From positions 1 to 64,000 of the forward strand of contig CANFSP010000003.1 in NCBI GenBank assembly GCA_947449765.1: a DNA stretch of 64,000 bases, written 5' to 3'. The number at the start of each line of letters is the position of its first letter. The first letter of the stretch is position 1. Below, piece by piece: positions 1 through 64,000 of the stretch. The notes under the pieces were generated by a model. The model was not told the origin of the DNA and ran no database searches. It worked only from the letters and a program-made list of their open reading frames with translations. The stretch is from Actinomycetota bacterium (lineage in GTDB: Bacteria; Actinomycetota; Actinomycetes; Actinomycetales; Microbacteriaceae). Both the position numbers and the translations under genes were made by a program.

Positions 1-116
1 ACGGAACAAACATCCGAATAATCGACCAACAAACAGGCGAACTACTCCGAGAACTCACACTCGACACAACCCGCGACTACCAACCCCAAAAAAGAAAGAA
101 CCCCCCGAACCCGTAG
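1..116 (+). mobile_element. IS481-like transposase, C-terminal fragment (cut by window edge)
   Basis: Frame 3 (from base 3) is open to a TAG at 114-116 and reads ...IRIIDQQTGELLRELTLD... then TRDYQP, which is the characteristic C-terminal tail of IS481-family DDE transposases in actinobacteria. Only the last 37 codons lie in the window, so intactness cannot be judged. No terminal inverted repeat was recognised in the 35 bases between the stop codon and tRNA-Ser. The stop lies inside the hairpin that terminates the convergent tRNA gene. The family call rests on recall of the tail motif, not on a search. Confidence 0.7.
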
Positions 117-125
117 GTTCAGGGG
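88..125 (-). terminator. Rho-independent terminator of tRNA-Ser(GCU)
   Basis: On the minus strand a stem (CCCC-x-GAACC / GGTTC-x-GGGG, bases 102-125) is followed by a T-rich run (the A/G-rich stretch 88-100 on the plus strand). It sits about 25 bases beyond the tRNA 3' end and overlaps the 3' end of the convergent transposase ORF. Confidence 0.7.
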
Positions 126-149
126 ATTCCGATGTCTTGCGACATCACA

Positions 150-241
150 TGGCGGAGACGGAGGGATTTGAACCCTCGGTCCCCTTACGAGGACTCCACC
201 TTAGCAGGGTGGTGCACTAGGCCTGACTATGCGACATCTCC
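150..241 (-). tRNA. tRNA-Ser(GCU)
   Basis: A complete serine tRNA on the minus strand. The acceptor arms GGAGATG / CGTCTCC pair, the anticodon stem CCACC/GGTGG holds the loop with anticodon GCT, and there is a long variable arm as expected for class II tRNAs. The T arm is GAGGGTTCAAATCCCTC. The 3' CCA is encoded (bases 150-152). A TAGACT -10 element lies upstream at 274-269. Confidence 0.96.
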
Positions 242-321
242 CCTGCGGCGCAAAACCGCAGCGAGCCTAGTCTAACCGGGTAACGCCTTGGCGAAAAACC
301 GGCTTCTGTTCTGCGTGCGAA

Positions 322-1632
322 CTAGTTTGTTACCGAGCAGGTGTACTGATCAGCTGACTGACCGGTGATGTTCTTGTCGAGCTCAACTGGAGTAGCTGTC
401 GATGAGGGGACTGGCCTAGGTGTCGCCGACGCCGTCGGTTCCGAAGACGCTGCAGCCGTCGTGGTTGGCGCCGGAGCGGGAGTCTTTGTCGCGACCGGGG
501 CGGTGCCCTGCTCAGCCGCGCGACCTAATCCGCCCGTAATGGTCACCGGCTGGTCGGCAATCAGGGCCGCAAACAGGGCATCCGCCGCTTCAAGATCGGG
601 CTTAACCTTGCCGGTATAAATGCCGTCGTTGCCGGTCGTGCCGGGGTACTGCACGAAGACAATCTTGGACAAATCCACCGTCTTGACCGCCATGGCCATC
701 GACACGAGAACATCAGGACTGTTCAAGCTGGTCGACAACGTCATATTCGACACAATGGCCTTGGCCATCGAGTAGAGCGCGAGAGGGTTGGCGAGTAGAT
801 TTTCGCCCTTAATCTTTCGCGTGAGAGAAGAGAGGAAGACCTGCTGATTGCTAATTCGGCCGAGGTCTGAACCATCGCCGACGCCGTGCCGGGTGCGAAG
901 AAACTGGAGTGCCTGTTGCCCCTCAAGGGTCACGAGACCGGCAGGCAAATCGAGGTCGGTGTACGAGTCGACCAGAGGTGCCGCCAAGCACACGTCAACG
1001 CCACCAACGGCATTCGAGAGGTCGACGACGCCGTCAAAGGTGACGAGACCGGCATACGGAATACTGAGACCTGTGAGGGCCTCGACGGTTGCCACGACAC
1101 AGGGGAGTCCGCCCTCGCTCATCGTTGCGTTAATCGGTCCAGACCAGCCGCCGCCACCACCGGGGCACTCGGGGAATTCCACCACCATGTCGCGGGGGAT
1201 GCTCACCACAGTCACGCTCTGGTGATCGGCCGAGACATGCACGATCATGTTGACGTCGTTGAGTTCAGAGCCGGGATCAGGTCCGTAGTTTGACGACTGC
1301 CCTTTGCGAGTGTCGCTTCCGACCAGCAAAACGTTGAATCCGCCCTCAATCGCATCGATTGACGGGATGGCGTCGCCCAAATCCACCGTCTTGGCGCTGT
1401 TCCACACATCCCACGCGGCAATGGCCGCTACGGATCCAGCGCTGACCAGGAGGACCGAGAGGCAGATACCGATGAAACCGAGGACACCGATACGACGACC
1501 GCGCTGACCCTCACGCCCGTGCTGAATGGTACGGGCCGGGGCGACTGGTTTCTGAGTCGTTGGGGTAGAAGACGTATTCGTTGCTTCTTTACCCTGGCGA
1601 GAACGTCGACCGGACGGTTTCTCTGTACTCAT
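322..1632 (-). CDS. LytR-CpsA-Psr (LCP) family cell-wall ligase
   Basis: A 436-residue LCP protein, predicted to transfer undecaprenyl-linked glycopolymers (teichoic acid or other wall polysaccharide) onto peptidoglycan. The order is a basic cytoplasmic N-terminus (1-48), one membrane span (about 49-73), the extracellular LCP domain with VGSDTR (about 104-109), SIPRD (144-148) and the LRTRHG...DLGR motif that binds the phosphate, then a Pro/Thr/Ala-rich C-terminal tail. The start has a GAAGGAA ribosome-binding site in front. It begins 21 bases after the 3' end of tRNA-Ser(UGA) on the same strand with no terminator between, so it may be co-transcribed with that tRNA. Which polymer it ligates cannot be told. 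Confidence 0.9.
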   Translation of the reverse strand: MSTEKPSGRRSRQGKEATNTSSTPTTQKPVAPARTIQHGREGQRGRRIGVLGFIGICLSVLLVSAGSVAAIAAWDVWNSAKTVDLGDAIPSIDAIEGGFNVLLVGSDTRKGQSSNYGPDPGSELNDVNMIVHVSADHQSVTVVSIPRDMVVEFPECPGGGGGWSGPINATMSEGGLPCVVATVEALTGLSIPYAGLVTFDGVVDLSNAVGGVDVCLAAPLVDSYTDLDLPAGLVTLEGQQALQFLRTRHGVGDGSDLGRISNQQVFLSSLTRKIKGENLLANPLALYSMAKAIVSNMTLSTSLNSPDVLVSMAMAVKTVDLSKIVFVQYPGTTGNDGIYTGKVKPDLEAADALFAALIADQPVTITGGLGRAAEQGTAPVATKTPAPAPTTTAAASSEPTASATPRPVPSSTATPVELDKNITGQSADQYTCSVTN

Positions 1633-1653
1633 CGTTTTCCTTCATCTGTTCTG

Positions 1654-1741
1654 TGGCGGAGGGCGTGGGATTCGAACCCACGAAGCATTGCTGCTCACTG
1701 GTTTTCAAGACCAGCTCCATCGGCCGCTCGGACAGCCCTCC
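1654..1741 (-). tRNA. tRNA-Ser(UGA)
   Basis: A second serine tRNA on the minus strand. The acceptor GGAGGGC / GCCCTCC pairs, the anticodon stem CTGGT/ACCAG carries a loop with anticodon TGA, the variable arm is long, the T arm is GTGGGTTCGAATCCCAC, and CCA is encoded at 1654-1656. It lies between the Cof-type phosphatase (upstream) and the LCP gene, all on one strand. Confidence 0.96.
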
Positions 1742-1863
1742 CGTGTCATCTTCACGAACCAGCATGGAGATAACAGGGATAAGTGTATCGAACGCACCAA
1801 TGTCTAGGGTTGCAGACGCGTCTGGCAGCAACCTGTGCGCGAGGGGCAGAGAGCCTGAGTTCG

Positions 1864-2688
1864 TTAGACGCCGGGAAGCTTGAGTAACGGTGCAACCACA
1901 CCGAGCTCGGCAGCGGTTCCGGTGAACTCATTGCCCGCGACGCGCACTTCATCCGGTGCATCGCCCATCACGACGCCGCGCCCCGACTCGGACGCCCAAC
2001 GAAGCATGTCGATGTCGTTTCTTCCGTCGCCGGCAGCGAAAACGCGGTGCCGTGGAATACCGACTTGCTGACGAACCTTCTCGAGACCGGTTGCCTTGTT
2101 CACGCCCTCGGGCGCGATGTCCAGCCACGCGGTCAGCCCAATCGCATAGGTCACTCGGTGCAGACCCATTTTTTCGACGGCAGTGAGAAAGTCCTCGATG
2201 TCGTGGGTTGGGGAAATAACGACGACTCGCGTGGCCTGACGATGCAACAGCTCGTCAAACGGCACGGTGTGGCTAGCGTGATTCGACTGCACGCCAGGAA
2301 ATGGTTCGGTGAAGTAATAGTCCCCGTTGGCGGCCTCAATCGCGTACTTGCCGTTGGGCAGGTGCGGTCGAATTGTGAGCAGAGCGGATGCCGGGTCAAA
2401 CGTCTCGACGTACTCTTCGCGATACCCGATCTCAGCCGTCGGGTCTTTCTTCCACACCACCGCGCCATTCGAGCACACGATGAACTCAGGGGTGAGTCCG
2501 AGTTCCTCGATGACCGGAACGGTGTCGCTCATCGCGCGTCCCGTGGCCAGCATCACCTCGTGACCTGCGGCCTTGACGCGTTCAACCGCGTCGATGACCT
2601 CATCCGAAATGTCGCCACGATGAGTCAACAGGGTTCCGTCGATGTCGAGAGCGACAAGCCAGCGCTCTTCTTCACGCGCAGCGTTCAC
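1864..2688 (-). CDS. Cof-type HAD-IIB family hydrolase
   Basis: A 274-residue cytosolic phosphatase of the Cof/HAD-IIB subfamily, which dephosphorylates small phosphorylated metabolites (sugar phosphates, flavin or pyridoxal precursors). Motif I is DIDGT (residues 15-19) near the N-terminus, motif II is the ATGR region, and the C-terminal [12 protein letters not shown] supplies the Mg-binding acidic residues. A cap domain lies between, as in type IIB. Its ATG overlaps the serS stop by 4 bases, so translation is coupled to serS. The substrate is not predictable from sequence. Confidence 0.85.
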
Positions 2689-3959
2689 GAGCGCGTCTCC
2701 TGGGGCACCAAGATTTCGAGTCCGCCGAGGTATGGACGAAGCGCGTCAGGAACGCGCACCGAACCATCGGCCTGCTGGTGCGTCTCGAGAATCGCGACGA
2801 TCCAGCGCGTGGTGGCAAGTGTCCCGTTGAGGGTGGCAACCGGGGCCGTCTTGCCTGACTCGGTGCGGAATCGCGTGTTCAGCCGGCGAGCTTGATAAGT
2901 GGTGCAATTCGATGTGCTGGTGAGCTCACGATACGCACCCTGCGTCGGAATCCATGCCTCAATGTCGAATTTGCGCGCGGCGCTCGATCCGAGGTCGCCC
3001 GCGGCGACATCGATAACCCGATACGCGAGTCCGAGTGACTGCATCATCTCTTCTTGCCACATCACGAGTTTGTCGTGCTCGGCTTGGGCAACCTCGGGAT
3101 GCGCGTACACGAACATCTCCAGCTTGTTGAATTGGTGCACCCGGATGATGCCGCGCGTGTCTTTGCCACTCGCGCCCGCCTCACGGCGATAACAGGTCGA
3201 CCAGCCTGCATAGCGAATCGGCTCGGCGTCAACATCGAGAATCTCATCAGCGTGGTAGCCGGCGAGCGCGACCTCACTCGTCCCGGTGAGGTAGAGGTCA
3301 TCTGCCGGCAGGTAGTAAATTTCGTCGGAGTGCTCACCCAAGAATCCCGTTCCGGCCATTACCTGAGGACGCACAAGGGTCGGGGTAATCAGCGGGATGA
3401 AGCCAGCGGATAGTGCCTTGTCGAGGGCAAGGTTCATCAGCGCGAGTTCAAGCCGGGCTCCCACACCACGCAAAAAGTAAAATCGTGAGCCAGAAACCTT
3501 GGCTCCGCGTTCGGTGTCGATGGCACCGAGAAGTTGACCAATCTCGAGGTGGTCGCGAGGTTCAAAATCGAACGTCACGGGCGTGCCGACTTCACGCAGC
3601 GTGACAAAACTTTCCTCGCCGCCGGATGGGACTCCGTCGATGACGAGGTTTTCGATGCGGCGCGCAATCTGCTCGAATGCCTCATCCGCCTCGTTGGCCG
3701 ATGCCTGCGCATCCTTGACTCGGGCGGCAAGATCGGCAACCTCGGCAAGGAGCTTTGTCTTCTCGTCTCCGGTGGCGGCCCCCACCTTCTTACCGAACGC
3801 GTTCTGCTCGGCGCGAAGTGTCTCGAATGTGGTCAACGCGGCGCGGCGCGCGACATCAGCGGCAATCGCCTCATCAACAATCTCGACTGACCCGCCACGT
3901 GCTTCCTGTGAGCGTCGAATTGAGTCGGGATTCTCACGAAGAATCTGGGGGTCAATCAC
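2685..3959 (-). CDS. serS: Seryl-tRNA synthetase
   Basis: A 424-residue class II aminoacyl-tRNA synthetase that charges tRNA-Ser. The N-terminal two-helix coiled-coil arm (about residues 30-105) reads the long variable arm. The catalytic core carries TSEVALAG, motif 2 (CYRREAG...GIIRVHQF) and motif 3 ([15 protein letters not shown]). Start is GTG at 3959, six bases after a TAAACT -10, so the mRNA is probably leaderless. It is followed by the Cof-type hydrolase (4-base overlap) and then by both serine tRNAs of this window on the same strand. Confidence 0.97.
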
Positions 3960-3978
3960 GACTCGAGTTTACCTGCGC

Positions 3979-4923
3979 CTAGGCGCCGAGGATGTCGTCA
4001 AGCCACGCGCGAGCATCCCGGAATTTCTTGTCGCTGTATTGATCTGCGTGGGTGACCGGCGCGCGGTCTGCTCGAGGGTAGCTCCCTAAGAAGGTAACCC
4101 GCGGACTGAACCGGCGAAGCCCCAGAAGTGCATCAGACATGCGCTCGTCACGAACGTGTCCATCGGCATCGATGACGAAGCGATACCGTCCCATCGAATC
4201 CCCAATCGGACGCGACTGAATCAAACTGAGATTGACTCCGCGGGTGGCAAACTGCTCCAGCATCTCCAGCAATGCACCCGCGCGATCTTCCGGCAATTCG
4301 ACAATGATGCTCGTTTTGTCATACCCGGTCGGCCTCGGAAGTTCTCGAGTCGAACTAACCAGAACGAACCGCGTGACGGCATGAGCATTTGCGCCAACGT
4401 TGGCCGCGAGGACATCCACCTCATAGTGCTTCTTAATGCCTGCGGGAGCGATTGCCGCGGTCCCGTGGGGGGCCGCCAGCGCATCAACAACAGAAGCAAC
4501 ATTGCTCGTGGCCGGAAGGTGTGCATGCTTCGGCAGTTTTTTCTCAAGCCAGGGTCGACATTGGGCATACGCCACCGGATGCGCGGTGACCACAGTTATG
4601 TCTGACAGCTTGGTGCCCGGCGCAGCCACCACGTCGAAAGCAACGGGAACGAGATATTCCCCAATGATGCGCAGGTGTGGTGTGTTCGCCAGTGCGTCCT
4701 GGGCTGCGGTGACTCCACCGTCAATCGAATTCTCGATGGCAATCATCGCCGCGTTCGACCGACCAGCCACCACGTCGGCGATTGCCTCACCCACATTGCT
4801 TACGGGATGCCACACAGCCCCCACCGCTTGAGGCACTTGGGCGAGCGCGGCTTCGGTGAATGTGCCCGCGGGACCCAGATAACTGTAGGTCAGCGAGCCG
4901 GCATTTTTTCTCCGCGTAGCCAT
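3979..4923 (-). CDS. pheA: Prephenate dehydratase
   Basis: A 314-residue monofunctional prephenate dehydratase, converting prephenate to phenylpyruvate in phenylalanine synthesis. It opens with the family signature YLGPAGTFTEAA and carries the catalytic TRF motif (VTRFVLVS). A C-terminal ACT domain follows; the phenylalanine-binding motifs GALV and ESRP are here GALL and QSRP. There is no chorismate mutase domain. ATG 4923 is preceded by TAGCCT ending 6 bases upstream, a leaderless arrangement. It is divergent from pgm with only 34 bases between the two starts. Confidence 0.95.
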   Translation of the reverse strand: MATRRKNAGSLTYSYLGPAGTFTEAALAQVPQAVGAVWHPVSNVGEAIADVVAGRSNAAMIAIENSIDGGVTAAQDALANTPHLRIIGEYLVPVAFDVVAAPGTKLSDITVVTAHPVAYAQCRPWLEKKLPKHAHLPATSNVASVVDALAAPHGTAAIAPAGIKKHYEVDVLAANVGANAHAVTRFVLVSSTRELPRPTGYDKTSIIVELPEDRAGALLEMLEQFATRGVNLSLIQSRPIGDSMGRYRFVIDADGHVRDERMSDALLGLRRFSPRVTFLGSYPRADRAPVTHADQYSDKKFRDARAWLDDILGA

Positions 4924-4957
4924 TTACCTAGGCTACTAGCGCTGACAGACTAACCGC

Positions 4958-6595
4958 GTGAGCACTGAAGCAATGAAGCGCGCTGGGCAGCCAGCACGAG
5001 CATCCGATCTCATCGATGTGGATGCTCTTACCGCGGCGTATTACGAACGTCACCCCGATCCGGCCAATCCCGACCAGGCGGTTGCTTTTGGCACTTCGGG
5101 GCACCGGGGATCGTCCCTTGATACCTCGTTCAACGACGACCACATCGCCGCTACCACGCAGGCGATTGTTGAATACCGCCGAGAAATGGGCATCACCGGC
5201 CCCTTGTTTATTGGCATGGACACCCACGCGCTCAGCCGACCCGCACAAACAACCGCCCTCGAAGTGCTGGTGGCGAATGGGGTGCGCGTGCTCATGGATT
5301 CCCGAGATCGTTTCACCCCAACCCCGGCCCTCTCTCACGCCATTCTTCGTTACAACGCAGGCCGTCACGCAGACCTCGCCGATGGAATCGTGGTAACCCC
5401 GAGCCACAACCCGCCCGCGGACGGCGGGTTCAAGTACAACCCCCCGCACGGTGGCCCGGCAGATAACGACGCCACCAACGCGATAGCCGCCCGAGCAAAC
5501 GAGCTACTCGCAAACGGCCTGGCGGATGTGCTCCGCACGACCGATCTGTCCGAAATTGAAACCTACGATTTTCTCGAGACCTACGTGAGCGATCTCGCCA
5601 ACGTCATTGACATGGACGAGATTGCGAAATCGGGGATACGAATTGGTGCGGATCCCCTCGGTGGCGCATCCGTCGACTATTGGGCGTGCATCGCCGAGGT
5701 GTACCAGCTAGACCTGACTGTGGTGAATCCCGGTGTCGACCCGAGGTGGTCCTTCATGACGCTCGACTGGGACGGCAAGATTCGCATGGATCCGTCCAGC
5801 GCAAACGCGATGGCGTCACTCATCGACAAGCGACACGAATTCGACCTGCTGACCGGAAACGACGCTGACGCAGATCGACACGGAATCGTCACGCCGGATG
5901 ACGGATTGATGAACCCCAATCATTTCCTCGCCGTCGCGATCGACTATCTCTTTCGTCATCGACCGAAATGGTCAGCCGATGCGCGGGTGGGGAAGACCCT
6001 CGTGTCGAGTCGCATCATCGACCGGGTCGTCGCATCCCTCGGGCGCACGCTGTGGGAAGTGCCGGTGGGATTCAAGTGGTTCGTTCCCGGACTTCTCGAC
6101 GGCTCGGTTGGCTTCGGGGGCGAAGAAAGCGCGGGAGCCTCGTTTTTGCGGTTCGATGGAACCCCGTGGTCCACGGATAAAGACGGCATCCTGCTCTGCC
6201 TGCTCGCGGCCGAGATTCTCGCGGTCACCCACAAGACACCGTCACAGATCTATCGGGACTTGACGTACCAGTTCGGCGACCCCGTCTACCAACGAATGGA
6301 TGCGCCCGCCAACCGCACTCAAAAAGCTCGGCTCTCCAAGCTCTCCGGAGACGACATCGTGGCACTCACTCTCGCCGGCGACCCGATTACCGCCAAACTC
6401 TCGCATGCCCCGGGTAACGGGGCTGCTCTGGGTGGGGTCAAGGTAGAAACGGAATTCGCCTGGTTTGCAGCTCGGCCATCGGGGACCGAGGATGTCTACA
6501 AGATTTACGCAGAGTCTTTTAGGGGTGCCGAACACCTCAAGCTCGTTCAGGACGAAGCGCGCGCCATTGTTGATGCCGCTCTGAACGCGGGCTAG
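4958..6595 (+). CDS. pgm: Phosphoglucomutase (alpha-D-glucose-1,6-bisphosphate dependent)
   Basis: A 545-residue enzyme, almost exactly the length of E. coli Pgm, interconverting glucose-1-phosphate and glucose-6-phosphate for glycogen and wall precursor metabolism. The phosphoserine loop is TPSHNPP (Ser about 149), the Mg loop is DADADR, sugar recognition includes GGEESAG, and the C-terminal phosphate-binding loop is RPSGTED. GTG at 4958 is six bases after CAGACT, resembling the leaderless promoters elsewhere; the in-frame ATG at 4973 is the alternative start. Confidence 0.95.
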
Positions 6596-6617
6596 AAATC
6601 CGAAACAGGTTTGCGAT

Positions 6618-7517
6618 TTATCCGGCGGGCGTTTCGCTCGGGCTAGCAGTTGGGCTAGACGACGGATGCAGTGCATCGGTTACCGCTGCCTGCTGTTCTG
6701 GTGTCATCTGCTCCCAGTAGAGCGGGGCTGCGGGAAGACTAAATACTTCTTCGAGCGTCTTGATGTTGTTGTCGTGCATGTAACCCGCCAGTGGCGCACC
6801 AACGTAGCGGAAGTGCCAGGGCTCGTACTGGTACCCCGTGATCTCGGTGTAGCCCTTGGGGTAGCGCAGAATGTATCCCCACTTCCACGAATTCTCTTCG
6901 AGCCACTTGGCTTCGGGTTCGTCGGCAAAACAATCAAAAACGGGACACTTGCCGCTCGTCGCACCGATATCCATCGCCATACCGGTTTGGTGCTCGCTGT
7001 GCCCCGGTTTAGCGGTCAGGTTGAAGTCGTTCTTGAACGCGCGGGTCTGCATCTCGTAGCTGCGATAGCCCGAAAGGGCCTTGAGACCACGACCGGTCTC
7101 CTCGTGATAGGCATCAAACATGGCCTTCAACATGCTGGCCGCCACAGCGCGCATCTGCATGTCGAAACCTCGATCCACATCAACATCAACCAAGTCATTC
7201 GGCACCCAACTTGTGGGTTGCAGCGGCCGCAGTTTGTCGGCCACCACCCAGTTGCTCGACGGGTCATCGATGGAGAGGACATCGAGATGGAAAGTACGAT
7301 CAATGGTTGCCGGGTTTCGAGCGGGTGGCTTGGTCTGAGAAATCGCGTTCATCAATCCGCCCGGAGTCACCAACACCATCACCGCCACAGCCACGGCAGC
7401 ACCGCCAAACATCACGATGCCAAATAGCGTCCACCAAAATGAGGAGCGTTGACGCAACGGTTTGCGGGGTGCGCGGCGATGGCCAGTTGTTCTGGAGTGG
7501 GCTGCGGGACGAGTCAC
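6618..7517 (-). CDS. D-alanyl-D-alanine carboxypeptidase, VanY/M15B family
   Basis: A 299-residue membrane-anchored, zinc-dependent peptidase that trims D-Ala from peptidoglycan stem peptides. There is a basic N-terminus, one membrane span (about residues 27-48), then the M15 domain with SGYRSYEMQ, the zinc ligands in SEHQTGMAMD, and the final catalytic EPWHFRY. The C-terminal tail is Ser/Thr/Pro-rich. I chose GTG 7517 because it forms a GTGA overlap with the stop of the upstream HxlR gene; a longer reading frame to 7601 would run inside that gene. Confidence 0.9.
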   Translation of the reverse strand: MTRPAAHSRTTGHRRAPRKPLRQRSSFWWTLFGIVMFGGAAVAVAVMVLVTPGGLMNAISQTKPPARNPATIDRTFHLDVLSIDDPSSNWVVADKLRPLQPTSWVPNDLVDVDVDRGFDMQMRAVAASMLKAMFDAYHEETGRGLKALSGYRSYEMQTRAFKNDFNLTAKPGHSEHQTGMAMDIGATSGKCPVFDCFADEPEAKWLEENSWKWGYILRYPKGYTEITGYQYEPWHFRYVGAPLAGYMHDNNIKTLEEVFSLPAAPLYWEQMTPEQQAAVTDALHPSSSPTASPSETPAG

Positions 7518-7918
7518 GAACGCGAGTCTAGGGCAGTTATCTGAGAGGAATCGTAGCGCGCGCGATGCTCGAGAATTTCCTCGCGGTGGTCGAGGACCCA
7601 CTCAAGAACCGTTGCGAGGGGTTCTCGGATGGACCGGCCCATATCAGTGACGGCATACTCCGTCCAGGGCACCGGCTGAGTATGGAAAACGCGCTCAACC
7701 AGCCCGTCTCGCTCGAGCTGGCGAAGGGTGACCGTGAGCATGCGGCGGGAAATGCCCGGAATGGCGTCGAGAAGTTCGGTGAACCTCCGAGGTCGCTTGG
7801 CCAGGACGATGATTGCCATGACGCTCCACTTGTCCCCAATCCGCTGAAGAACACCGTGGACGAGTTCGCGATCGCCCGGTTGCACGCGTGACTTGAGCTC
7901 GCGTATCCGCTCATCCAT
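7514..7918 (-). CDS. HxlR-family transcriptional regulator
   Basis: A 134-residue winged-helix regulator. The core has GDKWSVMAI, RFTELLDAIPGISRRMLTVTLRQLERDGLV (recognition helix) and the wing VPWTEYAVTDMGRS, all typical of HxlR. HxlR members usually sense electrophiles or antibiotics and control a divergent gene. Here the divergent gene is a DHA2 efflux pump, and the shared region carries a 10-bp-spaced direct repeat. A GGAGGAA Shine-Dalgarno precedes ATG 7918. No conserved redox cysteine is visible, so a cysteine-sensing mechanism is unlikely. Confidence 0.92.
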   Translation of the reverse strand: MDERIRELKSRVQPGDRELVHGVLQRIGDKWSVMAIIVLAKRPRRFTELLDAIPGISRRMLTVTLRQLERDGLVERVFHTQPVPWTEYAVTDMGRSIREPLATVLEWVLDHREEILEHRARYDSSQITALDSRS

Positions 7919-7972
7919 AGGTTCCTCCTCTCGGCGTGGGGTGCGCTCCGGCTACGATACTATTGGTGACTG

Positions 7973-7991
7973 AGTTACTTATAGTTACTTA
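7973..7991. promoter_or_regulatory. Candidate HxlR operator (direct repeat)
   Basis: AGTTACTTA occurs at 7973-7981 and again at 7983-7991, exactly one helical turn apart, in the 97-bp divergent region between the HxlR gene and the DHA2 pump. Its place and spacing suit binding by an HxlR dimer on one DNA face. Assignment to this regulator is inference. Confidence 0.5.
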
Positions 7992-8015
7992 CCAGATTTA
8001 AATCGAAGGATGCCG

Positions 8016-9818
8016 ATGTCACAGTCCGCACGCGCAAATCGCAAAATAGCCGCCGGCTCCACCATGACTAAGCGTCAAATCATGCTCGTCATGATTGGCC
8101 TCATGGCGGGAATGTTCCTGTCGGCGCTCGACCAAACCGTGGTCAGCACATCCATGCGAACCATCGCCGACGACCTCGACGGAATGAGCCTTCAGGCTTG
8201 GGTCACCACCGGCTTCATGATTATGTCGACCATCTCGACACCGATCTACGGCAAGCTCAGCGACATCTTCGGTCGCCGGCCGCTCTTCATTATCGCCATC
8301 ACCATCTTCCTTGCTGGCTCACTGCTCTCAGGTACCGCCATGGACATGTATCAACTGGCAGGATGGCGGGCAATCCAAGGCCTCGGCGCAGGTGGACTTA
8401 TGTCGCTCCCCCTGGCCATCATGGGTGACATGCTCGCGCCCCGCGAGCGCGCCAAATATCAGGGCTTCTTCTTTGCCGTGTTCGGTGTCTCGAGCGTCAT
8501 TGGCCCGCTTCTTGGTGGACTCCTCTCCGGCGTTCCCGAGATTTTGTGGATTTCGGGCTGGCGTTGGGTGTTCCTCATCAACCTGCCGATTGGCCTGGTA
8601 GCCCTAGCCGTTGTGCTCGCCTTCTTGCACCTTCCGGCTAACCATCGTCGCGTGCGTATCGACTGGTGGGGTGCAACTTTCGTCATCATGGCCGTCGCGC
8701 CCTTGCTGCTGGTTGCCGAACAGGGCCGCGAATGGGGTTGGGGTTCGCTCAACTCGTGGACGTGCTACGTGATTGGTGCGTTGGGAATATTGGCATTCAT
8801 CCTCACCGAGATGCGCATGAAGGATGACGCCCTCATCCCGATGAAGCTCTTCAAATCCCAAACCTTCTCGATGGCCACCATCCTCGGTGTCTTCGTCGGT
8901 TTCGCCATGTTCGGTGGAATGATGACAATTCCGCTTTACCTGCAACTCGTCATGGGTGCCACGCCGACTCAGAGCGGTCTTCTCATGTTGCCCATGATTG
9001 TCGGAATAATGACGGCATCCATGATCAGCGGTTTCGTGATGTCGCGGACTGGTCGATACGGGCGATTCCCCCGAATCGGTACCGCGTTCCTCGCGGTGGG
9101 CTACTTCTACATGACCTTCCTCACCTACGACAAACCGACATGGTTCGTGATGATCGGCATGTTCCTCATCGGTGCCGGACTGGGTCAACTCATGCAAACG
9201 CTGACCGTGGCAAGCCAGAACTCCGTCGAACCCGAAGACATGGGTGTCGCGACCTCGTCGTCGACATTTTTCCGCACGATGGGTGGCACCGCGGGAACTG
9301 CAGTTCTCTTCTCGGTGCTCTTCTCACGCATTCCGGAAACCATTGCTGCCGCGTTTAGCAACCCCACGTTCCTTGAACCGCTGAAGCAGGCCATGTCTGA
9401 TCCCGCGGTCATCAACAATCCGGCAAACGCAAAGATCCTGACGGTTCTCAACAACGCGATGAACAATCAAGGCTCCGCAGGTGATGCACTCAACGGTGAC
9501 ACCTCGTTCTTGGTTGGTGCAGACCCCCGCCTTGCGGATCCCTTCCTCGTGGGATTCTCGAACGCATCCGTCACCATCTATTGGATTTGTCTCGTCGTTT
9601 CGCTCATCGCCTTCGTGTTGAGCTGGTTCCTCAAGACCGTGCCACTTCGCCAGAGGTCGGGCATCGATGAGATTGCAGCGCGTGACGCGGCAATCTCAGC
9701 CGAAATGATCGCCGAGGAAATGGGTGCGATGGTTGACCCGGGAACGGCTGCAGGCAGCTACACGAATGAGCCCGAGCCGACGTCCGCGTCTCGCAAAAAG
9801 TCGAGTAGTTCGAGCTAG
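8016..9818 (+). CDS. DHA2-family multidrug efflux MFS transporter (14 TM)
   Basis: A 600-residue proton-driven drug exporter of the 14-helix DHA2 (EmrB/QacA) family. Visible signatures are LDQTVVSTSMRTI in TM1, GKLSDIFGRRPLF in the first loop, and RAIQGLGAGGLM. The C-terminus is a Glu- and Ser-rich cytoplasmic tail ending in a run of serines. ATG 8016 is preferred over ATG 8010 because GAAGGA (8005-8010) is then at a normal distance. It is divergent from, and probably controlled by, the HxlR gene. Its stop overlaps the stop of the convergent methyltransferase by 4 bases. Confidence 0.92.
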   Translation: MSQSARANRKIAAGSTMTKRQIMLVMIGLMAGMFLSALDQTVVSTSMRTIADDLDGMSLQAWVTTGFMIMSTISTPIYGKLSDIFGRRPLFIIAITIFLAGSLLSGTAMDMYQLAGWRAIQGLGAGGLMSLPLAIMGDMLAPRERAKYQGFFFAVFGVSSVIGPLLGGLLSGVPEILWISGWRWVFLINLPIGLVALAVVLAFLHLPANHRRVRIDWWGATFVIMAVAPLLLVAEQGREWGWGSLNSWTCYVIGALGILAFILTEMRMKDDALIPMKLFKSQTFSMATILGVFVGFAMFGGMMTIPLYLQLVMGATPTQSGLLMLPMIVGIMTASMISGFVMSRTGRYGRFPRIGTAFLAVGYFYMTFLTYDKPTWFVMIGMFLIGAGLGQLMQTLTVASQNSVEPEDMGVATSSSTFFRTMGGTAGTAVLFSVLFSRIPETIAAAFSNPTFLEPLKQAMSDPAVINNPANAKILTVLNNAMNNQGSAGDALNGDTSFLVGADPRLADPFLVGFSNASVTIYWICLVVSLIAFVLSWFLKTVPLRQRSGIDEIAARDAAISAEMIAEEMGAMVDPGTAAGSYTNEPEPTSASRKKSSSSS

Positions 9819-10687
9819 CTTGCCCGCTCGTCGGCATCACGATACGTGATGCCGACGAAAACCCCGAGCCTCTTGCGCATCACCGCAATGGCCTCGGGGT
9901 TTTCGTCTATTAACACCACGTTCCGCCCGAGTGCGAGTGCGACGGCCCCGGTGGTGCCGCTTCCTGCGAAGAAATCAAGCACCGTGTCGCCGGGGTTAGT
10001 CGACGCTTGGATGATGCGCCGCAACACGCCCTCCGGCTTCTGGGTGGGGTATCCCGTTTTTTCTTTACCCGTCGGTGAAACGATCGTGTGCCACCACACA
10101 TCGGTGGGTAGCTTGCCGCGCTCGATTTTGTCGGCGGTCACCAAGCCAGGAGCCATGTACGGTTCGCGATCAACCGCATCCGAATTGAAAATGTACGTCC
10201 TGGGGTTCTTTACGTAGACCAAAATGGTGTCGTGCTTAGCCGGCCAGCGGGTCTTACTCTTTCCGCCATAGTCATAGGCCCAAATGATTTCATTGAGAAA
10301 GCACTCCCGCCCAAAAAGCGCATCCAGAAGCACTTTGGCATAGTGCGCTTCGCGATAGTCGAGGTGCAGGTACAAGGTTCCGTTGTCGGCCAATACGCGC
10401 CAGGCTTGCACCAGCCGGGGTTCGAGAAAAGCCCAGTAGTCGTCGAAACGATCGTCGTAGCGCATGAGTGAGTGTCGGATGCGCTCGTAAGACTGCCCCT
10501 TGAAACCAATACTGCCCACGCCATCCTCTGCACTTCGTGCTGCGGTCGTGATGCCACGAACCTGTTCGCGACCCGTATTGAACGGTGGGTCAATGTAAAT
10601 GAGCGTGAAGGATTCGTCGTCGAGGGACGGCAACGCGACGGCGTTATCGCCAAAGATCACCTGGCCGGATACTGCGTCAGTCGTCAC
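9815..10687 (-). CDS. Orphan beta-class DNA methyltransferase (N6-adenine/N4-cytosine)
   Basis: A 290-residue site-specific DNA methyltransferase. The catalytic DPPF (motif IV, in YIDPPFNTG) is N-terminal and the SAM-binding FAGSGTTG (motif I) is near the C-terminus, an order that defines the beta class (the CcrM/HinfI-type arrangement). A TQKPEG block precedes motif I. No restriction endonuclease gene is adjacent, so it looks like an orphan that marks DNA for regulation or repair rather than a restriction-modification pair. GTG 10687 is chosen because longer frames run into the divergent acetyltransferase; GGGAGA lies 9 bases upstream. The target sequence is unknown. Confidence 0.85.
   Translation of the reverse strand: MTTDAVSGQVIFGDNAVALPSLDDESFTLIYIDPPFNTGREQVRGITTAARSAEDGVGSIGFKGQSYERIRHSLMRYDDRFDDYWAFLEPRLVQAWRVLADNGTLYLHLDYREAHYAKVLLDALFGRECFLNEIIWAYDYGGKSKTRWPAKHDTILVYVKNPRTYIFNSDAVDREPYMAPGLVTADKIERGKLPTDVWWHTIVSPTGKEKTGYPTQKPEGVLRRIIQASTNPGDTVLDFFAGSGTTGAVALALGRNVVLIDENPEAIAVMRKRLGVFVGITYRDADERAS
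9828..9858 (+). terminator. Perfect 14-bp hairpin at convergent gene ends
   Basis: Bases 9828-9841 and 9845-9858 are perfect reverse complements with a 3-base loop (ATA). It lies 10 bases beyond the efflux pump stop and inside the last codons of the convergent methyltransferase. There is no T tract on the plus side, so it may block RNA polymerase weakly or protect 3' ends. Confidence 0.6.
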
Positions 10688-10720
10688 GTCGCAATTCTCC
10701 CACCTCGCTACGCTGGATGC

Positions 10721-11053
10721 ATGACCCTCGAAGTTGTGCATTCCCCCGCAAGCCAGCGCTATGTCCTGCTCAAGGACGAGCTCGAAGTCGGTCACACGCG
10801 ATACGACCTCCGCGGCGACGAGGAGCTCATGATTACCGGCACCTTCATCGACCCGAGTGCCCGAAGTGGCGGCTTAGGCGCCATCATGGTGAAGCGCGTC
10901 ATCGATGACATTCTGGCCACAACCGACAAGAAAATTACCTCGGGATGCTGGTTCGTGACCGAGTGGCTACAACGTCACCCCCATTACATTGAGGATGCCC
11001 GTTCCGGCGGTGTCGACGAAGAACTCGGCAATTCCTGCCGCATTGTTGACTGA
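10721..11053 (+). CDS. Small GNAT-like N-acetyltransferase (YjdJ/Acetyltransf_CG type)
   Basis: A 110-residue stand-alone acetyltransferase of the short GNAT type. After a beta-strand region it has ITGTFIDPSARSGGLGAIMVK, equivalent to the acetyl-CoA pyrophosphate loop, then SGCWFVTEWLQRHPHY near the C-terminus, as in this family. Its substrate is not known for most members. ATG 10721 follows TACGCT by 6 bases, so the transcript is probably leaderless. It is divergent from the methyltransferase; a longer upstream frame exists but lies within that gene on the other strand. Confidence 0.82.
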   Translation: MTLEVVHSPASQRYVLLKDELEVGHTRYDLRGDEELMITGTFIDPSARSGGLGAIMVKRVIDDILATTDKKITSGCWFVTEWLQRHPHYIEDARSGGVDEELGNSCRIVD

Positions 11054-11073
11054 TTTCGACAGGCTCGACCACC

Positions 11074-11904
11074 ATGCGCATTGCCACCTGGAACGTCAAC
11101 TCGATTCGCGCGCGCGTTGACCGAGTCATTGACTACCTTCATCGCGGCGACATCGATGTGCTCGCGATGCAAGAAATCAAATGTCGGGACCACCAGTTTC
11201 CGCACGAGGCGTTCGAGCAGGCGGGGTACGAAGTAGCTCTCCACGGGCTGAACCAGTGGAACGGCGTCGCCATCGCCAGTCGCCTCGGACTCGACGATGT
11301 GAGTGTGGGGTTCCCTTCGCAGCCGGGGTTTGGCGCCGACGACCCGGAGACCGGAGCGCCAGGTCTCGAAGCTCGCGCCATCGGTGCAACGGTCCAGGGC
11401 ATCAGACTCTGGAGTCTCTACATCCCCAACGGTCGCGAACTCGATAACCCGCACTACCCGTACAAACTTGAGTGGATGCGCGGCCTCGCGCGCGACACGG
11501 CTGGCTGGCTTGGCGACCAACCCGACCTGCCCCTCGCCTTGATGGGCGACTTCAATGTGGCCCCGCTCGACACCGATGTGTGGGACATGACCGCTTTCGA
11601 GGGAAGCACACACGTCTCAGCCCCCGAGCGCGAGGCTTTTTTCGCTTTCGAAACCGTTGGGTTGCGCGATGTGGTTCGCCCACTCGTACCCGAGGGTTAC
11701 ACGTATTGGGATTACAAGCAGCTGCGGTTCCCACGCAACGAGGGGATGCGGATTGACTTCATCCTCGGCTCGCCCGCCTTTGCCGACATGGTCGAGACTG
11801 CGGAGATTGCACGTGACGAGCGCAAGGGGGATGGGCCAAGCGATCATGTTCCCGTCGTGGTCACGATTCCTGGGGAGGATGACGACCGGCCAATGTTTCT
11901 CTAG
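11074..11904 (+). CDS. xthA: Exodeoxyribonuclease III / AP endonuclease
   Basis: A 276-residue exonuclease III-type AP endonuclease that nicks DNA 5' to abasic sites in base-excision repair. It begins MRIATWNVNSIRARVDR and shows QEIKC with the metal-binding Glu, a LYIPNG region, LMGDFNVAP, and the terminal catalytic SDHVPVV. It lies 20 bases after the acetyltransferase, so the two may share a transcript. No clear Shine-Dalgarno is seen. The stop codon TAG is also the first three bases of the -10 element of the following gene. Confidence 0.95.
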   Translation: MRIATWNVNSIRARVDRVIDYLHRGDIDVLAMQEIKCRDHQFPHEAFEQAGYEVALHGLNQWNGVAIASRLGLDDVSVGFPSQPGFGADDPETGAPGLEARAIGATVQGIRLWSLYIPNGRELDNPHYPYKLEWMRGLARDTAGWLGDQPDLPLALMGDFNVAPLDTDVWDMTAFEGSTHVSAPEREAFFAFETVGLRDVVRPLVPEGYTYWDYKQLRFPRNEGMRIDFILGSPAFADMVETAEIARDERKGDGPSDHVPVVVTIPGEDDDRPMFL

Positions 11905-11913
11905 GCTGTCATC

Positions 11914-12249
11914 ATGGCAAACACGCAACTCACGGGCAATAAGCTCGTTACTGATCGCGTTGTCGCGATAATTTTTCTCTGTCTCGGTGTGCTCTTTGAG
12001 CTCGTCTGGTTCGTCCCGAGTTTGATGTCGGTGATGTGGTCGGATGCCGGTGTCACACCCGGCCTAGAGATTGGCATCTACACCGTCATCTTTGGACCTA
12101 TTTTGGCGGTCATTGCCTTCACCGTCACGACGATTGTCTTCTTGGTTCTCAAGCGTCGAGCCATGATTTTTGGGATTCTTACTCTCGTCGCACCTATCGC
12201 CGTAGTTGCACTGGGTGTGGGGCTTGCCCTCATGAGCGCCCCACAGTAG
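11914..12249 (+). CDS. Small three-helix membrane protein, unknown function
   Basis: A 111-residue hydrophobic protein with three predicted membrane spans (about residues 17-41, 50-75 and 83-107) separated by short polar loops, including a KRR turn between the second and third. I do not recognise a characterised family. ATG 11914 is six bases after TAGGCT (11902-11907), which overlaps the xthA stop, so it likely has its own leaderless promoter. It converges on the SDR gene with 6 bases between stops. Confidence 0.75.
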   Translation: MANTQLTGNKLVTDRVVAIIFLCLGVLFELVWFVPSLMSVMWSDAGVTPGLEIGIYTVIFGPILAVIAFTVTTIVFLVLKRRAMIFGILTLVAPIAVVALGVGLALMSAPQ

Positions 12250-12255
12250 CTGCGA

Positions 12256-13095
12256 CTACCTACCGGTTCGGCCGGTAAAGTGCTCCATCGAGTCGTAGAC
12301 GTGGAAAATGTTGGCGGCAATCCAATCGAATGCGCGTTGCGGAAGTAGGCCCTTGAGCAACTTTGACAGGTGCACAGACCACGGCAACATGAGCATGGAG
12401 CGTCCCCGAATCATCGCGCCCCAGACTTTATCGACCACATATTCGGGCTTCATAATCGGCGTCATCAACGGACCGCGCACCCCCTCGAACATTCCCGTCG
12501 AAATGTAGCTGGGTGCAACGGTGAGCACTTTCACGCGGCGATAGCCCTCACGCGTGAGTTCGAGACGGAGCGAATCTGACCAACCAATCAGCGCCCATTT
12601 ACTCGATGCGTACACGCTCATCCGCGGGTTGGACAGCATTCCCGCTGCCGACGCGATGTTCACAACCCGGCTTTCACGCGGAGACGACATCATTCCCGGC
12701 AAAAACTCGTGGGTGGCAAACATGGGTGCAAGCGCATTGACCGCGATGGTGAGCTCGGTGTGGGCCGCATTGTCGTGCTCCCAAAAGAACGCGCCGCGCA
12801 CGACACCCGCGTTATTGATGAGCACATCCACGCCGCCGATCTTTTTCGTCACAGTAGCAGCGGCTTTTTCGATGGCTTCGCGCGAACTGAGGTCGACGAC
12901 GAGCGACTCAACGAGGGTGTTTGGCCCGGCAACTGCACGCAGATCCTTCACAACCTGCGCGAGAGCGGATTTGTTAACGTCCCAGAGGTAGACGACCGCG
13001 GCAGCCTCGGTCACCGCTCGACGCGCGTACAGCAACCCCATCCCGGAAGCCGCCCCTGTGATGACAAATCTGCTACCTGCAACAGTGAAGCTCAT
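12256..13095 (-). CDS. Short-chain dehydrogenase/reductase
   Basis: A 279-residue classical SDR oxidoreductase. It has the NAD(P)-binding TGAASGMG near the N-terminus, INNAG, a catalytic Ser in NIASAAG, and YASSK as the catalytic Tyr-Lys pair. The C-terminal quarter is amphipathic and basic. ATG 13095 is chosen because the protein then starts right before the Rossmann fold; a longer frame adds 16 unrelated residues. The substrate is unknown. It is divergent from the ABC exporter, with 66 bases between starts. Confidence 0.88.
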   Translation of the reverse strand: MSFTVAGSRFVITGAASGMGLLYARRAVTEAAAVVYLWDVNKSALAQVVKDLRAVAGPNTLVESLVVDLSSREAIEKAAATVTKKIGGVDVLINNAGVVRGAFFWEHDNAAHTELTIAVNALAPMFATHEFLPGMMSSPRESRVVNIASAAGMLSNPRMSVYASSKWALIGWSDSLRLELTREGYRRVKVLTVAPSYISTGMFEGVRGPLMTPIMKPEYVVDKVWGAMIRGRSMLMLPWSVHLSKLLKGLLPQRAFDWIAANIFHVYDSMEHFTGRTGR

Positions 13096-13161
13096 GTGCT
13101 CATTCTGACACTCGAGAGAGTGCGGGAATACCCCCTCTCGCACCGGGCTAGTCTGAGGTTA

Positions 13162-15003
13162 ATGAGTATGCATGGACACGGTGGACCAGCACGGGGCATG
13201 GATTCGCATGCCCAACGTGAAAAGAATGCCGGCGCTCCGGACATCCCCAACCTGCTCCCGCGGATTGCGAAACTCTTTTCTCCGTATCGGCCCCAACTCA
13301 CGCTGGTTGTTGTGCTGGTGCTTACCGCGTCGGGGCTGACGGTCATCCCGCCCCTGCTTATTCAGCAGCTGTTTAATCAAGGGCTGTTTCCGACGAGTGG
13401 CGGCGTGAACTTTCCGCTGGTGGGGCAACTCGTTGCCACCATGATTCTCATCTGGGTGATCTCAGCCGGACTTGGCACCTGGACAACCTTTGTGACCGAA
13501 TCCGTAGGTAACCGAGTAATGGGTGCGCTCCGCGTCAAACTGTTCGGGCACCTTCAGTCGATGGAACTGGCATTCTTCACGCGAAACAAAACGGGTGCAA
13601 TCCAGTCGCGTTTGCAAAATGACGTCGGCGGGGTATCCAGCGTTCTCAGCACGACAGTGCAGAGCGTTCTCGGGAACACCACAACCGTCATCGCGGCCTT
13701 CGTCGCCATGCTCTTGCTGAGTTGGCCACTGACCATTGTTGCCGTCATCATGCTGCCCGTCATGGTGTTTGCGCAGCGAAAAGTCGGCCAACTGCGGGCG
13801 CGCATCGCCACGAAAACGCAAGAATCGCTCGCCGAGATGAACGCCATCACGCAAGAGTCGTTGAGCGTCAGTGGAATCATGCTGTCGAAGAGCTTCTCTC
13901 AGGCCGACGCTGAAGTCGCAAAGTACGAGAACGAAAACCAAAACCAAATTCGGCTGCAGATTCGACAAACGATGACCGGGCAGTGGTTCTTCGCCATGGT
14001 CCAAATCTTTTTGTCGTCAATTCCGGCCATCATCTATGTCTTCGCCGGGCTATTACTCACTAATAACGTTCCGCTGACCATCGGAACCGTGGTCGCATTC
14101 ACTACGGTGCAGAATCGATTGCTCTTTCCGATGATGGGACTCATGCAGGTCGCCCTCGATGTACAAACATCGCAAGCCCTGTTCGCCCGCATCTTTCAGT
14201 ACCTCGATCTCACGCCGGCAATTTCTGATTCCCCGAATGCCAAGAAGGTCAACCCCGATCGCGTAGGCGAGATTGAGCTCAAGTCAGTCACCTTCCGCTA
14301 CCCGGGGAGCGAACCAGAAGCTGATCCGACCCTGACCGACATCAACATCAGCATCAATCCCGGACAGTTTGTTGCCTTTGTCGGCCCATCAGGATCAGGT
14401 AAGACGACCATCTCCTATCTCGTGCCGCGGCTTTACGACGTATCGGCGGGAGCCGTGCTATTTGCGGGGGATGACGTGCGTGAACTCGTGCACGAGTCAC
14501 TGATGTCGTACATCGGCGTCGTCAGCCAAGAGACATATCTGTTTCACGCATCCATCGGCGATAACCTGCGCTATGCCAAACCGAACGCGACGCATCACGA
14601 AATCGAGAAAGCGGCTCGCGAGGCCAACATCCACGACACCATCATGTCTTTTCCGCGTGGTTACGACACCATTGTCGGCGAGCGCGGATATCGCCTCAGT
14701 GGAGGGGAAAAGCAGCGTGTTGCTATCGCCCGCGTGCTCCTCAAAGATCCGAGCATCATGATTTTGGATGAGGCAACCAGTGCGCTCGATACGGTTTCGG
14801 AGCGAACCGTGCAAGAAACGCTGGACCGGGCTTCACGGGAGCGCACGACAATTGCAATCGCGCACCGCCTGTCCACGATCATCCACGCCGACGTCATCTT
14901 CGTGATTGACAAGGGTCGAGTGGCTGAGCAAGGAACACACGACGAATTGCTCCAACAGGGCGGGGTGTACGCCAAACTCGTGGCCGAGCAGTTGAACGCA
15001 TAG
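13162..15003 (+). CDS. ABC transporter, fused permease/ATPase (exporter type)
   Basis: A 613-residue half-transporter, likely a homodimeric lipid or drug exporter. A type IV exporter membrane domain with six spans (about residues 45-335) is followed by the ATPase, with Walker A GPSGSGKTT, Q-loop, signature LSGGEKQR, Walker B IMILDEATSALD and the switch His in AIAHRLST. The start at 13162 (not the much longer upstream frame, which is antisense to the SDR gene) is seven bases after TAGTCT. The N-terminus is His/Gly-rich. The substrate cannot be inferred. Confidence 0.92.
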   Translation: MSMHGHGGPARGMDSHAQREKNAGAPDIPNLLPRIAKLFSPYRPQLTLVVVLVLTASGLTVIPPLLIQQLFNQGLFPTSGGVNFPLVGQLVATMILIWVISAGLGTWTTFVTESVGNRVMGALRVKLFGHLQSMELAFFTRNKTGAIQSRLQNDVGGVSSVLSTTVQSVLGNTTTVIAAFVAMLLLSWPLTIVAVIMLPVMVFAQRKVGQLRARIATKTQESLAEMNAITQESLSVSGIMLSKSFSQADAEVAKYENENQNQIRLQIRQTMTGQWFFAMVQIFLSSIPAIIYVFAGLLLTNNVPLTIGTVVAFTTVQNRLLFPMMGLMQVALDVQTSQALFARIFQYLDLTPAISDSPNAKKVNPDRVGEIELKSVTFRYPGSEPEADPTLTDINISINPGQFVAFVGPSGSGKTTISYLVPRLYDVSAGAVLFAGDDVRELVHESLMSYIGVVSQETYLFHASIGDNLRYAKPNATHHEIEKAAREANIHDTIMSFPRGYDTIVGERGYRLSGGEKQRVAIARVLLKDPSIMILDEATSALDTVSERTVQETLDRASRERTTIAIAHRLSTIIHADVIFVIDKGRVAEQGTHDELLQQGGVYAKLVAEQLNA

Positions 15004-15024
15004 CTGACAAGAGAGGATTCGACC

Positions 15025-15441
15025 GTGCGCAGATTCAATGAAAAACTGGCAATGTTCATCACCCGCGGCGTCGGAACCATGTGGGCCGCGTATGTGTTTG
15101 CCGCTATCGCGTTGATCAGCCTTCCGGCAGCCATCAGTTCTGGCGATCCCATTGTCATCGTGGCGTGGATCGCGCAAACATTCCTCCAGTTGGTGCTGCT
15201 CGCCGTCATCATGGTCGGTCAGGACGTGCAAACCAAAGGTGTTCAGAAGAAAATTGATGAGACTCACGAAGCATCGCTGGCCGAATTCGAGTTGGCTAAA
15301 GCGGCTCGTCAATCGCACGCGGAAGAGCTCGCGGCTATCAAAAAACTCTTGTTAGACCTCAAAGCGCTCGGCCAGGACGTCGATGCCATCAGCGAAGAAA
15401 TCGAGAGTATTACCGATCAAAGCCTCGACGACGGCAAGTAA
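15025..15441 (+). CDS. Two-helix membrane protein with cytoplasmic coiled coil, unknown function
   Basis: A 138-residue protein starting with GTG. Two predicted membrane spans (about residues 17-38 and 42-66) are followed by a long charged helix (70-135) rich in Glu, Lys and Ala that is likely coiled coil. The membrane part resembles small conserved actinobacterial proteins related to the DUF1003/low-affinity iron permease type, but I cannot assign it firmly. It lies 21 bases after the ABC exporter, behind GAGAGGA, so it probably belongs to that operon. Confidence 0.7.
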   Translation: MRRFNEKLAMFITRGVGTMWAAYVFAAIALISLPAAISSGDPIVIVAWIAQTFLQLVLLAVIMVGQDVQTKGVQKKIDETHEASLAEFELAKAARQSHAEELAAIKKLLLDLKALGQDVDAISEEIESITDQSLDDGK

Positions 15442-15460
15442 TCGGTCGTAGCGTACAACT

Positions 15461-16810
15461 ATGGACGACTTGACAATCACAAATGACGCGTTGTCTCTAT
15501 TGCCTGCATGGCTGGAACTGAAATCTGCCGCCGAAGCGCTTGGGCGGGTTCAAGAGCACAATGGCTCTATCCCGGATGTGCGCCTTCACTCGGATGCGCG
15601 CGCCAATGTTGACCGGCTCATCGAGGCCATTCGCGCTCTCGTCCCGCTTTTTGCGCATGATGAGGCCTACCTCGCCGCGGTAACCGTGGATCTCGGCGCA
15701 TGGGCATCGGGCGGATTCCACGAACCCGACTTTCTGGATTCCATCTCCGTGTTCACCCCGGCCGCCGATCGCATTGACGGAACACGTCACCTCATCGTCT
15801 TTCCCATGTACACGCAAAATGGCAGCACGGACCGCCACATCGAAGCACTGCTGGTCCAAGTCATGTGGCCGGATTTCATCGCCGAGCTCGAGACCGGTGA
15901 CTATCCGAACAAGATGTTTCTTCCCATGCGTTTTATCGACTACACAGCCGGTTACGACACCAATTCGGCCGTGCTCTTTCCTGAGACGGTAGCCATGCGC
16001 GAAGTTCCTCAATTCACCTGGGGAGCAATATTCCAAGACCGCGAGGCCGCTCGCTTCCGAACGGTCACCGAGGCGGCCACAGCCATTACGGGTCTCCACC
16101 TACCCGAAGACGCTCGCGAACTTGTGGCGGACCAACATCTCGCCGAACAAACATTCATCATGTGGGACCTCATCCATGACCGGACCCACATGAGTGGTGA
16201 CCTACCATTCGATCCGTTCATGATCAAGCAGCGGATGCCGTACTTTCTCTACGGACTCGAGGAGTTGCGGTGCGACCTCACCGCCTTTCGCGAGTGCGTG
16301 CGTCTTGTGCGAGCCGGAAGCGCCAACGCAGACATCATTCGGCACGCGAAACTCGTTCAATACGCCGTCATTTGTGACCGCATTTTCCGCTTTGCCCTCA
16401 CCGGGTCGCGGGTACGAAATTACGACGCTCTCGCGGGTCAGCTGCTCTTTGCGTGGCTGCATCAGCACGACGTGTTGCACTGGACGAACAACAAGCTCTC
16501 GATCGACTGGGATGAGGTTCCCGATGTCGTCGTTCAACTCGGCGACGCCATTGATGAGCTCTACTGGCGATCTATTGACCGACCTAAAGTCGCCCACTGG
16601 TTCGCCGCCTACGACTTGGTGGCCTCAACCCTTACTCCGCATCCAGCCTCCGAGTGGGCACACGGGGCACGTGCCCTCCCGGTGACCGGACCTGCTCGTG
16701 AACTGGTCGATCACGTGATGGATGACGAGTTTCCGCTCTCGATGTTCTACGAAGCCCTGGAAAAGAAGCTCGGTGCCGTGATTGAGTCGACGCGCGGGAT
16801 TAGGGCTTAA
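15461..16810 (+). CDS. DUF6421-like conserved protein, unknown function
   Basis: A 449-residue soluble protein that I recall as the actinobacterial DUF6421 family. No membrane span or signal peptide is visible. Notable conserved-looking blocks are FPMYTQNGS, LPMRFIDYTAGYDTNSAVL, WDLIHDRTHMSGDLPFDPF (His/Asp-rich, a possible metal or substrate site) and YFLYGLEELRCDLTAF. ATG 15461 is six bases after TAGCGT, so a leaderless transcript is likely despite the close upstream neighbour. No function is proposed. Confidence 0.72.
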   Translation: MDDLTITNDALSLLPAWLELKSAAEALGRVQEHNGSIPDVRLHSDARANVDRLIEAIRALVPLFAHDEAYLAAVTVDLGAWASGGFHEPDFLDSISVFTPAADRIDGTRHLIVFPMYTQNGSTDRHIEALLVQVMWPDFIAELETGDYPNKMFLPMRFIDYTAGYDTNSAVLFPETVAMREVPQFTWGAIFQDREAARFRTVTEAATAITGLHLPEDARELVADQHLAEQTFIMWDLIHDRTHMSGDLPFDPFMIKQRMPYFLYGLEELRCDLTAFRECVRLVRAGSANADIIRHAKLVQYAVICDRIFRFALTGSRVRNYDALAGQLLFAWLHQHDVLHWTNNKLSIDWDEVPDVVVQLGDAIDELYWRSIDRPKVAHWFAAYDLVASTLTPHPASEWAHGARALPVTGPARELVDHVMDDEFPLSMFYEALEKKLGAVIESTRGIRA

Positions 16811-16825
16811 CCCGCGCACCGCACG

Positions 16826-16871
16826 CCTGCGCGCCGCACCCCCGCACACCTGCGCACCGCACCCCCGCACA
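16826..16871. repeat. 23-bp tandem direct repeat
   Basis: Two adjacent 23-base units (16826-16848 and 16849-16871) differ at one position; a degenerate partial copy precedes them from 16811. The repeat is C-rich with a CGCAC/CGCAC rhythm and fills most of the space between the DUF6421 gene and threonine aldolase. Confidence 0.85.
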
Positions 16872-16926
16872 CCCTTACCCCGTAAACGCCTAGCCCTTGG
16901 GCTGGTGGAGCGCGTAGGTTGAAGGA

Positions 16927-17982
16927 ATGCAACGCATTCATGACGCCGCGTGGCGCGGTTTTGCCTCAGACAACTACGCCGGAGTTCATCCGAAAGTGAT
17001 GGAAGCGTTGACCGCGGCAAATGGGGGGCATCAAATTTCGTACGGCGAGGACGTGTACACGGAGAAACTGCATCGCGTCATGACGGAACATTTCGGCGTG
17101 GACATCGAGGTCTTCCCCGTCTTCAATGGCACAGGAGCAAATGTCCTGAGTTTGCAGGCGATGCTCCCCCGCTGGGGCGCCGTGATCTGCGCGGCGTCAG
17201 CACACCTCGTTACTGACGAGTCGGTTGCGCCCCAGGCCGTAGGTCACTTTGCCCTATTGCCAGTGTCGACTGTCGACGGAAAAATCACGCCGACAACCAT
17301 CGACGAGCAGGCCTACGGTTTTGGCGATGAACACCATCCTCAGCCCACGGTCGTCTCGATAGCCAACTCGACCGAGCTGGGCACCGTCTACTCAATCGAT
17401 GAGCTGAAGGCCATTGCCGACCACGCGCATGCACGCGGAATGTTCCTGCACGTGGACGGTGCCCGCATCGCTAACGCAGCGGCACATCTCGGTGTGTCAC
17501 TTCGCGCCATCACCCGAGACGTCGGCGTTGACGTGTTGAGTTTCGGCGGGACAAAAAATGGTCTCATGGGAGCCGAGGCCATTGTTGTGCTCAATCCGAG
17601 TGCCGCGCCTGGTCTCACCTACCTAAGAAAAATGAATATGCAGCTCGCCTCCAAAATGCGGTTCATTTCGGCTCAGTTGCTCGCTCTTCTGGAGGGTGAC
17701 CTCTGGAAACACAATGCCCACCACGCGAACAGCATGGCGCGCAGATTACGTGAGGCCCTCGACAACACTCCAGGTCTGCACTTCACTCACCCGACGCAAG
17801 CCAACGGTCTCTTCGTGATTCTGCCACCCGGGGTTGCAGACGAACTCCGCAACAATTTTCGTTTCTATGACTGGAATGCCCAGACGGGAGAAGTGCGCTG
17901 GATGTGCGCCTGGGACACTCACGAAGAAGACATCGATTCGTTCGCCGAGGCGATACAACGTGCGCTAGGCGCACGCGATTAA
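16927..17982 (+). CDS. ltaE: Low-specificity L-threonine aldolase
   Basis: A 351-residue PLP enzyme of the beta-eliminating lyase/threonine aldolase family, cleaving L-threonine or L-allo-threonine to glycine and acetaldehyde. It opens with FASDNYAGVHP, has FPVFNGTGANVLSLQ for cofactor binding, HVDGARIANAA with the PLP-binding Asp, and SFGGTKNGLMGAE with the Schiff-base Lys. ATG 16927 is six bases after TAGGTT (the intervening GAAGGA could also act as a weak Shine-Dalgarno). A strong hairpin follows the stop. Confidence 0.93.
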   Translation: MQRIHDAAWRGFASDNYAGVHPKVMEALTAANGGHQISYGEDVYTEKLHRVMTEHFGVDIEVFPVFNGTGANVLSLQAMLPRWGAVICAASAHLVTDESVAPQAVGHFALLPVSTVDGKITPTTIDEQAYGFGDEHHPQPTVVSIANSTELGTVYSIDELKAIADHAHARGMFLHVDGARIANAAAHLGVSLRAITRDVGVDVLSFGGTKNGLMGAEAIVVLNPSAAPGLTYLRKMNMQLASKMRFISAQLLALLEGDLWKHNAHHANSMARRLREALDNTPGLHFTHPTQANGLFVILPPGVADELRNNFRFYDWNAQTGEVRWMCAWDTHEEDIDSFAEAIQRALGARD

Positions 17983-17988
17983 CGTGGC

Positions 17989-18014
17989 GTGGCCCCCGGT
18001 TCTCCGAGGGCCAC
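17989..18014. terminator. Bidirectional hairpin between ltaE and the nitroreductase gene
   Basis: GTGGCCC-x-CGG / CCG-x-GGGCCAC with a TTCT loop forms a strong stem between two convergent stop codons (17982 and 18035). No long T run is present on either side, but position and stability fit a shared terminator. Confidence 0.65.
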
Positions 18015-18034
18015 ACGTGTGTTGTGAGCGTGTC

Positions 18035-18607
18035 TTACAGTGCGCTGTAGAAGACAGTCTCGTCGAGCGGGCGACGCTCGCGGGGCTTGACTTCGCGCTC
18101 GGCCAGTTGCTCGGGGAGGGCATCCGGAGATCCCAGGTTTCCGACCGCAAAGACCACGAACGACTTGATTCCCGCTGGCAGATTGAACGCTTCATCGAGA
18201 GCCGCTGTGTCGGTTCCGGCCATCTGGTGCACGTGAAGGCCATCGGCGTGTGCCTGAACGGAGAAGTGCGCGACAGACTGCCCCAAGTCGTAGATCGCAA
18301 AGGGGTTAGCCTTGCCTTCGGCATCTTCGACCTGAGCGGCGGCCACAACGAGCGCGCCAGCCGTTGGAGCCCACGTGGCGTTCCAGCCGGCCAAAGTCTT
18401 GGCGATCGCGTCGAACGTGGCGTCGCCACGGAACCCAACGATGTAGCGCCATTCCTGCGCGTTGTTCGCCGACGGTGACCACCGGGCAGCTTCGAACGCC
18501 GGGGCGAGATCAGCCTTGGTCAGAATTTGATCGGTGTAGGAGCGTGGGCTCCAACGCTCGGCGAGCACAGAGTGAATAGGAACAGAGGTGACTGCGGTTT
18601 TCGACAT
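18035..18607 (-). CDS. Nitroreductase family protein
   Basis: A 190-residue FMN-dependent oxidoreductase of the nitroreductase superfamily. The FMN-phosphate motif RWSPRSYTD is at the N-terminus, followed by ARWSPSANNAQEWRYIV (flavin ring contacts) and the C-terminal RRPLDETVFY. The members reduce nitro compounds, quinones or enones with NAD(P)H. AAAGGA precedes ATG 18607. It stands alone between two hairpins and the physiological substrate is not apparent. Confidence 0.9.
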   Translation of the reverse strand: MSKTAVTSVPIHSVLAERWSPRSYTDQILTKADLAPAFEAARWSPSANNAQEWRYIVGFRGDATFDAIAKTLAGWNATWAPTAGALVVAAAQVEDAEGKANPFAIYDLGQSVAHFSVQAHADGLHVHQMAGTDTAALDEAFNLPAGIKSFVVFAVGNLGSPDALPEQLAEREVKPRERRPLDETVFYSAL

Positions 18608-18667
18608 GGGGTCCTTTGTAGCGGGTTTCTTTTCGGGGAATCTGATGCATGGTCGCGACTCAAACGT

Positions 18668-18700
18668 CGGGGCATCCGTGTGATGTAACCGGACGCCCCG
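18668..18700 (-). terminator. Hairpin terminator downstream of clpB
   Basis: CGGGGCGTCCG / CGGATGCCCCG (one G-T wobble) forms an 11-bp stem 15 bases after the clpB stop, followed on the minus strand by a short T-containing stretch. Confidence 0.65.
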
Positions 18701-18714
18701 AGGTTTATTCCCGA

Positions 18715-20913
18715 CTAATCGTCGAGTAGTTCTGCTTCGATGAACGGATCCTCGTCACCCGCGTCGAACACCACGCGGTGCTCATCTGCGGTGACGGTCA
18801 GTGCATCATCGACGAGGTCGACACGGACGAGATCCCCGTCCCGTATCTCGCCCGCGAGTAGTGACTTGGCTAGGCGGTCATCAATCTCGTGTTGCATGAG
18901 TCGGCGAAGTGGTCGAGCCCCGTAAATGGGGTCGTAGCCTCGTTCGGCCAACCACAGCCGAGCCGATGGCGTCACCGCGAGCTCGAGGCGACGCTCCGAA
19001 AGACGAGCCTGCAGACGATCGATGTAGAGCTCCACGATGGAACCCAGGTCTTCACGCGTGAGGGGCGAGAACACGACGATGTCATCGAGACGGTTGACAA
19101 ACTCTGGTTTGAATGCCTGTCGCACCACCTCATTCACCGCACGCTCCTTGTCGTCCCACGACAAGTCGGGATCGACGAGAAATTGACTGCCCAAATTCGA
19201 GGTCAAAATGAGGATGACGTTTCGGAAATCCACGGTTCGACCTTGACCATCCGTCAAGCGGCCGTCGTCGAGCACCTGGAGCAAGACGTCGAACACTTCG
19301 GGATGCGCCTTTTCGACCTCATCAAGTAGCACCACAGAATAGGGTCGGCGTCGAACTGCTTCGGTGAGCTGTCCACCCGCTTCATAACCGATGTACCCGG
19401 GAGGGGCACCAACGAGTCGCGACACGGAGTGCTTTTCGCCGTATTCACTCATGTCGATGCGAATCATTGCTTTTTCGTCATCGAAGAGGAAATCAGCAAG
19501 CGCCTTGGCGAGCTCGGTTTTGCCCACGCCAGTGGGACCCAGGAAGAGGAACGATCCGGTGGGGCGCTGCGGGTCACTAATGCCCGCACGCGAACGACGC
19601 ACCGACTCAGCGACGGCGTTGACTGCACGCTTTTGGCCGATCAGGCGCTTGGCGATCTCGTTTTCGAGGTTAAGTAGTTTCTCGGTTTCACCCTGAGTGA
19701 GTTTGTCCACCGGAATGCCCGTCCATGCCGCGATAACACCGGCTATGTCACTGCTGGTCACCTGGTCATTGACCATGCGGTCCTCAGACTGCTCTGCCGT
19801 TTCAGCAGCTTTGAGTTCTTGTTCCAGTTGTGGAATGTCACCGTAGAGTAGTCGGCTCGCTTTCTCAAGGTTGCCCTCGCGCTGCAAGCGTTCCGCTTGA
19901 ATTCGTGCGGCGTCAAGCTGCGTCTTGAGGTCACCGACGCGGTTGAGCGCATCACGCTCGATTTTCCAACGCGCTTCGAGTTCAGCGAGCTTGGTCTCGC
20001 GTGTCGCCATATCCTCACGCAACTTGCCGAGGCGCTCCTTGGATGCGTCGTCTTTCTCTTTTTTGAGAGCGAACTCTTCGAGCTTGAGACGCTCCACACT
20101 GCGACGAAGTTCGTCGATTTCGACTGGCGCCGAGTCGATCTCCATGCGCAGACGACTGGCCGCTTCGTCAATCAGGTCGATGGCCTTATCGGGTAGCTGA
20201 CGCGACGTGATGTACCTGTTGCTCAGCGACGCCGCGGCAACCAAAGCATTGTCGGCAATGGCGACCTTGTGGTGTGCTTCGTATCGTTCTTTCAACCCGC
20301 GAAGAATGGCCACCGTGTCTTCGACGCTGGGTTCACCAACGTAGACCTGCTGGAAGCGGCGTTCGAGAGCGGCGTCTTTTTCAATGAATTCTCGATATTC
20401 GTCGAGGGTAGTGGCACCAATGAGTCGCAGCTCCCCGCGAGCGAGCATGGGTTTGAGCATGTTTGCCGCAGCGACGGAGCCCTCACCGCCGCCGGCACCC
20501 ATCAGGGTGTGAAGTTCGTCGATAAAGGTGATGATCTGACCGTCAGCCGCATTAATTTCGGCAATGACGGCCTTGAGCCGCTCTTCAAACTGACCTCGAT
20601 ACATCGCTCCTGCGACCATGGCACTGATATCGAGCGAGACGAGCTGCTTGTTTTTGAGGCTGTCGGGAACGTCACCGGCAACAATTCGTTGCGCGAGCCC
20701 TTCAACGACGGCCGTCTTTCCGACGCCGGGTTCTCCAATGAGAACCGGATTGTTCTTGGTTCGCCGTGTCAGCACCTGACTTACGCGGCGAATTTCTGCA
20801 TCACGACCAATGACGGGATCGAGCTTGCCGCTCTTCGCAATGTCGGTGAGGTTGATGCCGAATTGTTCGAGCGCGCTCTTCTGTTCGTCTTGTTGCGGCC
20901 CTTGAGGTTGCAT
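18715..20913 (-). CDS. clpB: ClpB-type disaggregase lacking the N-domain
   Basis: A 732-residue Hsp100 AAA+ disaggregase that works with DnaK to solubilise aggregated protein. The first AAA module has Walker A GEPGVGKT and IIFIDELH-like Walker B, then a long charged middle coiled coil (about residues 370-500) typical of ClpB, then the second AAA module with [12 protein letters not shown] and [14 protein letters not shown]. The Clp N-terminal repeat domain (about 145 residues) is missing, as in the short ClpB isoform. I chose ATG 20913 because AGGAG lies 8 bases upstream; ATG 20946 has no ribosome-binding site. Transcription is governed by the HAIR and CIRCE sites just upstream. Confidence 0.95.
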
Positions 20914-20992
20914 AGGTTGTTCTCCTGAAATGTTCGTATCGCCCACGTTCGCGATGAGACATCGGATGTCCGCCGAGATGCTCCTTCACAAA

Positions 20993-21013
20993 CTTGAGTC
21001 GATGTGACTCAAG
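20993..21013. promoter_or_regulatory. HspR-binding HAIR element upstream of clpB
   Basis: CTTGAGT-N7-ACTCAAG is an exact match to the HAIR consensus; the palindrome extends one base further on each side. It lies about 80 bases before the clpB start. hspR itself is 2.1 kb away in this window. Confidence 0.93.
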
Positions 21014-21014
21014 T

Positions 21015-21041
21015 TTAGCACTCTTATGCGTTGAGTGCTAG
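21015..21041. promoter_or_regulatory. HrcA-binding CIRCE element upstream of clpB
   Basis: TTAGCACTC-N9-GAGTGCTAG matches the CIRCE consensus (TTAGCACTC-N9-GAGTGCTAA) at 17 of 18 arm positions. It starts one base after the HAIR element and its far arm contains the stop codon of the rlmG-like gene (21038-21040). Confidence 0.9.
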
Positions 21042-22180
21042 TGCCGAGTAGAGGCGCTGACGGTGAACTTGGGCGTACGGATGACGTCGCGAGTTGGCCC
21101 GACTAACCGTTCGAGAATGGGTCCGTATTTCAAGTGTCGGTTTGCCACAACCCACAGCTCGCCGCCCGACGAGAGTACGCGGGCCGCATCCTCAAAGAGT
21201 CGGATGCTCGTGTCCGAGTGCACCGCAGCACCCGAGTGAAACGGCGGATTGAAGAGAATCAGGTCCGCGCTCGAGTCGGGCTGGCTATGCAAGGCGTCAT
21301 CGCGGACGACCAACACGCGATCCGTGAGGTTATTCGCTTCGACCGTGGCTCGGGTTGACAGCACCGCGGCTTCGGACTGATCGCTGGCGATAACTGTCGC
21401 CCGCGGGCGAAGGCGGGCGATGGAGACGGCGAGAACACCGGAACCACAGCCGAAATCGATAATCCGGGTTGCGGAAGCCGAGGTCTGGTCCAATACAGCG
21501 AGTAATTCGCGGGTACCAATATCGAGGTTGGTGCCCGCGAACACCCCAGGGTGAGCCACAATCGTCATGTCGAGCATGTCGTAGCGCTTTGACTTGGGCC
21601 AGGCGTCGAGACCTTCGTGGGCAGCCTCAACCAGCGGACCGCGAGCGCGCAAGGCGCGACTTTTTTGCACCGCGAGACTGGCAATCACCGAGCTGAAGTA
21701 TCGCTTCATGACCTCGTTCATGCCGAGAGTCATGTGCTTGATTCGACCTGCGGCGATCACGATGACATCGTCGGCGCAGTGGGCAGCCACGAGCGCGCTC
21801 CAGTGGTCAAGCTGGTCGAGCGACCGGGGCAAGCGCATGGCGACAATCCGAGCACCCGACACGAGTTCCGGCCGTAGCTCGTGATTCGTAAAACCGGTGA
21901 GACCCGAGTCCGCTGCGTTGTGTGCGAGGGCGAGCTCCGCGGAACGGGCATCCTGATGAACCCGAACTTCCTGAAATCCAAGCTCCGCGATGGCCCCGAG
22001 CGTGATTGCGCCGAAGTTATCTCCGATGACCACGAGTGTGCCGTCTCGCAGTGAGGAGTCAGCTCGCACTTCGTGTTCGAGCTCAGAAAGAATCAGCCGA
22101 TCGGCGGCGTCCACCGCGACGAGGTCGGGAGCTTCGAGGTCTGGCCAGCGACGCAGACCGTCGAAAGAAAAGTTGGTCAC
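21038..22180 (-). CDS. RlmG/RsmC-type rRNA guanine-N2 methyltransferase
   Basis: A 380-residue class I SAM methyltransferase with the two-domain layout of RlmG/RsmC: a degenerate N-terminal methyltransferase-like domain for RNA binding (about 1-195) and a catalytic C-terminal domain with IIDFGCGSGVLAVS (SAM loop, about 240-253) and the catalytic NPPFHSG. E. coli RlmG (23S G1835) has nearly the same length, so that assignment is favoured over RsmC. GTG 22180 follows TAGTCT by 6 bases (leaderless). Its 3' end overlaps the CIRCE element of clpB. Confidence 0.85.
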   Translation of the reverse strand: MTNFSFDGLRRWPDLEAPDLVAVDAADRLILSELEHEVRADSSLRDGTLVVIGDNFGAITLGAIAELGFQEVRVHQDARSAELALAHNAADSGLTGFTNHELRPELVSGARIVAMRLPRSLDQLDHWSALVAAHCADDVIVIAAGRIKHMTLGMNEVMKRYFSSVIASLAVQKSRALRARGPLVEAAHEGLDAWPKSKRYDMLDMTIVAHPGVFAGTNLDIGTRELLAVLDQTSASATRIIDFGCGSGVLAVSIARLRPRATVIASDQSEAAVLSTRATVEANNLTDRVLVVRDDALHSQPDSSADLILFNPPFHSGAAVHSDTSIRLFEDAARVLSSGGELWVVANRHLKYGPILERLVGPTRDVIRTPKFTVSASTRH

Positions 22181-22345
22181 CTCTTGAGACTAACTCGCTG
22201 CGACGACCCGCTGGCGCGAGCGGGTGAATGGACAGCAGGCTTGCCCCGCCACAAAACAAACTGTCAGCAATAGGACACATCAGTCTGAGGGGGTGCCGAA
22301 AACAGGATTCTCCCGCCAGACTCAATGTGTTGAAAAGGAGACGCC

Positions 22346-23113
22346 ATGCGCTTTGTTGACCTCTCGATGCCCCTCGATGATGTGGTTCCCGTAGACCCGC
22401 CGTTCTTGCGCCCCACGATTGAGTACAAGGACCACATCGGTGGGCTCAAAGACATGTACGCAATGTACGGAATCCTCCCGGAGCAGCTTCCCGACGGTCA
22501 AGGCCTAGCGGCAGAAACCGTGACCATCACGACTCACTCGGGGACACACGTTGATGCGCCGTGGCACTATCACCCCACAATGAATAACGGCGAAAAAGCA
22601 TGGACCATCGATGAGGTTCCGCTGGACTGGTTTTTTCGTCCAGGCGTGAAGCTCGACCTTCGTCACCTGCCCAATGGTCACCTCGTCATGCCGGACGATA
22701 TTGATGAGGCGCTGTCGAAGATTGGTTATACGCTAGCCCCACTCGACATCGTGCTGTTCAACACGGTTGCGGCCGCCGCCTACGGACGTGACGACTACGT
22801 TGACACCGGGATAGGTTTTGGGCGTGCAGCCACTCTCCACCTCACCAATCAGGGTGTGCGTGTCGTCGGTACCGATGCGTGGGGGTGGGATCTGCCGATC
22901 CCCATCAACCGAAAAAACTTCGAAGCGACCGGGGATCCCTCAATCGTGTGGGAAGGGCACAAGGCGGGTGCCGAGGTCGGGTACTGCCAGATCGAGAAGC
23001 TCCAACACCTCGACCAGCTGCCCGCCACCGGTTTTACCGTGGCCTGCTTTCCCGCCAAAGTTCGCGGGGCTTCTGCCGGGTGGACCCGCGCAGTAGCCAT
23101 TTTCGAGGACTGA
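22346..23113 (+). CDS. Cyclase family protein (kynurenine formamidase-like metal hydrolase)
   Basis: A 255-residue member of the cyclase/formamidase family (PF04199 type). The metal-binding signature HSGTHVDAPWHY is at about residues 66-77, and GTDAWGWD plus a C-terminal hydrophobic core follow the family pattern. Characterised members hydrolyse N-formylkynurenine or similar amides, or isatin. The specific substrate here is unknown and no tryptophan-degradation gene is nearby. AAGGAG stands 6 bases before the ATG. A stem-loop lies in the preceding leader (22282-22322). Confidence 0.85.
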   Translation: MRFVDLSMPLDDVVPVDPPFLRPTIEYKDHIGGLKDMYAMYGILPEQLPDGQGLAAETVTITTHSGTHVDAPWHYHPTMNNGEKAWTIDEVPLDWFFRPGVKLDLRHLPNGHLVMPDDIDEALSKIGYTLAPLDIVLFNTVAAAAYGRDDYVDTGIGFGRAATLHLTNQGVRVVGTDAWGWDLPIPINRKNFEATGDPSIVWEGHKAGAEVGYCQIEKLQHLDQLPATGFTVACFPAKVRGASAGWTRAVAIFED

Positions 23114-23115
23114 CG

Positions 23116-23541
23116 CTAGCGATTACCGAACGGTCGCCACACCACAATCTCGGTGTGTTTGCGCGTGCGGGTTCCTGCACGCAGCCGTTCGACTTCGCCG
23201 CCAGAACCAGCGGCGAAAACGCGCCGGCCCGGCTGAGCAAGCACGGCTTCGGCGAGCGCAGACTCGAGCTCACGCACACGGGCGGCGAGAGCATCCACCT
23301 GATTCTCCAGCTCGATCACTCGTCTGATTCCCTCGAGACTGACTCCCTCGGCACTCAGTTTTGCTACCTCGCGCAGTTGCATCACATCACGCATGGAATA
23401 GCGGCGGGACTGCCCTGCGGTTCTCTTGGCCTGAACCAGTCCGAGACGGTCGTACTGTCGCAGAGTTTGGGCGTGTAAGCCGGCTAATTCGGCTGCCATG
23501 GACACGGGAAATATCGGCGCGTACTCATCCATACTGGTCAT
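23116..23541 (-). CDS. hspR: Heat-shock repressor HspR (MerR family)
   Basis: A 141-residue MerR-type repressor, last gene of the dnaK operon. The helix-turn-helix reads MAAELAGLHAQTLRQYDRLGLV, followed by the SRRYSMRDV wing and a coiled coil (about residues 70-95). The C-terminal tail is basic. HspR is known to bind HAIR sequences with DnaK as co-repressor; HAIR-type sites are present here in front of both clpB and dnaK. GGAGAG precedes ATG 23541. It ends 2 bases from the convergent cyclase stop. Confidence 0.95.
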   Translation of the reverse strand: MTSMDEYAPIFPVSMAAELAGLHAQTLRQYDRLGLVQAKRTAGQSRRYSMRDVMQLREVAKLSAEGVSLEGIRRVIELENQVDALAARVRELESALAEAVLAQPGRRVFAAGSGGEVERLRAGTRTRKHTEIVVWRPFGNR

Positions 23542-23587
23542 CGCGTCTCTCCTTGGTTACCGAGTCGTCGTGCCTGCCGTCGCCAGG

Positions 23588-24547
23588 CTATCGCCGAGCT
23601 TTCGCGATGAGATCAGCACGCGGATTTTCCTTCGGTGCGACCTCCGCAAAAGCGTTAAGTGCCGCGGTAGCCTGATCATCAAGATGGCTGGGAACGGCAA
23701 TCTGCACGACGGCAAGCAGGTCTCCCTGAGTTTTAGCCGTCTTCACACCTCGCCCCTTGACCCGAAGGACGCGACCGGCTGGAGTTCCCGGCGTGACCTT
23801 GAGCTTGACTGTTTCGCCGTCGAGGGTGGGCACCTCAATCGTCGCGCCCAGAGTTGCCTCGACAAAGGTGACGGGAACATTCACGCGAATGTTCGCGCCT
23901 TCGCGCTCAAACACGGGGTGCTTTGTGACGTGGACCTCGAGCACAATGTCTCCAGGCTGACCACCATCGGGGCTGGGGTGTCCCTTGCCACGAACGCGAA
24001 TCTTTTGCCCGTCATTCACTCCGGCAGGAATCTTGACGTTGACACGGCCCGTCGGACCAGTGAGTGACATCGTTTCACCGTTGACCGCCTCAAAGAAGTC
24101 GACCGTGACGCTCGAAACGACATCCTGACCCTTGCTCGGACCGCCGTAGCCACGGAATCCACCACTGGGCCGGCCAAAGTTTCCTCCGCCAAAGAGATTT
24201 CCAAAAACGTCCGAGAAGTCGGCTTGCTGCGAGCCACCGCCGAAGAACCCGCTGTAGGCGTCACTGAATCCGCCTTGCCCGCCGGGTCCGCCAGCAGTAA
24301 ATCTCGCGCCCGAGCCCATTGCGCGGATTTGATCGTATTCTTGCCGCTGAGTCTTGTCAGAAAGCACCGAGTAGGCCTCGCTGATTTCCTTGAACTTCGC
24401 CTCTGCTGCCGCATTTCCCGGATTGGAGTCCGGGTGGTACTTGCGTGCGAGCTTGCGGTAGACCTTTTTGAGTTCTTCGTCAGATACGTCCTTGGAGACG
24501 CCGAGCGTCTTGTAAAAGTCTTTTTCAAACCAATCTTGACTAGCCAT
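23588..24547 (-). CDS. dnaJ: DnaJ-type co-chaperone without zinc finger
   Basis: A 319-residue Hsp40. The J domain (residues about 9-75) carries the catalytic HPD in KYHPDSNPG, then a Gly/Phe-rich linker (80-135) and the C-terminal peptide-binding domains. The CxxCxGxG zinc-finger repeats of classical DnaJ are absent; the protein contains no cysteine, so it is CbpA-like in domain terms although it occupies the dnaJ slot of the operon. A strong AAAGGAGG precedes the ATG. It stimulates DnaK ATPase and delivers substrates. Confidence 0.93.
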   Translation of the reverse strand: MASQDWFEKDFYKTLGVSKDVSDEELKKVYRKLARKYHPDSNPGNAAAEAKFKEISEAYSVLSDKTQRQEYDQIRAMGSGARFTAGGPGGQGGFSDAYSGFFGGGSQQADFSDVFGNLFGGGNFGRPSGGFRGYGGPSKGQDVVSSVTVDFFEAVNGETMSLTGPTGRVNVKIPAGVNDGQKIRVRGKGHPSPDGGQPGDIVLEVHVTKHPVFEREGANIRVNVPVTFVEATLGATIEVPTLDGETVKLKVTPGTPAGRVLRVKGRGVKTAKTQGDLLAVVQIAVPSHLDDQATAALNAFAEVAPKENPRADLIAKARR

Positions 24548-24617
24548 GGTCGCCTCCTTTCATGAGTATTTGTGGCTTCATTTCTCGACCGCGTTGCCGG
24601 TCACGGCACGGGTTTCG

Positions 24618-25202
24618 CTAGCCCTCAGCGGGTGTCTGAACGACTACTTTCGCCGCACGAACCTGGGTTGAACCAATCTGGTATCCCACTTCGACGACAT
24701 CCAGAATGGTGGGAGCAGAAACCTCGGCTGAGGGCTGCTGCACAATCGCCTCGTGCAGGTTGGGGTCAAAGGCATCACCCACCGCACCATATGCACTCAG
24801 TCCCATTCGCTCCACCACGGCGCGGAGCTTGGATGCGATTGCACCCAGCGGGCTCCCTTCGACGAGGTCGCCGTGCTTGTCAGCCCGATCGATGTCATCG
24901 AGTACCGGCAACAGAAGGCGGACAGTGTCGCCAATCACGCGTTCGCGTTCCACCTCGCGGTTCGCCTCGGTGCGCTTGCGATAGTTGGCGTATTCCGCAG
25001 TGACCCGCTGCAGGTCAGCAAGTCGCTCGGCAGCAAGATCATCCGCCGCCTTGTCAAGAAAGGCGAGGTCAGTGTCATCGAGCGATGTTTCGACGTCGGC
25101 ATCTTCAAGAGACTCGCCGCTGACCTCGTAGCCCGGGTCTTCCACAAAGTCCGGTTCAGGGGAGCCCTGCGGCTCCCCTTCCGGTGCATTCTTCTCAGTC
25201 AT
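24618..25202 (-). CDS. grpE: Nucleotide exchange factor GrpE
   Basis: A 194-residue co-chaperone that releases ADP from DnaK. An acidic, probably disordered N-terminus (1-45) is followed by a long dimerisation helix (ADLQRVTAEYANYRKRTEANREVE) and the C-terminal beta wing (LHEAIVQQPS...VVEVGYQIG...VRAAKVVV). ATG 25202 is 2 bases after the dnaK stop; 70 bases separate it from dnaJ. Confidence 0.96.
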   Translation of the reverse strand: MTEKNAPEGEPQGSPEPDFVEDPGYEVSGESLEDADVETSLDDTDLAFLDKAADDLAAERLADLQRVTAEYANYRKRTEANREVERERVIGDTVRLLLPVLDDIDRADKHGDLVEGSPLGAIASKLRAVVERMGLSAYGAVGDAFDPNLHEAIVQQPSAEVSAPTILDVVEVGYQIGSTQVRAAKVVVQTPAEG

Positions 25203-25204
25203 GC

Positions 25205-27052
25205 TTACTTCTTGTCGCCTTCGTCATCGACAACTTCAGCGTCCACGACATCCTCATCGGATGCGCTCTCGCCCGTTTCGGCTTCAGCGGCCTGCTCAGC
25301 AGATGTTGCTGCGTAAATCGCCTCACCGAGCTTGCCCTGGCTCTCGACGAGCTTGTCGTACGCGGTCTTCACCGCTGCGTCGTCGTCGCCCGCCAGTGCC
25401 GTCTTCACGGCGTCAACATCGGCTTGAACTTCAGCCTTGACGTCTTCAGGCAGCTTCTCTTCGTTCTCTTTGATCAGCTTTTCGATGGAGTAGGCGAGCT
25501 GCTCCGCGCCGTTACGCGTCTCGGCAGATTCGCGACGGGCCTTGTCTTCAGCGGCGTGCTCTTCAGCCTCGCGCACCATGCGCTCGATGTCTTCCTTAGG
25601 CAAGGATGATCCACCGGTGATGGTCATCGACTGCTCTTTGTTCGTGCCCTTGTCTTTAGCCGACACGTGAACGATGCCGTTTGCGTCGATGTCGAAGGTG
25701 ACCTCGATTTGAGGTACTCCGCGCGGTGCTGGAGCGATTCCGGTGAGTTCGAAGTTGCCCAGCGACTTGTTATCACGAGTGAACTCGCGCTCACCCTGGT
25801 AAACCTGAATGCTTACCGACGGCTGGTTGTCATCTGCCGTGGTGAAGGTTTCCGATCGCTTGGTCGGGATGGCGGTGTTGCGCTCAATGAGCTTGGTCAT
25901 GATGCCACCCTTGGTCTCGATACCGAGGCTTAGCGGGGTCACGTCGATGAGGAGAACGTCTTTACGCTCACCCTTCAACACACCCGCCTGCAGGGCAGCT
26001 CCGACGGCGACGACCTCGTCAGGGTTGACGCCCTTGTTGGGCTCCTTGCCGCCGGTCAGGCTCTTCACCAGTTCGACGACCGCGGGCATACGAGTTGATC
26101 CACCGACGAGAACCACGTGGTCGACATCGGCAACCTTGACGCCAGCTTCGCGGATGACGTCCTCGAAAGGCTTCTTGGTACGCGCGATGAGGTCCTCAGT
26201 CATTGATTCGAACTGAGCACGCGTCAGCGTCTCGTCGAGGTTTGCCGGACCGTTCTCGGTGAGCGAGAGGTAAGGCAGCTGCACGTTGGTCGTGGTTGAG
26301 CTCGACAGCTCCTTTTTGGCCTGCTCAGCGGCTTCTTTGAGACGCTGCAGAGCGATCTTGTCTTTCGACACGTCCACACCAGTCGTTTCTTTGAACTTCT
26401 TGATGAGGTGTTCCACGATGCGCTGATCCCAGTCGTCACCACCGAGTCGGTTGTCACCGGCGGTCGCACGAACCTGAATGGTCGAGAAGTCATCATCCTT
26501 ACCCACTTCGAGGAGTGAGACGTCGAACGTTCCACCACCGAGGTCGAAGACGAGGATGAGCTCGTCCTCTTTACCCTTGTCGAGCCCGTATGCGAGCGCA
26601 GCTGCGGTGGGTTCGTTGATGATGCGCAACACGTTGAGACCTGCGATCTCGCCAGCGTCCTTGGTCGCCTGACGTTCCGCGTCGTTGAAGTACGCGGGAA
26701 CGGTAATCACGGCGTCCGTGACGGTGTCGCCCAAGTACTGCTCGGCATCACGCTTGAGCTTGGCCAGGATGCGGGCCGAAATCTCTTGCGGCGTGTACTT
26801 CTTGTTATCGATATCGACCTTCCAGTCGGTACCGATGTGACGCTTGACCGACGCGATGGTGCGATCAACGTTGGTGACGGCCTGGCGCTTGGCCGGCTCG
26901 CCGACGAGCACTTCGCCGTCTTTCGTGAAGGCGACCACGGATGGCGTGGTGCGGAATCCCTCAGCGTTCGCGATAACGTTGGGCTCTCCACCTTCGAGCA
27001 CGGAAACCACCGAGTTGGTGGTTCCGAGGTCAATGCCTACTGCACGTGACAT
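25205..27052 (-). CDS. dnaK: Molecular chaperone DnaK (Hsp70)
   Basis: A 615-residue Hsp70, first gene of dnaK-grpE-dnaJ-hspR. It starts [16 protein letters not shown] (phosphate-1 loop), with the ATPase signatures [12 protein letters not shown]-like and [11 protein letters not shown], the linker [13 protein letters not shown], the substrate-binding domain and a Glu/Asp-rich tail. ATG 27052 is chosen for its AAGGAG; an upstream extension to 27094 has no support. Two HAIR-like sites lie 97 to 171 bases upstream, consistent with HspR repression. Confidence 0.98.
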
Positions 27053-27148
27053 ATGTTGTGTTTCTCCTTGTTTTCTCCGGTCACGCTGCCTCACGTGTGT
27101 GAGGTGTCGATTCCGGCAGGTCTGTTGTTGGTTAAGTTGTCACACGAA

Positions 27149-27169
27149 CTTGCGTCGTGTTGACTCAAG
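27149..27169. promoter_or_regulatory. HAIR-like HspR site 1 upstream of dnaK
   Basis: CTTGCGT-N7-ACTCAAG differs from the HAIR consensus at one arm position and has the correct 7-base spacer. It is 97 bases upstream of the dnaK ATG. Confidence 0.85.
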
Positions 27170-27202
27170 TTTGCCAGCCTGTGGATAACTTGTCAAGTCG
27201 AA

Positions 27203-27223
27203 CTTGATAAGACTCGACTCAAG
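27203..27223. promoter_or_regulatory. HAIR-like HspR site 2 between dnaK and the UMF1 transporter
   Basis: CTTGATA-N7-ACTCAAG keeps one perfect arm and a two-mismatch second arm with the 7-base spacer. An additional palindrome CTTGTCAAG lies just beside it at 27189-27197. The site is 66 bases from the divergent UMF1 gene, so it could affect both directions. Confidence 0.7.
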
Positions 27224-27288
27224 TTTGAAAAAATGAATTTTTAGTCCGACCCCTGCCCCGAACTCATTTCGCCCGCTAGCCTGAACGC

Positions 27289-28668
27289 ATGACAAGTAGC
27301 GCTGTGGATCAACCCATTCGACGTGGTCGTGTATTTGCCTGGGGCCTCTGGAACTGGGGAGCTGATGCGTACAACATCGTCATCCTCACGTTCGTCTTCT
27401 CTGTGTACATCGTGTCGAGCTACTTCGTCGACCCCGCCATTGTGGCCGCCTACAACAATGCGGGAGGCGCGTCGGGTTCGGGCCCTGCCATCGACGCTTA
27501 CAATTCCGCGATCGCCGGACTCACCGCTCAGCTCAGCTGGACCTTTATCATCGCGGGAATTCTCATGGCCCTGGTGGCCCCTCTGGTTGGTCGCGCTGCC
27601 GATCGCGGCGGTCACCGCAAGATGTGGCTGGGCATCTACACCGGCCTCATGATCCTGTCGTGCGCGACGCTGTTCTTTGTTCAGGGTCAACCGTCCTTCT
27701 TCTGGTTCGGCGTCATCATGCTCGCCGTTGGCGGCGTGTTCTATGAACTCGCGAGCGTGAACTACAACGCCATGCTCACCCAGATCTCCACTCGTAAAAA
27801 CATCGGTCGCGTTTCCGGGTTCGGTTGGGGAATGGGGTATTTGGGTGGCATCGTGTTGCTCATCCTCGCGCTTGTTGGCTTCATCTTCGGCGACGGGCCC
27901 TACTGGTTTGGCGTGACGAGTGACGACGGCATGAACATCCGCATGATCGCCGTGCTGGTCACAATCTGGTGCATCATCTTCACCATTCCCGTCTTGTTCT
28001 CCGTTGAAGAGAATCGTGCACTTGCACCCGGATCGCGCGCAGGCTTCATCGAGGCTTATCGGGCAATCGGTCGTAGCATCCGCGATTTGTTCAATAACGA
28101 TCGACGCACGTTCAACTTTCTGCTTGCCTCGATGATTTTCCGGGATGGTCTCGCCGCCGTCTTTACATTTGGTGGCATTCTGGCCGCCACCGTGTTTGGG
28201 TTCTCAAAGACCGAAGTAATTCTGTTCGCCATTGGGGCGAACGTTGTCGCCGGAATCGGTGTCTTTCTTGGCGGTCTGTTTGACGACATCATCGGACCCA
28301 AGCGCGTGATTGTCGTGGCGCTGTCCGTCATCTCCCTGGTCGGCCTTGGCCTGTTCTTCTTCCACGACGGCGGTCAGATCGTTTTCTGGGTTGGTGGCCT
28401 ACTCCTCGGCTTCTGCGTCGGACCCGCACAGTCCGCCTCACGTTCATTGATGGCGCGCCTCGCGCCCGCCGGTAAAGAGGGCGAGATTTTCGGACTCTAC
28501 GCGTTCACCGGACGCGCCACGGTCTACATCGGAACCGCGCTCTTCGGACTCTTCGTCGCCATCTCTGGCGCCACCTACTGGGGAATCCTGGGAATCATCC
28601 TCGTCGTACTCGCGGGACTCATCATGTTGCTGCCCATCAAGGTGGACCGCATCAACCACGAGGTCTAG
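27289..28668 (+). CDS. UMF1/Atg22-like MFS transporter
   Basis: A 459-residue, 12-helix major facilitator of the UMF1 (Atg22-like) family. It shows the family start VFAWGLWNWGADAYNIVI, an extended first periplasmic loop, GRAADRGGHRK, and the central LTQISTRKNIGRVSGFGWGMGYLGG. Yeast Atg22 exports amino acids from the vacuole; the bacterial substrate is not established. ATG 27289 is six bases after TAGCCT (leaderless). Its stop codon directly abuts that of the convergent crtEb, with no spacer at all. Confidence 0.88.
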   Translation: MTSSAVDQPIRRGRVFAWGLWNWGADAYNIVILTFVFSVYIVSSYFVDPAIVAAYNNAGGASGSGPAIDAYNSAIAGLTAQLSWTFIIAGILMALVAPLVGRAADRGGHRKMWLGIYTGLMILSCATLFFVQGQPSFFWFGVIMLAVGGVFYELASVNYNAMLTQISTRKNIGRVSGFGWGMGYLGGIVLLILALVGFIFGDGPYWFGVTSDDGMNIRMIAVLVTIWCIIFTIPVLFSVEENRALAPGSRAGFIEAYRAIGRSIRDLFNNDRRTFNFLLASMIFRDGLAAVFTFGGILAATVFGFSKTEVILFAIGANVVAGIGVFLGGLFDDIIGPKRVIVVALSVISLVGLGLFFFHDGGQIVFWVGGLLLGFCVGPAQSASRSLMARLAPAGKEGEIFGLYAFTGRATVYIGTALFGLFVAISGATYWGILGIILVVLAGLIMLLPIKVDRINHEV

Positions 28669-29550
28669 CTAGATAAACAGCCAGTGCAGGATGAGCAGGA
28701 TCGTCACGACGAATCCTGCAACAAAGTTGATGGCTAAGAAGAATCTCCAGCCGCGGTTTGCCCGTTCGGCATCCGCGTCGCGAAGCCTGACAAAAGGCGC
28801 CACCATGACGATGTACGGGATGCACACGAAGGCCGCATAAAAAACTGGCCAGGCTGCTTTGCCCGTTCCCGCGGCTGCCACCAGAAAGACGGCGGCTAGC
28901 GCATACGCCACGAGGGCGAACCGTGATGTCCAGGCCGCTCCGAAGACGGTGGCAATCGACGAAAGTCCACCTTCGCGATCGGCGTTGATGTCCTGCACCG
29001 CTCCGAATGCGTGCGAGGCAATTCCCCAGAGAAAAAACGCCGCAAGAATGAGCCACAGTGCCGGCGTAAAAACTGCTCCGGCGAGAACGAGGCCGTAAAC
29101 AGCCGGGCTCACGAAGTGCGTGCTCGACGTGAGCGAGTCCAACACCGGAACCTCCTTGAAGCGAAGACCCTTCATCGAATAGGCAATGACGGCAAATAGG
29201 CTCACCGCGAGCACTGCCCACGAAGCTGGGTTGCCCACGACCGCGAGATAAATCACAAACGGCAGACACAAGATGAGTGATGCCCACAGGATAAAAGGAT
29301 GCAGGGATCGGTCGAGAACCGCTCCCTCGACACCGCCTTTGCGCGGGTTGCGCAGGTCTGATTCGTAATCGAACACGTCGTTGATGCCGTACATCGCGAC
29401 GTTATAGGGAATGAGAAAGAAGACTGTGCCGACGATGAACGTCAGGTCAATCTGACGAGTTGTCATGAGGTAGGCCGCCGCAAAAGGAAAAGCCGTGTTC
29501 ACCCACGACAGAGGTCGCGACGAGACGAATAGTTGCACCAACGGCTTCAC
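28669..29550 (-). CDS. crtEb: Lycopene elongase / UbiA-family prenyltransferase
   Basis: A 293-residue polytopic prenyltransferase, last gene of the carotenoid operon. The two Asp-rich motifs NDVFDYESD (about residues 56-64) and DINADREGG mark UbiA enzymes. In C50 pathways CrtEb adds C5 units from DMAPP to both ends of lycopene, giving flavuxanthin-type intermediates. About eight membrane helices are visible. Its ATG overlaps the crtYf stop by 4 bases. The operon context makes lycopene elongase much more likely than a quinone prenyltransferase. Confidence 0.9.
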   Translation of the reverse strand: MKPLVQLFVSSRPLSWVNTAFPFAAAYLMTTRQIDLTFIVGTVFFLIPYNVAMYGINDVFDYESDLRNPRKGGVEGAVLDRSLHPFILWASLILCLPFVIYLAVVGNPASWAVLAVSLFAVIAYSMKGLRFKEVPVLDSLTSSTHFVSPAVYGLVLAGAVFTPALWLILAAFFLWGIASHAFGAVQDINADREGGLSSIATVFGAAWTSRFALVAYALAAVFLVAAAGTGKAAWPVFYAAFVCIPYIVMVAPFVRLRDADAERANRGWRFFLAINFVAGFVVTILLILHWLFI

Positions 29551-29981
29551 TGCGACGTATCCTCCCGGTGTCGAGCACGGGCGTGCCCAAGCAATCCCCA
29601 GAGCGTCGGAGCCACGAGTACGACGGCGAGCGAATAGGCGAAATCCTCGATCGGGATGAGTCCGAGATAGACGCCGCTCAGAGCGTCGGCGTGATACGCC
29701 ACAATTCCCAAACCAATGATGACGTTGTCAAAAATCGCGGTCAGTGCCGCTACGACCAGAAAGGTGATCACGTACTTGACCAGCAGTGCGGACCTCGTTC
29801 GACCGGGTGCCCTGACGTTCGCCGGTGCTGCTTCCTGAGTCGATGTAGTTCCACGTGCAGCAGCTGACAAACGCCGCGAGCGAGCCGAGCGACGCATCAT
29901 CATGCCAATGCTCAACATCGCGACTATGAAGAATACGAGAGCCGCACCAACGAAGATCAGATTAAGTTCGTGGTAGGTCAT
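29547..29981 (-). CDS. crtYf: C50 carotenoid cyclase subunit (CrtYf-like)
   Basis: A 144-residue membrane protein of the heterodimeric lycopene-cyclase-domain type. It starts MTYHELNLIFVGAALVFF, followed by an Arg/Ser-rich cytoplasmic segment (about residues 32-65) and two further spans with YLGLIPIEDFAYSLAVVLVAP; the IPIEDF motif is the catalytic signature of this cyclase fold. ATG 29981 is used because it gives a 4-base ATGA overlap with the crtYe stop; a longer frame to 30017 would run inside crtYe. Ring type (epsilon, beta or gamma) cannot be told. Confidence 0.88.
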   Translation of the reverse strand: MTYHELNLIFVGAALVFFIVAMLSIGMMMRRSARSRRLSAAARGTTSTQEAAPANVRAPGRTRSALLVKYVITFLVVAALTAIFDNVIIGLGIVAYHADALSGVYLGLIPIEDFAYSLAVVLVAPTLWGLLGHARARHREDTSQ

Positions 29982-30322
29982 GGATGACCGTCCGGGCGCG
30001 TGCGGGTGAGCATCCACTCATGAATCCGGCCAAGGCCGTTGAACGTGTTCATCGTGACATAGCCCAGAAGGATGAGAAAAAAGACCTCTTCGAGCGGAAA
30101 ATCGGGGGCGAGAAACACCCCGGTCAGCCACTGGCGTGATCCGGTGAAGAAGATGCCGGCGGAAATGCCGACAACGTCCCACACCACGAAAAAGACCACT
30201 GTCACCGCCAGCACGATGGCTGCCCGAATCGCGTGGGCAAAGAAAAACAGCTTGTAGCGCCAATCAAGAATAATCATCCCGGCGAGGGAAAACAGCAACC
30301 CACCAAGATAAAGCGCGCTCAT
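29978..30322 (-). CDS. crtYe: C50 carotenoid cyclase subunit (CrtYe-like)
   Basis: A 114-residue partner subunit of the heterodimeric carotenoid cyclase. Three membrane spans are visible, with LDWRYKLFFF after the first and PDFPLEEVFFLILLGY in the last; PLEEVFF is the counterpart of the IEDF motif in CrtYf. It is translationally coupled to crtI upstream and crtYf downstream by 4-base overlaps. Together the pair cyclises the elongated C50 chain to products such as decaprenoxanthin, sarcinaxanthin or C.p.450. Confidence 0.88.
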   Translation of the reverse strand: MSALYLGGLLFSLAGMIILDWRYKLFFFAHAIRAAIVLAVTVVFFVVWDVVGISAGIFFTGSRQWLTGVFLAPDFPLEEVFFLILLGYVTMNTFNGLGRIHEWMLTRTRPDGHP

Positions 30323-31935
30323 CGATCGACCGTGGGGAAAAGTGGTTCGGGCAGGGGCTCAGTCGAAACATCGCCACGGAGGCGTTTGATGACCAACTCC
30401 GCGCTGATCAAACACATGGGCAAGCCGATTCCCGGGATGGTAGACCCACCGGCGTAGTAGAGCCCATCCACTTTGGTACTGACGTTACCTGCGCGGTAGA
30501 AGGCGCTTTGGCTCAGCACGTGGCTTGGGCCGAGGGCAGTGCCGTTCCACGCGTTGAGATCCTCCGCGAAATCCTCGGGGCCGATCGTGCGTCGGAGAGT
30601 AATCCGCTTGGCGAAGTCGGGGATGTCTGCCCACGTGGCGATCTGAGCGATAGCGGCGTCGGCAATGGCTTCTACGGTCTTGCCGCCCTTGCCGGCGAGC
30701 CCACCTTTGCCAAGAGATACATCGGCCGGTACGGGAACCAGCACAAAAATGTTCGTGTCCCCCGCGGGCGCAACATCCGCGTCGCTGGCGCTTGGCTTGC
30801 AGACATAAAAGGATGCGGGATTGGGAACCGACGACGGGTTGCCAAAGATGCGACCGAAATTGTCCTGCCAGTCTTCGGTGAAGAAGAGTGTGTGGTGCTT
30901 GAGCTGAGGCACTTCTCCTGACACCCCGAGATACATCAGCACTGCTGAGGGGCCGGCAATCCGCTCCGTCCACCACGACTGTGGATAGGTCTGCAGTTTT
31001 TCCGGCAGCAGCTGAGTTTCACTGAAGTGCAGGTCGGCAGCGGACACGACGACATCCGCCTCTATTTCAATCTGGCGATTCTTTGGCCCACGGTATTCCA
31101 CTCCGCGCACTCGGGGTTTGCGCCCTGTCGAATCGTCAACCAAGATTTTGGTCACCGGAGACCCCTGGAGCACGGTGACACCCTCAGCTTTTGCCAACTC
31201 GGCAATGGTGGCAATCACGCGGGCAAACCCACCTTGGGGATACAGCACACCATCTTCAAGATCGAGGTAACTCATCAAGTGGTAGATGCTTGGCGTATTG
31301 AACGGGCTTGCACCCAAGAACACCGCGGGGTAACCCAAGATTTGTTGCAGGCGATTCGAGCTCACGTGTCTCGCGGCGAATTGGGAGAGTGTCTCTCGCA
31401 GCAGCCTGATCAGGCGCGGAGCCCGAGCGAGAACGTCACCTCTCACGAGGGAGGCCTTGCGTTCAAACGTGTTGTAGAGAAAGCGCAACTTCGCGAGGTG
31501 GTAGGCCTCTTTAGCCGAATCGAGATATTTCTCCATGGGCTTGCGCGAACCCGGCTCGATGCTTTCGAACAGCTCGAGGTTCGTCTCGCGATCCGACGTG
31601 ACGTCAACAACGGCCGGCTGTTCTCGCTTGCCAGATGAGTCGTGCAAGCCTTCAAAGTAGACCCGATAGGCAGGATCGAGTTTCAGCAACTCGAGTTGCT
31701 CCTCGGCTGACGAACCGAGCAACCGGTAGAAGTGATCAAAGACCTCAGGCATGAGATACCACGAGGGGCCGGTGTCAAAGCGGAATCCGTCCTTCTCCCA
31801 CGAGCCAGCCCGACCGCCCAAGCCGTTGTTCTTTTCGAGCAGGGTGACGTCGTAGCCGTCCCGCGCCATGAGCGCTGCCGTTGCTAGCCCGGCGATGCCG
31901 CCCCCGATGACTACTGCTTTGGTTGCGTGTGTCAC
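30319..31935 (-). CDS. crtI: Phytoene desaturase (lycopene-forming)
   Basis: A 538-residue FAD-dependent desaturase converting phytoene to lycopene. The N-terminal dinucleotide fold is VVIGGGIAGLATAALMARDGYDV, followed by the CrtI block LLEKNNGLGGRAGSWEKDGFRFDTGPSWYLMP, and the C-terminal FAD motif GLYYAGGSTIPGIGLPMCLISAELV. The length fits bacterial CrtI (about 490-550). Its ATG overlaps the crtB stop and its stop overlaps the crtYe start, each by 4 bases. Confidence 0.96.
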   Translation of the reverse strand: MTHATKAVVIGGGIAGLATAALMARDGYDVTLLEKNNGLGGRAGSWEKDGFRFDTGPSWYLMPEVFDHFYRLLGSSAEEQLELLKLDPAYRVYFEGLHDSSGKREQPAVVDVTSDRETNLELFESIEPGSRKPMEKYLDSAKEAYHLAKLRFLYNTFERKASLVRGDVLARAPRLIRLLRETLSQFAARHVSSNRLQQILGYPAVFLGASPFNTPSIYHLMSYLDLEDGVLYPQGGFARVIATIAELAKAEGVTVLQGSPVTKILVDDSTGRKPRVRGVEYRGPKNRQIEIEADVVVSAADLHFSETQLLPEKLQTYPQSWWTERIAGPSAVLMYLGVSGEVPQLKHHTLFFTEDWQDNFGRIFGNPSSVPNPASFYVCKPSASDADVAPAGDTNIFVLVPVPADVSLGKGGLAGKGGKTVEAIADAAIAQIATWADIPDFAKRITLRRTIGPEDFAEDLNAWNGTALGPSHVLSQSAFYRAGNVSTKVDGLYYAGGSTIPGIGLPMCLISAELVIKRLRGDVSTEPLPEPLFPTVDR

Positions 31936-32852
31936 TTAAATCTGACCCTTCCACTTATCGCTGTGAGGAGAAGCCAGAGCTTGGTGAGCCCGGGTACTCG
32001 GATTCGTCTCGTCTTAATAACCTCGACTGGAGTCTTGGCGACGCGACGATTGAGTTCAGCAAACAGCAGTTGAGCTAAGTAAACCGCACGTCGACTGCTT
32101 TTGGGCAATCGTGCAACCGCCCGGGCTGAGACAGCTAAATCAGCGTCGATGTTCGCAACCAAGGCCATCTTTCCGGTCTCGGTGAGCTGGGAAACATCCA
32201 CGTCCGGAAAATATGCGCGCCCGAGCCCATCGAGGTCGGCGGCCAGGTCGCGCAAGAAATTTACCTTTTGAAAAGCGGCTCCAAGCGCCCGCGCGCCCTC
32301 GACGAAACTCTCGCGCTCTGCTGACGAAAATGTGCCGTCCGCAAGGAAAGCCTCAAGGCACATGAGACCAACGACTTCAGCGGAGCCGTAGACATAACTC
32401 GCGAAGCTCTCCGGCGTGTGCACGGTCTCGGTAATGTCAGCCCGCATTGAGGCAAAGAACGGACGGGTCAGCTCGGCTGAAATACCCGTGGCCCTCGCGG
32501 TGCGAGCAAACGCGTGAACGACGAGATTGGAACTGAACCCGTGTTGCATCGCCCACTCGGTTTGTTGCTCAAGCTCGTCGAGGCTGTGGCGAATCTGTTC
32601 GGGCGTGCATCCAGCCTCTGCGGCAACACCATCGACTATCTCATCGGCGAGGCGAACCAGCGCATAAATATCCTCAACCTGTCCGCGCACGGGCTGACTT
32701 AAGAGGCGAGTGGCCATCCCAAATGACGTTGAATAGCGGTAGATGACAGATCGCGCTGTGAAATGAGCGACCCCGTTGTAGCGTTGGCTTTGCGCGGAGT
32801 CCAGCCGAGGCGTCTCGGGAGAAGTCTTGGCTATTTTGTCTGTAAGAACCAC
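31932..32852 (-). CDS. crtB: Phytoene synthase
   Basis: A 306-residue squalene/phytoene synthase that joins two GGPP molecules, first gene of the carotenoid operon. The two Asp-rich substrate sites are LVRLADEIVDG (about residues 67-77) and RDLAADLDGLGRAYFP. The N-terminus includes YSTSFGMATRLL, as in the family. Start is GTG 32852, six bases after TAGTCT, so the operon transcript is predicted to be leaderless. It is divergent from idi. No GGPP synthase (crtE) is present in the window to supply the substrate. Confidence 0.95.
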   Translation of the reverse strand: MVLTDKIAKTSPETPRLDSAQSQRYNGVAHFTARSVIYRYSTSFGMATRLLSQPVRGQVEDIYALVRLADEIVDGVAAEAGCTPEQIRHSLDELEQQTEWAMQHGFSSNLVVHAFARTARATGISAELTRPFFASMRADITETVHTPESFASYVYGSAEVVGLMCLEAFLADGTFSSAERESFVEGARALGAAFQKVNFLRDLAADLDGLGRAYFPDVDVSQLTETGKMALVANIDADLAVSARAVARLPKSSRRAVYLAQLLFAELNRRVAKTPVEVIKTRRIRVPGLTKLWLLLTAISGRVRFK

Positions 32853-32857
32853 GCTTT

Positions 32858-32864
32858 TAGACTA
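32858..32864. promoter_or_regulatory. Shared -10 element of crtB and idi
   Basis: TAGACTA reads as TAGACT on the plus strand (32858-32863, toward idi) and TAGTCT on the minus strand (32864-32859, toward crtB). It lies 6 bases from the crtB GTG and about 46 from the idi start. No good -35 was recognised for either direction. Confidence 0.55.
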
Positions 32865-32909
32865 GACCGGAAGGTCCCCACCATTTTTAAAACCACACGC
32901 GGAGGTGTC

Positions 32910-33446
32910 GTGCTTACTCCTGAACTTGTGGTCCTCGTGGACGACTTAGGACAACCACTCGGAAGTCACGATAAGTCGACAGTCCACACAGAAGAGACGC
33001 CGCTTCACCTCGCTTTTTCATGCCACGTGTTCGACGATTCAGGCCGGCTTCTCGTCACACGCCGAGCCCTCGACAAGAAGACGTGGCCGGGCGTGTGGAC
33101 GAACTCGTTCTGCGGTCACCCTGGTCCCGGTGAGGACTCGGTGGATGCGTTGCACCGCCGAGCCGAGCGAGAGCTCGGCATGACCGTGACGGATGTTCGC
33201 ATCGCGATTCCGGAATTTCGCTACCGCGCGGTTGATGCCAGTGGTGTCGTGGAGAACGAAATTTGTCCCGTGTACATCGCGCGCGCATCGAGCGACCCAC
33301 GACCGGCTCCCGATGAGGTCGTCGAGTTCTACTGGGCAGACACGCTCGAACTTCTCGCTGCCGTGACAGCCACCCCCTGGGCATTCAGCCCCTGGTTGAC
33401 ACTTCAGTTACCCGAGCTAGCCGCCCGCGGCACTCTTTCGATTTAG
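32910..33446 (+). CDS. idi: Isopentenyl-diphosphate delta-isomerase, type I
   Basis: A 178-residue Nudix-fold isomerase converting IPP to DMAPP, the C5 donor needed by CrtEb and for prenyl chain starts. It contains the active Cys in WTNSFCGHPGPGE, the Nudix-like RRAERELGM, and the active Glu in ENEICPVY. GTG 32910 is selected because GGAGG (32901-32905) stands in front and the length equals that of typical Idi; the longer frame from 32763 would run antisense through crtB and its promoter. Divergent from the crt operon, as in other C50 producers. Confidence 0.93.
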   Translation: MLTPELVVLVDDLGQPLGSHDKSTVHTEETPLHLAFSCHVFDDSGRLLVTRRALDKKTWPGVWTNSFCGHPGPGEDSVDALHRRAERELGMTVTDVRIAIPEFRYRAVDASGVVENEICPVYIARASSDPRPAPDEVVEFYWADTLELLAAVTATPWAFSPWLTLQLPELAARGTLSI

Positions 33447-33509
33447 GCAAACCATGGCTTCGAGTGAGCTTTTCGGAATCATCGACAACCCCCACTTCCC
33501 AGCGCGCAA

Positions 33510-34115
33510 CTAGCCGCCGACGGCACCCGCATCCGTGGCACTTACGTCGGTGAGATGGAAGTTCATGAAGGAACGCGACGCTGTCGGCCCGCGCTGGCCG
33601 AGGTAGCGCGACTTGTAGTCAGCCGAACCGTAGGGCTTTTCTGAGGGCGAGGACAGCTTGAAGAAACAGAGCTGACCGATTTTCATGCCCGGCCAGAGTT
33701 TGATGGGCAAGGTCGCCATGTTTGACAACTCGAGAGTGACGTGACCCGAGAATCCCGGGTCGATGAAGCCTGCGGTCGAGTGAGTGAGTAACCCAAGGCG
33801 ACCAAGTGAACTCTTTCCCTCGAGCCGCGCAGCCAGATCGTCGGGCAGGGTGACCTGCTCATAAGTCGCCCCAAGAACAAACTCACCGGGGTGCAGGATG
33901 AACGGCTGGTCCGGCTCTACTTCAATCAGTCGGGTAAGTTCCGACTGATCCTCGCGAGGATCAATGTAGGGATACTTGTGGTTGTCGAAGAGGCGAAAGT
34001 ATCGATCGATACGCACATCAATGCTCGACGGCTGAATCATCGAGGCGTCATACGGGTCAAGTTTGACTCTGCCGGCGTCGAGCTCAGCACGAATGTCACG
34101 GTCAGACAAAAGCAT
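33510..34115 (-). CDS. dcd: dCTP deaminase
   Basis: A 201-residue trimeric nucleotide enzyme converting dCTP to dUTP. It has [12 protein letters not shown], the nucleotide-binding [10 protein letters not shown], and the catalytic-Glu block [14 protein letters not shown], followed by the C-terminal [21 protein letters not shown] lid. Mycobacterial Dcd also hydrolyses dUTP to dUMP; whether this one is bifunctional cannot be judged by eye. ATG 34115 follows TAGACT by 6 bases (leaderless). Confidence 0.96.
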
Positions 34116-34198
34116 GGTGCAAGTCTACTTTGGCGAGACGTTTCCAACCCGGTCACGCATCGCCTATGCTGTTTCGTATACGATTTTGAGAGGCAATC

Positions 34199-34984
34199 AT
34201 GCTTTCTGAAGACCAGCGCGTCGCGATCGCCGACGAACTCTTTGCCGCAGATCAGTCGCGGGGCATGGTGGAGCGCTTGACCAAGCGTTACCCCGACATG
34301 GAAGTCGCCGACTCCTATGCCGTCCAAAGCATTTGGGCACAGCGTCGACTCGACGCTGGGTACACGATTGTGGGTCACAAAATTGGTCTGACCTCCAAAG
34401 TCATGCAGTTGGCGACGGGAATCACCGAGCCTGACTATGGCGTGATTTTCGACGACATGGTGTGGCCCAGTGGCGCTGAGATTGAGCACGGGCTCTTTTC
34501 AAACGTGCGCATCGAAGTCGAGCTCGCCTATGTTCTCAAGAAAGACCTCACAGGACCGAACTGCACTCTCGAGGATGTCATTGACGCAGTGGACTACGTT
34601 GTGCCCGCCCTCGAAATCCTCAATTCCCACATTGAGATGGATGGGCGCACCATCGTCGACACGATCTCGGACAACGCCGCAATGGGTGGAATGGTCGTCG
34701 GAGACACTCACAAGCCCATTGACTTCATGGACCTCCGGTGGGCGCCGGGAATCCTTATGCGCAACGGTGATGTCGAGGAGACCGGTCTCGCCGCCGGGGT
34801 GCTCAACAACCCGCCTGCGGGTGTGTTCTGGCTCGCCAATAAACTTGCTCAGCACGGTACGGTATTGAAAGCCGGCGAGATCATTCTTGCTGGGTCTTTC
34901 ACGAAACCGATGTGGGTGCACCCGGGTGACCACATTGTGGCCGACTTTGGACCGCTTGGAGTCATCGAATGCCGATTCATTTAG
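34199..34984 (+). CDS. hpaH: 2-oxo-hept-4-ene-1,7-dioate hydratase (HpaH-like)
   Basis: A 261-residue metal-dependent hydratase of the HpaH/MhpD family, adding water to the dienoic acid formed in meta-cleavage of homoprotocatechuate. It has GHKIGLTSKVMQ, EPDYGVIFDDM, VRIEVELAYVL (metal-binding Glu residues) and GMVVGDT. GAGAGG lies just upstream of the ATG. It overlaps hpaI by 16 bases, so the two are one unit. None of the earlier pathway genes (hpaB, hpaD, hpaE, hpaF, hpaG) is nearby. Confidence 0.88.
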   Translation: MLSEDQRVAIADELFAADQSRGMVERLTKRYPDMEVADSYAVQSIWAQRRLDAGYTIVGHKIGLTSKVMQLATGITEPDYGVIFDDMVWPSGAEIEHGLFSNVRIEVELAYVLKKDLTGPNCTLEDVIDAVDYVVPALEILNSHIEMDGRTIVDTISDNAAMGGMVVGDTHKPIDFMDLRWAPGILMRNGDVEETGLAAGVLNNPPAGVFWLANKLAQHGTVLKAGEIILAGSFTKPMWVHPGDHIVADFGPLGVIECRFI

Positions 34985-35775
34985 ATCCCACCCCCACCTT
35001 CCGCCACTTGCTCGCGGATGCCAACCGAGCACAGGTTGGCATGTGGGTTTGCTCCGGCTCTCCGGTTATCGCCGAAATTTGCGCGACCAGCGGGCTGGAC
35101 TGGTTGCTCATTGACGCCGAGCACTCGCCCAATGGCCTCGAGTCAATTTCGGCTCAACTCATTGCCGTGCACGGCAATGGCACCCTCGCCATGGTTCGTC
35201 CTCCGATCGGCGACCAGGTGGGCATCAAACAGCTCCTTGACCTTGGCGCACAAAACCTCCTCATCCCGATGGTCGACACCGCAGAGCAGGCGGCCACGCT
35301 GGTGTCGTACACGCGCTACCCACCACGCGGGGTACGCGGTGTCGGTTCGGCTCTGGCGCGCGCATCCCGATGGAATCGCATTGAGAACTACCTGGCGCGA
35401 GCCGAAGAAACCGTTTCGCTCACCGTGCAGATTGAAACCGTCGAGGCCGTGACAAACATCTCCGAGATCGCGGGGGTTGACGGCGTCGACGCAATTTTCA
35501 TCGGACCGTCAGACCTCGCCGCCTCCATGGGTCTCCTTGGACAGCAAGACCACCCCGATGTCGTCGCGTCAGCTATGTCGTGTATTGAAGCCGTAAAGAA
35601 GGTCGGCAAAAAGGTCGGCATCAACGCCTTCAACCCGACCACCGCCCAGAAGTACATCGACGCCGGGGTCGACTTCATTCTGGTCGGTGCGGATGTGGCG
35701 ATGATTGCTCGCGCTGGTGAAGCGCTCGCCGACACGTTCATCGGTGGCGGTGGCGCGAACCGCGCCTCCTACTAG
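34969..35775 (+). CDS. hpaI: 4-hydroxy-2-oxoheptane-1,7-dioate aldolase (HpaI-like)
   Basis: A 268-residue class II aldolase of the HpcH/HpaI family, cleaving 4-hydroxy-2-oxo acids to pyruvate and an aldehyde (succinic semialdehyde in the Hpa pathway). The conserved sites are LLIDAEHSPN (catalytic His), MVRPP (pyruvate-binding Arg), QIETVEAV (metal Glu) and FIGPSDLAASMG (metal Asp). It directly follows hpaH. Members of this family accept several aldehydes, so the pair could act on another 2-oxo-dienoate. It converges on pntB with 18 bases between stops. Confidence 0.9.
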   Translation: MPIHLDPTPTFRHLLADANRAQVGMWVCSGSPVIAEICATSGLDWLLIDAEHSPNGLESISAQLIAVHGNGTLAMVRPPIGDQVGIKQLLDLGAQNLLIPMVDTAEQAATLVSYTRYPPRGVRGVGSALARASRWNRIENYLARAEETVSLTVQIETVEAVTNISEIAGVDGVDAIFIGPSDLAASMGLLGQQDHPDVVASAMSCIEAVKKVGKKVGINAFNPTTAQKYIDAGVDFILVGADVAMIARAGEALADTFIGGGGANRASY

Positions 35776-35793
35776 TTCCCGTTCATTCGCTGA

Positions 35794-37224
35794 CTACAGC
35801 GCCTTGATGATGTCCTCAACGCGTTCTTTCGCGTCACCAAACAGCATCGAAGCGTTGTCACGGAAAAACAACGGGTTCTGCACGCCGGCATAACCCGAGG
35901 CCATCGACCGCTTGAACACCACGACATTGGATGCTTCCCACACGCGCAACACCGGCATTCCCGCAATCGGGCTGCTTGGGTCTTCCGCTGCCGCCGGGTT
36001 GCAGGTGTCGTTGGCGCCGATCACGAGAACAACGGCGGTATCTGCAAAGTCGTCGTTGATTTCGTCCATTTCGAGCACAATGTCGTAAGGCACCTTGGCC
36101 TCAGCCAGCAAGACGTTCATGTGTCCGGGCAAGCGACCGGCAACCGGGTGAATGCCGAATCGCACATCTACACCTTTAGCGCGGAGTTGATGCGCTAGCT
36201 CAGCCACCGGATACTGCGCCTGCGCGACAGCCATCCCGTAACCCGGCGTGATCACGACGGTGTCAGCTCCGGCCAGGAGCTCGGCCACCGACTGTGCATC
36301 GGTTTCCCGATACTCGCCCTCTTCTTCTTCACCCTTCGCCGCCGGCTTTTCGATTCCGAAGCCACCAGCAATAACAGAAATGAAGGATCGGTTCATCGCC
36401 CGACACATGATGAATGACAGGTAGGCACCGGATGATCCCACCAACGCGCCGGTCACAATGAGCAGGTCGTTGTTGAGCAAGAATCCCGCTGCCGCTGCCG
36501 CCCAACCCGAATAGCTGTTGAGCATGGAAACGACAACAGGCATGTCGCCACCACCGATGGATGCCACGAGGTGCCATCCCAGCAACAGGGCGAGAGCGGT
36601 CACCGCGATGAGCAGCCCAAGCTCCGGCGTAATGACGTACCAGACCGTGAGGCCCACGAACGCAACAAGGGCCCCGATGTTCAGTGCATTCTTACCGGGA
36701 AGCATGAGCGGACGCGACGAAATGCGAGCCGACAACTTGAGGAATGCCACAATCGAACCCGTAAAGGTCACCGCGCCGATAAAGACGCCGATAAAGACCT
36801 CAGCGTGATGGATGCCCAGCAGCTCGGGCGCGACATCTTCGGATGCAAGTGCCCCGTTCCATCCGATCAGCACCGCGGCCAGACCGACGAACGAGTGAAG
36901 CAGCGCGATCAGCTCCGGCATCCCGGTCATTTCAACGACCTTGGCTCGCCACAGACCGATGGCTGCGCCGATCACGACAGCGACAATGAGGATGACGATG
37001 CCCAAGGTTGCCTGAGCTTGGCTCCACAGGTTGCCCACGGTCAGCCAGATTGTGGCAATCAGTGCGATCGCCATGCCGATCATGCCAAAGCGAAGGCCGG
37101 TCTTTGAGGACTCGTGGTGGCTCAGACCGGCGAGGCTCAAAATGAAGAGCAACGCGGCAACGATGTACGCTGCGTTCGCAAAGAATACGACGTGCGAAAC
37201 GTCGGTGAGGAAAGTCATGTTCAT
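35794..37224 (-). CDS. pntB: NAD(P) transhydrogenase subunit beta
   Basis: A 476-residue inner-membrane subunit of the proton-translocating transhydrogenase, which uses the proton gradient to make NADPH from NADH. The N-terminal part holds nine predicted membrane helices (to about residue 270); the C-terminal NADP-binding domain has [39 protein letters not shown] and DTCNPAA. The start overlaps the pntA stop by 4 bases. Confidence 0.97.
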
Positions 37225-38762
37225 CGCTGGTCTCCCTTAGAGAACATCTTCAGCATTCGACGGGTAACCGCAAAGCCACCAAAGATGTTGATGCTCGCGA
37301 GGAGGACGGCCACACCGGCCAGAATCTGAACGACAACGCTATTTGTCGTCAATTGCAGAATGGCTCCGACGACCACGATGCCGGAGATAGCGTTGGTCAC
37401 ACTCATCAGAGGAGTGTGAAGTGCGTGGTGCACCTTTCCAATCACATAGAAACCAATCACGACGGCCAAGGTGAGCACGAGGAAGTGCTGTGGCAGTGGT
37501 GCCGGGGCAAAAGCGCAGATGGCAAAGAGTGCCGCGATTCCCACGGCAATCAAGGAACCCTTTGCGGCAGGCGACATGGTTTTCTTCTCTTTGGCCACTG
37601 CGGCTGGGGCAGCAGCGGCTGCTGCCGGCGCCGCTGAGACCTGCACCGGAGGCGGTGGCCAGGTCACCTCACCATCGCGAACTACGGTGACAGAGCGTTG
37701 AACGATGTCGTCAAAGTCGATGCTCAGATTGCCGTCTTTCTCCGGAGTAAGGAGCTTGAGCAGGTTCAGCATGTTCGTACCAAACAACTGCGACGCCTGT
37801 TGCGGGAGTCGACCAGCAAGGTCGGTATATCCCAGGATGGTGACACCGTTTTTGGTCACCACCTTCTTTCCTGCCTGCGAGCCTTCGACGTTTCCGCCCT
37901 GAGCCGCGGCCATGTCGACGATGACACTGCCGGGCTTCATGCTGGCGACATCGGCACCGGTGATCAGGCGGGGCGCGGGACGACCCGGGATGAGGGCAGT
38001 CGTGATGATGATGTCGACGTCGGCGGCCTGCTCGGAATAAATCTCTGCTGCGCGCTTGTCATACGCCTCGCTTGTTGCTTTTGCGTAGCCGTCGGACGAT
38101 TCCATTTTCTCCGCCACTTCGACGGCGAGGTACTGTCCACCGATCGATTTCACCTGGTCGGCCACTTCGGGTCGTGGGTCGGTGGCGCGAACAATCGCAC
38201 CCATACTCGAGGCGGCTCCGATTGCGGCGAGGCCGGCCACGCCGGCTCCTGCGACGAGAACCTTGGCGGGCGGAACCTTGCCGGCGGCGGTGACCTGTCC
38301 GGTAAAGAAACGACCAAATTCGTGGGCGGCTTCCACGACGGCACGATAACCGGCAATATTTGCCATCGAACTGAGCACATCCATCGACTGTGCTCGAGAG
38401 ATGCGAGGAACCGCATCCATCGCAATCGCGGTGATGCCACGAGTAGCCAAAGATTCGACGAGGTCGGGCCGTAGCGCGGGACTCATGAGGCTAATAATGG
38501 TGGCGTTATTGGCAAGCTTCTTTATTTCGTCGGGCGTCGGTGCATTCACCTTCATGACGACGTCGGCTTTCCACGCCTTGTCTGTGGTGACAACCGAGGC
38601 TCCGGCCTCCGTGTACTCAGAATCGGGGAAGGATGACAGCGCACCCGCACCCTTTTCAACAATCACCTCGTAGCCCAGAGCAACAATCTTGCCCACCGTG
38701 TTGGGTGTGGCAGCGACGCGGGTTTCACCCGGTTGCTCGGTAACAACACCAATACGCGTCAT
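37221..38762 (-). CDS. pntA: NAD(P) transhydrogenase subunit alpha
   Basis: A 513-residue alpha subunit with both segments fused, as in E. coli. The N-terminal NAD-binding half starts [17 protein letters not shown] and has [20 protein letters not shown] and [10 protein letters not shown]; an Ala/Pro-rich linker (about 375-395) leads to four membrane helices at the C-terminus. GAGGAA precedes ATG 38762. It forms an operon with pntB. The 153 bases upstream hold only a weak hairpin and no recognised motif. Confidence 0.97.
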
Positions 38763-38915
38763 GCGTATTCCTCATTTCACTTAGCGGTCGCGGCCCGCAC
38801 AGACCGCGATGTTAAGGATGAGCGACAGTTTCAGAAGCTTGCCCGTCCAATTCAAGCAACTTCTGTTCAGCATCCAAGGCTTCAAGGCTATCGAAAACTC
38901 AACAGGAGCGGGTAA

Positions 38916-40256
38916 TTAGACGCCTTCGACACGATAGGACCGAAGTGCCGGTGTGACCCGAAGAATCACGGTGAGCACCGCGACAATCAAGACCCCGCCG
39001 AGGATTGGCGGGAACCACAGCGTGGCGACCGCAACCAACAGTCCGGCATAGAGGTCTCCGAGACGTGGGCCGCCAGTCACGACGGCGAAGAAAAGCCCCT
39101 GTAAGCGACCGCGCATTTCATCCGGCACCACGGTAAGCAGCATGGATGACCTGAAGATCGCAGAAACCTCGTCGGCCGCGCCCATGCCGACAAAAGCGAG
39201 AGAACCACAAATGAGCGCACCCCAGTTGACCTCGGTAAACGCGCTACCCGGAACACCAAACCAGCCCGTTGACATCGCAAGCAACACGAGTCCGAAGAGT
39301 AGGACAAATACGCCGTACCACTGAACGGCTCGCGCTATCGCCACGCCCTGCCGTTGCACGTGCCTCACCCGGCCGCTAAATACGCTCATCGCGAAGCTCC
39401 CCACCGCGCCGGCCGCGGTGACGATACCCACGGTGATGGAACCGCCGCCGATGAAGTGCACCGCCGCCGCCGGAAGCAGAACGTAGGGGCGACCGAACGT
39501 CATGGCAACAACATCGATGACGAATCCCGCGGTAATGGCCGGAGCCGTTCGCAAGAACGCCATCCCCTGTTTGAGTGAGGTCCATCCTGGGCGGGTCACC
39601 TCGGTGAGGGGAAGCAGTTTGGGGAGAGTGATGATTCCCATAAACCCGGCAAGACTGAAAATGAGATCCAGTGAGAAGGTCCATGGGAAGCCAACGAGCG
39701 CGACCAGGACGCCGCCTAGCGCCGGACCAGCCATCACTTGCGCCCCATAACTCAGCCCGTTGAGCGCACTGGCGCTGGGAATGAGTTCACTCGGCAGGAT
39801 GCGAGGATAAGCGGCCCCTCGCGTGGCCCCCATGACTGTGGCCGACATCGCACTTATCGTGGTGCAGAGATAGAAGGGCCACAGGGCAACGTGCCCACCC
39901 GCGGCGCTAGCCGTGTGCTCGAGAACTGACAACACCACCAGGCCGGCTGTCGCGATAAACATCAGTACCGCAACAACGAACAACAGGGCTCGACGATCCC
40001 ACGAATCCGCGATCATGCCGCCCAAGGGCCCAGCAATAAGCATGGGTATCAGGGCGACCCCGCCAACCAGGGCTACGGCCTCGGTGCTGTGCGAGATGGC
40101 ATAGATTTGCAGCCCCACGGCAACGATGGTCATTTGCGCGCCCACGCCAGTTATCAGGGCGCCTATCCAGAGCCTGGCAAATGCCGGTGACTGCCGCAGC
40201 GGCGACAGGTCAGCAAAGTGACTGCGGCGCGAAGGCGAAGGGCTCTGTGACATCAC
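38916..40256 (-). CDS. MFS transporter (MFS_3/EntS-like)
   Basis: A 446-residue, 12-helix major facilitator resembling the EntS-type (MFS_3) exporters, which expel siderophores or macrolides. It has LRQSPAFARLWIGALITGVG at the start, GGMIADSWDRRALL in the first cytoplasmic loop, and MRGRLQGLFFAVVTGGPRLGD in the second half. The start (ATG-ATG) follows the helicase stop by 2 bases, making it the last gene of a three-gene operon with CopD-CtaG and the helicase. Substrate unknown. Confidence 0.85.
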   Translation of the reverse strand: MMSQSPSPSRRSHFADLSPLRQSPAFARLWIGALITGVGAQMTIVAVGLQIYAISHSTEAVALVGGVALIPMLIAGPLGGMIADSWDRRALLFVVAVLMFIATAGLVVLSVLEHTASAAGGHVALWPFYLCTTISAMSATVMGATRGAAYPRILPSELIPSASALNGLSYGAQVMAGPALGGVLVALVGFPWTFSLDLIFSLAGFMGIITLPKLLPLTEVTRPGWTSLKQGMAFLRTAPAITAGFVIDVVAMTFGRPYVLLPAAAVHFIGGGSITVGIVTAAGAVGSFAMSVFSGRVRHVQRQGVAIARAVQWYGVFVLLFGLVLLAMSTGWFGVPGSAFTEVNWGALICGSLAFVGMGAADEVSAIFRSSMLLTVVPDEMRGRLQGLFFAVVTGGPRLGDLYAGLLVAVATLWFPPILGGVLIVAVLTVILRVTPALRSYRVEGV

Positions 40257-40258
40257 CC

Positions 40259-41557
40259 TTAGTCTGGCGCATTGAACGTGTCGACCTCGCCCATGAACCG
40301 TTCAACGTCGGCGTCGACCATAACGTCCCGAGGGGTGAGCCCCCGGGTGAGGTAGAGCCCATCGAGCGAAGTAATTCGACTGAGCGCCACATAGGTTTGA
40401 CCCGGGGCAAACGCGCGATTGCCCATATCGATGATGGCTCGTTCGTAGGTTTGACCCTGTGACTTGTGAATCGTCACCGCCCACGCGAGACGCAGAGGAA
40501 ATTGCGTGAACTCTGCGATGACCTCGCGCTCGAGTGTTTTGGTCTCGGGGTCGTAGTCGTATCGATAGCGCTCCCAGACCGCCGGTAACACTTCGTGCTC
40601 GACAGTACTTTCGCCATCATGGACTTCAACGTGAACGGTCTTTCCGATTCGCGTCACGTGACCAACGGTGCCGTTTACCCAACGTTGATCTGAATCGTTG
40701 CGCAAGAACATCACCTGAGCCCCCACTTTGAGCGTCAGCTCCTCGTCCGCAGGAAACCACCCGGGCGGGAAATCACCATCGACATTTGCGGCAGCGGTTT
40801 TTGTCTCCCCGGCCAGCTGCGCGAGCGCTGTCGCATTGATTCGCGCAACCGCATCGTTCGTCGTAGCCAGGGTGATGATGTCTCCTGCTGGGGCGGGTCG
40901 ATCTCCGGCTTCGTTGAGAGCTCGCCCAATTTCAGGCGTTACCTTGCCGTGGCGAACGGCGTTGAGCATGTGTTTAAACTCTTCATCGCGCTGGCGATGA
41001 ATTTCCGTCAGTTCCACAATCCGCATCGGTGTCTGTTCCCAGACGTGCGCATCAAAGAACCACATGGACCGGTAGTGATCCGCAAAATAGGCTTTTTCTT
41101 CCTGCGAGCGCGGAGGCACCGGGGCCAATTGATAGGGATCACCAAACATGACCACTTGCACTCCGCCGAAAGGAACACCTCGTTTGTGTCGCACTTCACG
41201 AAGGGCCCGATCAATCGCGTCCATCACGTCAGCGTTGACCATAGATATCTCGTCGATGACGAGAAGCTCGATGGCTTGCAACAGTTTGCGCTTTTGTGGT
41301 GTCTGGGTGAGCCTCTCGTTTCCGATTAGCCCAATCGGGAGAAAAAAGAGCGAGTGGATGGTCGTTCCCTGCACATTGAGGGCCGCCACACCTGTGGGCG
41401 CGCACACAGCTACCCGCTTCTCGGTCGACGTCGTCAGTGCACTGAGCAGGGTGGACTTACCGGTGCCCGCTCGGCCGGTAATGAAGAAATTGTCACCGGT
41501 CGACTCAATGAGTTCGAGGATTCGCTGTTGCTCTTTCGTGAGCTTCACTTTTTTCAC
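40259..41557 (-). CDS. Pif1/RecD2-like ATP-dependent DNA helicase
   Basis: A 432-residue superfamily 1B helicase. It shows Walker A GRAGTGKSTLL (about residues 28-38), motif Ia VCAPTGVAALN, DEXX-box VIDEISMVN, motif III VVMFGDPYQLAPVPP, and the C-terminal AVTIHKSQGQTYERAIID and YVALSRITSLDGLYL motifs. Such proteins unwind DNA 5'-3' and are often stand-alone Pif1-like enzymes in bacteria. It overlaps the CopD-CtaG stop by 4 bases, an odd partnership. No N-terminal accessory domain is present. Confidence 0.9.
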   Translation of the reverse strand: MKKVKLTKEQQRILELIESTGDNFFITGRAGTGKSTLLSALTTSTEKRVAVCAPTGVAALNVQGTTIHSLFFLPIGLIGNERLTQTPQKRKLLQAIELLVIDEISMVNADVMDAIDRALREVRHKRGVPFGGVQVVMFGDPYQLAPVPPRSQEEKAYFADHYRSMWFFDAHVWEQTPMRIVELTEIHRQRDEEFKHMLNAVRHGKVTPEIGRALNEAGDRPAPAGDIITLATTNDAVARINATALAQLAGETKTAAANVDGDFPPGWFPADEELTLKVGAQVMFLRNDSDQRWVNGTVGHVTRIGKTVHVEVHDGESTVEHEVLPAVWERYRYDYDPETKTLEREVIAEFTQFPLRLAWAVTIHKSQGQTYERAIIDMGNRAFAPGQTYVALSRITSLDGLYLTRGLTPRDVMVDADVERFMGEVDTFNAPD

Positions 41558-43515
41558 TGAGGGCCCCCTGAAGCTCGCTGCGCGAGCATCTCGTTATACG
41601 CGGCCAATTCGGCATCGCCGTTTCGCGCCTCGTCTCGATCTCGTCGTTTAGCCGTGCGCTCCTCGCTCCTGCTCCACTGCACACCAATCACCAGCATGAG
41701 CAGAAGGTTGGGCAGTTCGCCCACGCTCCACGCGATTGCCCCGCCGGTGTATTGATCTTCCAGTGGGGTTTGACCCCAGGTTCGCCCCATGGCTCCATAC
41801 CAGTCGGCGAGCAAGAGCCCGGTGTTGCTCATCAGGGCGAGTCCGAAGAACGCATGTACGGTCATTGCAATCAGTAGCTGGACCACCCGGAAGGGGTAAG
41901 ACAAGCGGTTGACGCCGGGATCTACGCCAATCAGCGATTGCACAAAGAGGTACCCGGCCAGGAGGAAATGCACAATCATCCACTCGTGTCCAAAGTGGTT
42001 TGTCGTCGCCCACCTAAAAATTGGCGTGTAGTAGAAAAGCCACAGCGATCCCACAAAATTGACGGTCGCGAAGAGAGGATTTGCGATTATTCGGGCGAAT
42101 CGTGAGTGGACGGCTATCCATATCCATTCTCGACCGCCTCGGCTACCGTCATCCCGCTTGCGAATGGCGCGCATGGCTAGAGTCACTGGAGCTCCCGGCA
42201 CCAGAAGAATGGGCACCATCATGCCTAACGCCATATGTGCGAACATGTGCGCGCTAAAGAGATAGCGCTCGTAGACATTGACACCACCGTTGGTGAGATA
42301 CGCCAGAAAAAGCAAACCAAGAACCCAGAGAACGGTCCGGTACCACGGCCACGCATCTCCCCGGCGCCGTAGTCGAATGACGCCGGCGATGTAAAAGAAA
42401 ATTCCGAAACCGCAAACGAGTAACCAGACCAGGTCGATGTGCCACAAGGTGAGATAGTTGACGAAATTTGCCTCGGGTGGCAGCAGATCTCCGGTCAGGA
42501 TTTGCGCCGGCGTCGGCGCAGCCGGGGGTGTATCTGGGATCGGCGGTGGGGTGCGCGCCAGCGCCGCGGCGAGTCCGGAGGCGAGACCCATGATGACAAG
42601 CTCCACGCCCGCAAATCCCCAAAAGGCGCGGGGCAAGCCCGAGTGAAGTTTTTTCAGCCAGATTCCGCGCTGAAGCGCACCAAAGGTCACGAGAACCACG
42701 AGGCACACTGACTTAAGAACAAGGATGCGTCCGTATCCCGTATCGAGATCGGCCCAGGATCCAATCCGGATGGCCGCGTTGACGATGCCCGAAGCGACGA
42801 CGGCAATGACCGAGACCAGAGCCAGCGTGGAAAAGCGACTGGTGATGATGCTCAAGCGCTCCGGAGTCATCTTTGATCGAAGCATGACGAGTGCGACAAG
42901 GCCACCAAGCCAGACAGAAACAAAAACCAGGTGAATACCGAGGGAGGTCATTGCGACGTCGTGTCCCGAAGCAGCCGCAGAGTGACCCATCAGGGCCAGC
43001 GGAATGAGTGGCGTCAGGGCGGCGAGTCCAACGAAGAATACGCCAGTCTGCCGAACCACACTCAAGCACAAAACAGAAACAGTGGCCGATAAAACCACAA
43101 TCCACAGCCACCCCTGACCCAGGGCTATCTTGGTCACGAATAGCGCGAGGCCTTCTCCGAATGGCACGTCAAAACTGAAGGACTGCTGGCTCACATCGAG
43201 ATAGACAAAAATCAACGTGAGTGCAGAGAGCACAGTAAGCGCGATAGCGCTGGCGGCGGCGACATCTAGCGCCCGGCGATAGGCGATCTCTGTTGCGCTG
43301 AAAGCCCAGAGGGCCAAAGCTAGCGCTCCGACGGTGATGGCAATCGCAATATTGACACCGAATTTGAGGAGGGGGAGTCCGTAGCGAACGAGGTCGCCCG
43401 GATCGGCGATGGGTCGTGGGGATGCGCCGCCGCCGATTGCCAAGCCAAAGAGAACTGCGACCGCACCACTGACCGCGACAATCGCGACTAGGCCGGGAAC
43501 ACGCAGACTCTTCAC
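41554..43515 (-). CDS. CopD-CtaG fusion: copper/cytochrome c oxidase assembly membrane protein
   Basis: A 653-residue, highly hydrophobic protein. The N-terminal half (about 1-330) matches the CopD copper-import type, with GHSAAASGHDVAM and HLVFVSVWLGGLVALV supplying His residues; the C-terminal half (about 345-620) matches the caa3-type CtaG assembly family, with LWHIDLVWLLVC, YLFSAHMFAHMALGMMVPILLVPGAPV and GHEWMIVHFLLAGYLF. A role in delivering copper to cytochrome oxidase is inferred. GTG 43515 follows TAGTCT by 6 bases (leaderless). It heads an operon with a helicase and an MFS pump. Confidence 0.88.
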   Translation of the reverse strand: MKSLRVPGLVAIVAVSGAVAVLFGLAIGGGASPRPIADPGDLVRYGLPLLKFGVNIAIAITVGALALALWAFSATEIAYRRALDVAAASAIALTVLSALTLIFVYLDVSQQSFSFDVPFGEGLALFVTKIALGQGWLWIVVLSATVSVLCLSVVRQTGVFFVGLAALTPLIPLALMGHSAAASGHDVAMTSLGIHLVFVSVWLGGLVALVMLRSKMTPERLSIITSRFSTLALVSVIAVVASGIVNAAIRIGSWADLDTGYGRILVLKSVCLVVLVTFGALQRGIWLKKLHSGLPRAFWGFAGVELVIMGLASGLAAALARTPPPIPDTPPAAPTPAQILTGDLLPPEANFVNYLTLWHIDLVWLLVCGFGIFFYIAGVIRLRRRGDAWPWYRTVLWVLGLLFLAYLTNGGVNVYERYLFSAHMFAHMALGMMVPILLVPGAPVTLAMRAIRKRDDGSRGGREWIWIAVHSRFARIIANPLFATVNFVGSLWLFYYTPIFRWATTNHFGHEWMIVHFLLAGYLFVQSLIGVDPGVNRLSYPFRVVQLLIAMTVHAFFGLALMSNTGLLLADWYGAMGRTWGQTPLEDQYTGGAIAWSVGELPNLLLMLVIGVQWSRSEERTAKRRDRDEARNGDAELAAYNEMLAQRASGGPQ

Positions 43516-43616
43516 TCGTTAAGACTAGGCATAGTTGTCACGTGCCTTCTGTCGCATGCCTGGGGAGGGGGAAAACTAACCGCTCCTCACGTGGACTGGA
43601 CAATAGCGCCACAGAG

Positions 43617-43650
43617 AAAAAGGCGGGCCGCCCCACAGGGCGACCCGCCT
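43617..43650 (-). terminator. Rho-independent terminator of the HU gene
   Basis: On the minus strand an A/GGCGGGTCGCCC stem pairs with GGGGCGGCCCGCCT around a TGT loop, followed by TTTTT. It starts 18 bases after the stop codon. A textbook intrinsic terminator. Confidence 0.9.
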
Positions 43651-43667
43651 GACGCGCGAACGCGAAA

Positions 43668-43949
43668 CTACTTTGCTGCAGCCTTGAGCTTGCTTCCGGC
43701 TGAAATCTTGACGCCGTTTGATGCGGCAATCTGAATGGTTGCACCGGTCTGTGGGTTGCGTCCCGTGCGGGCGGCACGCTTGGTGCGCTCTACCGAAAGG
43801 AAACCGGGGATGGTGACCTTGCCACCGTCTTTGCCAACCTCTTTCGAGATGACATCAAAGAGTGCATCGAGAACGGCGTTGACCGCAGTCTGCGACTGGT
43901 TTGTGTGCGCCGCTACTGCAGCGACGACCTCTGACTTGTTGAGAGCCAT
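43668..43949 (-). CDS. HU-family DNA-binding protein
   Basis: A 93-residue nucleoid protein of the HU/IHF fold. It starts MALNKSEVVAAVAAHTNQSQ, has the dimerisation helices, GFLSVERTKRAARTGRNPQTGATI (the DNA-bending beta-arm with the conserved RNPQTG) and a short Lys/Ala C-terminal end. It lacks the long PAKKA-rich tail of mycobacterial HupB. A strong AGGAGG-type Shine-Dalgarno precedes the ATG and a clear terminator follows, so it is monocistronic. Confidence 0.95.
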   Translation of the reverse strand: MALNKSEVVAAVAAHTNQSQTAVNAVLDALFDVISKEVGKDGGKVTIPGFLSVERTKRAARTGRNPQTGATIQIAASNGVKISAGSKLKAAAK

Positions 43950-44153
43950 GTTGTCCTCCTGGAACTAGTGGTCTCTGCGAGACCTTTAGACGTATTTGAG
44001 GCCTTGCGGGCCGTCGTGGACACTAACCATGCGGTTAGCTCTGACGAAAATACCAAGAAACGGGTACTTTTCCCCGCAATTCCACGGGTGTGGCGTATTT
44101 GGTAAGAACTGCCATTTGGGGAGAAGGCGTGACGGAGATCGCGACTTAACGAG

Positions 44154-44188
44154 ACAGCGGACCGAAACACGAGGTCTCGGTCCGCTGT
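44154..44188 (-). terminator. Hairpin downstream of rpsN
   Basis: ACAGCGGACCGA and TCGGTCCGCTGT form a perfect 12-bp stem with an 11-base loop, 30 bases after the rpsN stop. No T run follows, so it may act in termination or 3'-end protection. The rest of the 268-base gap 43950-44217 shows nothing recognisable. Confidence 0.6.
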
Positions 44189-44217
44189 CACACGGGAAGT
44201 GCGGGGTGTTGTGCTGT

Positions 44218-44523
44218 CTACCAGCTCGACTTGGTGATTCCCGGAAGCTCACCTTGGTGAGCCATCTCACGAAAACGCACACGCGAAACACCGAACTTGG
44301 TCAGGACGCCACGAGGACGTCCGTCGATCGCGTCACGGGAACGGACACGCACGGGGGAGGCGTTACGAGGAAGCTTCTGCAGACCAATGCGTGCTGCTTC
44401 GCGCGACTCGTCAGTGCCGTTTGGGTCGACAAGCGCCTTTTTGAGTTCGGCGCGTTTTGCCGCGTAGCGCTCGACGACAACCTTGCGTTGCTCGTTACGA
44501 GCGATCTTGCTTTTCTTAGCCAT
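44218..44523 (-). CDS. rpsN: 30S ribosomal protein S14, zinc-independent form
   Basis: A 101-residue S14. It begins [16 protein letters not shown] and ends with the conserved RCRV-type region here read as [44 protein letters not shown]. The two CxxC pairs of the 61-residue zinc-binding S14 are absent and the length is that of the cysteine-free form. Last gene of rpmB-rpmG-rpsN; 2 bases separate it from rpmG. Confidence 0.96.
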
Positions 44524-44525
44524 GG

Positions 44526-44693
44526 TTAGCGCTCCTCGCGAAATTCAACGTGCTGGCGAATCACCGGGTCGTACTTCTTGAGTACGAGGCGGTCGGGATT
44601 GTTACGACGGTTCTTACGCGTGACATAGGTGTAACCCGTGCCTGCCGTCGAACGGAGTTTGATGATGGGACGAACGTCCTGCTGTTTTGCCAT
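44526..44693 (-). CDS. rpmG: 50S ribosomal protein L33, zinc-independent form
   Basis: A 55-residue L33: [20 protein letters not shown] then [23 protein letters not shown] and a basic end. The [10 protein letters not shown] core is diagnostic. The two CxxC pairs that bind zinc in the other L33 form are missing. ATG 44693 shares its first base with the last base of the rpmB stop (TAATG), and its stop is 2 bases from rpsN. Confidence 0.96.
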
Positions 44694-44929
44694 TAGAACT
44701 TCTCCCCTCGAGCGATAAGTTCAGCAATAACCGAGTCAATGCCTCGGACATCGATGACTTTGATTCCCTTGGCCGACAGCGTCAAAGTGACGTTGCGACG
44801 AAGCGACGGAACAAAGTACGTCTTCTTCTGGATGTTCGGGTCGAAGCGACGCTTGGTGCGTCGGTGCGAGTGCGAAATGTTGTGACCGAAGCCGGGACCG
44901 GCTCCCGTCACCTGGCAATGAGCAGCCAT
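44693..44929 (-). CDS. rpmB: 50S ribosomal protein L28, zinc-independent form
   Basis: A 78-residue L28 starting [20 protein letters not shown], with [14 protein letters not shown] and [12 protein letters not shown]. It has a single Cys and lacks the CxxC pairs of the zinc-binding form, matching the RpmB2-type sequence known from actinobacteria. ATG 44929 is supported by GAAAGGGA upstream; a frame extending to 44989 has no such support. It heads the rpmB-rpmG-rpsN operon behind a long, structured leader. Confidence 0.95.
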
Positions 44930-45069
44930 GGTTTCCCTTTCAATACCGCTCGCGTTGTAATACGCGAGCCCAAGATCTCTTGTCTGCACGACACGCGAAT
45001 CATCATCCCCAAGGATGAGACTTGCTCTGCCGCACTGTTGCCCGAGGATTTTCGGACAACCAAGGGTTT
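44930..45069 (-). promoter_or_regulatory. Structured 5' leader of the rpmB-rpmG-rpsN operon
   Basis: Between the predicted start site and rpmB the transcript can form three stem-loops: 45038-45059 (8-bp stem, one G-U), 45003-45018 (6-bp stem, 4-base loop) and 44949-44968 (perfect 7-bp stem CTCGCGT/ACGCGAG, 6-base loop), the last ending about 20 bases before the ATG. This is in contrast to the many leaderless genes around it. A regulatory role is inference. Confidence 0.5.
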
Positions 45070-45099
45070 AGTCTAAGCGAGAACTGCTCCGTGCGCCAA
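45070..45099 (-). promoter_or_regulatory. Promoter of the rpmB-rpmG-rpsN operon
   Basis: On the minus strand TTGGCG (45099-45094) is followed after 18 bases by TAGACT (45075-45070). This lies between the zur stop and rpmB and predicts a leader of roughly 130 bases. No Zur-like palindrome overlaps it. Confidence 0.6.
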
Positions 45100-45116
45100 T
45101 CGTGGCACCAGTAACC

Positions 45117-45497
45117 CTAGGCACACTGCGAACATAAGCCGAATATGTCGACCACGTGCTCGACATCCGTGAAGTTATATGCTGCCGCTTGCGCTCGCGA
45201 CCACTCTTCAATTGGTTTCGCGTCGATTTCGACGGTAGCCCCACATTCGCGACACATGAGGTGATGGTGATGTCCGTTGCTGGAACACGCGCGATAGAGA
45301 TTTTCTCCCTCGAGCGAGAGCAATGAATCCACGTCGCCTTCACCAACCATGTCTGTGAGAGCCCGATACACGGTCGCGAGAGAGATCGTGGAGCCTGAGT
45401 GTGTCATGGACGCATGCAGGGCCTGGGCGCTGACGAACCCGCGCGCCTTCGTTAACGCCGTCACGACCAAGTCGCGCTGTTTAGTCTGCCTTTTCAT
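45117..45497 (-). CDS. zur: Zinc uptake regulator Zur (Fur family)
   Basis: A 126-residue Fur-family repressor. A winged helix with SLATVYRALTDMV is followed by the metal-binding domain: NGHHHHLMCRECGATVEI (His cluster and first CxxC) and the terminal FGLCSQC (second CxxC). This pattern is that of actinobacterial Zur/FurB. It is the last gene of the transporter operon, overlapping znuB2 by 4 bases, so Zur is made together with the uptake system it should repress through the box at 49051. Confidence 0.92.
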   Translation of the reverse strand: MKRQTKQRDLVVTALTKARGFVSAQALHASMTHSGSTISLATVYRALTDMVGEGDVDSLLSLEGENLYRACSSNGHHHHLMCRECGATVEIDAKPIEEWSRAQAAAYNFTDVEHVVDIFGLCSQCA

Positions 45498-46378
45498 GCG
45501 CTCACTTCCGGTCTCACCTCAGTGTGTCGACTGACGACGCGAATGAGCCCCGTATCGACTTGAGGCCCCTGCTCTGCCTGTCGTGGTCTGGAACGTTCGC
45601 GAATCACTCGAACGACAAAACATATTCCAAACAGCAACGCGGCCACGAGGGCAATGCTTGCGCCGGCGCTAATTTCTGCCCAGCGAGACGCGTACAACCC
45701 GACAACCGCGGAAACCACTCCAAATGTGGGTGCCAACCACAGCATTCCAACGATGGAGCGCGTAACTTGTCGAGCCGCGGCTGCTGGAGCAGCAATAAGC
45801 GCTATGGCGAGGATGGCACCGACCGCTGGCATCGCAATCACCACGGTCAGTGTGGTGAGAACCAAAAGCAACGCTTCCATGCGCCCTGAGTCATAGCCGG
45901 CACCGCGATACCCATCCGGGTCGAAAATGGCAAACACGAGCTGTTTTCCCGCTGCCAGAACAATCACGATGGTGACGGCAAGCGCGATTGTGGCGATGTA
46001 GGCGTCTGCTTCGGTTGCGGCCAAAACGGATCCAAACAAGAAAGCATCAACCTGGATCGGTGCTTCAGGATTCAGCGCCTCAATCAGCACACCAGCGGCA
46101 AATCCACCGGCAAGAATGACGCCGGTTGCCGCCTGAACTCCTCGCCCAGGGACGCGCTCAATGAAGGTGATAAACCCAATTGCCAGAGCACACGTCACGA
46201 TTGCGCCGAGCTGAATGTTGAGCCCGATGAGTGCGGCAAGCACGGCGCCGGGGAACGTTGCGTGCGTGAGTGCCTGCGCGAACAGGACACGCTTTCGCAA
46301 GACAACAAAGGTCCCCACTAAGCCACTAAGCGCTCCGATGAGTGAGGCAACCAGCAATGCCCGTTCAAAGTAACTCAC
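45494..46378 (-). CDS. Zinc/manganese ABC transporter permease 2
   Basis: A 294-residue ABC-3 family permease with about eight to nine membrane helices, starting VSYFERALLVASLIGALSGLVG and containing the family motif AQALTHATFPGAVLAALIG. The end is a polar cytoplasmic tail. GTG 46378 is chosen because it overlaps the stop of the first permease as GTGA; the much longer frame to 46591 lies inside that gene. Two different permease genes suggest a heterodimeric channel like TroCD/MntCD types. Confidence 0.9.
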   Translation of the reverse strand: MSYFERALLVASLIGALSGLVGTFVVLRKRVLFAQALTHATFPGAVLAALIGLNIQLGAIVTCALAIGFITFIERVPGRGVQAATGVILAGGFAAGVLIEALNPEAPIQVDAFLFGSVLAATEADAYIATIALAVTIVIVLAAGKQLVFAIFDPDGYRGAGYDSGRMEALLLVLTTLTVVIAMPAVGAILAIALIAAPAAAARQVTRSIVGMLWLAPTFGVVSAVVGLYASRWAEISAGASIALVAALLFGICFVVRVIRERSRPRQAEQGPQVDTGLIRVVSRHTEVRPEVSA

Positions 46379-47241
46379 GAGCCCGCCGCTCGCCTTCTCT
46401 GCTGAATAACGAGGCGAAAGGCGAGTGACAGCACATACCCGGCCACGAAAATCACTGCTATCGCTGCTCCTCCCGGAATAGCGACATCGGTGCTGACGGA
46501 GACCACGAAGGCGCCGATCAATCCCGCGAAGGCGAAGACCACGGCAAAGAGCAGTGCGCCGGTAAAAACTCCAGCGAGGCCACGAGCCCACATTCGAGCC
46601 ACGGCACCCGGCACGATGAGAATGGCGAGAACAAGAAGGTTACCGACGGCGATGGATGCACTCACCACGACACCCGCAATCGCAATGTTGAGCAACAACA
46701 GGTTCGTCAGCTCCCGATAGCCCGCTGCCTGGGCACCAGCTGAGTCAAAAGCGCTGAAGAGCTGGCCTCGAAGGCTCGTCATCACAAGCAACAGCGCGCC
46801 GACGCATATTCCCGCGGTGAGGAGTACTTCGGTAACCGAAACAGTAAAAAGGTGGCCAAAGAGCAATTGTTCGAGCGATCCGGTGACATGCCGTGAGCGC
46901 GACACGATGATGACTCCCAGCGAAAACATCGCGGTCAGCACGATGGCTACTGCGGTATCTGAAGTCACCCGCCGATGGCTCAGGAGAGTCAAGGTCACGG
47001 TCGCAAATGCCGCTGCAGCGAGAGCACCAACGACGAGACCTTCTTGACCTGACAGAGCAAATCCCGCTGCGATTCCCGGAAACACCGCATGGGTCAGGCC
47101 ATCCGCCATGAACTCGAGTCCCCGGAGGTTAATGAAGACGCCAATAACACCGGCCGCAATGGCCAGTGCGAGCAAGACCAACATCGCCCGAATCATGAAG
47201 GGCATGACGAAAATGCTGCTGAGTGCCTCACTGAGTGACAT
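46375..47241 (-). CDS. znuB: Zinc/manganese ABC transporter permease 1
   Basis: A 288-residue ABC-3 permease with LRGLEFMADGLTHAVFPGIAAGFALSG, the metal-permease signature, and about nine membrane helices. It starts one base into the end of the ATPase gene and is coupled to permease 2 by a 4-base overlap. The gene pair probably forms the membrane channel for the metal delivered by the adjacent lipoprotein. Confidence 0.92.
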   Translation of the reverse strand: MSLSEALSSIFVMPFMIRAMLVLLALAIAAGVIGVFINLRGLEFMADGLTHAVFPGIAAGFALSGQEGLVVGALAAAAFATVTLTLLSHRRVTSDTAVAIVLTAMFSLGVIIVSRSRHVTGSLEQLLFGHLFTVSVTEVLLTAGICVGALLLVMTSLRGQLFSAFDSAGAQAAGYRELTNLLLLNIAIAGVVVSASIAVGNLLVLAILIVPGAVARMWARGLAGVFTGALLFAVVFAFAGLIGAFVVSVSTDVAIPGGAAIAVIFVAGYVLSLAFRLVIQQRRRAAGS

Positions 47242-48005
47242 CAGTGCTCGTGTCCCGGTATGACAACCTTGTGTTCATCCACTTCGACCTGAACATCACC
47301 AAAGGCGGCCTGCAGATTTGCCAGGGTGAGAACCTGATCTAAGGGGCCAAAGGCGATTTGACGCTTGTTGACGAGAAGCACACTGTCGCACACCTCCCGA
47401 GCTAGGTCGAGGTCATGCGTCGTGAGGAGAATACCGACTCCCTGAGACTTGAGCTCGCGAACCGTCGCGATGAGAGCTTCCCGATTCGGTTGATCAAGCC
47501 CGTTGAAGGGCTCATCGAGGAGGAGTAAGTCGGGCTTGGTTGCAAGTGCCCGAGCCAAAAGACCTCTCTGCTGCTGCCCGCCTGACAACGTGCCAAAACG
47601 CACATTCGCTCGAGAACTGAGTCCGGTCACGGTGAGGGCGTCCGCAACAGCTTGCCGATCGACAGCGCGAGGAAAACGGAACCAACCCAGACGACGATAT
47701 CGACCCATCATGACCACCTGGCGCAATGTGACCGGAAAATCGGCATCGATATGGTCGTCCTGCGGTAAATAACCGATGTGTCCGCCCACATTGAAATCGC
47801 GATCGTGGCCGAGCACCTTGAGGCTTCCCGAGATGACGGGCAGGACTCCGAGCACTCCCTTGAGAAAAGTCGACTTTCCTGAACCGTTGGGTCCGATGAG
47901 GGCAACAGCCTGACCCGGATCTACGTGCATCGTGATGTCCGCAAGGGCGGTATCCCGGTCATAGGCAAATGACACACCCGCCGTGTCAAGGAGACGTTGG
48001 ATCAT
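47241..48005 (-). CDS. znuC: Zinc/manganese ABC transporter ATP-binding protein
   Basis: A 254-residue ABC ATPase: Walker A GPNGSGKST, Q-loop IGYLPQDD, signature LSGGQQQRGLLARAL, Walker B LLLLDEPFNGLD, and the switch His in LLTTHDLD. The C-terminal region ends with a His-containing tail (VVIPGHEH). Its start overlaps the solute-binding gene by 4 bases. It powers metal import through the two permeases. Confidence 0.95.
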   Translation of the reverse strand: MIQRLLDTAGVSFAYDRDTALADITMHVDPGQAVALIGPNGSGKSTFLKGVLGVLPVISGSLKVLGHDRDFNVGGHIGYLPQDDHIDADFPVTLRQVVMMGRYRRLGWFRFPRAVDRQAVADALTVTGLSSRANVRFGTLSGGQQQRGLLARALATKPDLLLLDEPFNGLDQPNREALIATVRELKSQGVGILLTTHDLDLAREVCDSVLLVNKRQIAFGPLDQVLTLANLQAAFGDVQVEVDEHKVVIPGHEH

Positions 48006-49036
48006 GCGAGAACTCCCTCGGGTAAGGATGTGTTTGTGCCACCCCAGGCAGTCACCAAAACTCGGACGTTGTGAATCGTCGCCTCAATGTACGTGGCACC
48101 AGCCGATCCGGTTGGGCCAAGAGTATCCGCGTAGAGAGCGTCAGCACCCGAGTAGACGGCAACATGGGCTTCTCGCGCAAGAGTCTCAGCGAGCTTTGCC
48201 GAGATAGTGGTTTCCGAGAAGACAGCGACAGCTCCGGATCGCCGAATGGCGTCAATCAAGCGATCGATATCAGCAGCGCTTGGCTCGGAATTGTCGTCGA
48301 AACTGGGGATGATCGACCCGATAAACGTGATGGAAAACTCTCGACAAAAATAGGACAACCCATCGTGATTTGTGACGAGTAGACGTTCCGCCTCAGGAAT
48401 CTGAGCAAAGTCATCAGTAGCCCACGTGGTCAGGGCCTGGAGGCGCGCTTGATAGTTAGCCGCGTTCGCCGAAAACACGTCGGCGTGCGCAGCGTCAACC
48501 CGCGAGAGACCGGTTGCGATTGTGCCCACCATGCGTTGCGCGTTAATCGTGGAGGTCCAGACGTGCGGGTCGCCGTCGACCGTCTCAATCCCCTCACTCG
48601 CCACGATCAGCGTTCCGTGAAATCCAGCAGCTTCGAGAGCAGCAGACATCCACTGCTCTAGGCCTTGACCGTTCATGACGACGACATTGGCCTGACTCAA
48701 CTCCCACAGCGCTCGCGCTGAGGGGTCAAATTCGTGAGCCGTTTGGTTTGCCCGAATAAGCCCGTACACGGTTCCGGCATCGCCAACGACAGTGCGTGTG
48801 AAATCGCTCACCTGCGTCGTTGTTGAAACCACCCGGAGACCACCGGTCGGCTGCACAACCGAACAGCCCGACAGTGACAGGGCCGTGCCCACAACGGCCA
48901 CTACAGCCGTCGCCACACAGATCGCCTTGTTATGGCACTGCAACCAGGCCAGCCACGAGCGGATGCGCGCGCTCACGTTCGCCACAACACCGTGATGGCG
49001 CTCACGGCTAGCGCGCTTTCGGCCCACGGTGTCCAT
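48002..49036 (-). CDS. znuA: Zinc/manganese ABC transporter substrate-binding lipoprotein
   Basis: A 344-residue cluster A-I metal-binding protein. A long basic N-terminus (1-38) leads to a lipoprotein signal with LSLSGC (lipobox, about 53-58). Candidate metal ligands are the His in AHEFDPS, the His in GDPHVWTS, the His in VTNHDGLSYF, and a C-terminal Asp. The His-rich loop of many ZnuA proteins is lacking, so manganese is not excluded; the Zur box favours zinc. ATG 49036 is six bases after TAGATT, a leaderless promoter sitting directly next to the Zur palindrome. Confidence 0.88.
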   Translation of the reverse strand: MDTVGRKRASRERHHGVVANVSARIRSWLAWLQCHNKAICVATAVVAVVGTALSLSGCSVVQPTGGLRVVSTTTQVSDFTRTVVGDAGTVYGLIRANQTAHEFDPSARALWELSQANVVVMNGQGLEQWMSAALEAAGFHGTLIVASEGIETVDGDPHVWTSTINAQRMVGTIATGLSRVDAAHADVFSANAANYQARLQALTTWATDDFAQIPEAERLLVTNHDGLSYFCREFSITFIGSIIPSFDDNSEPSAADIDRLIDAIRRSGAVAVFSETTISAKLAETLAREAHVAVYSGADALYADTLGPTGSAGATYIEATIHNVRVLVTAWGGTNTSLPEGVLA

Positions 49037-49050
49037 AGCGCGAATCTACC

Positions 49051-49073
49051 TTATTGAGAAGTCTTTTCAATAA
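49051..49073. promoter_or_regulatory. Zur box in the znuA promoter
   Basis: TTATTGA-x-AA-N3-TT-x-TCAATAA is a 23-bp palindrome with matching outer 7-base arms. It begins 2 bases upstream of the TAGATT -10 element (49048-49043), so a bound repressor would cover the promoter spacer. It resembles known actinobacterial Zur sites with TGAAAA/TTTTCA cores. Confidence 0.85.
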
Positions 49074-49114
49074 CGCTCATGGGGGCGGCAGATATCTCGG
49101 CGTAGCATTGACGC

Positions 49115-50023
49115 ATGGCCGTTCCCAAGGTTTTGCTCTACTACGCATTCACTCCCCTCGCAGACCCAGACGCCGTGCGCCTCTGGCAGCGTGATCTCTG
49201 CGAATCGCTTGGCCTGCGCGGGCGCATCCTCATTTCTCGCCACGGAATCAATGGCACGGTGGGCGGCGAGCTCAACAATGTGAAGAAATACCTGCGCAAG
49301 ACTCGCGAGTACCCCGGCTTCGCCCGGATGGACGCGAAGTGGAGCATGGGTTCGGGCTTCGATGCCAGTGGCGCTAGCCTCGACTTTCCGCGCCTCAGCG
49401 TCAAAGTGCGAGATGAAGTGGTCGCATTTGGGGTGCCCGACGAGGTTCGCGTCGATGAAAACGGGATCGTTGGCGGAGGGGTGAAGCTTCGCCCGGATCA
49501 GCTTGATGCTCTCGTCGCGGAACGTGGTGACGATGTGGTCTTCTTCGACGGACGCAATGCCTATGAAGCCCAAATCGGGCGCTTCAAGAACGCCGTGGTT
49601 CCGGACGTCAGCACCACACACGACTTCATTCGTGAAATCGAGAGTGGCAAGTACGACCACCTCAAGAGCAAGCCAGTCGTCACGTACTGCACTGGCGGAA
49701 TTCGCTGCGAAGTGCTCACGCCCCTCATGAAAGCCCGCGGGTTCACCGAGATTTATCAACTCGACGGCGGCATCGTGCGCTACGGCGAAGCTCGAGGAAA
49801 CGCTGGGCTGTGGGAAGGCTCGCTGTACGTTTTTGACGGACGTGTGGCCATGGACTTTGCTCCTGGAGCTTCACTTCTTGGCACGTGCGTTCGCTGTGGC
49901 GAAGCCTCAAACAATATGCGCAACTGCGGCGACTCGTCGTGCCGTGAACAACTCGTATGTTGCGAGGACTGTGAACAGCCAACCTGTTCTGCGCACACTC
50001 TCGCGAGCGCAACAAACTCCTAG
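49115..50023 (+). CDS. trhO: tRNA uridine(34) hydroxylase (rhodanese-domain TrhO/YceA)
   Basis: A 302-residue prephenate-independent tRNA-modifying enzyme that makes 5-hydroxyuridine at wobble position 34. The N-terminal part has [16 protein letters not shown] and [13 protein letters not shown]; the rhodanese domain carries the active Cys in [10 protein letters not shown] and [11 protein letters not shown]-terminal cysteine cluster (CVRCG, CRE, CCEDC, C) may bind a metal. ATG 49115 follows TAGCAT by 6 bases (leaderless). It is divergent from znuA across the Zur box. Confidence 0.93.
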
Positions 50024-50811
50024 GCGGGTGCGATTGCCTTTCGGGGCGACATGGTGATGGCGGAGATCATCTCATCCATGTCTGTCGGCACGACAACGTC
50101 GATGCGCACGCCAAAGGCACGTGCGTCTTTGGCAGTCCGAGGTCCGATTGCGGCGACTGTGGTTTTCTCAGGAATGGTGCCGATCTGTTCTGAAATTTGT
50201 TGGGCGACGGAACCAGAGGTGACGAGAACAACATCGAATTCACCGTTACGAGCAGCTGAAACAATGCTCTCCTCAAGGTCCACGCCCACAGTGCGATAGG
50301 CGACAACTGACTGCACATCATGCCCAATTCGAATCAGACCTTTGGTGAGCACAGGGATAGCATCGTGGGCTCGAAGGGTGAGGACACGAAGAGGTACGAC
50401 TCCTCCGGTTGCCCCATTCCACTCGGTCAACAAGCCGTGGGCCGTGTTCTCTTCGCTGGGGACCAAATCGGCGCGATAGCCGGCGACCTTGAGGGCCTCC
50501 GCGGTGGTTTCACCCACAGCAGCCACTTTTGTGGAATCGGGGATGACCGCGCGGTACGCGCTCACCACATCAACCGTGGTGGCGCTGGTAAAGGTGACCC
50601 AATCAAAGGCTCCGTCCCTGAGGTCAGCAAGTGCGCTTTCCAATGCCGCGGCATCGTCTGTGACGACAAAATTCGTCATCGGAGCCACGACCGCTGACGC
50701 ACCCAGCTCGCGCAACTCAGACGCGACGGCATTTCCCCATGGTCCGCCCCGCGGAATGAGGATGCGAACGCCACCTAAGGGTCGCACCTCGGTTGGGCCG
50801 GTCTGGGTCAT
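50020..50811 (-). CDS. hemD: Uroporphyrinogen-III synthase
   Basis: A 263-residue HemD, cyclising hydroxymethylbilane to uroporphyrinogen III for heme. The two-domain fold is visible as repeated alpha/beta modules with [19 protein letters not shown] at the start, [26 protein letters not shown] and, in the second half, [13 protein letters not shown] and [19 protein letters not shown] 50811 is preferred to the frame start at 50850 since homology begins soon after. No other heme gene is in the window, so it is isolated. It converges on trhO with overlapping stop codons. Confidence 0.88.
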
Positions 50812-50930
50812 CAGTCTCTCGTCTTCCGTGACGAGTTGATCACATGCCAAACCGTCACTGCTCAGTCAGTGTGCGCACAACGCGGCACACGTACGTCATC
50901 GTTGACGGGTCAAATGCAGGGGGAAGACCC

Positions 50931-51293
50931 TCACCACATTCTTCTGGAGGTAATCCTAACCACGAGATAGCCCACAACGCCAACAGCAACTACTGTGCCC
51001 GCGACTGCGGCGGCAAGTCCAAGAGGGTTTTCTTTGCGCATCACGCGAATCTGGCGTCGCAGTCGACGTGAGGCAATTCCCATCTGTTTGGGCACGTTGA
51101 GCTTGTCTTCGACCAGATCGAGATTGGATGACAAGCGAGCGCGCGTGGCTTCCAGGTGCTCGATGAGCTCTTTGCGACTCATGGAATCAAACGGGTTGAC
51201 AACCTCGGATGACGTGTCACGTGAGTCACCCACTGCTCGTGAGGTCGGCCGATGGGATGCCCGGCGACCGTCGCTCGTTCTAGTCGAAGTCAT
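50931..51293 (-). CDS. DUF3618-type membrane protein
   Basis: A 120-residue protein of the actinobacterial DUF3618 type. A Ser/Arg-rich disordered N-terminus (1-35) is followed by SRKELIEHLEATRARLSSNLDLVEDKLN (amphipathic helix, the family core) and a C-terminal membrane span (about 93-112) with an Arg-rich end. ATG 51293 is preferred because GGTGAGG lies just before it. It overlaps the upstream holin-family gene by 14 bases. Probably an envelope-associated structural protein; no biochemical role is established. Confidence 0.78.
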   Translation of the reverse strand: MTSTRTSDGRRASHRPTSRAVGDSRDTSSEVVNPFDSMSRKELIEHLEATRARLSSNLDLVEDKLNVPKQMGIASRRLRRQIRVMRKENPLGLAAAVAGTVVAVGVVGYLVVRITSRRMW

Positions 51294-51753
51294 AGGGTCC
51301 CTCACCTTTCAGTGCGTACGCGTCTTCAACCAGGCTGTCAAACGTTTCGGTTGGAATCGGTGCATTGCCTCTGAAAAGGCTCAGGGCCACGACGATCAAC
51401 ACAATGATGAGAAGGAAAAGTACGCCGGCCACGGTAAGCGCGGCGGCCCACACCGGCATCACGAGTGCAAGCCCGTAGACGGCGGCAAGCAGTAACAGCC
51501 CGACAAAAAAGGTCACCATGGTGAGAGCGGTGATGAGCAGGAGAGTCGCGACACTGATTTTTTTCAGCTTGCGTAGCATCTCACGCTTGAACTGCTCAAA
51601 CTCTGCCCGAGCGAGATCAAGCAGGATGCCGGGCAGTTCGCGCAATAGCGAGGCGAGGGAACGAGTTGGCTGATCCTCGGGCGCGGCGTCAGGATTCCCG
51701 GTCGAACGCGACCTCGAGTGAGCACCGCCTCGTGACTGTGACGACGAGTTCAT
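51280..51753 (-). CDS. Phage holin family (DUF1469/Holin-X) membrane protein
   Basis: A 157-residue protein with a disordered N-terminus (1-30), an amphipathic segment RSLASLLRELPGILLDLARAEFEQFKREM, and two strong membrane helices (about 70-95 and 100-127). This is the actinobacterial 'holin-X' architecture, which despite the name is a chromosomal housekeeping envelope protein usually found with DUF3618 and YtxH-like genes, as here. No phage gene is nearby. Confidence 0.8.
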   Translation of the reverse strand: MNSSSQSRGGAHSRSRSTGNPDAAPEDQPTRSLASLLRELPGILLDLARAEFEQFKREMLRKLKKISVATLLLITALTMVTFFVGLLLLAAVYGLALVMPVWAAALTVAGVLFLLIIVLIVVALSLFRGNAPIPTETFDSLVEDAYALKGEGPYDFD

Positions 51754-51755
51754 GG

Positions 51756-52124
51756 TTACTCCGCGGAGGTGTCAGACTTCCGCGGGCGCGCCGCAGGCTC
51801 AGCAGTTGGGACTGGTTTAGTCACCGGAGCGGCTGTCGTGCTGGTTGGGGTAGCCCGGCTTGATGTGGTGCGACGAGCCGCTACAGCAGGTTTATCGATG
51901 TTGGACTTTGCCGACCCAGACACAACCTTTCGCGCGCCGGCAAGAGCTTTCTCGCCGAGCTCACCCATGGCGTCCTGTGCTTGCGCAGCTGCCCACTGGA
52001 CGGGCTCTGATTCCCAAATGGTTTGAGCAGCGGACTTAATTTGCTCGTATCGGCGGCGACCATCTCGCGTACCAAGGACATAGCCAATTGCTAGACCGGC
52101 GACAAAAAGCAGTTTGCCTTTCAC
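51756..52124 (-). CDS. YtxH-like single-span membrane protein
   Basis: A 122-residue protein with an N-terminal membrane helix (about residues 5-20) followed by YVLGTRDGRRRYEQIKSAAQTIWES, an amphipathic helix typical of YtxH-like actinobacterial proteins, and an Ala/Thr/Pro-rich disordered tail. GTG 52124 is chosen over GTG 52130 because AAGGAG (52135-52130) overlaps the latter. It opens the envelope trio with the holin-X and DUF3618 genes. Confidence 0.75.
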   Translation of the reverse strand: MKGKLLFVAGLAIGYVLGTRDGRRRYEQIKSAAQTIWESEPVQWAAAQAQDAMGELGEKALAGARKVVSGSAKSNIDKPAVAARRTTSSRATPTSTTAAPVTKPVPTAEPAARPRKSDTSAE

Positions 52125-52175
52125 GAGCACTCCTTAAGGCATATTCCCAAACTCGCATATGCGTTGACAAGAAGT

Positions 52176-53021
52176 CTACTGCTCTAAATCCACGGGGCCT
52201 ATCGGCGGTTTTTCCGGATCGCGCAGGAGTGCGCGACGCAGATCGTGAGCGCGAATTCGGGCACGTTGAATCTGTTTCGCCCACGAAGGGTGCTCTGGCG
52301 TGCAGGACGCGTCATCCACAACGAATTGGGCTCGCACCGTGTGCAGGCTCTCATTCGCGAGGCGCGTCACCGCAAAGTACGAAAGCCTTTCCGTCAGGCG
52401 AGTCATGAGGGCGATGGTTCCACCCACAATTGTTACTCTCTCTCGCCAGCCTGGGTTCTCGACAATGAGCTCGAGGGCGCCGCCGGTCAACGAGCCCACG
52501 CGACTCACTGCTTGGCTCAGCCCTGGCGCTACCTCGTCAATAGGCGCGTTCACCGCGTCGAGGCCGAAGAGAATCTTCATCTCAGGGCGCACCAACGCTT
52601 CGGTCGCCGATCGTCCGAGACGCTTGCGCACGAGAGTGCCGAAATCCGGCTCGTTCCCAATGCTCAACAGCGGCATCAGCCGGTCGAGATAGATTCGCCA
52701 CGTTGTCGCCCATCCCACACGTGTGCGAACCTGAGGCGCAAACGCATTGGTCGGGATGCCCACCACTTCGGACTCAAAAATCTCGCGCCTCTCGATGACA
52801 TAGCCGACGCCCAACTCGTCGCAGAGCTCCGTTACGTGAGAGGAGGAATGCACGAACTCGGCGGGAAGGGGCAAGGGACGTGGATGGTCTGCGACGGCAA
52901 CCCGAAATCCGAACTTCGCACATTCGAGAGCAAGCAGCAGTGCCGGACCGTCGTCGCCCACGACAAGAACGTCAAATTCAGGTGCGTGATCTCCTCCAGC
53001 CGAGGTCACGTCGTGCGACAC
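52176..53021 (-). CDS. Degenerate flavoprotein-like (FAD/NAD-binding fold) protein
   Basis: A 281-residue protein, GTG start. The N-terminus FDVLVVGDDGPALLLALECAKFGFRVAVAD has the outline of an FAD-binding Rossmann fold, but the usual GxGxxG is replaced by GDDGPA. The remainder resembles parts of the protoporphyrinogen oxidase/amine oxidase superfamily (for example the helical GLDAVNAPIDEVAPGLSQAVSRVGSL segment), but the C-terminal FAD motif of that family is not evident and the protein is much shorter (about 450 expected). It follows glyS by 5 bases. Function unknown; flavin binding is doubtful. Confidence 0.55.
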   Translation of the reverse strand: MSHDVTSAGGDHAPEFDVLVVGDDGPALLLALECAKFGFRVAVADHPRPLPLPAEFVHSSSHVTELCDELGVGYVIERREIFESEVVGIPTNAFAPQVRTRVGWATTWRIYLDRLMPLLSIGNEPDFGTLVRKRLGRSATEALVRPEMKILFGLDAVNAPIDEVAPGLSQAVSRVGSLTGGALELIVENPGWRERVTIVGGTIALMTRLTERLSYFAVTRLANESLHTVRAQFVVDDASCTPEHPSWAKQIQRARIRAHDLRRALLRDPEKPPIGPVDLEQ

Positions 53022-53026
53022 AGGTT

Positions 53027-54406
53027 TTAGGCTCCGCGGAGAGCGTTCGCTAGGTATGCGTGCAGGCTGTCGAGCGAGATGCGTTCCTGCTGCATCGAGT
53101 CACGGTGTCGAACAGTGACGGCCTTGTCTTCTAAGGTCTCAAAGTCGATCGTGATGCAGAAGGGCGTTCCGATTTCGTCGTGACGACGGTAACGTCGACC
53201 AATTGCCCCGGCATCATCAAAGTCGATGTTCCAGTCCTCACGCAGATCGGCGGCGATTTCTTTTGCCAGCGGGGACAGCTGCTCGTTCCGAGACAGTGGC
53301 AGGATTGCCGCTTTGACCGGTGCCAATCGTGGGTCGAGGCGGAGAACCGTTCGTGTGTCTACGCCACCCTTTGCGTTCGGCACTTCTTCTTCGTGGTACG
53401 CGTCAACCAGAAAAGCCATGAGGGATCGAGTAAGCCCGGCCGCGGGCTCGATAACAAATGGGGTCCAACGCTCGTTTTTACCCTGATCAAAGAAGGACAG
53501 GTCTTTTCCGGAGTGTTCCGAATGGGTGGTGAGGTCAAAATCCGTTCGATTGGCAATACCCTCGAGCTCACCGAATTCGCTACCCGAGAAGCCGAAGCGG
53601 TACTCGATATCCACCGTGCGCTTTGAATAGTGAGAGAGTTTTTCTTTCGCGTGTTCGTAGAGGCGCAGGTTTTCGGGGTTGATTCCCAAATTGACGTACC
53701 AGGCGAGGCGCTCGTCGATCCAGTATTGGTGCCAGGTTTCATCTGTTCCCGGCTCGACAAAGAATTCCATCTCCATCTGCTCAAACTCGCGGGTGCGAAA
53801 AATGAAATTGCCGGGTGTGATTTCGTTGCGAAAGCTCTTACCGATCTGACCGATACCAAAAGGTGGCTTCATGCGCGCCGCCTGAAGCACGTTGGCGAAG
53901 TTCACAAAAATGCCCTGAGCGGTTTCAGGCCGGAGGTAGTGCAGTCCGGCCTCATCGTCTACCGGGCCCAGAAAAGTCTTGAGCAATCCCGAAAATGCTC
54001 GTGGCTCAGTCCACGCGCCTTTTGTGCCACAGTCGGGACAGGGCACCCCGGCCAAGCCACCCTCTGGCGCCCGACCCTTTCGTTCCTCGAAGTGTTCAAT
54101 GAGGTGGTCTTCTCGATGCCGTTTGTGACAGCTCGTGCACTCGACAAGTGGGTCACTGAATACTTCAACGTGTCCTGACGCTTCCCACACCTTGCGCGGA
54201 AGAATGACGCTGGAGTCGAGCCCGACGACATCCTCTCGGCCCTGCACCATGTGCTTCCACCACTGACGCTTGATGTTCTCTTTCAGGGCGACACCCAAGG
54301 GGCCGTAATCCCACGCTGACCGAGAACCCCCGTAGATTTCTCCGGCCTGAAAAACGAAGCCTCGGTGTTGCGCGAGTGCAACAACGGAATCAAGTCGTGA
54401 AGCCAT
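53027..54406 (-). CDS. glyS: Glycyl-tRNA synthetase (alpha2 type)
   Basis: A 459-residue class II synthetase of the homodimeric type found in actinobacteria. It begins with [22 protein letters not shown], carries a zinc-ribbon-like [12 protein letters not shown] and CPDCG insertion, motif 2 ([25 protein letters not shown]), and motif 3 ([12 protein letters not shown]), then an anticodon-binding domain. TAGGAT stands 8 bases before ATG 54406, so a promoter of its own is possible although the DHA2 pump gene ends only 21 bases upstream. Confidence 0.96.
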
Positions 54407-54427
54407 AATGACAAATCCTACCGAGGT

Positions 54428-55936
54428 CTACTTGTGTGGTCTGGGCGCTCGCACGCTGATCGCAACGGCGCCGGCAACCAGAACAACGGCCGCAATCACA
54501 AATGCGAGGTGAATGCCATCGAGATACGAGGTTTTAGCCGCGGCAATGAGGGTTGGTGCGAGCGGACCCAACTTCTCAACGGCCGCCGGGTTGTTGACCC
54601 ACGCAATAGTTGACGTCAGAAATGTTTGCACCCCGGCGGGAAGCGCGCTGAGTGCCGGGAGAAAGTGATCGACGTAAACCTGATTGAGCACGGATCCCAA
54701 AACCGCAATGCCAAGCGCACTTGCGACTTCACGGGACGTGTCGTTGACCGCCGAGGCAACACCCTGTTTCTCGGGCGGCAGGGATGCCACGATCGCCGTG
54801 GTGGCGGGGGCCCCGGCGAGACCCATTCCGATGCCGAACAGCCCGAGACCAATAAATAGTTGCCACAGAACCAAGTCGGTTCCCATGGTGGTGAAGACCA
54901 GAAAGCCCGAAGCCATGAGGATTAAGCCAATCGGCGAGACGAACTTGAACCCGAACCTGGCCGCAATGACGGGTGAAAAACGGGAAAGCGGGATGACGAC
55001 CAGCGGCATGGGGAGGATGCACGCTGCCGCCTGTAATGGCTCAAGTCCGGCAACAAACTGTAGATACTGCATCCCGACGAAGAAGAAGCCAAAGGCCGCA
55101 AAGAATTGGGTGAAGATGCTCAGCGAACCCGCGCTGAATCCACGAAGCGTGAACAGGCGCGGATCGAGCAGTGGGTGAGGAACACGAAGCTCCCACAGGA
55201 CAAAGGCGATTCCGCCGACAACTCCCAGGATGAGGGAGCCGACGGTCCACGGGTCGCCCCATCCCCGACTCGGACCTTCAATGATGCCGAAAACGAGGCC
55301 ACCAACCGTCACGAGGGAAAGCAGGCCACCCAGCACGTCCAGTGGAAATGGCTTCTCTGATTTGTTCTTGGGGACGACGAAAATCGCTCCGAGCAGAGCG
55401 ATCAGAGCAAGTGCGACGTTGAAGCCAAAGAAGGAGCTCCAGTCGAACCACTGAAGAAGCAATCCCGCGACGAACAGGCCAATCACGCCTCCTCCAGCGG
55501 CAATTCCTACCCAGATTCCCACAGCTTTTCCGCGCTGCTCGGGTGGAAAGACGGTCGTGATGACGGACAAGGTGGTCGGCATAATGCACGCGGCGGCGAG
55601 ACCCATAACCGCACGATATGTGATGAGTTGCGTGGCGTCGGTGGCAAACATTGCGGCCAGAGCAGCCACGGCAAAAAGAGATAACCCGATTTGGAGGATT
55701 CCTTTTCGGCCGAATCGGTCTCCGATGGCTCCGGCAATAAGCAGGAGTCCGGCAAATACCACCGTGTACGCATCCATGATCCACTGCAACTGTGTGATGC
55801 TCGCGTCCGTCGCGGTGGCAATGGACGGAATGGCCATGTTGAGGCCACTGACAGCCGAAATCACCGCCATGAGCGCCACACCCATCGTGACCAAAATTGC
55901 GCGAAGTCGGGCCTGACTGAGGTTCTGGATATCCAT
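54428..55936 (-). CDS. DHA2-family MFS drug transporter (14 TM)
   Basis: A 502-residue, 14-helix efflux pump of the EmrB/QacA type. It has GLNMAIPSIATATDASITQLQWIMDAY in TM1, GDRFGRKGILQ in the first loop, AACIMPTTLSVITTVFPPEQRGKAVGIW (motif C region) and ATTAIVASLPPEKQGVASAVND near the end. It lies 15 bases after the M13 peptidase gene and 21 bases before glyS on the same strand, and has no regulator beside it, unlike the first DHA2 pump of the window. Confidence 0.92.
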   Translation of the reverse strand: MDIQNLSQARLRAILVTMGVALMAVISAVSGLNMAIPSIATATDASITQLQWIMDAYTVVFAGLLLIAGAIGDRFGRKGILQIGLSLFAVAALAAMFATDATQLITYRAVMGLAAACIMPTTLSVITTVFPPEQRGKAVGIWVGIAAGGGVIGLFVAGLLLQWFDWSSFFGFNVALALIALLGAIFVVPKNKSEKPFPLDVLGGLLSLVTVGGLVFGIIEGPSRGWGDPWTVGSLILGVVGGIAFVLWELRVPHPLLDPRLFTLRGFSAGSLSIFTQFFAAFGFFFVGMQYLQFVAGLEPLQAAACILPMPLVVIPLSRFSPVIAARFGFKFVSPIGLILMASGFLVFTTMGTDLVLWQLFIGLGLFGIGMGLAGAPATTAIVASLPPEKQGVASAVNDTSREVASALGIAVLGSVLNQVYVDHFLPALSALPAGVQTFLTSTIAWVNNPAAVEKLGPLAPTLIAAAKTSYLDGIHLAFVIAAVVLVAGAVAISVRAPRPHK

Positions 55937-55951
55937 AGTGTTGTCCGTTTT

Positions 55952-57949
55952 CTACCAGATGGTGACGCGCTCGGATGGGTCAAGCCACAAGGCGTCTGTG
56001 CTCGTGACATCGAACGCGTCATAAAACGCGTCAATGTTGCGCACAATCTGATTGCAACGAAACTCGGGTGGCGAGTGGGGGTCGATGGTGAGGAGACGAA
56101 TAGCTTCTTCGTCGCGTGCCTTCTGTTGCCAGGATTGTGCCCAGCTCAAAAAGAATCGTTGTGCGCCGGTAAGCCCGTCAATCACCGGGGGCTCGTTACC
56201 CGCGAGCGCGATGTTGTAAGCCTTCCACGCAATCGACAAGCCGCCAAGGTCACCGATGTTTTCGCCGATAGTGAGCTCACCATTGACGTGGTGCTGTGCG
56301 TCGAGACCAACCGGGGTGAGTGCGCTGTATTGCTCAATGAGCTGTGCTGCCCGGGCCTCAAATTTGGTACGGTCATCATCGGTCCACCAGTCCGTGAGTA
56401 GACCATCCCCATCAAATCGCGAGCCCTGATCGTCGAATCCGTGTCCGATCTCGTGTCCGATTACCGCGCCAATGCTTCCGTAGTTGGCGGCATCGTCCCA
56501 CTCGGCATTGAAGAACGGGGGCTGAAGTATGGCAGCGGGAAACACAATTTCATTGAAACCCGGGTTGTAGTACGCGTTCACGGTCTGCGGGGTCATAAAC
56601 CACTCGTCACGGTCAATCGGTTTGCCTATTTTGGCCAGCTCACGGGCCAATTCGAATTCGGCAATGCTGCGTGTGTTGGCAATCACATCGTCGCGCGAGA
56701 TGTCCAGTGCAGAGTAGTCACGCCACTTCACGGGGTAACCAACCTTGGGCGTGAATTTCTCGAGCTTTGCCAGTGCGCGTGTGCGCGTCTCGCTCGTCAT
56801 CCAGTCCAGGTTCTCAATGGAGCTCCGGTAGGCGGCAATGAGGTTGGTCACAAGAACATCCATGACCGCTTTGGAGTTCTCATCGAAATGCTGAGCGACG
56901 TAAATCCGGCCAACCGCCTCGCCCATCGCGCTCTCCACGAAAGCGACCCCACGCTTCCAGCGTTCCCGTTGTGTCGGCGTCCCGGATAAGGTTCGACCGT
57001 AAAAGTCGAAGTTCGCCTCCACAAACGCGGCCGGCAGAAATGGTGCCGACGCGTGGATTACCTGCCAGCTGAGCCAGTCGCGCCAGTGCACGAGCCAGTG
57101 CTCTGATAGGAGTGCGCCCAGACCCTCAATAAAGCTCGGTTGCCGAACAACGACGGTATCGAACGCGTGAGAATCATGTGCCAGCGCCCGGAGCCACAAA
57201 CCGGCGTCGGCCTGACCCTTCGTGGCAAAGAGTGCACACATTTCTGCCCACGGCATCGGATTGTAGGTGGCAACGGAATCACGGCAGCGCACGTTATCCC
57301 AGTGCACCGAAGCGAGAGCGGCTTCAAGCTCAAAAGCGCGCTGGGCGCGAAGCGCTGCAGCGTCCTCACCCGCGAATTCGGGTAGTGCCTGGTCGGTGAG
57401 CTCAAACATGCGCTGAATGTGAGCGAGATAGGCCTGTCGAATTGGCTCGAATTGCTCCTCGCGATAATAACTTTCGTCCGGAAGATTGATGCCGCCCTGC
57501 TCGGTGAAAACCAAGTACCGCTCTGGATTGCCCGGATCATTGTCGACAAAGAGATTGACGAAACCACCGACTCCGTGTCGTTCGAGGCGACCGACCGTGT
57601 CGAGGAGTTGCGAAATCGTCGCGACGTTGCCTGCGAGCGCCAATTGACTCGCGATTGGTCGCGCGCCCGCTTGCTCGATTGCATCGGTGTTCATGAAGCT
57701 AGCGAAGAGGTCACCAATTTTGCGTTGCTCATCTGAACTCGCCGAGTTTTGAGCCTTTTCAATGATGTCGTGAACGGCCTTCTCAGCCTCTTCGGCGAGA
57801 ACGTGAAAACTTCCGTACCGAGACTTGTCTTGAGGGATCTCAGTTCGGGCCATCCACTTACCCGTCACGTGGCGAAAGAGGTCGTCTTGCGGACGAACCT
57901 CTAAATCGAGCTCGGTAACGTCAATTCCCGAAAGTGGAGTGTGCGCCAT
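55952..57949 (-). CDS. pepO: M13-family metallopeptidase (PepO/neprilysin-like)
   Basis: A 665-residue zinc endopeptidase cutting oligopeptides. The C-terminal third has the HExxH zinc site in AVIGHEIGHGFDDQGS and the third ligand in GENIGDLGGLSIA; NAYYNPGFNEIVFPAAILQPPFF is also family-typical. No signal peptide or membrane anchor is visible, so it is probably cytosolic, as for bacterial PepO. ATG 57949 follows TAGGCT by 7 bases (leaderless), and the -10 faces that of the divergent HAD gene 12 bases away. Confidence 0.95.
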   Translation of the reverse strand: MAHTPLSGIDVTELDLEVRPQDDLFRHVTGKWMARTEIPQDKSRYGSFHVLAEEAEKAVHDIIEKAQNSASSDEQRKIGDLFASFMNTDAIEQAGARPIASQLALAGNVATISQLLDTVGRLERHGVGGFVNLFVDNDPGNPERYLVFTEQGGINLPDESYYREEQFEPIRQAYLAHIQRMFELTDQALPEFAGEDAAALRAQRAFELEAALASVHWDNVRCRDSVATYNPMPWAEMCALFATKGQADAGLWLRALAHDSHAFDTVVVRQPSFIEGLGALLSEHWLVHWRDWLSWQVIHASAPFLPAAFVEANFDFYGRTLSGTPTQRERWKRGVAFVESAMGEAVGRIYVAQHFDENSKAVMDVLVTNLIAAYRSSIENLDWMTSETRTRALAKLEKFTPKVGYPVKWRDYSALDISRDDVIANTRSIAEFELARELAKIGKPIDRDEWFMTPQTVNAYYNPGFNEIVFPAAILQPPFFNAEWDDAANYGSIGAVIGHEIGHGFDDQGSRFDGDGLLTDWWTDDDRTKFEARAAQLIEQYSALTPVGLDAQHHVNGELTIGENIGDLGGLSIAWKAYNIALAGNEPPVIDGLTGAQRFFLSWAQSWQQKARDEEAIRLLTIDPHSPPEFRCNQIVRNIDAFYDAFDVTSTDALWLDPSERVTIW

Positions 57950-57987
57950 GACCTCAAGCCTACGAGTTGTCACCTAGCCTTTAACTC

Positions 57988-58665
57988 ATGAGCCTGCGCC
58001 CGAGTCCTCCCGAACCCGGCAGGTCGTGGCGACCGGTTATGTTCGACATGGATGGCACGCTCGTGGATTCTGCTCCCGCAATCATCAGTCGACTGAGCGA
58101 AACACTGGAGCACTTTGATGTGTCAGGTGTGAAGCCGGATGCTTTGCGACACTACATCGGGCCGCCAATTCGCACCACATTGAGTGAATTCATCGCTGCC
58201 GAGAGAGTTCCCGATGCGATTTCTTTCTATCGGGGTCTCAGTGCACGGGACGGACTTTCTCGCCAAACCCTGTTCGACGGGATTACCGAGGTGCTGAGCG
58301 AATTACACGAGTTCAACGTGCCACTGGGAATCGCCAGCAGCAAGCCGCAACACGAAGTCGAACTGATCGCTGAGCATTTCGGCATTGCACCTTTTTTCTC
58401 CGCGATGGTCGGTAGCGACACCGAACGTGACACTAAGGCCCTGGTCGTGGCCGAAGCGCTCGCCAAGCTCGCAGCCCTGAGTGTCGAACATCCTCTGATG
58501 GTCGGAGACCGGATTTGGGACATTGAGGGGGCTGCCGCCCTCGGTGTGCCGACAATCCTGGTCAGCTGGGGTTATGCCGATAACGATGAAAAGAAAACCG
58601 CGTATGCCGAAGTGTCAACGATGGTTGAGCTAACGCAATTTGTTGTGAACGGCGCTGCATCATGA
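57988..58665 (+). CDS. HAD hydrolase, phosphoglycolate phosphatase-like (copy 1)
   Basis: A 225-residue HAD phosphatase with an alpha-helical cap. Motifs are [12 protein letters not shown] (I), IASSKP (II) and [27 protein letters not shown] (III/IV). The residue pattern fits Gph or PpaX-type phosphatases; substrate unknown. It shares most of its motif wording with the gene at 59377, so the two are paralogues. ATG 57988 follows TAGCCT by 7 bases. It overlaps nucS by 4 bases. Confidence 0.87.
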
Positions 58666-59357
58666 AAATTGTGATCGCGACGTGTTCGGTTGACTACGCG
58701 GGTCGGTTAAGTGCTCACCTACCTCTGGCAACGCGCGTCCTCATGGTGAAACAGGACGGCAGCCTCCTCGTTCACTCAGACGGCGGCTCCTACAAGCCAC
58801 TCAATTGGATGAGCCCGCCGTGCACCTTGAGTTCTCTCGAACCGGACCCTGATGCCCGCGAAATGGGTGTCACCGAAATCTGGCGTGTCCAGCACGCCAA
58901 GACGGCGGACATGCTCGTGGTTAACATTCATGAGATTCACGAGACTCTGGACTACACACTCGGGGAAGACCCGGGGCTGATTAAGGATGGCGTTGAGGCC
59001 CACCTTCAAGCCCTACTAGCCGAACAAATTTGGCGCGCGGGCGAGGGTTTCACGCTCATCCGGCGAGAATATTTCACGGCAATCGGACCAGTCGACATCC
59101 TCGCCCGCGACGGCGGCGGCAACACCGTCGCGATTGAAATTAAGCGTCGTGGCGAGATTGACGGAGTGGAGCAACTCACGCGGTACCTCGAACTTCTCAA
59201 TCGGGATCCGCACCTTGCGCCAGTAAAGGGAATCTTTGCCGCCCAAGACATCAAACCCCAGGCTCGCACCCTGGCTGAAGACAGGGGCATCTCATGCCTT
59301 GTTCTCGATTATGAGGCGATGCGCGGAACTGAAGATGATTCGGGTCGCCTCTTTTAG
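58662..59357 (+). CDS. nucS: Mismatch-specific endonuclease NucS/EndoMS
   Basis: A 231-residue endonuclease that cuts both strands at G-T, G-G and T-T mismatches, the basis of the non-canonical mismatch repair in actinobacteria. An N-terminal DNA-binding beta domain (1-105) precedes the nuclease domain with [10 protein letters not shown] (catalytic Asp), [22 protein letters not shown] (catalytic Glu-x-Lys) and [10 protein letters not shown]. Members normally dock on the beta clamp through a short C-terminal peptide; the final GRLF could serve. It is translated coupled to the HAD gene upstream. Confidence 0.95.
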
Positions 59358-59376
59358 GTCTTAGGCTGACACGGGT

Positions 59377-60045
59377 ATGAATCATTCAGTTTCACGCAGC
59401 TGGTCCTGCGTCCTCTTTGACCTAGACGGCACAATTTTAGATTCCGCTCCGGGCATCATCGACTCACTCGTCGACACATTTAAGCACGTGGGCCTGCCCG
59501 TGCCACCGCGTGACGAATTGATGCACTACATCGGGCCGCCACTTCACGTGTCATTTCAAGAGCGGGCAGGCATGAGCGAATCGGAGGCACGTCAGACTCT
59601 TGACATTTATCGCTCGGACTATCGAAAAGACGGCGCGTTCGACGCCGCCATATTTCCAGGAATCATCGGGCTTCTTGAATCACTCGTTCAGGGGGGAGTC
59701 CCACTCGCCATCGCGACGAGCAAGCCGCACTCACAAACCGAACGAATACTCGAGCACTTCGACATCACAAAATTCTTCACGGTGGTTTCAGGGGCTAGTG
59801 AAGATGAGCAGCGCTCAAGCAAAGCAGACATCGTGGGTTATGCCCTCTCCCAGTTGTCCGCTGGGAATGTCGACACGAGTAGAGCGGTGATGGTCGGTGA
59901 CCGGATTTACGACGTTGAAGGCGCCGCCGCGCACGGCGTCCCCGCCATCATCGTCGAGTGGGGATACGGATCGCCGGCCGAAGCGTCAGGGGCGCTGGCC
60001 ACCGTTTACTCCGCGGATCAACTCCGCGAAATGCTCGTCGGCTGA
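59377..60045 (+). CDS. HAD hydrolase, phosphoglycolate phosphatase-like (copy 2)
   Basis: A 222-residue HAD phosphatase paralogous to the gene at 57988. Motifs are FDLDGTILDSAP, IATSKP and MVGDRIYDVEGAAAHGVPAIIVEWGYG, in the same positions; HYIGPP near residue 45 is shared with copy 1. It follows nucS by 19 bases with TAGGCT 9 bases before its ATG, a possible internal promoter. It overlaps the convergent YdcZ-type transporter by 28 bases. Substrate unknown. Confidence 0.87.
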   Translation: MNHSVSRSWSCVLFDLDGTILDSAPGIIDSLVDTFKHVGLPVPPRDELMHYIGPPLHVSFQERAGMSESEARQTLDIYRSDYRKDGAFDAAIFPGIIGLLESLVQGGVPLAIATSKPHSQTERILEHFDITKFFTVVSGASEDEQRSSKADIVGYALSQLSAGNVDTSRAVMVGDRIYDVEGAAAHGVPAIIVEWGYGSPAEASGALATVYSADQLREMLVG

Positions 60046-60983
60046 AGCCCGCGCCGGTCGGTGGCAATCACAATTGCCACCGCCATGATGACCACGCCAA
60101 TAACGACGGCTAACCCGTCCGCTCTGCCGGGAAAGAGAAAGTCAAATGTCAGGGCAGCTGAAAGCTGACCAAGTGTGGCAATCAGAGTAAAGACCAGGAC
60201 GCCGACCGTCCGGATCGTCAGTGACGTGAGCGTGACGAACAGCACCCCCAGCGGTCCGCCCAAATAGAGCCACCACTCAGCGGGGTACTCCGCGGGTAAC
60301 CCAACCTCAGGCGCCGCGATGACGACAAAAACGAGCATGATCACCGTGCCAACGAGAAAGTTCAAATATGTGGCCGTCATGACATTTCCGGCGGCGACTG
60401 AAACTCGACCATTGAGTGCCTGTTGCCACGAGACGCCAAAACCAATGACGAACGGAATAATCAGCAGCCACATGGATGTCGGTTCATCGAACCTGCCACT
60501 GTCCGCGATGGCGACGGCAACAACACCCATCACCGCACCGATCAGACGACGGGGTGTTGGTGCCCGCCTACCGGCCGGTCCGATTCCCCACATATCGATG
60601 AGCACGCTGCCGATTGAGGTGCCAGCGATGAGAGCGACCGTGAACGAGGCGATTCCGACAAGAGTGACGAAAAGCCCCTGGCTGGTTACGTAAAACCCGC
60701 CGAGCGCACCCGCAAGGGTGAAAAACCAGGGGACTTTTTTGGCTCGAATGGAGCTCGCTAAGGTGGCGAAACCTGCTCGTACTTCCGGCACGGCGACGGC
60801 GATAAGCGACACGAGAACAATTCCCGCGGTGTTTGAGATTGTTGCCGCCACAAATCCGTTGTGGATTCGTGAACCGAGTTCACCATTGACAAAGGCCTGG
60901 CTCGCCATGGCTGCGCCCCCGAGAAATGCGGCAACAATCGCTAGCCACGGGCGAAGTGTTGCCGGCGTGCGAGTCTGGTCCAC
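60018..60983 (-). CDS. YdcZ/DUF606-type DMT transporter
   Basis: A 321-residue membrane protein with about ten helices and an internal duplication of the DUF606/YdcZ unit; both halves begin with a similar GGxxxxxQxxxNGxL pattern (ASQAFVNGELG and SWQQALNGRVS). These belong to the drug/metabolite transporter superfamily; the substrate is unknown. GTG 60983 follows TAGACT by 6 bases (leaderless). Confidence 0.85.
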   Translation of the reverse strand: MDQTRTPATLRPWLAIVAAFLGGAAMASQAFVNGELGSRIHNGFVAATISNTAGIVLVSLIAVAVPEVRAGFATLASSIRAKKVPWFFTLAGALGGFYVTSQGLFVTLVGIASFTVALIAGTSIGSVLIDMWGIGPAGRRAPTPRRLIGAVMGVVAVAIADSGRFDEPTSMWLLIIPFVIGFGVSWQQALNGRVSVAAGNVMTATYLNFLVGTVIMLVFVVIAAPEVGLPAEYPAEWWLYLGGPLGVLFVTLTSLTIRTVGVLVFTLIATLGQLSAALTFDFLFPGRADGLAVVIGVVIMAVAIVIATDRRGLQPTSISRS

Positions 60984-61026
60984 ATCCCCAGTCTAGGAAT
61001 GCCCACTCAGTGCGCGGGGTGAACTA

Positions 61027-61455
61027 CTACCGAGCCGGGGTTATGGTAACGGTAAAAACCGCGGATGTTCCGGTCAAACGGTTGGTCACGGTGATGTCTG
61101 TGGAACCCACGGAAACCGACTTTATGCCGGGTCGAAAGACTGCGCCGTCTACGGTGCCGCCATCCGTGACCGTCGCTACCAGTTCGTCGCCGGTCGACGT
61201 TGTGTAGTCAGATTCAGTTCCCTCAGGAACGATGATGTATGCCCCATTCCCGAGAGGAATATCAACCACGGTGCCGGATACTCGCGCGAGGTCAATCGCG
61301 ATCGGAGCGGGCAATCCACTCACTGAGTTCTCCTGACTAGTCGAGCCTGTGGCGTTGGGTTGTAGACCTGCAGATGTTGAACATCCGGTGAGGGCCAGAA
61401 GTCCAGCGGCGGTCAGTGTGCACGCGACGACCGAGACGAGCAGTTTCGAGGACAT
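61027..61455 (-). CDS. Small secreted lipoprotein, unknown function
   Basis: A 142-residue lipoprotein: signal peptide with lipobox LTGC (Cys at 25), a Ser/Thr-rich linker (26-47) and a compact C-terminal beta-rich domain ending in TNRLTGTSAVFTVTITP, which looks immunoglobulin-like. I do not recognise a family with known function. ATG 61455 follows TAGGGT by 6 bases, so it is leaderless and monocistronic. Confidence 0.78.
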   Translation of the reverse strand: MSSKLLVSVVACTLTAAGLLALTGCSTSAGLQPNATGSTSQENSVSGLPAPIAIDLARVSGTVVDIPLGNGAYIIVPEGTESDYTTSTGDELVATVTDGGTVDGAVFRPGIKSVSVGSTDITVTNRLTGTSAVFTVTITPAR

Positions 61456-61523
61456 TTTTAGACCCTAACCCGCTCACGCACCCACAACATGGGAGTCGGC
61501 TGTGGGGTTGCAGGATGAGTTTG

Positions 61524-61606
61524 TGCGCGAGGTGGGACTTGAACCCACACGCCCTTGCGGGCACTGGCACCTGAAGCCAGCGCGTCTGCCATTTCGCCAC
61601 TCGCGC
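61524..61606 (-). tRNA. tRNA-Leu(CAG)
   Basis: A leucine tRNA on the minus strand: acceptor GCGCGAG / CTCGCGC, anticodon stem CTGGC/GCCAG with anticodon CAG, long variable arm, T arm GTGGGTTCAAGTCCCAC. Discriminator A is at 61524; the 3' CCA is not encoded (the next bases read CAA). A TAGCCT -10 lies at 61622-61617. Confidence 0.95.
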
Positions 61607-61673
61607 GCAAGTCACGAGGCTAGCACGATGTGGCAGTGCACCGCCATTTCGTCACCCTACGAAGGGAGAGACC

Positions 61674-62585
61674 TCATCTGTCGGACACCACGTAATCGCT
61701 CCAGTTATCACTCTGAAGTTCGAGGCCGTCATCAAGGATGAGCAGGCCGGCGGCCTCGACGGTGGGTAGCCACTCAAGCAGAGCCTCTGGTTCACGCAAG
61801 AAAGCTGATTTGGCGAGGACCTCAGCGCGCACGCCGGTCCTAGCAATAATCGTTGCCGTCTGAACGCGTGACGCTGCGCTAGAACCGGTTCGGGGATCGA
61901 TGAGGTGATGTCCACCCACAAACCGTCTTTTACGCTGACTCGACGTGACAACGGCGCCTTCGGAGAGGCCGAGAACACCTACGTGCCCGTCGAGTGTAAA
62001 AGGGTTTTCAATACCGATCCGCCAGGCCTTTCCGTCGGGGGCTTCCCCGGCCACAACGATGTCTCCCGAAAAAGACACCATTGCTCCAGAGGCCCCAGAG
62101 AGCATAAGAGCACCCGCGATCAGATCGGCTGCAAAGCCCTTACCGATACCGCCTGGGTCGAGGCTCATTTCGTCAGGGATAGAAACAGACTCTTCGTCAA
62201 GTCGAATGCCGTCGAGCGAGGTGAACAAACGCTTGCGTGCATCCCGGTCCGTTCGAAGCGCCGGTTGGACTTCCGACTCCACGTAGCCCACGCTCAGCAG
62301 GGACGGCAACAGCGTGGGATTAAAGTCACCGTCGGTGAGCACAAAGCCCTCAATCATTTCAGCCACGAGGGCAACCGTGAGTGGCCCTACCTCAACGGCC
62401 GCTGGGGCCAAGTGGTTGATACGACTTATTTCACTGTCGGAACGAAACCGTGACCAATCTGTCTCGCATCTCTCAGCGACGGCAAACGCGTCGTCCATCA
62501 TTGCCTGACTGCCGCCCACGATAGTGATGACGGCCTCCCCGCCCATGATCACGCGGGTTTCACGCACGAATGCGGATTCAGTCAT
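61674..62585 (-). CDS. apbE: FAD:protein FMN transferase (ApbE)
   Basis: A 303-residue flavin transferase that attaches FMN covalently to Thr/Ser of target proteins. Signatures are MSLDPGGIGKGFAADL (the DxGGxxKG Mg/FAD loop), MVSFSGDIVVAG and HHLIDPRTGSSA. No signal peptide is visible at this start, so it may work on cytosolic or co-translocated targets. ATG 62585 overlaps the acidic secreted-protein gene by 8 bases; a longer frame to 62789 would sit inside that gene. No FMN-binding-domain protein is in the window. Confidence 0.92.
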   Translation of the reverse strand: MTESAFVRETRVIMGGEAVITIVGGSQAMMDDAFAVAERCETDWSRFRSDSEISRINHLAPAAVEVGPLTVALVAEMIEGFVLTDGDFNPTLLPSLLSVGYVESEVQPALRTDRDARKRLFTSLDGIRLDEESVSIPDEMSLDPGGIGKGFAADLIAGALMLSGASGAMVSFSGDIVVAGEAPDGKAWRIGIENPFTLDGHVGVLGLSEGAVVTSSQRKRRFVGGHHLIDPRTGSSAASRVQTATIIARTGVRAEVLAKSAFLREPEALLEWLPTVEAAGLLILDDGLELQSDNWSDYVVSDR

Positions 62586-63153
62586 CGGCCTCTGAATTGC
62601 CGCCATCGCCGCCGTCATCCTGGGTGTCGTCGTCGCTGGAACCGTTGTCATCCGACCCACTGTCATCCGACCCACTGTCATCGTCCTGCGACGAATCCGG
62701 ATCGGTCCAGCTTCCACCGGAGTTTGGATTGCCACCCGAGTTGCCACCATTTCCCGGTGTTGACGAACTGCCCGAGCCTGTGGTGACACCGTCTACCGGT
62801 GTCGTGGTTGTGCCACCGGCACTTGGGTTCGACGGAGTCGTGCCACCACTCGGAGAGGCGGATCCAGACCCGCCTGTCGTGCCACTGATTGTTCCGGGAT
62901 CAATCACGTAGGCGGACGAGGAGTTGGCGTTGGGGGTAGGAAACGACGTTGCGCCAGGTGATGCTGCCGGGCCGAGGGCGGGAATCAACGCTCCGGACGG
63001 CCCCACGGTCATCGTCGAGATAAGGGTTTGGCTGGACGCCTCCGTGAGAGATCCGCCGCTGGCCGTGAGGGTTTCCGCGTTAACCGCCATGGCGCCTGCT
63101 GCCGAACCGAGAACGCCGATAAACGAAAGGGCGGTAATCATGTAACTCTTCAT
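62578..63153 (-). CDS. Secreted low-complexity Ser/Gly/Asp-rich protein
   Basis: A 191-residue exported protein. A signal peptide (about 1-25, MKSYMITALSFIGVLGSAAGAMA) is followed by a segment with PSGALIPALG and SPGATSF, a Gly/Ser/Thr/Pro-rich stretch (about 80-145), and a strongly acidic tail of Asp/Ser/Gly repeats, possibly calcium-binding. It heads the unit with apbE (8-base overlap). TACCGT stands 7 bases before ATG 63153. No known domain; it is not an obvious FMN_bind protein. Confidence 0.7.
   Translation of the reverse strand: MKSYMITALSFIGVLGSAAGAMAVNAETLTASGGSLTEASSQTLISTMTVGPSGALIPALGPAASPGATSFPTPNANSSSAYVIDPGTISGTTGGSGSASPSGGTTPSNPSAGGTTTTPVDGVTTGSGSSSTPGNGGNSGGNPNSGGSWTDPDSSQDDDSGSDDSGSDDNGSSDDDTQDDGGDGGNSEADD
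62647..62683. repeat. 15-bp tandem repeat encoding Asp-rich tail
   Basis: GTCATCCGACCCACT occurs at 62647-62661 and 62662-62676 identically, followed by a partial third copy. It encodes part of the Asp/Ser/Gly repeats of the secreted protein, so it is a likely slippage site that changes tail length in steps of five residues. Confidence 0.8.
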
Positions 63154-63277
63154 GGATTCCACGGTAATGCGGTGAAGTACAAGCGCGCGGTGGCGTTCAT
63201 CAAAGAATTACCCAAAATATTGCCGGCAATCCTACGCAGTTCCTCGCCACACGAACGGTGCTCGCCAGAATAGAGGC

Positions 63278-63958
63278 ATGCGAATATTGCTCGTTGAAGA
63301 CGACCCCTCCGTGGCTGCTGGCGTCATCGACGCCCTAGGTGGTGGTTTCGACGTCGTGCATGTCCAGACCGGAAAGGCCGCGCTCGAGGCGTTCACGCGA
63401 GACGAGCCTGACCTCATCCTTCTCGACCTGGGCTTACCAGACTGTGACGGGACAGATGTTTGCCGTCAAATCAGAAGTAGCTCCGCGGTACCCATCATTG
63501 TGGTGAGCGCTCGTGGAGATGAGATTGATCGCGTTCTCACTCTGGAGATGGGGGCCGACGATTATGTCGTTAAGCCGTTTGGCATGCGTGAACTCATTGC
63601 TCGAATTCGTGCCGTTACCCGGCGCACGTCACAGAACTCGTCCACCGGAGAAAGCGCACCCGAAGCGCAACGGACTCTTTTCGGACTAGTGATTGATACC
63701 CGATCTCAACGCGCAGCCCTCAACGGCGAGGAGATTCACCTGACTCCGAAAGAGTTTGACCTCATCGTCTATCTCTCAAATGACCCCGGTGCGATTTATC
63801 GCCGACAAGACATTCTTCACGATGTATGGGAAACCAACTGGTATGGCACCTCGAAGACGCTTGACGCACACATTGCGGCAATTCGAAAAAAGCTTGGCTC
63901 ACCAACGTGGATTGAGTCGGTTCGCGGTGTTGGCTTTCGATTTGGCGGCCCCGAGTGA
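63278..63958 (+). CDS. OmpR/PhoB-family response regulator
   Basis: A 226-residue two-component regulator. The receiver domain (1-115) has the acidic pocket EDD (7-9), phospho-acceptor Asp50 in LILLDLGLPD and the conserved Lys in VVKPFG. The C-terminal winged helix has LTPKEFDLIVYLSNDPG and DAHIAAIRKKLG...IESVRGVGFRF. It overlaps the kinase gene by GTGA and is divergent from the apbE unit (124 bases between starts), which it may control. Signal unknown. Confidence 0.94.
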   Translation: MRILLVEDDPSVAAGVIDALGGGFDVVHVQTGKAALEAFTRDEPDLILLDLGLPDCDGTDVCRQIRSSSAVPIIVVSARGDEIDRVLTLEMGADDYVVKPFGMRELIARIRAVTRRTSQNSSTGESAPEAQRTLFGLVIDTRSQRAALNGEEIHLTPKEFDLIVYLSNDPGAIYRRQDILHDVWETNWYGTSKTLDAHIAAIRKKLGSPTWIESVRGVGFRFGGPE

Positions 63959-64000
63959 GAATGCGATTCATTGCCGCGATTGCTGCCGTTACTCTCCTGG
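63955..64000 (+). CDS. Sensor histidine kinase, N-terminus (cut by window end)
   Basis: A reading frame starting GTG 63955 (GTGA overlap with the regulator stop) or ATG 63961 reads VRMRFIAAIAAVTLL, a basic start followed by a membrane helix, as expected for the sensor kinase partner of the response regulator. Only 15 codons are in the window, so the kinase assignment comes mainly from context. Confidence 0.6.
   Translation, partial: MRMRFIAAIAAVTLL

Follow-up and report, generated by a model that had tools for sequence, protein, structure and literature searches.

Genes and operators at the clpB locus

The window, by which we mean the whole 64,000-nucleotide stretch of DNA analysed, encodes a disaggregase gene (clpB), an rlmG/rsmC-like methyltransferase gene and part of the DnaK chaperone system, and carries two heat-shock operators directly upstream of clpB (Table 1). 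The operators were located with the patterns CTTGAGT-N7-ACTCAAG for HAIR, the HspR site, and TTAGCACTC-N9-GAGTGCTAA for CIRCE, the HrcA site. The HAIR operator, CTTGAGT-CGATGTG-ACTCAAG (plus strand CTTGAGTCGATGTGACTCAAG), agrees with its pattern at every position, and the CIRCE operator, TTAGCACTC-TTATGCGTT-GAGTGCTAG (plus strand TTAGCACTCTTATGCGTTGAGTGCTAG), departs from its pattern at one of 18 positions. A single base, 21014, separates the two in a stack of 49 bp. The earlier note, which had described a perfect HspR site and a near-perfect HrcA site lying back to back, was thus accurate in these respects. In the orientation of clpB, the order is the end of rlmG, CIRCE, HAIR, about 80 nt and the clpB start codon. 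The centres of the operators are 25 bp, or approximately 2.4 helical turns, apart, and the HAIR palindrome can be extended to AAACTTGAGT-N7-ACTCAAGTTT (20990-21016); this longer palindrome and CIRCE have 2 bp in common.

The stop codon of the rlmG-like gene was also said to fall within a CIRCE arm, and indeed it does. The mutual constraint between operator and coding sequence that was proposed on this basis holds for four bases, namely the wobble position of the final codon and the stop codon itself, but not beyond them.

Shuffled versions of the window yielded 0.01 CIRCE matches on average at up to three mismatches, and at the same threshold the whole genome contains five sites, versus none for a reversed control pattern. 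The HAIR pattern at up to three mismatches carries no significance by itself; the clpB site is the sole HAIR of the genome without a mismatch. The mismatched base of the clpB CIRCE is its outermost one (C in the clpB orientation), and the same base is the commonest at that position of the family promoter described below.

Table 1. Features of the clpB region and the neighbouring dnaK cluster (positions in the window)
Feature	Position	Strand	Remarks
clpB	18715-20913	-	disaggregase without N-terminal domain; start ATG 20913
Predicted clpB 5' leader	20914-21005	-	putative start site near 21005, inside HAIR, judged from the -10 position
HAIR operator (HspR site)	20993-21013		pattern match, 0 mismatches
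Predicted -10, TAAACT	21012-21017	-	end of CIRCE (TAA) and start of HAIR (CT); register with the family promoter
CIRCE operator (HrcA site)	21015-21041		pattern match, 1 mismatch in 18
Predicted -35, CTAGCA	21036-21041	-	in the CIRCE arm next to rlmG; register with CTGGCG of 72 promoters
rlmG/rsmC-like methyltransferase gene	21038-22180	-	TAG stop 21038-21040 in CIRCE arm
Cyclase-family gene	22346-23113	+	between hspR and rlmG-clpB, on the strand opposite to both
hspR	23116-23541	-	HAIR-binding repressor; NCBIfam HspR above cut-off
dnaJ	23588-24547	-	dnaK-grpE-dnaJ-hspR cluster
grpE	24618-25202	-	dnaK-grpE-dnaJ-hspR cluster
Imperfect HAIR before dnaK	27149-27169		1 mismatch
Imperfect HAIR before dnaK	27203-27223		2 mismatches

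The most likely start of ClpB is the ATG given in Table 1, which has AGGAG close upstream; the GTG at 20946, taken from a mechanical list of open reading frames, is a less likely start. The match of the protein to the ClpB profile begins at position 147 of 853, such that the N-terminal domain is missing. Open reading frames of clpB in the sampled family members are mostly alike in length (about 710-770 aa), and a ClpB devoid of this domain therefore looks like a family-wide trait.

Repressor genes and operator sets of the genome

Both repressors are encoded in the genome, HspR within the window and HrcA elsewhere. The earlier note had made its proposal of joint control depend on the presence of hrcA, and the search that it called for found the gene. 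Besides the clpB site, CIRCE sites with up to three mismatches occur before groEL (two), groES (one) and hrcA (one), and the mismatch count at clpB lies within the range of these sites. The two groEL copies form a tandem pair with 7 bases between them, the copy nearer groEL being perfect (contig C7:81536-81596 of the same genome). HAIR sites are found at dnaK (two) and at clpB. With HAIR in its promoter and hspR in the genome, clpB would be assigned to an HspR/HAIR regulon; CIRCE in the promoter, together with an encoded HrcA and CIRCE at groE, would likewise place it in an HrcA/CIRCE regulon, although CIRCE before clpB is not kept in close relatives.

A core promoter common to the family

The regions upstream of clpB were taken from family genomes and, with the addition of two carriers found by pattern (L144 and L136), 106 of them were usable. 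HAIR before clpB is usual in the Microbacteriaceae: it occurs with up to two mismatches in 75 of the 106 regions and with up to three in 80. When 72 Microbacteriaceae clpB promoters bearing HAIR only were aligned on this operator, a common core, CTGGCG-N18-TAAACT, emerged at a fixed offset, CTGGCG occupying positions -28 to -23 and TAAACT positions -4 to +1 relative to HAIR, the -10 element thus running into the operator. At least four of the six -35 bases are matched in 51% of the clpB promoters, versus 7% in shuffles. Since this promoter was derived without the window sequence, it provides an independent map of the window site. In its register, the window CIRCE occupies exactly -28 to -2, and the CIRCE sites of L144 and L136 occupy the same promoter positions. 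The one-base spacing of the operators is explained by the -10 element that CIRCE and HAIR have in common.

A scan with the standard sigma-70 consensus detected no promoter at the site, where the -35 is weak; the promoter became visible only once the relatives were aligned. The dnaK promoter has a TTGACA-like -35 between its two HAIR sites (27149-27223), and its -10 (CAAACT) enters the HAIR nearer dnaK in the same manner as at clpB. A structured clpB leader was considered and rejected, as shuffled sequences fold just as well as the predicted one (z = 0.00); the leader also gave no match to an Rfam family.

Because the promoter itself is similar to CIRCE in the outer bases of the latter, the site might be a relic or might have arisen by chance from the -35 and -10 elements, with HAIR alone being functional at clpB. 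HAIR without CIRCE is the norm before clpB in the family, CIRCE is rare there, and both congeners of the window genome are without it. However, the inner arms of CIRCE (GCACTC and GAGTGC) lie outside the promoter consensus and are nonetheless perfect in the window, shuffled clpB upstream regions produced no CIRCE with up to three mismatches in 2120 trials, and its number of mismatches falls among those of the operators that the same genome has at groEL, groES and hrcA. We therefore consider a non-functional CIRCE improbable.

Distribution and origin of CIRCE at clpB

CIRCE before clpB was found in three genomes: the window genome, Arenivirga flava (G146; loci L128/L144) and an uncultured actinobacterium (L136). 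Among the genomes sampled without selection by pattern, only the window genome carries it. Pairs of exact HAIR and CIRCE cores occur in 53 of 400 family genomes, of which only the window genome and A. flava have a 5-base gap between the cores. Apart from the window, no close HAIR/CIRCE stack was detected in 396 genomes of the order (one match with three mismatches lacked an intact pair) or in 396 genomes of the phylum. HAIR and CIRCE are each known; their compact pairing at clpB is rare.

On the ClpB tree the three carriers occupy separate places, requiring three changes, and a single origin was rejected when the carriers were constrained to one clade (p-AU 3e-33, for a group named after the trait had been seen). 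This suggests a repeated origin of the clpB CIRCE over one inheritance, on a gene tree by which gain and loss are not separable. A second genome of the genus Arenivirga (G084; L251) has HAIR before clpB and no CIRCE, and both congeners of the window genome (G001 and G002) have neither operator at this position.

Loss of the CIRCE arms in close relatives had been named beforehand as evidence against joint control of clpB by HspR and HrcA, and such absence is what the congeners display. The proposal is thus borne out by inference, from the two repressors, the other CIRCE sites at groEL, groES and hrcA, and the position of both operators on the core promoter, but not by conservation, CIRCE being absent before clpB in both congeners and in nearly all other family members. 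We read the absence of both operators in the congeners as evolutionary lability rather than as a sign of a spurious site in the window; in one congener, clpB immediately follows hspR-rlmG.

Linkage of clpB to hspR and rlmG

That congener is G002, in which the three genes lie on the same strand; in G001, hspR is on a different contig from clpB, and in the window the opposite-strand cyclase gene breaks the hspR-rlmG linkage. Family-wide, clpB lies right behind hspR in 12 of 26 loci without HAIR versus 0 of 80 with HAIR (Fisher p 4e-9), and behind hspR or rlmG in 20 of 26 versus 5 of 80 (p 4e-12), in counts made by hand for which most HAIR-bearing regions were read over only about 600 bp upstream. 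The HAIR-less loci mostly follow hspR or hspR-rlmG (L314, L316-L321, L325-L327, L332, L333, L335-L337, L339, L341 and L342), as if clpB were joined to the dnaK operon; clpB located elsewhere carries HAIR. The simplest reading is that clpB would either receive read-through transcription from the dnaK operon or have its own repressor-bound promoter. This rule is not strict, since L136 combines the hspR-rlmG-clpB order with the operators.

In the window, rlmG and clpB share a strand, and no minus-strand terminator-like site was found between them. Together with the frequent position of clpB behind hspR or rlmG in relatives without HAIR, this is consistent with a clpB that is mainly read through from rlmG, the stack serving only as a roadblock or minor promoter. 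Such an arrangement is nevertheless very unlikely, considering that the promoter at HAIR is family-wide and that here an opposite-strand gene severs rlmG-clpB from the dnaK-hspR cluster.

Proposed two-repressor control of clpB

We propose, with a probability of roughly 0.7, that clpB is transcribed separately and has the 49-bp stack as its regulated core promoter, and that full expression of the gene would need relief of both HrcA and HspR. Both operators, both repressor genes, the remaining operator sets and the register with the family-wide promoter are read directly from the sequence. From these we infer repressor binding, use of the promoter, the logic of relief and a transcript that begins near 21005, as follows. 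RNA polymerase would engage the predicted -35 and -10 elements. HrcA bound to CIRCE would cover the promoter from the -35 through the beginning of the -10, and HspR bound to HAIR would cover the rest of the -10 along with the start site. Either repressor alone would block the polymerase, such that full clpB expression would require relief of both; probably, both must release before clpB comes on. The activity of HrcA is linked to GroEL. HspR would act with DnaK as its co-repressor, in keeping with the known DnaK-HspR link (PMC8223512), and the DnaK/HspR and GroEL/HrcA circuits would thereby be joined at the disaggregase.

Occupancy of both sites at once is plausible with centres 25 bp apart. 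Conversely, the one-base spacing, the 2-bp overlap of the extended HAIR with CIRCE, and a separation by which the proteins would lie on different faces of the helix could favour competition, in which adjoining sites bar joint binding and clpB follows whichever repressor is present. We regard competition as unlikely, since HspR and HrcA bind cooperatively in Campylobacter jejuni and independently in Helicobacter pylori, and neither species shows competition (PMC7464140).

Pairs of HAIR and CIRCE at hsp20

GTDB genomes were scanned for HAIR cores lying no more than 30 bp from a CIRCE core, which yielded at least 117 stretches. Among the matches listed, the neighbouring gene is hsp20 in 111 of 117 loci; 107 of these 111 genes are on the HAIR side, and the gap is nearly always 13-18 bases. 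The clpB gene is the neighbour in two of the matches listed (L128 and L136), both with the 5-base gap seen in the window. The hsp20 pairs are common in Microbacteriaceae, Micrococcaceae and some other actinobacteria (L020-L134; e.g., L021 6757-6811 and L053 7349-7402).

In 110 loci with gaps of 10-18 bases, nearly all of them at hsp20, the -35 supplied by CIRCE reads [TC]T[GA]GCA, and the -10 mostly reads TAANNT. Judged from these motifs, the doubling of CIRCE as a core promoter looks general in these actinobacteria. We give even odds to a broader proposal: that CIRCE is here the promoter itself, its arms providing the -35 and the start of the -10, so that few changes would add HrcA control to an HspR promoter, and that a compact two-repressor gate arose in this way at clpB in three lineages independently of one another, and also widely at hsp20. 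The resemblance of the outer CIRCE bases to -35 and -10 elements would offer a simple structural reason for the repeated rise of double operators.

The window genome and its two congeners yielded no Hsp20 gene; family-wide, 66 of 110 genomes have one and 44 do not. The idea that CIRCE moved to clpB upon loss of hsp20 is not supported: the window genome and A. flava are without hsp20, but so are both congeners and the 44 family genomes, and the L136 genome has hsp20.

Comparison with known systems

Control of clpB by HspR is established in the actinobacteria Streptomyces, M. tuberculosis and Bifidobacterium, which, like the window genome, have HAIR before clpB and a dnaK operon that ends with hspR (PMC2687793, PMC8223512, PMC9004370). 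The window adds a CIRCE on the -35 and -10, whereas these papers give HspR, not HrcA, as the regulator of clpB. In Mycoplasma gallisepticum, by comparison, an HrcA operator precedes clpB and no HAIR is described, HrcA being the only regulator of known mechanism in that species (PMC4245973).

Promoters under dual HspR and HrcA control are known from C. jejuni and H. pylori, at groESL and the hrcA operon; in C. jejuni the two repressors interact, with cooperative binding to sites spaced 11-27 bp from each other, and clpB is controlled by HspR alone (PMC7464140). As proposed for the window, two repressors serve one heat-shock promoter and the HrcA site lies on the core promoter (PMC7464140). The epsilonproteobacterial HspR site, however, is upstream of the core promoter, whereas HAIR in the window comes after CIRCE, on its downstream side, where it covers the -10 and start region, and clpB is the gene concerned. 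The stack may work like the epsilonproteobacterial dual type though it is built differently. A nearer counterpart is provided by the hsp20 pairs of Microbacteriaceae and Micrococcaceae, in which CIRCE likewise doubles as -35 and -10 and is followed by HAIR, with the gene on the HAIR side; unlike the window, their cores are mostly 13-18 rather than 5 bases apart and the gene is hsp20.

No description of HAIR with CIRCE at clpB or hsp20 in these actinobacteria was found among the open-access papers searched. Natural promoters of hsp20 and clpB are numerous, some bearing CIRCE and others lacking it, and offer test material for the logic of two-repressor gates and for the gain and loss of operators. 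A contig labelled uncultured Arcobacter, of a different phylum, bears HAIR and CIRCE with a gap of 17 before groES (L054 919-975).
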